DNA from: a virus
DNA length: 20,285 bases
Reading direction: 5' to 3' (one strand)
Virus record (IMG/VR): IMGVR_UViG_3300040815_002070
Span: 1-20,285 of that record
Each line of letters starts with the position of its first letter. The first letter of the stretch is position 1. The translations under genes and the position numbers were made by a program. Positions 1-20,285 of the stretch are shown here, piece by piece. Below the pieces are notes generated by a model. The model was not told where the DNA came from and ran no database searches. It was given only the letters and a program-made list of their open reading frames with translations.

Positions 1-3000
1 GGATCATAAATTTGTATAAAGTTACCATCATTGCTTTGAACTGGGTATACATTACCTGAATAATTACCTACACTGGTAAATTGCACAAAGTCACCTTTGT
101 CAATTATTGCTGAGTTGGCTCCAGCAAGTGTGCTATTTCCCTTGCCATCGCTATTACCAAATGCGGCTAGTGTAATTTCATTAAATCCTGGTCTTGTAAT
201 TGCGGCTGTTTGTGTTGTAACATTACTTGAAATTTCAAATGTTTTACTGGAAGAATTCCAATTAGCAACTGCATAACTAGAATCCTCTACATAAAAATCA
301 TTTGTATTAGTAATTCTTTCTCCACTAGTTAAACCAAAGTCTATATCTAAACCATTTGATATATAACTGGAAACATTTAAATTATATGTGTCTCCTACTT
401 CTAGCAATACAGTACTTGCACCGGATAGTCCTTTAACTTTCATATTTACGTTAAAGTCTAAATCTGATTCATATGTAACATAACAATCTGAATTAATAGA
501 CGCATAGTCTGTGCCAGTGACGTTAGCCTCATTGATTGTGAAGAAACCTTTTGAAGGATCATCAACATCTACAGCACCTGGGTTACCGCCAAGTCCTCTT
601 TCACTTATACCTGTTACAGTATATGCTTTACCAAGTGTTAAATTTGCGGCAGTTGCCTGTGTGCCTGTAAATCTTACTATGTCACCTACACCTAATCCTG
701 CTAATGAATTAGGAGATATTAATACTGAATTTGCATGAGCATTTGGTAAGTTATCTTTAATAACACTTGCTCTAGTAAAAAATTCTAAACCAGGCGCAGG
801 GTGAGATTTTTCTGCATATATCCTTGCCATATAATTTTGATCTTTATATGGTTCTACTTTTGTTATAGGCTTTGTGTGCCCTGGCTCAATTTTTACAATG
901 CCTCTATTAATTTTCTTTAACGGTTTATAGTCGCCTTTATATACTACTCTTGGAGTGAATACAAAGTTTTCATTGCTCCACTCTAATACGGTATCTGACA
1001 AATTAGCATTTTTAATTACAACTATGTTATCGTAAAAATTTGCATTTGTTTTATCACCTAAAATATTTCCATCTGTCCATTTAGACAATCGCTGATCTGA
1101 AAACAACATTGCTCTGCCGTTTACATTGTCAATGTAATTTTTAGCACCTGATACATTTCCTGTTGTACTTTCTATTCCGTGTTTCTTTAATTGGAAAACA
1201 TTCCAATCTTCATTTTCTGATTTTCCTAAATGCAAGTAATCATTTTCATTTGGTATATTTACTTTGCCAGATCCAATTAGATTTGCAAAATAAGGAAGGT
1301 CGATACTTTCCCAATTTACTTTGTTTCTGTTTACATATCCTGCATTTGGTACTATATAATCTTGTTTGTTATCTCTATACCATAACCCATCTTGTAACGA
1401 GTTGCTTGGTCTTTTTAACATAGTCTCTGTGTCGTCTATGTCAATTGTGATTTTATTATCTGTTAAAATATCTTTGGTGCGTTCATATGTACGTTTACTA
1501 ATGGTATTTGCAATAAGTGTATCGTTTGCTACACTCTTAATGCTTAACACTTTTCCTGGTACATCTGCTGTAAATGTATTGTTAAATTGTACTGAACCGC
1601 TTTCTATAACTGTAATGTTAGAACCAATGCTGAAATTATCAGTGTATAGTGATGCATTACTAAAACTAATTGTTGTTTCAGTTAAATTATTAGTTAATGT
1701 AAATGCATCATAGTCTGGTGTATTATTAACTTTATTTCCATCAATGTAAATTTCTGCAAATGGATATAATCCGTTTAGTCTAGTAATATTTTGATCTTCA
1801 AACCTGTTTTGTCCTCCTAAAACAATACTAAAGGCATTGTTAGGATTTATGTTATAATCGTTGACAATTGAGGCATTTGCTGTTATACTAGTTCTAGCAC
1901 CTCTATCATATGACCAATATGTTGTACCTACGTTTTTGCCGTCTACACTAACAATAATATCGTTAGTTGTTGTATTGTTAGCAGACCTTATTGGGAATCT
2001 TTGAGTAGGCTGATATCTTCCTGCAGGTATATTTAAAACTTCTAGAGTTGTTTCATCTGACAATTTACCAGGCAGTCTTACTTCTCTAATAGTAAAATCG
2101 GTACCTTTTATAAACAGCCTATTGTCGCCGCCTGTTCCTAAGACTGTAACATTTGCTTGTATGAAATCGTTTGCAAGGTTAGTGTCTGAGAATGGTTTTG
2201 ATAATGCAGTTGTATTAAGTGGTATCTGTAATGCTGGATCAGTATATAACTTAATTTGTGTATTACTTGTACCTGCTTCTGCATAATACGAATTATTAAA
2301 TGCACTTAATTCTGCAAAATAACTTGTATTACGAATTCCTGATCCTGTAATTGTACTGTAATTAAAATCTACATTTACTAGGTCTGCTTCTGCACTTCGA
2401 TATGCTCCAACAGATTGTAAGTGTGTATCTGTACCGCTTACAGATTCATTGTACCACGAAGTAGCATCTACGTTCGCTGTTAATGTTTCATTTGTGTATA
2501 ATTCATATATAGTTGAGTCAGCAGTTGCTTTTACAAAATATGTTTTATTCAGTATGTCTGACGTAAGAACACTATAAGGTTCATGGTTAACAAAAGTTAA
2601 TGTATCACCATTTTGCAATGGCGTAAATCCTGTTTTAGTTGTTAATGTAACTGTAGCAGGGTTAGTATTTGTTATTGAATCAACATTACTTAATGTCAAA
2701 GTTGACGCACCGTTTGTAATAACAAAGGCATTACTGCCAACTGGTGTGTTAATTTCTATTGATGTGTTAGAAGTAATTGTTGCTCTATCTGTTGATATCC
2801 TAGTATTAGAACCAGCCTTAGTGACTTGGGTCACAAGGTGTTTTTCTGTTTCAGTATCAATGTCTCCGTATGCAACAATATTTGCAATATTGGCATTGGT
2901 AAATTTGTTGTTAAGTAATTCAACAACACTATCAATACTTCTTTCATTGCCTAAGTAAATATCTAAATTACTTTCAGTTGTATGATCATATATGTTTACA

Positions 3001-6000
3001 TTTGTTACTGCATTTGCACCAGTTAGTGGTAAATCTACCGAAGCATTACTGCCTGCTAATCCAAATGCTAATACATCACTAAATTGAGAAATAACAATAT
3101 TACCTGTAATAACTGCAACATTTGGCTTACTTGCATATCCGTCGCCGCCGTTTGTAATTGTAACACTTTCTAATTGAGCATTAGCAAAAAGTTTTGCTGT
3201 TGCCTGTGCGGCATTTCCACTTGCTGGTGGATCAATTTCTATGGTAGGTACATTGTAATATGTTGTATTTCTTTCAAACACAAAAATATTTGATACTGCA
3301 CCTGTGACATTTTCAGGATAAATTATTTCTATTTGTTGATTATCTCTAGTAAACTTATCTTGTTCTAATTTTATATCCATGCTTTGATGATTATAAACAT
3401 CACCAAATTCGCCACGTTTAATTGCCCATTCTTCAAAAATCTCAATGTTTTTATTTGTATTCACAACATTAGATCTAATCAAACTTGTAAGTGAATTAGC
3501 AGTACCTTTTTGATTTATTAATCCTTTATAGTACTGGAACCCAATGGTGTCATCTATTTTGATATCAGCATACTCATTGGTAGTTTGATATCCTAGTAAT
3601 CCTTTTGCTAGTTGCGATTTTAATGGATCTAATTGTGTAGTATCTTTGTCGTGGTACAATCGTATGCTGTCTATTAGTGTATCAAAGTTTGGCAATACTG
3701 CATCGCCAACAATCACTAAACCTTCTGCTTGATATCTACCATCCCAATTTCTACTTCGTTGAGTATTAATTTCTAGCCTGTCTTGTCTTATTCCAAGAAC
3801 ATTGTCGTTAATTATATCATTGAAAACTGTTTTGTTGTTTATAACAAAAGCATGTTCAACTAATTCTGTATGTAACAGCATACCATATATTCTATTGCCA
3901 ATTGGAGAAACAGTAATTGTATTATCTTCTCTAACAATTGAACAGTCTTCAGGTATAATTGCTTTGTTGTTTTCGTCTACTATAGAATATTGTTCATTAA
4001 TTTGCCTGTTAATTTTTGATATTTTACCAGTTGTACTAACAAATTTTAATGTCTCTGCTAACGGACTTAGTTTAATACTATCACCGATTTCATGATTTTC
4101 TGTTGACCAAAATAGGAATCGTTTTCCTGCAAGTATCCAGTCATTCATGCTATTAATACTGCTATCAAACTCGCCAAAGTCAAAGCCAATCTCTTTTTGT
4201 TTTCTGCTTAAACTTATTAAGAAATCAAAAACTTTTCCTGCATTTTGAAATACTGTATCGTAATAAACTTTTTCTGTAACACCTGTGCCTAATTGATAGA
4301 CAGTACCGGATGCTCCGCCAATTGTGGGCAATGATTTTAACGGTGTCCACATATTAGAATCAAATGCACCTGGTGATATATTCTGTTTGGCTATGTAATA
4401 AACACTACCTAATTTAATAATTTCGTCTTTGAGATAAGATGTTAGTGTTTCGAATACACTAAAGTCTGCTGGAGTCCCGCCTTCTTGTACGCCTTCAAAT
4501 GGCCCTGCAACATCACTAGGTATAATATCAAAATATTGCGATACTGTATCAAAACCTGAAACACTATATCCTTCTGCTTGTTTTGTAATTTTTACACCTG
4601 TGTAAAAGTTTCTACTGTTAAAAGGACTTGTATGTAAGTTTACTGTTACATCTTCTTTAGGCAGTACTTGACTTGCACTTAACCCATCTGTACTGATGCT
4701 TTCACTAAAGACGTTAAGTTGTTTACTGTTTACAAATCCTGCAAATTTATGCCCTAGTCGTGTGTCCAAAGTTTTAACAGGATTTCCTATTTCAACATTT
4801 ATATTCAATGAGTAAAATGACAAATATTGATATAATAATGTCGTGTATCCTGGTCTCAATGTTATAATATTGTCTGTAGACTTATAACCATGTGGTTCAA
4901 AATTTTGTCTTAATTTACGTTTACCTGTAGTTTTGTCAACTAGTTGCTCAGGCTGAACACTTAATCTTTGTAAATTTCTTTTATCATAAAATAATTTAGC
5001 AAACTCACCTGGTCTAGACAAGTAAAGCATTTCTAATATTGCAAACGGATAGTGACTGCTTTTTCTCCAAGCATATTCTACTGGTGCAATATCACCGAAG
5101 GCCCATAGATTGTCTATGTTTAAAGAATCTCCTGTGAGCGATGTGTAAACTATTTCTTTGGGTGATCTTAAGTTACCAGAGGAATCAACTGGCAAGTAAC
5201 TATAAATAGTTGGTCTTGCCCAACGTTTCCAGTATCCTTTTCTACTTCCTGCTGGTATGTATCCATCTCTAACATTATTCCAAAATGCTGTATATGAACT
5301 TGTAATTGCTGTTGGATATTCAGTGTCCCACCATGATGGCTTTTTACAGTAGCCAAACATTTCCCACGGAGTAACTGTAGGTGTTTGTGTATCATAGTAG
5401 TAATCATACATGCCTCTCCAGTATCCTGGTTCTGTGGGTCCACTTGCATAATTCCATGTAAATTCATTTGTGCTATCGAATACAGTATTTGTTCTATAAT
5501 CTACTTTGCTTTGTCTATTCCATTTGTTAAAATTTGTGGTTAATAATTTGTTGTATTCAACTAGGCTGTAATCGGTTTCACAGAAGAAACTTGGTTTAAT
5601 TTCATACTCATTTAGTTCTATGTATTCACAGTTCCTGTATTCTTCTTCTATATTACTGTAAATAATTTGTTCAAATGTTAATATAATATCATCAATTTTG
5701 TCGTTTTGTTTAATCACATAACTACCATCATGACACAAAATTACATCTTTGTTGACCTGATATGATGTATCGGTCATAAACTGAGGCTGGAATGCCCTGA
5801 ACATACCTAGTTTAGATAAACTTGCTGGAACATCTGCAGATTCGCTGTCTTCATATATTCGTAAATTTAGAGTGTCATTTTCTGCTAATGTAATACTATT
5901 GTTCAATGTAATATCAAACGGTAAGTATGAATCCACAGTAAAATCTTTGTCTGCACATAAAACTGTATTATTATGTTGTAATATGTATAAGTTTTTATCT

Positions 6001-9000
6001 AATGCAATATTGACTGTGTTACTAAATGTGTATTCCTGTAAACTCACATTGCTAATTACAATTTCTTCATTGCTGTAATCTGTACCAATTGGAACCATAT
6101 AAGACAAGTCAAACCCACCTTCAGTGACTTTGCTAGATTTTATAGTTTTTAGTACCGTGTCTAGTATTTCTAAATTTGTTTGACTTAAATAGTCATTGTT
6201 ATTGATATAAAGTTCTAAATTTGATATAAATTTCTTTTTAAAGTTATTGTATTGATCATTGCCAAATCTCAATGCATTAATTAAATTCCTGTCTTCGTTC
6301 TTACTTAAATACATGGAGTGCAGTAAATCAGAATCTATTTGGCCAATGTTAATATCATTTACATTAAATGTTTTACTTGTATCTTTGAAATTGTTATTGC
6401 CAGTGACTTTACCGCTAAAACCTTCTTGCCCTAGTAACAATTTATTTCCATGACCAATAAGATCGCTCAATCTGGTTTCTGTGATTTCAGTGTTCAACGG
6501 ATTATATTTTAATGCACTTGGAATCTCAAAGAATCCGTATGAATCAATTGTTGTTTTTCTTCCTTCTTTTGTAAATGTCTTAACATTTAATACATCTGTA
6601 TTTTTTAAAGTTACTGTTTGATTAAATGTAAAGTTAAATGTTGCATCGACTCCGTGTCCGTTATTAGATGCTGTAGTAACAATTGATGTAATATTTCCAG
6701 GGTGGCCAACCAATTCGCTGTAAAGGCCATAGTTTGAAACTGAAATAGTTTTAATCTGTCCGCCGCCGTTACTGATGTTTCCGTCATATGATTCTGCATC
6801 GGTAACAGTAATTGCAATATTACTATTGCTTCCTGCTATACTTAAAGTAAGTATATCACCAACTTCATACCCTAAACCTGTGTTATTTAATGACACGTCA
6901 TTAAGTGTAGGATTTATTACAATACCTGTACTGCTATTTCTAATTGCGAAGTCTTTGTTTATAGTGAGAGCAGTATCGTTTAATTTAACAATTATATCAT
7001 TATTGTGAGGTGATGCACTTGTTGTAAAAAATTTATCTGCTGAATTAACTTTGTCAATTATAATGACATCTTCTACATACTGTTTTGAATATAAGGAATT
7101 ATCGTCTTCATAATATTTAAAATTACTAATATTAAAACTACCTGCAGAAATATTTGCATTTGCTATAAAATATTGCCCTTCGTATTTTACAACTTCGTTT
7201 GTAAAATATGTTTCTACATTACTAAAGTCTCTGTATTGATGTGGATAACTTATTGGATGCCAATTGTTCTTAAATCTTGTGTTGTCATTGCCTTTATAAT
7301 CTTGTTGTAAATCTTTGTAAAACAAATATCCAGGTATTGTAGATGTATTTGCTAATAAATTTGCTTTGTAATTTACTGTATGATTACCCAGATGATTAAA
7401 AAATGTTGGCTCACTGTTGAATTTGCTTGTTTGGTAAACAACATTAGCACCTAAAACTGCATCATATGATGTTTGTTTAGTACTTGTTTTATCAGTGTTG
7501 TATGTAAATACAGGACAGCCTTTGAAATCACTGTGCGGATATTTTGCAGGGTCATCTACTTTTGTACCTGCAGAGTCATATAAATTAAATAACGGCTCTT
7601 GATTAATTTGAATTTTTTGTTGTGCTTGTTTCCATGATGTGCCTGTCCAATAGTAATCTAAACCTATATTAGTTCCTGTGATGCTATACACCTGTCCATT
7701 AGTAACAACTAAATTACTTAAAGATGTATCTTCAACAAATTGAATTGTACCGCTGTTGTCTTGTATTCTATAAATTTTTTCTGCTATTGCTGTATCGTCT
7801 TGTGGAAAAATAATACTGGCATTTGCAGTACCCGATGCACTATTAATTGGGAATCCTAATGCCAATCCTTCTAGATCTTCTTTTTTCTTATCTGCTATTA
7901 TGTCCACTTTAGATATAAATGAGTTGCCCCAATTATATAATTCTATATCTCTATCAAATTCTAAAATAGGTCGTGTTGCTCTTTGAGCCGATTCTGGTAA
8001 AGCAAATCCCGTTACATTATCTTTAAGTGGTTGCCGTAACTCGTTTACATGCCACCAGTAATTTAATCTACTCCATGGATTCTTATTTTTAGCACCTTTT
8101 TCCATAACCATGTAATCAGGTTGATTTTGTGTTGATTCTGATCCCCATGGTGTTACGCCCCAACCGTAAACTGTATCAATGTTCCATTGTAGTTGCGGTT
8201 GTATATATGTTTGATGATAATCGTCTAATGCAAAATTTCTAGTCCCTTGCACACTATCAGGCAATAAATAGTTGCCTAATGATTCGACATCTAAGTAAAC
8301 AACGTTTCCTGTTCTCTGGGCATTGTTACCTAAATAATATACATTGGCCGCTACTGCATCGCCTACTTTGAGTGCAAGATTACCAATGTACAGTCTAGTA
8401 TTATTATGCACTGATGCACTTGCGGCTCCTGATGCCTCACTATCTGCTAAGTTTCTATAGTACTCTTTGAAATCACCACCTGGTGTAACAACAAAATCTT
8501 CTGGTAAAGTTGTTTCTAAATTATAATACGAACTGGAATTTGCCTGAGTATATGTTATTGAAATTGATTGTTCTAAAGGAAAATCACTAAATTCTGCATA
8601 AGCAGATGTGGAATCGCCTGGCAAAATAAATTGTATTCCTTTTCCTACGCCTGTAACAATATAAGCAGTATCTTTAGTTAGCACACTGGTATTTGAAATA
8701 TGGTCGCCTGTGAATTTTACTACCATGTCATTTCTAAGTTCTTGACCTGCTGGCGATGTATATGACTTTAGACCTTGTATGTTATCTATGTTAATTTGTA
8801 CGTTTGCATTACCATTAATTTCAGTAACTTCTGGACCTGTTGGGTACCAATAGTAATCTTGATAGTTAATTAATTTGTCTATGTTTATAGGCGGTGCAAA
8901 TGCATATTGATTTGTTTTAAATAATCTGTCGTGGTTATCGATTAAGCCACCTTTGCTTCTTATGTCATACAAAAAGTCCTCATAGAAAACATAATTTACA

Positions 9001-9245
9001 GGTTTACCCGAATCTGGATTTATAGTAGTCACTACAGGATCAAAACTGTAGTATTCTCTATTAGGTGCTGGTTGCTCTACAAAGGATGTATTGCTACTAC
9101 CTATTTCTCTTGGTGTCCCTATAAAGCCTTGTATATTTTCTATATTTGCTTTTGAAAATAATTGCTCAACTGTGCTTTCAAAGAAATTTTTATTAACACT
9201 AGTTTGGTGCTGTATAGGTAATAGATCAAAAAATTTGTTTGTCAT
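1..9245 (-). CDS. Giant tail/baseplate structural protein (gene-7 position), partial: C-terminus beyond window
   Basis: The frame starts with ATG at 9245 and stays open to the window edge in all stretches I read codon by codon, giving at least 3081 codons without its stop. The start shares a base with the gp6 stop (TAATG), so translation is probably coupled. The N-terminus reads MTNKFFDLLPIQHQ. Tryptophan/tyrosine-rich blocks follow: PWSRLNYWWHVNELRQP near residues 387-404, WEMFGYCKKPSWWDTEY near 1293-1310 and FGDIAPVEYAWRKSSHYP near 1383-1401. The second half is rich in T/N/S beta-strand segments, with a glycine turn NGGDGYASKP near 2032. I remember such W-rich blocks from giant virion proteins of marine T4-like phages, but could not check. 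The position right after gp6 matches T4 gene 7 (baseplate wedge initiator, about 1030 aa), yet this product is at least three times longer. A long tail-fibre or side-plate protein is the alternative. The reading frame is certain; the gp7 role is inferred. Confidence 0.9.
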   Translation of the reverse strand, partial: MTNKFFDLLPIQHQTSVNKNFFESTVEQLFSKANIENIQGFIGTPREIGSSNTSFVEQPAPNREYYSFDPVVTTINPDSGKPVNYVFYEDFLYDIRSKGGLIDNHDRLFKTNQYAFAPPINIDKLINYQDYYWYPTGPEVTEINGNANVQINIDNIQGLKSYTSPAGQELRNDMVVKFTGDHISNTSVLTKDTAYIVTGVGKGIQFILPGDSTSAYAEFSDFPLEQSISITYTQANSSSYYNLETTLPEDFVVTPGGDFKEYYRNLADSEASGAASASVHNNTRLYIGNLALKVGDAVAANVYYLGNNAQRTGNVVYLDVESLGNYLLPDSVQGTRNFALDDYHQTYIQPQLQWNIDTVYGWGVTPWGSESTQNQPDYMVMEKGAKNKNPWSRLNYWWHVNELRQPLKDNVTGFALPESAQRATRPILEFDRDIELYNWGNSFISKVDIIADKKKEDLEGLALGFPINSASGTANASIIFPQDDTAIAEKIYRIQDNSGTIQFVEDTSLSNLVVTNGQVYSITGTNIGLDYYWTGTSWKQAQQKIQINQEPLFNLYDSAGTKVDDPAKYPHSDFKGCPVFTYNTDKTSTKQTSYDAVLGANVVYQTSKFNSEPTFFNHLGNHTVNYKANLLANTSTIPGYLFYKDLQQDYKGNDNTRFKNNWHPISYPHQYRDFSNVETYFTNEVVKYEGQYFIANANISAGSFNISNFKYYEDDNSLYSKQYVEDVIIIDKVNSADKFFTTSASPHNNDIIVKLNDTALTINKDFAIRNSSTGIVINPTLNDVSLNNTGLGYEVGDILTLSIAGSNSNIAITVTDAESYDGNISNGGGQIKTISVSNYGLYSELVGHPGNITSIVTTASNNGHGVDATFNFTFNQTVTLKNTDVLNVKTFTKEGRKTTIDSYGFFEIPSALKYNPLNTEITETRLSDLIGHGNKLLLGQEGFSGKVTGNNNFKDTSKTFNVNDINIGQIDSDLLHSMYLSKNEDRNLINALRFGNDQYNNFKKKFISNLELYINNNDYLSQTNLEILDTVLKTIKSSKVTEGGFDLSYMVPIGTDYSNEEIVISNVSLQEYTFSNTVNIALDKNLYILQHNNTVLCADKDFTVDSYLPFDITLNNSITLAENDTLNLRIYEDSESADVPASLSKLGMFRAFQPQFMTDTSYQVNKDVILCHDGSYVIKQNDKIDDIILTFEQIIYSNIEEEYRNCEYIELNEYEIKPSFFCETDYSLVEYNKLLTTNFNKWNRQSKVDYRTNTVFDSTNEFTWNYASGPTEPGYWRGMYDYYYDTQTPTVTPWEMFGYCKKPSWWDTEYPTAITSSYTAFWNNVRDGYIPAGSRKGYWKRWARPTIYSYLPVDSSGNLRSPKEIVYTSLTGDSLNIDNLWAFGDIAPVEYAWRKSSHYPFAILEMLYLSRPGEFAKLFYDKRNLQRLSVQPEQLVDKTTGKRKLRQNFEPHGYKSTDNIITLRPGYTTLLYQYLSFYSLNINVEIGNPVKTLDTRLGHKFAGFVNSKQLNVFSESISTDGLSASQVLPKEDVTVNLHTSPFNSRNFYTGVKITKQAEGYSVSGFDTVSQYFDIIPSDVAGPFEGVQEGGTPADFSVFETLTSYLKDEIIKLGSVYYIAKQNISPGAFDSNMWTPLKSLPTIGGASGTVYQLGTGVTEKVYYDTVFQNAGKVFDFLISLSRKQKEIGFDFGEFDSSINSMNDWILAGKRFLFWSTENHEIGDSIKLSPLAETLKFVSTTGKISKINRQINEQYSIVDENNKAIIPEDCSIVREDNTITVSPIGNRIYGMLLHTELVEHAFVINNKTVFNDIINDNVLGIRQDRLEINTQRSRNWDGRYQAEGLVIVGDAVLPNFDTLIDSIRLYHDKDTTQLDPLKSQLAKGLLGYQTTNEYADIKIDDTIGFQYYKGLINQKGTANSLTSLIRSNVVNTNKNIEIFEEWAIKRGEFGDVYNHQSMDIKLEQDKFTRDNQQIEIIYPENVTGAVSNIFVFERNTTYYNVPTIEIDPPASGNAAQATAKLFANAQLESVTITNGGDGYASKPNVAVITGNIVISQFSDVLAFGLAGSNASVDLPLTGANAVTNVNIYDHTTESNLDIYLGNERSIDSVVELLNNKFTNANIANIVAYGDIDTETEKHLVTQVTKAGSNTRISTDRATITSNTSIEINTPVGSNAFVITNGASTLTLSNVDSITNTNPATVTLTTKTGFTPLQNGDTLTFVNHEPYSVLTSDILNKTYFVKATADSTIYELYTNETLTANVDATSWYNESVSGTDTHLQSVGAYRSAEADLVNVDFNYSTITGSGIRNTSYFAELSAFNNSYYAEAGTSNTQIKLYTDPALQIPLNTTALSKPFSDTNLANDFIQANVTVLGTGGDNRLFIKGTDFTIREVRLPGKLSDETTLEVLNIPAGRYQPTQRFPIRSANNTTTNDIIVSVDGKNVGTTYWSYDRGARTSITANASIVNDYNINPNNAFSIVLGGQNRFEDQNITRLNGLYPFAEIYIDGNKVNNTPDYDAFTLTNNLTETTISFSNASLYTDNFSIGSNITVIESGSVQFNNTFTADVPGKVLSIKSVANDTLIANTISKRTYERTKDILTDNKITIDIDDTETMLKRPSNSLQDGLWYRDNKQDYIVPNAGYVNRNKVNWESIDLPYFANLIGSGKVNIPNENDYLHLGKSENEDWNVFQLKKHGIESTTGNVSGAKNYIDNVNGRAMLFSDQRLSKWTDGNILGDKTNANFYDNIVVIKNANLSDTVLEWSNENFVFTPRVVYKGDYKPLKKINRGIVKIEPGHTKPITKVEPYKDQNYMARIYAEKSHPAPGLEFFTRASVIKDNLPNAHANSVLISPNSLAGLGVGDIVRFTGTQATAANLTLGKAYTVTGISERGLGGNPGAVDVDDPSKGFFTINEANVTGTDYASINSDCYVTYESDLDFNVNMKVKGLSGASTVLLEVGDTYNLNVSSYISNGLDIDFGLTSGERITNTNDFYVEDSSYAVANWNSSSKTFEISSNVTTQTAAITRPGFNEITLAAFGNSDGKGNSTLAGANSAIIDKGDFVQFTSVGNYSGNVYPVQSNDGNFIQIYD

Positions 9246-12200
9246 TAGTATCCACTTCCACTTGAACCACTGCTACTGCTACTGCTACTGCTACTGCTAC
9301 TGTTTGTTGTAGATGATTTATTAATTACGTTGCCTTTCAATTGTTTTAAATTTGCTGAAGATAGACTTTTAACTACTTCTACATTATCCACTGTTGCTGT
9401 AGAAAAGAATAATTCATCTGATGCCGCTCTAACTTGATATAAATCTCCAAATATAGATTCGGACTTACTAGGCACAATTACTACTGATGCTATTGCTTTA
9501 CCTAGTTCCTGATGAATGTACGCACTTAATTCTGAGAAATAAAATGTTTCACCAAAGTCCCAGTTTTCTACATTAAAATAAGTGTCAATTAATTCTAACA
9601 CCGCACTTCTAACTTCTGCATCTGTAGTTGTACTTCCTGGTAGTTTTACAACTTTAATTTTTGCTTGTAATTCTGGTTCTGCGTCATTGCCAAATAATAA
9701 TTTAAATTTACCACTGCTGTAAACTAATTGATCACTAACACTCTTAAATTCATCTAAGCCTGCAAAATCTTGTGCAAGTTGTTCTGAAGTTGGTGCACTA
9801 GGCAATATACTAGTACCGCCATTTTTATAACTTAGCATTGCTTGATAATACGATTTAGTAAGCATAAACATTTCAACAACATTGCTGATACTAGGATCTA
9901 TTCTAACATCACTTGGAGCAATGTGTTGCCATTCAAATGAACATTTTCTTGGATTTGCCTGTAATGTGTTTTGCTCAAAACTTCTACCTACTTTTACATT
10001 GTACTGGTTGTTTTCTGTTAGTACAATCATTTTAGGTGTTGTTAAGTCATTGATTAATTCATATACTTTAGGTAAAAGCGATCTTGGAAAAACTAATTTG
10101 TGATTAAGTTTACCTAAATTATTTTTTAGATATTTTTCTGCTACACTTAAATCTTTTACAATAATCAAATCAAAATCTGTAAATGGTGTTTTGTTATCTG
10201 GGTCACTACCTGGAGCAACTGTGTCTAATACATAATCAACTGATATTTCTGTTTCAGTTGCAAAATTTAATATTTTGAATTTTGCTGGTCTTTCGTATGT
10301 ATAGCCATCTAAGTCAGTGTATTGCTCAAAGAAAACAAAGTCTGTGCTACCTACAAACTTGTCAAATAAGTCTGGATCATCTGGAAAACCATCATAGTCG
10401 CTGTCGACAGGTTTAACAACAACTTTTGCCGGATCGGCAAAGCCGTCACCATATCTGTATGAATCCACAATTTCAAATTGCAGTGGTTTGTCTAATGACT
10501 CTTTGACGTTTTTATAAACTACCTGCAATTTATCTGCATGTTTAAATCCGTTCCATCTGCTACTTAAACTGTCAAAGTCTGAAATTTTTAAACTTGTGTT
10601 TGACGTCAAATCAATAAATCCTTCTGATGCGGAATCTCCTACCTCAAATGTAGTTGTGGTTGCATTACCTGTATAAGTTTTATAACTACTTGAACCTGTG
10701 TCGTAATTAACATAAGCAATATTACCGTTTGCTCCACCAATAATAGATGTACCAAATTTACTTAATGGTATAGTAATACCACTCGGCAATGCTGATAATT
10801 TTGCACTATTTAATTTTACCACTGCTTTACCAGTTGTTGCTGATATTGGATCTACTGCTATTGTTGTAGATACTGCTGGTGCAAAATCACCTTGGCTATA
10901 ATCTGCTGTGGGCGACACTGATGCTTCACCGTTGACCAGTAAACCAAAATTACTAATAAATCTTATTTCTAAATCTTTTGCTTTTGTGTCTCTGCTTCTT
11001 AAAATTATTTCTGGACTGTTTCCTACATTTGGAGTATATGTTGCATTTGTAGATTCTAATTGCCAACTATCACCTATATCATCTAAATTTGTATCAACCC
11101 AGTTATATGTTTCTACCAGTTCTGGTTTGAAGTTTGCTGTGGTTAATGCGATAGTATCCTTTAATACCCTTCCTGTTTTACTGTCAAATGTTTTTTCATC
11201 ACTGGAAAAATAAAATTTTATATCTTTGAGACTTTCAAATATAATTCTGGTACCTCTTGTAGTTACTGTGTAATTTGAAATATTTGTTGTACTGTTAGTA
11301 CTATTGTATTCAAATTTCATTAACCAACTAGCACCGCTGGTAAGATCCGGATTAAAGTCTGCATTTTTCTGTAAATTACTATTGTCTATAACATACCAGT
11401 GTGTAATATTACTTCCACCTGGTCTAAAATTATATCCTATACCAAAATCCTCTTTAGCCTTTATTCTTGTATCAAATGCGTTGCCTATATCTGTTTCTAG
11501 ACTATTAGAATTTAATGTAGGTATAATTTCTGTGGCTCTCCATGCATTTGGAATTTCTTTGTTTAATTTTACGACGCCTTCTGTGACACTTAGTAAATTT
11601 GTCGGAACGCCATTATTTGTAATACTTGTAATAGTTGCTAATTCTTCTTGTGTTGGATCGTTTGGATTTTTAAATTTTATATAAGAGCCGGCTTGTATAA
11701 TTCTATTTTCGTTTACACTATTGTTTAATGTAGTTCTTATGCCGCCATCTAATCTAGTAAAATAACCTGTGTTATTTTTATTTTTACTAGGCTGGGTAAC
11801 CCATGTGATATCTTTATTGTTTGATGTCAAGTCAAATGCTAATGCATCTAAGCCTTTATGTAATTTCCTATAATCATCGTATACAAAGTTTTGTAAATTT
11901 ACATCTTTAGTAATATTAGCAACATCCTCTTTTAAAATTTGCATTGCTGTTCTACTTGTACCAAATGTCAAATAAGTGTCTTTATTTTCTATGTCTTTGT
12001 ATAATGCCCCATCGTCTGCAAATGATGTGACACTACTAAATCTTCCTGTTGGGTCTTCGATATCAATATATCTACTATGACCTGCATGGGTTCTATTTGT
12101 AGATTTAAGTTTTAATATGTTTACACTTTGACTCAGTGGAAATACATTATAGTCTTGAGCACTGACCATTCTATTTTGTGTATAATATGTTTGTGGTGCT

Positions 12201-13456
12201 CTTCGTTTAATGCTTTGTAAAGTTTCTGCGGCTGAACCATTTGAAACTGTGCCTTTTAATGACATCCTTAGAGTGAGTCTGTGTAATTCACCTTTTCTGT
12301 TATAATAAGGTAATACTAATTCTTTGTTTTGAAAATCTGCTGGTCTAATAGATAAGTTTTCGCCAATGCTGGTTCTGTAATAAATTCTAAAAATTCCAGA
12401 AGGTATGTTTGCAAAATTACCGTCTGAGAATCTTATTCTCACACCGTCGTCAAATAAGTTGTCAATTGCATATAAGTTTCTGGATTCTAGACTAGTTGCA
12501 TTATATAATAAAGTCTGTCCTTGAAGATTGCTGACTTTTTGCCAAGTAAGTTGGTTAACAGCATTATTATCCATTTGATGCACAAATACATCTGTTTCGT
12601 TTATGTTAGCAACCGGTATATCTACTGTTCTGTTAGGCAATGCCCTTTCAAAAATATAATCTTCAAAACTTAATACACCCTGCTTAAACATCATAAAAAA
12701 TCCTGTATAAGGACTTTCTAAACCTCTTTTATCATTTCGATAACAAATTCTCATTTGACTATAAATGTCTGGTTGTGCTTCTTTGAAAACACCGTTTTCT
12801 ATATGTGTACTAACAAATTCAAAAGGTACACTAACACCATTTACAGTTGCACTGGTTGGGAATATAGGGGTTGAGCCTATTTCATTATTGAACCCATATA
12901 TCTGTGTAGCAATACCGCCTACTGTTCCTTCAACAATAGGTTTTGTAAAAGGGTTTGTTACAGAAAATGCACTATTTAAAACTGTAATAAATTGATCAAA
13001 ACTATTTGCATTTGTTGGATCATTCCAGTCTATTCTGATATCTTGTAAACTTTCGCCCGAAGCGTCTAGTAAAGGTTCGTCTGTTTCTATACTATCAATT
13101 TTTACTAATCCACTTGCTGGTATATTTCTTTTAGGAGCATAACCTAGCATATCTGCTAAACGTAAAATACTGTCTCTACTTTCTGCGGTAGCAAGGAAGT
13201 TTTCCCTGGTATTTAAATCTGCTCTGAATGATAAACTTTGCGAAAGATATGCTAATAATTCTATAATAGCAATAAATTCAGAACTCTCAATGTAGTCATT
13301 GAAAGATTCTGGATAATTTTCTCTTATGTAATTAAGCATAGATGTACGCATTGTACTAAAATCATATGCCTTGAAACTTACTTGGGTGAATGCCTGATAG
13401 GCTAATTCCCAGTCCTCTGCGGCAAATAGATTTTGATTTCTATTGCTAATTGACAT
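9245..13456 (-). CDS. gp6: Baseplate wedge protein gp6 (baseplate J-like), enlarged
   Basis: This 1403-residue protein is a wedge component that joins with gp7, gp25 and gp53 around the hub in T4-type baseplates. Support comes from its place directly after gp25 and from an N-terminal region (about 58-105, including EFIAIIELLAYLSQSLSF and RADLNTRENFL) that resembles gp6/baseplate-J N-termini. A C-terminal core contains SNVVEMFMLTKSYYQAML (about 1193-1210) and FYFSELSAYIHQELGKAI (about 1304-1321). T4 gp6 is about 660 aa, so this version carries some 700 extra residues, mostly beta-rich sequence between the two ends. Residues 1018-1029 (DSDYDGFPDDPD) look like a calcium-binding aspartate loop. 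The tail ends in eleven serines (1386-1396) and GSSGSGY. The start overlaps the gp25 stop as TAATG and is preceded by GGAG at 7 nt spacing. Confidence 0.92.
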   Translation of the reverse strand: MSISNRNQNLFAAEDWELAYQAFTQVSFKAYDFSTMRTSMLNYIRENYPESFNDYIESSEFIAIIELLAYLSQSLSFRADLNTRENFLATAESRDSILRLADMLGYAPKRNIPASGLVKIDSIETDEPLLDASGESLQDIRIDWNDPTNANSFDQFITVLNSAFSVTNPFTKPIVEGTVGGIATQIYGFNNEIGSTPIFPTSATVNGVSVPFEFVSTHIENGVFKEAQPDIYSQMRICYRNDKRGLESPYTGFFMMFKQGVLSFEDYIFERALPNRTVDIPVANINETDVFVHQMDNNAVNQLTWQKVSNLQGQTLLYNATSLESRNLYAIDNLFDDGVRIRFSDGNFANIPSGIFRIYYRTSIGENLSIRPADFQNKELVLPYYNRKGELHRLTLRMSLKGTVSNGSAAETLQSIKRRAPQTYYTQNRMVSAQDYNVFPLSQSVNILKLKSTNRTHAGHSRYIDIEDPTGRFSSVTSFADDGALYKDIENKDTYLTFGTSRTAMQILKEDVANITKDVNLQNFVYDDYRKLHKGLDALAFDLTSNNKDITWVTQPSKNKNNTGYFTRLDGGIRTTLNNSVNENRIIQAGSYIKFKNPNDPTQEELATITSITNNGVPTNLLSVTEGVVKLNKEIPNAWRATEIIPTLNSNSLETDIGNAFDTRIKAKEDFGIGYNFRPGGSNITHWYVIDNSNLQKNADFNPDLTSGASWLMKFEYNSTNSTTNISNYTVTTRGTRIIFESLKDIKFYFSSDEKTFDSKTGRVLKDTIALTTANFKPELVETYNWVDTNLDDIGDSWQLESTNATYTPNVGNSPEIILRSRDTKAKDLEIRFISNFGLLVNGEASVSPTADYSQGDFAPAVSTTIAVDPISATTGKAVVKLNSAKLSALPSGITIPLSKFGTSIIGGANGNIAYVNYDTGSSSYKTYTGNATTTTFEVGDSASEGFIDLTSNTSLKISDFDSLSSRWNGFKHADKLQVVYKNVKESLDKPLQFEIVDSYRYGDGFADPAKVVVKPVDSDYDGFPDDPDLFDKFVGSTDFVFFEQYTDLDGYTYERPAKFKILNFATETEISVDYVLDTVAPGSDPDNKTPFTDFDLIIVKDLSVAEKYLKNNLGKLNHKLVFPRSLLPKVYELINDLTTPKMIVLTENNQYNVKVGRSFEQNTLQANPRKCSFEWQHIAPSDVRIDPSISNVVEMFMLTKSYYQAMLSYKNGGTSILPSAPTSEQLAQDFAGLDEFKSVSDQLVYSSGKFKLLFGNDAEPELQAKIKVVKLPGSTTTDAEVRSAVLELIDTYFNVENWDFGETFYFSELSAYIHQELGKAIASVVIVPSKSESIFGDLYQVRAASDELFFSTATVDNVEVVKSLSSANLKQLKGNVINKSSTTNSSSSSSSSSSSGSSGSGY
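9271..9300. repeat. Hexanucleotide tandem repeat (TGCTAC)x5 in gp6 3' end
   Basis: Five perfect copies of TGCTAC on the plus strand read as alternating AGC/AGT serine codons on the gp6 strand. They encode most of the eleven-serine run near the C-terminus. Gain or loss of a unit would keep the frame and change the serine linker by two residues per copy. Confidence 0.95.
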
Positions 13457-13827
13457 TATGTATCTCCATTAAATTCTCTTTCTAACCTAACCTCTAATAC
13501 ATCTTGACTTTGATCTACATTATATTCTAAATAAAGTTCTACTTGTAAAAAATGATCTGTATTTGTAATTTTTACATCAAGTAATTCTACTCTTGGGTCA
13601 TTACCAACTATAGTGTTGCATTCTTCTTGTACATCTTGCATTGTTAGATTATCAAACGGCTCCATTAGAACATCGTGTATAATACTACCATATTCTGGTC
13701 TCATAACTCTTTCCCCTTTACGAGTCTGAAAATGATTTAATAAATCTTGTTTAACTAAATCTAAATCCGTAAGTGTGTAAGGTGGTTTTTTCTTGTTATC
13801 TGTACTGAATCCAATAAATGTTGCCAT
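13456..13827 (-). CDS. gp25: Baseplate wedge protein gp25 (gpW/gp25 family)
   Basis: At 123 residues it is close to T4 gp25 (132 aa), the inner wedge protein that contacts the hub and sheath initiation complex and is related to the contractile-system sheath-base protein TssE. The family signature is clear: LVKQDLLNHFQTRKGERVM (24-42) followed by RPEYGS (43-48), with the conserved arginine/glycine turn and acidic/aromatic P-E-Y-G, then DPRVELLDV (77-85) and a final beta-hairpin. It begins MATFIGFSTDN and overlaps gp6 by one base (TAATG). No Shine-Dalgarno sequence is visible before the ATG. Instead a GATAAATA box ends only 5 nt upstream, so the mRNA may be leaderless if the box is a real late promoter. 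The next internal methionine is M42, inside the conserved core, so a later start is unlikely. Confidence 0.95.
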   Translation of the reverse strand: MATFIGFSTDNKKKPPYTLTDLDLVKQDLLNHFQTRKGERVMRPEYGSIIHDVLMEPFDNLTMQDVQEECNTIVGNDPRVELLDVKITNTDHFLQVELYLEYNVDQSQDVLEVRLEREFNGDT

Positions 13828-13832
13828 ACAAG

Positions 13833-13840
13833 TATTTATC
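13833..13840 (-). promoter_or_regulatory. Candidate late promoter box GATAAATA before gp25
   Basis: GATAAATA on the minus strand matches seven of eight bases of the T4 late consensus TATAAATA and fully fits the NATAAATA form that I recall for T4-like cyanophages. It lies in the 77-bp gap between the 194-residue gene and gp25, where a promoter for gp25, gp6 and the giant gene would be expected. Only five bases (CTTGT) separate it from the gp25 ATG. T4 late start sites lie about 6 nt past the box, which puts the start at or next to the A of ATG. Confidence 0.6.
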
Positions 13841-13904
13841 AGTAATATTAACGGATGCTTTAATGATGGGGGTTTTTGGGCCTTTTACTGTTTTACTAAA
13901 AAAT

Positions 13905-14489
13905 CTACTTTTGAAGTTTTGCCGTTCCGGCTTGTATCACTGCGGCTAAAACATCATCTGGAGCATTTTGCACCCACTTATTAACTTCCTGTTGCTGATT
14001 AGAGTCTAAATTATCACCTTTCACATTTGGTATATTTGTATTATCGTTAGAGGAAGGCTGTGTCTGTGCATCAGCATAAGCCAAGTTTAAAAATATCGCA
14101 CTTTTGTTTTCGCCATCAAATTGCACTGGAGCATCTGAGGATGATTGCTTTGCAAGATTTTGCAATGGCGGATTGGCTTTTAAAAAATCAAATGTGCTAG
14201 TTTGGTTCTTCAGTCTAGGAGATGTTGCCATCCATTGTTTGAATTGTTCAATATTGAGTGTCTCAGGTGGTTGATCCGGATGATTTTGTACCAACCATTT
14301 CTGATATTTTGTAGCAATAACATTTGCGGCTTTCATGCCTTTTGCTTTAACGTCACCGCGAATGTTGGAAATTTTTGCACGATTACTGCCTAATTTACTT
14401 CCAATTTTACTGACAACATTTTTTGCACCTTGCTTCATTCGGTCAACTGCACCGAATTCAACTTCGTTTATTACTTCATCAATTCTCAT
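13905..14489 (-). CDS. Hypothetical phage protein, 194 aa, basic N-terminus, probably structural
   Basis: I do not recognise a family with certainty. The N-terminus MRIDEVINEVEFGAVDRMKQ is followed by a lysine/arginine-rich, glycine-spaced stretch (18-52), a short W-containing segment (KYQKWLVQNH, 61-70), a second one (EQFKQWMATSP, 81-91), a polar linker rich in N, S, Q and D (115-170), and a C-terminal helix-like end (KWVQNAPDDVLAAVIQAGTA, 171-190). No signal peptide or membrane segment is seen. Short proteins opening with MRIDE or similar are, as I recall, common in marine T4-like genomes, sometimes annotated as structural. It has a strong AGGAG ribosome site (14497-14501) 7 nt before the ATG and a GATAAATA box just upstream, so late expression alongside the baseplate genes is likely. 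Confidence 0.88.
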   Translation of the reverse strand: MRIDEVINEVEFGAVDRMKQGAKNVVSKIGSKLGSNRAKISNIRGDVKAKGMKAANVIATKYQKWLVQNHPDQPPETLNIEQFKQWMATSPRLKNQTSTFDFLKANPPLQNLAKQSSSDAPVQFDGENKSAIFLNLAYADAQTQPSSNDNTNIPNVKGDNLDSNQQQEVNKWVQNAPDDVLAAVIQAGTAKLQK

Positions 14490-14496
14490 TTAATAT

Positions 14497-14515
14497 CTCC
14501 TGCCAGTTATTTATC
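14497..14515 (-). promoter_or_regulatory. Candidate late promoter GATAAATA (14508-14515) and AGGAG ribosome site (14497-14501)
   Basis: The minus strand reads GATAAATA at 14515-14508, then, seven bases later, AGGAG at 14501-14497, 7 nt before the ATG at 14489. With T4-type spacing, transcription would begin near 14502, giving a leader of about 13 nt that starts essentially at the ribosome site. This is the same box as the one before gp25. Confidence 0.6.
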
Positions 14516-14530
14516 TCTTTTCTTATATCA

Positions 14531-14564
14531 ATTAAATAATTACAAGTACAACTATTACTAGAGG
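14531..14564 (+). promoter_or_regulatory. Candidate promoter box ATTAAATA (14531-14538) and GAGG ribosome site (14561-14564) for the plus-strand island
   Basis: ATTAAATA differs from NATAAATA at one position. It lies in the 80-bp divergent gap between the 194-residue gene and the nucleosidase gene, the only place a promoter for the plus-strand genes can sit without lying in a coding region. The box ends 31 nt before the ATG at 14570. GAGG, followed by AAATT, gives a good ribosome site. AT-rich sequence makes chance matches common, so confidence is limited. Confidence 0.4.
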
Positions 14565-14569
14565 AAATT

Positions 14570-15115
14570 ATGAAATATGTTTTAGCAGTTGCACTGGCAG
14601 ACGAACTCGAAGGATTGCAAGGCAACTATAACACAATTATTACAGGTGTTGGTAAGATTAACGCCACACTTAAACTCACTGAGTATTTGACAAATAATCC
14701 AGATACAGAACTGGTTATCAATTATGGTACTGCTGGAGGAGTAGACCCTAATATGAAAGGCATGTTGCACATTGGAAAATTTGTACAAGCAGATATGGAT
14801 TGTAGAGAATTTGGCTTTGACAAATATCAAACACCATTTGAAACAAATACCCAAGAAATTGTGGTTGACCACAAAGGATTTACATGTTATACTCAAGATA
14901 AGTTTGCTACAACTAAACCTGATGGTTATTGCAATGTAGTTGACATGGAGGCTTATGCAATCGCTAAAGTGTGTATGCATTTTGGCGTAGACTTTAAATG
15001 TTTAAAGTTTATAAGCGATATAATCGGACAAGGAGATCAGACATCCGAATGGCAGGCGAATAAAGCATTAGGTGTCGAGATGTTCGAGTCCACATTAAAG
15101 GATTTAATAAAATAA
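14570..15115 (+). CDS. MTA/SAH-nucleosidase-like enzyme (PNP/UDP phosphorylase superfamily), compact
   Basis: The 181-residue product resembles 5'-methylthioadenosine/S-adenosylhomocysteine nucleosidase, which hydrolyses the N-glycosidic bond to release adenine. Residues 1-13 align with the E. coli enzyme's start and keep Glu12, the residue that positions the attacking water. Next come ITGVGKINA (24-32; family TGIGKVAA), INYGTAGG (50-57; family INTGSAGG), YTQDKF (107-112), VVDMEAYAIAKVC (123-135; family VEMEA with the substrate-binding Glu, here E127), and FISDI (147-151), whose Asp150 matches the catalytic Asp197. All key catalytic positions therefore appear present. E. coli MTAN is 232 aa. 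The missing segment is mainly the loop/hairpin after residue 17. No signal peptide is seen, so it is probably cytosolic. The start has a good GAGG site. It ends 2 nt before the receptor gene, so the two are co-transcribed. Substrate could also be another nucleoside or nucleotide. Confidence 0.88.
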   Translation: MKYVLAVALADELEGLQGNYNTIITGVGKINATLKLTEYLTNNPDTELVINYGTAGGVDPNMKGMLHIGKFVQADMDCREFGFDKYQTPFETNTQEIVVDHKGFTCYTQDKFATTKPDGYCNVVDMEAYAIAKVCMHFGVDFKCLKFISDIIGQGDQTSEWQANKALGVEMFESTLKDLIK

Positions 15116-15117
15116 AA

Positions 15118-17103
15118 ATGAACGAATTTGATAAAAACTTTCACATAAACTTTAGTCCACTTTACATTGCCGCAGTTGTGATGTTTTTTCTATTATGGGC
15201 AGTAGAGGCTAAAGCAGACGAGATAGAAGAAATTGTTGTAACTGCTCAACAAGAAAAAGTGGTCAAAGCAGACCCAATAACTAGCGGTAGTTTAATAAGT
15301 GCTATTATGCCAGCCTTTACTTGGAATCCAGGTGGCTATGGAGGCTTTGTAGGTTTCAATGAAAGAGGTGCTCAAACATCTCACACTTCAGTTTATGTGA
15401 ATGGTATCCCGGCAAATGATCCAGGGGCAAGTTGGTATGACTTTGGACATGACTTTGCAAGTGGACAAACAGTAAAAGTAATTACTGGTGCAAATGGTGT
15501 TATATATGGCTCAGGCAGTATGGCAGGATCAGTACTTATACAGGATACAATAGAAAGAGGTATTACACTTAGAGTAGAAGATGGTATAAACTATGTCAGA
15601 GTTGCTCCAATAGATCAGTTAGAGTTTAGTACGGTTAAAGATGGCATGGATAGTGTTCGTAATGACAATGAAGAGGAAGATAATTACGAAAACAAAACTG
15701 CTAGGTTTAATGTAGATGCAGGAGACTTTACTATTGTAGGTAAGTTTACTGAATACGAATACGACTATGACAACTGTTATGATTATAATTGGGGTCAAAG
15801 CAATGACTGTTTACAAGACGGCCAAAGATATAATATTGCTATTAGAAATGATTATATTACAATAGGTAGAAACTATAATACTGCTGAGTATTTCACAGTA
15901 GAAGATCCTACATATTTAAATGAGGGTTATAGAGATTATTTTAGAATAGGCAATCAAGTAGAACTCAGTCAAAGTTTAAATGTTGCATTTGGTATAGATG
16001 TAGAAAAACAGTATTACAATACAAGCAGTTGGCAAAATGTGGAAGGATCTGAAACAGTTTTAGTAAGTGATACAAGACCAGGTTCCTTTACAGATGAAAA
16101 TTTAACATATAATGATGGTACATTATTACCTTTGTGGAACGGTACAATAGAACCTGATCTTGATAATGCATATGAAGTTATACAAGGTAACGGTGTATAT
16201 ACTCTAACACAAATAGATGAAAAGTATTCAGACGAAAATGGAGGTATATACTTTCAAGCCAATGCTAACTTTATACTAAATTATAACTTTGGTATTAGAC
16301 TGGGCAACGATGATCAGAATGCTCTTAGACTGGGTATTGAAAAAGGCGACTGGTTCTTTAATATAGGAAACAGTTTTAGAAAGCCTAATCTATATGAAAA
16401 GTTTGGCGATGGATATGTACAAGGTAATGAAGAACTAGAACCTGAAAAAGGTGTAGGCATTGAATTAGGATATGGTGTGCTAAGTGTGTTTATGTATGAT
16501 TTTGAAGAATCAATAGAGTATGTTCCAGGATATTATACAGACAATATTACAACATCATTGGAATTAGATGCTGAAGCATCTGTTAATACAGATGGTACAT
16601 ATGGTGGTTGTGTTTTAGATCCTAATTATACAGCATCAGATGGAATGCCATTAGGTTGTGCATATGAAATTGTAGAAGATAATAATCCAGTTTACACTAT
16701 GGCTACATATTCTAACACAGGAGAGTACACCACAGCAGGTGTTAGATATGCAAATAACTTTGGTCCTGTTTTTATAATGTTAAAATATACTGATACAGAC
16801 CAAACTAGAGTACCTAAATTTGCTGGTGTATTACAATACAGCGAAGACTTTTTTGATGTAAACTTTAGATTAAAGTACGCATTTAATTTAGATAGAGCAC
16901 CTGGTCCCTATGATGTATTAGAAGAAGGGCAGGAGTATTTGGAAGATCTAAATAAGTTAAACTTATATGTAACCAAAGTGTTTACAAATGGCTTAACACT
17001 TTCTTTTAAAGCAGAAAACATAACAGATGAAATTGTAGAGGTTGTTCCTTTTTATAATACACAAGGTAGAGAAATTTACTTGACATTACATTATAACTGG
17101 TAA
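15118..17103 (+). CDS. TonB-dependent outer-membrane receptor, complete
   Basis: This 661-residue protein has every part of a TonB-dependent receptor, which imports a scarce ligand (such as iron chelates, cobalamin or sugars) across the outer membrane. Residues 12-33 form a signal peptide ending AKA, with cleavage before Asp34. A TonB box EEIVVTAQQ (37-45) sits at the mature N-terminus. The plug (about 46-150) carries NERGAQTSHTSVYVNGIP (81-98) and VKVITGANGVIYGSGSMAG (119-137). The barrel (about 150-661) includes the family signature FRKPNLYEKFG (420-430) with GNEELEPEKGVGIELGY (436-452), then KAENITDE (631-638) and a final strand ending in tryptophan. Cysteine pairs C220/C231 and C498/C514 may close extracellular loops. 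The length is normal for the smaller BtuB/siderophore class. The gene is intact and follows the nucleosidase by 2 nt; AAAGGA (15097-15102) is a distant ribosome site. Its ligand cannot be read from the sequence. Confidence 0.93.
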   Translation: MNEFDKNFHINFSPLYIAAVVMFFLLWAVEAKADEIEEIVVTAQQEKVVKADPITSGSLISAIMPAFTWNPGGYGGFVGFNERGAQTSHTSVYVNGIPANDPGASWYDFGHDFASGQTVKVITGANGVIYGSGSMAGSVLIQDTIERGITLRVEDGINYVRVAPIDQLEFSTVKDGMDSVRNDNEEEDNYENKTARFNVDAGDFTIVGKFTEYEYDYDNCYDYNWGQSNDCLQDGQRYNIAIRNDYITIGRNYNTAEYFTVEDPTYLNEGYRDYFRIGNQVELSQSLNVAFGIDVEKQYYNTSSWQNVEGSETVLVSDTRPGSFTDENLTYNDGTLLPLWNGTIEPDLDNAYEVIQGNGVYTLTQIDEKYSDENGGIYFQANANFILNYNFGIRLGNDDQNALRLGIEKGDWFFNIGNSFRKPNLYEKFGDGYVQGNEELEPEKGVGIELGYGVLSVFMYDFEESIEYVPGYYTDNITTSLELDAEASVNTDGTYGGCVLDPNYTASDGMPLGCAYEIVEDNNPVYTMATYSNTGEYTTAGVRYANNFGPVFIMLKYTDTDQTRVPKFAGVLQYSEDFFDVNFRLKYAFNLDRAPGPYDVLEEGQEYLEDLNKLNLYVTKVFTNGLTLSFKAENITDEIVEVVPFYNTQGREIYLTLHYNW

Positions 17104-17140
17104 AAAATATCATATTTTGATTTGTTTGAATTGAATTAGT

Positions 17141-17175
17141 AGTAAATACAAGTGTATCATTTAACAACATAGGAC
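17141..17175 (+). promoter_or_regulatory. Candidate promoter box AGTAAATA (17141-17148) and AGGAC ribosome site (17171-17175)
   Basis: The 76-bp gap after the receptor gene holds AGTAAATA, one mismatch from NATAAATA. Exactly 31 nt separate it from the ATG at 17180, the same distance as the box before the nucleosidase gene, and both are followed by ACAAGT within a few bases. AGGAC lies 4 nt before the ATG. The shared geometry supports a real signal, but AT-rich chance similarity is possible. No terminator hairpin is visible in this gap. Confidence 0.4.
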
Positions 17176-17179
17176 TAAA

Positions 17180-17443
17180 ATGAAAACTGATAAAATTATT
17201 AAGAATATTGTATCTACTTTTAAAGATCTAGAGGAAAAGGCCAGTCACATTAATTCGGCAAGTGGTAAGACTGTAATTCACTCTATGATACAAAGAGATA
17301 GGAGAGGCAAGTTTGATAGTTTGGGATTTTATAATTCTAAAACTAAAAGATATGCCTTAGTTTTTATAAGAGATTACATTGCAAGAAATGTAGATGTAAT
17401 TCCTGAACTGGATGACATGAAAAGAGTTATCACTGTAAAATAA
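17180..17443 (+). CDS. Hypothetical protein, 87 aa
   Basis: I do not recognise this family. The product is small and basic, with an N-terminal helix-like stretch (KTDKIIKNIVSTFKDLEEKA, 2-21), a central polar region with an arginine cluster (QRDRRGKF, 38-45), a beta-like segment ending in hydrophobic residues (RYALVFIRDYIA, 57-68), and an acidic turn near the end (PELDDMKR, 75-82). No signal peptide, membrane segment or cysteine is seen. The start is backed by AGGAC 4 nt upstream, and its stop overlaps the next start as TAATG, so the pair is probably translated together. Its place after the receptor gene suggests the same accessory module, but a separate promoter box may drive it. Confidence 0.78.
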   Translation: MKTDKIIKNIVSTFKDLEEKASHINSASGKTVIHSMIQRDRRGKFDSLGFYNSKTKRYALVFIRDYIARNVDVIPELDDMKRVITVK

Positions 17444-17649
17444 TGACCGACCACTTAACAAAAAAATTCACAAACAATACCTTAGAAGAAGATTTAAGAA
17501 TTATGCTCGTTGAAAAAAACAACGAGTGTAATGCACTTAGAGAAGAAATAAAAATGCTTAAAGTGTCTGTTGCTGAAGAGTCAGATGCAAAGTATAGAGC
17601 ATTTGTTAAAATTTCTGATTTACAAAGAGAATTAAATTCGACTAAATAG
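17443..17649 (+). CDS. Small coiled-coil protein, 68 aa
   Basis: No family is recognised. Residues 14-66 are strongly helical and charged, with leucine, isoleucine and valine at roughly heptad spacing through LEEDLRIMLVEKNNE, NALREEIKMLKVSV and KISDLQRELN. This suggests a dimeric coiled coil. There is one cysteine (C29) and no signal peptide. The start overlaps the preceding stop (TAATG). The last 18 bp overlap the end of the lysozyme-like gene on the other strand, so the two genes converge with no spacer. It could act as a small oligomerising partner of the 87-residue protein; that is inference from position only. Confidence 0.72.
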   Translation: MTDHLTKKFTNNTLEEDLRIMLVEKNNECNALREEIKMLKVSVAEESDAKYRAFVKISDLQRELNSTK

Positions 17650-18450
17650 GTTGGCTTCGGCTACACGTCTATTGTATAATAATGTGCTGATTCCATTACC
17701 TCTTTTAATAGGTATTTCAGTAAACTCCATAAAGTATGTAGCACAATTATAATTTTCACTATTGAGTGCTTTTATTAATTTGCTAGTTGTAAATTTTTTC
17801 ATACCTATATCAAATGCTAGAGATATTAATGCAACTGTTTGATTTGTATTAAGCGGTACTTTGACTCTGTCTACTACCACACTAAAAGCACGGGTCAAAT
17901 CAAGTTTATACAGCCTATCGATAAATTCTGGTTTTGCACCATTTACTAGACTATAAACATAAAAATTATTTATTTGGTCATATACAGCAATTGATTTTAC
18001 TGCTAATTCATAATCAACTCTACCATTTTTAATAATAGTTGCTCCTTGTAAGTAAGCATGATTATTTCTAATAATTTTTCTTACATCAGGATGATCTAAA
18101 TCCAGTTTACTATAATCATTGAATGCTATCATTTTGTTTGATATTTCTAGAGAACTCATTTTATGAGATATACCAATGTATGTTTCGTTTTGTATTTCAG
18201 TTGGCACAAGATATGTATTAAAATTACCAATTATAAAATCATTTGCATGTATTAAAATTTGAGTCGTATCTACTAAATTAGGCAGAATAAATTTAGGTAC
18301 TACTGTATTTGTTTTAGAATATACTCCAGTAAGATAATCTGTGCCTTCAAAATGTGATCCTATATAAAAACCACCTGGGTTACAATAACTTAACGGTACA
18401 TTATCCGATGGATCCAACTGCCCTATATTTAGATCATCTATGTATGCCAT
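17632..18450 (-). CDS. Baseplate-associated protein with lysozyme-like (GH24-type) C-terminus, catalytic motif not seen
   Basis: I chose the ATG at 18450 because it overlaps the gp5 stop as TAATG, like other junctions here, and has AAGGA upstream. The frame is also open to an ATG at 18492, which would add 14 residues inside gp5. Numbering below is from 18450 (272 aa). Residues about 203-235 (TNQTVALISLAFDIGMKKF, then TTSKLIKALN) resemble the phage-lysozyme core NQ-x-ALVSFAFNVG...S-LL-LN. Arginines and EANLF near 261-269 fit the lysozyme end. The N-terminal 130 residues are unfamiliar (polar and beta-rich). The usual catalytic Glu-x8-Asp-x5-Thr arrangement is not visible. It may be a degenerate cell-wall-binding or plug domain, or a diverged active enzyme. 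Being coupled to the spike gene suggests a place at the baseplate hub. Confidence 0.8.
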   Translation of the reverse strand: MAYIDDLNIGQLDPSDNVPLSYCNPGGFYIGSHFEGTDYLTGVYSKTNTVVPKFILPNLVDTTQILIHANDFIIGNFNTYLVPTEIQNETYIGISHKMSSLEISNKMIAFNDYSKLDLDHPDVRKIIRNNHAYLQGATIIKNGRVDYELAVKSIAVYDQINNFYVYSLVNGAKPEFIDRLYKLDLTRAFSVVVDRVKVPLNTNQTVALISLAFDIGMKKFTTSKLIKALNSENYNCATYFMEFTEIPIKRGNGISTLLYNRRVAEANLFSRI

Positions 18451-20060
18451 TATTTGTTTGTCCTTGAAGGACTTGGTTCTATACCAGGCCATCTTGTAAT
18501 AATAGTATTAACTTTTTTATCAAATAAAAGCAATGGCGTTAATGGACTTTTGCCTTGTTCTGCTCTTTTAGGATAACCACCTGATAGTATACCTGCTAAT
18601 TCAAACGATAGTAATGTGTTTGTTGTTTCGGTTGTTTTTATGCCACTCATGTTAGGTGCAACAGGCAAAGGTGGCAAAGTCGGCAATGTTGTTGTTTGAA
18701 TATCAACTGTGTCGCCAGCATTGATGTATGTTTTTGTTAGACCCATTATATGTGTATGAGTTGTTGAAAATATATCTACATCTCCCATTGACTTGATTTG
18801 TAATGTAGGTTCAGAGGGCGGATTATTTGCAGAGGCTGGTGCGGCTATTTCTATTTGTGTGCCTGCCATATGTACTTTGTTATCACCAAATAATTGTAAA
18901 CTACCTGGCATTGTGGTACCAGCGGTTGTAAATAGTCTAGGTCTTGCTTCTATACTTATAGCATTAGAATACATATTAATATCTTTCACACCTTCGATGT
19001 TCACACTACCGTTATTTAATACACTCTGATATACTGGATTTAAGTATGCTAATTCTTCTACATCTACAATACCTTTTTGTGTTTCGTTAGGGTCGTTTGG
19101 ATGTGGATAGTTGTTAGCGGCTTTGATATTAACATTTTGTCCTGCTTCTATATTTACATCCTTGTCCGCTCTGAGGTTCATATCACCTGATGTTCTTACA
19201 TTGTAACTGCCTGTGCCGTAAATGTCTATGTTACCATCGGCATCTATTTCTATATGCCCTGTACCTGACTTATTAGATATGTATATTAAATTTTCTGCGT
19301 CATTGAGTACTATTTGATTTCCGCCACCGGTTCGTATTCTTATAAATGGATTATCGTTACTATCATCCATTACAAATTGATGTCCAGCATGTCTTAGTCC
19401 TGGATCTTTAGGATTCTTGGGACCTGGTGTTAATATACCATATACTTCACTTGCGCCTTCCCGCCTAGCACCACTAGTACTTTGCCCTCTTATAAAATCA
19501 TCTATCAGTCCTTGTGAAAAAATAACACTTTCTAATTCGTGCATTGATCTGTCATCTGCTTTTACTTTGACACTTTTAACAGTACCGCTGTATTCTACAT
19601 TATGATCCTTGATATTTGCAGACATGTTTGCTTCATTAACAGGTGTCACTCCACCTATGGATTTTCCTGCTGGAATACCTGGTACCATAAAATTTCTATT
19701 TGTTTGAAATAAGCACCCTAAGATTATTCCGGAGAGTTGGCCTTCGTATTCATAAAAACCTACTACAACTTGATTACCATTATCAGGTGGTCTCATCCAC
19801 ATTCCATAACTGGTTTGTGCAACGTCAGGTGCATTTTTATCGCCTGTGCCTCTCTCAGGAGTTGCACCAGCAAATGGTGATGTCCATATACAATCAAATA
19901 AGGCACTAGTACTTTTGTTTGTGCCTGTTAATTCTGGTATATGCACTAAGAGTATTCCATTTCTAGAAGGATCGTCTGCACTAATTACTGTGCCAAAATA
20001 CAGCGACAAACCTTTACTTGCATTGGATGTGATTTTTTCTTTTATGCGGTTTGGTATCAT
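18450..20060 (-). CDS. gp5: Baseplate hub/spike protein, gp5-like (OB-fold plus beta-helix), no lysozyme insert
   Basis: This 536-residue protein fits the gp5/VgrG-type central spike that pierces the outer membrane on tail contraction. Residues 18-120 read as an OB-fold: LYFGTVISADDPSRNGILLV, then GMWMRPPDNGNQVVVGFYEY and GIILGCLF. From about 225 to 455 there are short repeating beta-strands with the spike rhythm, for example DMNLRADKDVNIEAGQNVNI (293-312), then more strands to DTVDIQTTT (450-458). T4 gp5 (575 aa) carries a lysozyme domain between OB-fold and beta-helix. Here residues 130-225 are a linker with no lysozyme motifs, while a lysozyme-like domain occurs in the next gene. The C-terminus (460-536) is proline-rich and unfamiliar. 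The gene overlaps the next by one base. Upstream, GTTAAATA ends 5 nt before the ATG. Confidence 0.9.
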   Translation of the reverse strand: MIPNRIKEKITSNASKGLSLYFGTVISADDPSRNGILLVHIPELTGTNKSTSALFDCIWTSPFAGATPERGTGDKNAPDVAQTSYGMWMRPPDNGNQVVVGFYEYEGQLSGIILGCLFQTNRNFMVPGIPAGKSIGGVTPVNEANMSANIKDHNVEYSGTVKSVKVKADDRSMHELESVIFSQGLIDDFIRGQSTSGARREGASEVYGILTPGPKNPKDPGLRHAGHQFVMDDSNDNPFIRIRTGGGNQIVLNDAENLIYISNKSGTGHIEIDADGNIDIYGTGSYNVRTSGDMNLRADKDVNIEAGQNVNIKAANNYPHPNDPNETQKGIVDVEELAYLNPVYQSVLNNGSVNIEGVKDINMYSNAISIEARPRLFTTAGTTMPGSLQLFGDNKVHMAGTQIEIAAPASANNPPSEPTLQIKSMGDVDIFSTTHTHIMGLTKTYINAGDTVDIQTTTLPTLPPLPVAPNMSGIKTTETTNTLLSFELAGILSGGYPKRAEQGKSPLTPLLLFDKKVNTIITRWPGIEPSPSRTNK

Positions 20061-20065
20061 ATTAC

Positions 20066-20073
20066 TATTTAAC
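20066..20073 (-). promoter_or_regulatory. Weak candidate late promoter box GTTAAATA before the gp5-like gene
   Basis: GTTAAATA has one mismatch to NATAAATA and ends 5 nt before the ATG, exactly as the box before gp25 does. It overlaps the stop codon of the upstream gene, so part of the match is forced by TAA. GGTGG just upstream might serve as a distant ribosome site on a longer transcript. Confidence 0.25.
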
Positions 20074-20285
20074 CACCGTCACTATTATTAAGTCTATCTA
20101 TTGATAGGGGATTTACATATCCGGCTGTCGCTAAGTCAGATTCAGTAAAAGTTAAATTGTTTATTGCATTCTCTAACGGATCACCTGAGTCAAGAACCAA
20201 TTTGCCGTTTTCATCAAACTGTAATTTAGACGCATCTAAAGATGCTGATATTTGCTCCTCTAAGTGTTCCTCTGCCTCTATTTCT
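20069..20285 (-). CDS. Unknown protein, partial: last 71 residues
   Basis: The frame is open from the window edge to a TAA at 20069-20071. The visible C-terminus is acidic at first (EIEAEEHLEEQISASLDASK), then contains FDENGKLVLDSGDPLENAIN and ends LSIDRLNNSDGG. No known motif is recognised. It ends 8 nt before the gp5-like start on the same strand, so it belongs to the same structural operon and is probably another virion or assembly protein. The helical acidic part may be a coiled coil. With only the tail visible I cannot assign a role. Confidence 0.82.
   Translation of the reverse strand, partial: EIEAEEHLEEQISASLDASKLQFDENGKLVLDSGDPLENAINNLTFTESDLATAGYVNPLSIDRLNNSDGG

Follow-up and report, generated by a model that had tools for sequence, protein, structure and literature searches.

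A phage-encoded TonB-dependent receptor of predicted BtuB fold, apparently exchanged among relatives of T4-like jumbo phages

TonB-dependent receptors (TBDRs) are well-known phage receptors. Phages also encode surface-exclusion proteins, among them Llp of T5 and the Lc porin of PA-2, and Cor of phi80 and N15, which acts on FhuA according to excerpts of a published account (PMC11436027). Such proteins obstruct a receptor of the host or supply a porin, whereas the phage described here brings a whole TonB-type receptor; in both cases, a phage gene alters the receptors shown by the cell. Phage-encoded TBDRs have already been annotated in Mar_Mega_1 and in Polarivirus skadi, a pelagiphage that we take to be a small phage of the HTVC010P type. 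A TonB-dependent receptor SusC is recorded for the very large phages Mar_Mega_1 and LR745206, with a possible increase in carbohydrate uptake suggested for Mar_Mega_1; the excerpts of that paper contain no survey of genomic sites, exchange or promoters (PMC9723777). The Skadi TBDR gene lies among structural genes, taken by its authors as a hint to the adsorption receptor, and its likeness to our locus is one of description, as far as the excerpted text goes (PMC10504331). These two were the relevant papers noticed in our literature searches for phage-coded TBDRs, and those searches did not turn up the family described here, its two genomic homes, the trading of its alleles or its two promoter types.

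The window, the whole stretch of DNA analyzed, comprises the 20,285 nucleotides of IMG/VR record IMGVR_UViG_3300040815_002070. Its TBDR gene (15118..17103, + strand), undamaged from its ATG start, encodes 661 residues and contains, all on the same strand, a leader, a TonB box, a plug and a barrel. The leader (residues 1-33, 15118..15216), beginning MNEFDKNFHINFSPLY, is hydrophobic and would serve as an export signal; it is of the KNF type, interchangeable among relatives with an FFHKH-type leader. Residues 36-45 (IEEIVVTAQQ, 15223..15252), which we take to be the TonB box from known motifs, fall in a stretch of low entropy in the relatives' alignment, with (I/V)EE(V/I)xV in nearly all variants listed. 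The plug domain (residues 46-147, 15253..15558), delimited by Pfam and the alignment, is matched by Plug PF07715 over residues 45-137 above cut-off (E 3e-08). The barrel (residues 148-661, 15559..17100), placed from the model and the alignment, ends in Tyr-Asn-Trp and includes a conserved Cys-Cys loop, DNCYDYNWGQSNDC (residues 218-231, 15769..15810), that is predicted to be extracellular from the model's strand order. A profile search against TBDR families finds the plug in all 67 non-redundant relatives and the Pfam barrel model in one of the 67, the barrel being barely visible to sequence libraries.

An AlphaFold2 model of the window receptor, built on the 67-sequence non-redundant alignment, reached a pLDDT of 84.5 and a pTM of 0.76; an earlier model on 14 sequences was poor (pLDDT 46.1). 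Foldseek against the PDB ranks BtuB first (E 2.3e-18, TM 0.71 on target), and VIA-align superimposes the model onto TonB-bound BtuB (2gsk_A) with a Z of 35.0 and an rmsd of 2.4 Å over 496 residues at 21% identity, the match spanning plug and barrel (model residues 37-661). FyuA is the best non-cobalamin receptor among the VIA-align matches listed (Z 31.2). By our own count, with interrupted strands in the DSSP string merged, the model has 22 barrel strands. The two structural matches argue for a complete plugged barrel of BtuB shape; together with the Pfam plug, the TonB box, the terminal Trp and the confident model, they bear out the original prediction of an intact TBDR with plug and full barrel. 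The phage receptor shares with BtuB the plug and barrel fold, the TonB box and a terminal aromatic residue, and differs from it in sequence (~21-25% identity), in its conserved loop Cys pair, in being phage-coded and in that no riboswitch was found with it.

We do not classify the window receptor as BtuB, since its scores lie far below the curated NCBIfam cut-offs (TIGR01779, 19.9 of 599.7 bits; NF007926, 20.3 of 836 bits); TIGR01779 reaches E ≤ 0.01 in 44 of the 67 members, at best 1.7e-11. An unnamed PHROG of 760 positions, phrog_5687, matches 62 of the 67, its best stretch in the window receptor being residues 79-141 only. Among the viral structures of BFVD, the sole full-length good match is an uncultured marine phage SusC, A0A8D9FQQ5 (E 3.1e-13), which is of the SusC type, 805 aa long and 12% identical to the window receptor; our guess is that it is the SusC of Mar_Mega_1.

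The receptor gene forms a unit with an MTA/SAH-nucleosidase-like gene of 181 aa (14570..15115, +) that ends 2 nt before it and matches Pfam PNP_UDP_1 (4.5e-13), MTA/SAH nucleosidases of the PDB (5.4e-09) and, under cut-off, the NCBIfam nucleosidase model (5.2e-22). Downstream follow genes of 87 aa (17180..17443, +), with a weak PHROG match (0.0059) and none in Pfam or NCBIfam, and of 68 aa (17443..17649, +). TAAATA, a late-promoter-type element, precedes both the nucleosidase-receptor pair (14533..14538, +) and the 87-aa gene (17143..17148, +). This cassette is flanked by T4-like baseplate genes on the opposite strand. On the left lie the baseplate wedge gp6-like gene (1403 aa, 9245..13456, -; phrog_10646, 1056.8 bits), the wedge gene gp25 (13456..13827, -; GPW_gp25, 3.9e-11) and a 194-aa gene from the list of open reading frames (13905..14489, -); on the right are a phage lysozyme (17632..18492, -; Phage_lysozyme, 4e-12) and the baseplate hub (18450..20060, -; phrog_13211, 2.4e-27). 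The receptor and the nucleosidase-like gene are a separate + strand unit and not part of the baseplate operon. GC content is 0.33-0.36 over the receptor gene versus 0.29-0.38 in the window.

The gp6-like protein is 35-41% identical to those of PA5oct, SCTP-2, Atu_ph07, CBB and others (30 of 78 records listed), and UvsX from a locus of site B (defined below) is 54-65% identical to that of the same jumbo myovirus group (30 of 2698 records listed). By these comparisons, the source phage, predicted to be T4-like, is related to T4-like jumbo myoviruses of the PA5oct/Atu_ph07/Rak2-like group. One relative contig, G030, spans 250,519 bases.

An IMG/VR profile scan returned 211 relatives among 249 pattern hits, and the best 80 of the 211 were used; a second scan, based on an alignment of more distant members, returned 176 relatives of 200, the best 80 of the 176 being used. 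With duplicates removed (19 in the second scan), 85 contigs and 36 new ones from the second scan add up to 121. The receptor is therefore present in at least 121 IMG/VR contigs, each time at one of two sites, although some contigs are cut and show one flank only. Site A, the baseplate cluster as in the window, accounts for 23 of the 121 loci, and the 87-aa gene is conserved there. Site B, a replication block of gp32, UvsX, an AAA protein and the UvsW helicase, accounts for 98, six of which (L052-L057) carry the receptor a few genes farther upstream within the block. The predicted location inside a baseplate gene cluster thus holds for the window and fails as a sole home, site A being the rarer among these loci. 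G030, the sole long contig covering both regions, has one receptor, at site B; its site A holds a relative of the 68-aa gene beside an unrelated 208-aa gene, with neither receptor nor nucleosidase.

Presence and absence were surveyed from genes beside each site. A gp25 search from the window (best 80 of at least 598 relatives) gave 14 loci at ≥80% identity, mostly on contigs already known; two are cut, and all 12 that cover the site carry the receptor. The other 66 of the best 80, at ≤58% identity, show no receptor within the locus, and not all of them reach the site. A UvsW search from five receptor-bearing loci (best 80 of 376, a sample that leans to receptor-bearing relatives) found the receptor in 70 loci and its absence in eight, with two too short to tell; in the eight, the gap between the AAA gene and uvsW is 98-491 nt, ~100 nt in six. 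With G030 as positive control, the receptor profile found no match in the isolated relatives SCTP-2, Atu_ph07, Deifobo, Phosso and Vibrio 2.275.O. No bacterial source emerged: two scans of genome contigs, with 69 and 45 pattern hits, turned up no relative, a weak test since each relied on two short peptide patterns. Searches with L083, a family member, gave no match among plasmids and two records only, at E 4, in a phage collection, where the window receptor had no match at E 1e-5. L328, a more BtuB-like member, gave nine records at E ≤ 1 in that collection, the best of which look like bacterial chromosome contigs (by the feature table, for one). An assembly chimera is very unlikely, because the same junctions recur in L001-L006, whose contigs carry six different IMG numbers, and because all 12 gp25-close loci that cover the site have the gene. 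The receptor is a host-type gene within a virus genome, with virus genes on both sides and under selection, features shared with auxiliary metabolic genes.

Across 18 pairs, Nei-Gojobori dN/dS ranges from 0.078 to 0.353 over the full gene and from 0.027 to 0.29 in the TonB box and plug taken together. The two top full-gene values belong to a nearly identical pair and to a pair whose main difference is a swapped leader. In the 106 loci that include the stop codon (L074 left out; 14 more run off the contig), the C-terminal residue is Trp in 103 and Tyr in L071. Two of these 106 copies look broken: L009 is about five residues short, and the L060 frame is interrupted by a stop codon after 385 aa, close to the contig end. 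In the 67-member alignment, mean entropy is 0.75 bits for the TonB box (residues 34-45), 0.94 for the plug and 1.76 for the leader. Strands and loops were numbered from the model's DSSP string, with outside placement by the model. Outside loops L2 (0.96), L3 (1.01), L6 (0.58), L7 (1.04), L9 (0.95), L10 (1.16) and L11 (1.03) lie below the variable strands b3 (2.13), b18 (1.79) and b21 (1.83), while strands b11, b13 and b14 (0.71-0.82) are as conserved as the loops. Variability is high in the two-residue loop L4 (2.20), and long insertions set members apart in L5 and L8. Because the ligand-side loops, as placed by the model, are more conserved than several membrane strands, the pattern would be more like that of a shared-ligand transporter than of a free decoy.

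Cobalamin is the leading ligand candidate, though the ligand itself is a guess; it is favored because both the closest fold and the closest bacterial sequence found are those of BtuB and because the receptor keeps company with methionine/SAM genes. BtuB is the only molecule at E ≤ 0.1 when the sequence profile is run against the PDB (best E 0.0038), and hhalign aligns the profile to E. coli BtuB with a probability of 97.5% over 466 columns. Against plasmids, L328 matches 51 records, BtuB genes first (24-25% identity), at 22-25% identity in the 15 listed of the 51. Neighbors at site B include the methionine adenosyltransferase MetK (above cut-off) and adenine phosphoribosyltransferase (APRT). 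Jointly with the MTA/SAH-nucleosidase-like gene of site A, these would allow SAM to be produced and recycled, and B12 would be required by host MetH. On the other side, a haemoglobin/transferrin receptor model (0.00016) fits the window receptor as closely as that of BtuB does, and eight loci gave no Rfam match at all, hence no cobalamin riboswitch, an element common but not universal upstream of BtuB genes. In loops L2-L3 of BtuB, which bear calcium- and cobalamin-binding residues, hhalign pairs YGYDNRTNYD with the phage loop YDYDNCY, but Asp222, which is aligned there, is not a conserved residue and no conserved match to the BtuB aspartates is provable from this alignment. A need for B12 by the phage's own ribonucleotide reductase was also considered. 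The large chain was found in seven of 20 contigs and classed in G030 only, where it has an ATP cone and looks like class I because the small chain adjoins it; class I ribonucleotide reductase does not use B12, making this route unlikely for G030.

Two promoter types accompany the two sites. At site B, a host-type TTGAC(A/T)-N16/17-TATAAT promoter lies upstream of the receptor in 82 of the 89 loci with 200 nt of upstream sequence, a count that reflects conservation and not 82 independent events because the loci are related; six of the seven exceptions are L052-L057, placed elsewhere in the block. In many of the listed sequences, it stands, by eye, behind a GC-rich hairpin with a T-rich tail. 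G030 contains 22 such promoters versus 1.7 expected from base shuffles, an excess that marks them as a promoter class of the phage, and the window has none. At site A, TAAATA precedes the nucleosidase gene in 11 and the 87-aa gene in all of the 13 loci looked at; the T4 late promoter reads TATAAATA. Within 60 nt upstream of genes, TAAATA occurs at 16 of 61 genes in G002, 17 of 66 in G022, 18 of 60 in G028 and 68 of 224 in G030, against expectations of 2.8, 2.5, 2.5 and 10.1 and opposite-strand counts of 5, 3, 5 and 19. By analogy with T4 biology, expression would be early at site B and late at site A.

The history of the gene points to long residence coupled with exchange. On the receptor tree (74 rows), five site changes are needed versus a mean of 15.8 in shuffles, and the starred branches force five; a quick tree of 95 receptor bodies again gives five. 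Leader type (KNF versus FFHKH) changes 11 times on a tree of leader-less bodies, and L014 and L018 combine unrelated leaders with almost the same body (barrel dN 0.002). The tree, with its site and leader changes, and the purifying selection rule out a recent host capture, and the proposed old resident is upheld by its spread over at least 121 contigs, its 43-100% identity among the best 80 of the 211 relatives of the first scan, its purifying selection and its two conserved sites. Flanks of L191 and L193 match by blastn at 95.3% over 9,099 and 97.1% over 3,021 bases, reaching into both gene ends, while their receptors are 28-76% identical per 300-base window; the L193 receptor shares 97% identity with its counterpart in L040, a more distant phage. 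L019 and L047 share UvsX at 98% and UvsW at 99% but the receptor at 63%, and L086-type phages resemble the window at 95% in the hub, 89% in gp25 and 45-55% in the receptor. Rank correlations of pairwise identity at site A are 0.67-0.94 among the other genes and 0.18-0.45 with the receptor; at site B, those with the receptor are also low (0.16-0.62), with mosaicism in the APRT gene as well (0.16-0.38). No p-value is attached to these correlations because the pairs are not independent. Taken at the sequence level, the receptor gene moves between phages as a module.

Our preferred reading, to which we give a probability of about 0.5, is that these phages place their own working BtuB-fold transporter in the host outer membrane, probably raising the uptake of a scarce micronutrient, perhaps cobalamin. 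We infer the following course. A clade of T4-like jumbo phages would carry its own TonB-dependent outer-membrane transporter, transcribed as its own unit from the host-type sigma-70 promoter at site B or the late-type TAAATA element at site A. The leader would export the receptor, which would insert into the host outer membrane and be driven by host TonB. Its most likely effect would be greater uptake of the micronutrient, and imported cobalamin would perhaps feed the methionine/SAM cycle. Against this uptake reading, simple uptake does not predict frequent allele exchange, expression of the late type at site A would allow feeding for a short time only, and the two apparently broken copies among 106 count against a working transporter.

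The main rival, which we regard as possible but doubtful, is that the phage receptor dilutes, replaces or outcompetes a host TBDR used by rival phages or bacteriocins. It ranks first among the alternatives because conflict at the cell surface explains the exchange pattern better: alleles would be exchanged since common ones become targets. The receptor's position as the outlier of the site-A neighborhood in the identity correlations, the divergent receptors between near-identical flanks in L191 and L193, the distant receptors of L086-type phages with a close hub and gp25, and the host-type promoter at site B are all in its favor, as is the precedent of Cor acting on FhuA, so far as excerpts of its description go (PMC11436027). 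Yet exclusion alone needs neither the conserved TonB box nor the conservation of most ligand-side loops, strong variation is confined to L5, L8 and the short L4, and the exchange may be plain homologous recombination, the gene ends being conserved and the site-B APRT equally mosaic. Uptake and surface remodeling are both viable and may act together. A bolder combination, which we think somewhat improbable, is that phages trade a pool of receptor alleles by recombination through two fixed slots, redressing the infected cell for phage-phage competition, with the receptor also transporting. So read, receptor exchange would follow a logic like that of serotype conversion, with a TonB-type receptor as its means.

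A decoy, with receptor in lysis debris or vesicles soaking up competing phages or bacteriocins, fits the late-type promoter at site A and the adjoining lysozyme; the host-type promoter in 82 of 89 site-B loci and the conserved TonB box make it very unlikely. Slightly less plausible still is a recombination-prone selfish cargo that is useless to the phage: eight of 80 uvsW loci (best 80 of 376) and five isolated relatives do without the receptor and two of 106 copies look broken, but dN/dS is well below 1, 104 of the 106 copies with a stop codon look intact, and the gene has promoter motifs and two separate homes. Of the four functions suggested earlier without a choice among them (uptake, superinfection block, decoy and carriage), the decoy and the passenger, each taken alone, are disfavored by the conserved TonB box and ligand-side loops. 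A barrel that belongs to the tail or baseplate, as its place between baseplate genes at site A and the Skadi TBDR gene between tail tube and capsid genes (PMC10504331, in excerpt) might suggest, is hardly credible given that 98 of 121 loci lie in a replication block apart from virion genes and that the leader, TonB box and terminal Trp belong with an outer-membrane protein.

The preferred reading, an own transporter in the host outer membrane, concerns proteins that are at once nutrient gates and phage doorways. A receptor under strong selection that is swapped between large tailed phages suggests that the surface of the infected cell is remodeled. If phages do carry a large, selected and freely traded TBDR family, some of them would rebuild the host outer membrane during infection. 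The family, linked as it is to phage-carried SAM-metabolism genes, would offer a testable case for phage-driven vitamin uptake or for surface-based competition between phages.

The jumbo-phage contig G030, which carries its single receptor gene at the replication-block site near uvsW (site B), encodes further envelope-type proteins besides the receptor. This set (L093:8694-13670, L089:3741-4519, L099:1847-2530, and L098:3900-6335) comprises the curli secretion protein CsgF, an FG-GAP-repeat protein that begins like a lipoprotein, and one protein each of the FecR-domain, plastocyanin/azurin, EF-hand, and DUF481 types. The KNF leader (MNEFDKNF..), one of two interchangeable N-terminal leader types of the receptors, is shared with a DUF6491 protein (L032:8001-8465), as if it were a module common to exported phage proteins.

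Near the receptor at site B, one locus (L021:12756-15807) contains MetK and adenine phosphoribosyltransferase genes together with a weakly NadR-like protein; the phosphoribosyltransferase gene at this site is as mosaic as the receptor gene. In the window, the gp6-like baseplate wedge protein terminates in a C-terminal serine run (9245-9312, minus strand) coded by an AGC/AGT-type repeat.

Two receptor copies appear broken: one ends prematurely, ~5 residues short (L009:8001-9971), and the other has an in-frame stop near the contig end (L060:7668-8825). Sequencing error is a possible source of both defects.

The stretch read of CAKLQH020000002.1 (L175), named Acinetobacter phage MD-2021a, contains trp genes, btuB, ydiU, and baeR and looks like bacterial chromosome, making its phage label doubtful. 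A more distant and more BtuB-like family member (L328:2369-3985), which matches the BtuB cobalamin receptor model TIGR01779 at 4.4e-15, could serve as a bridge from the phage family toward bacterial donors.
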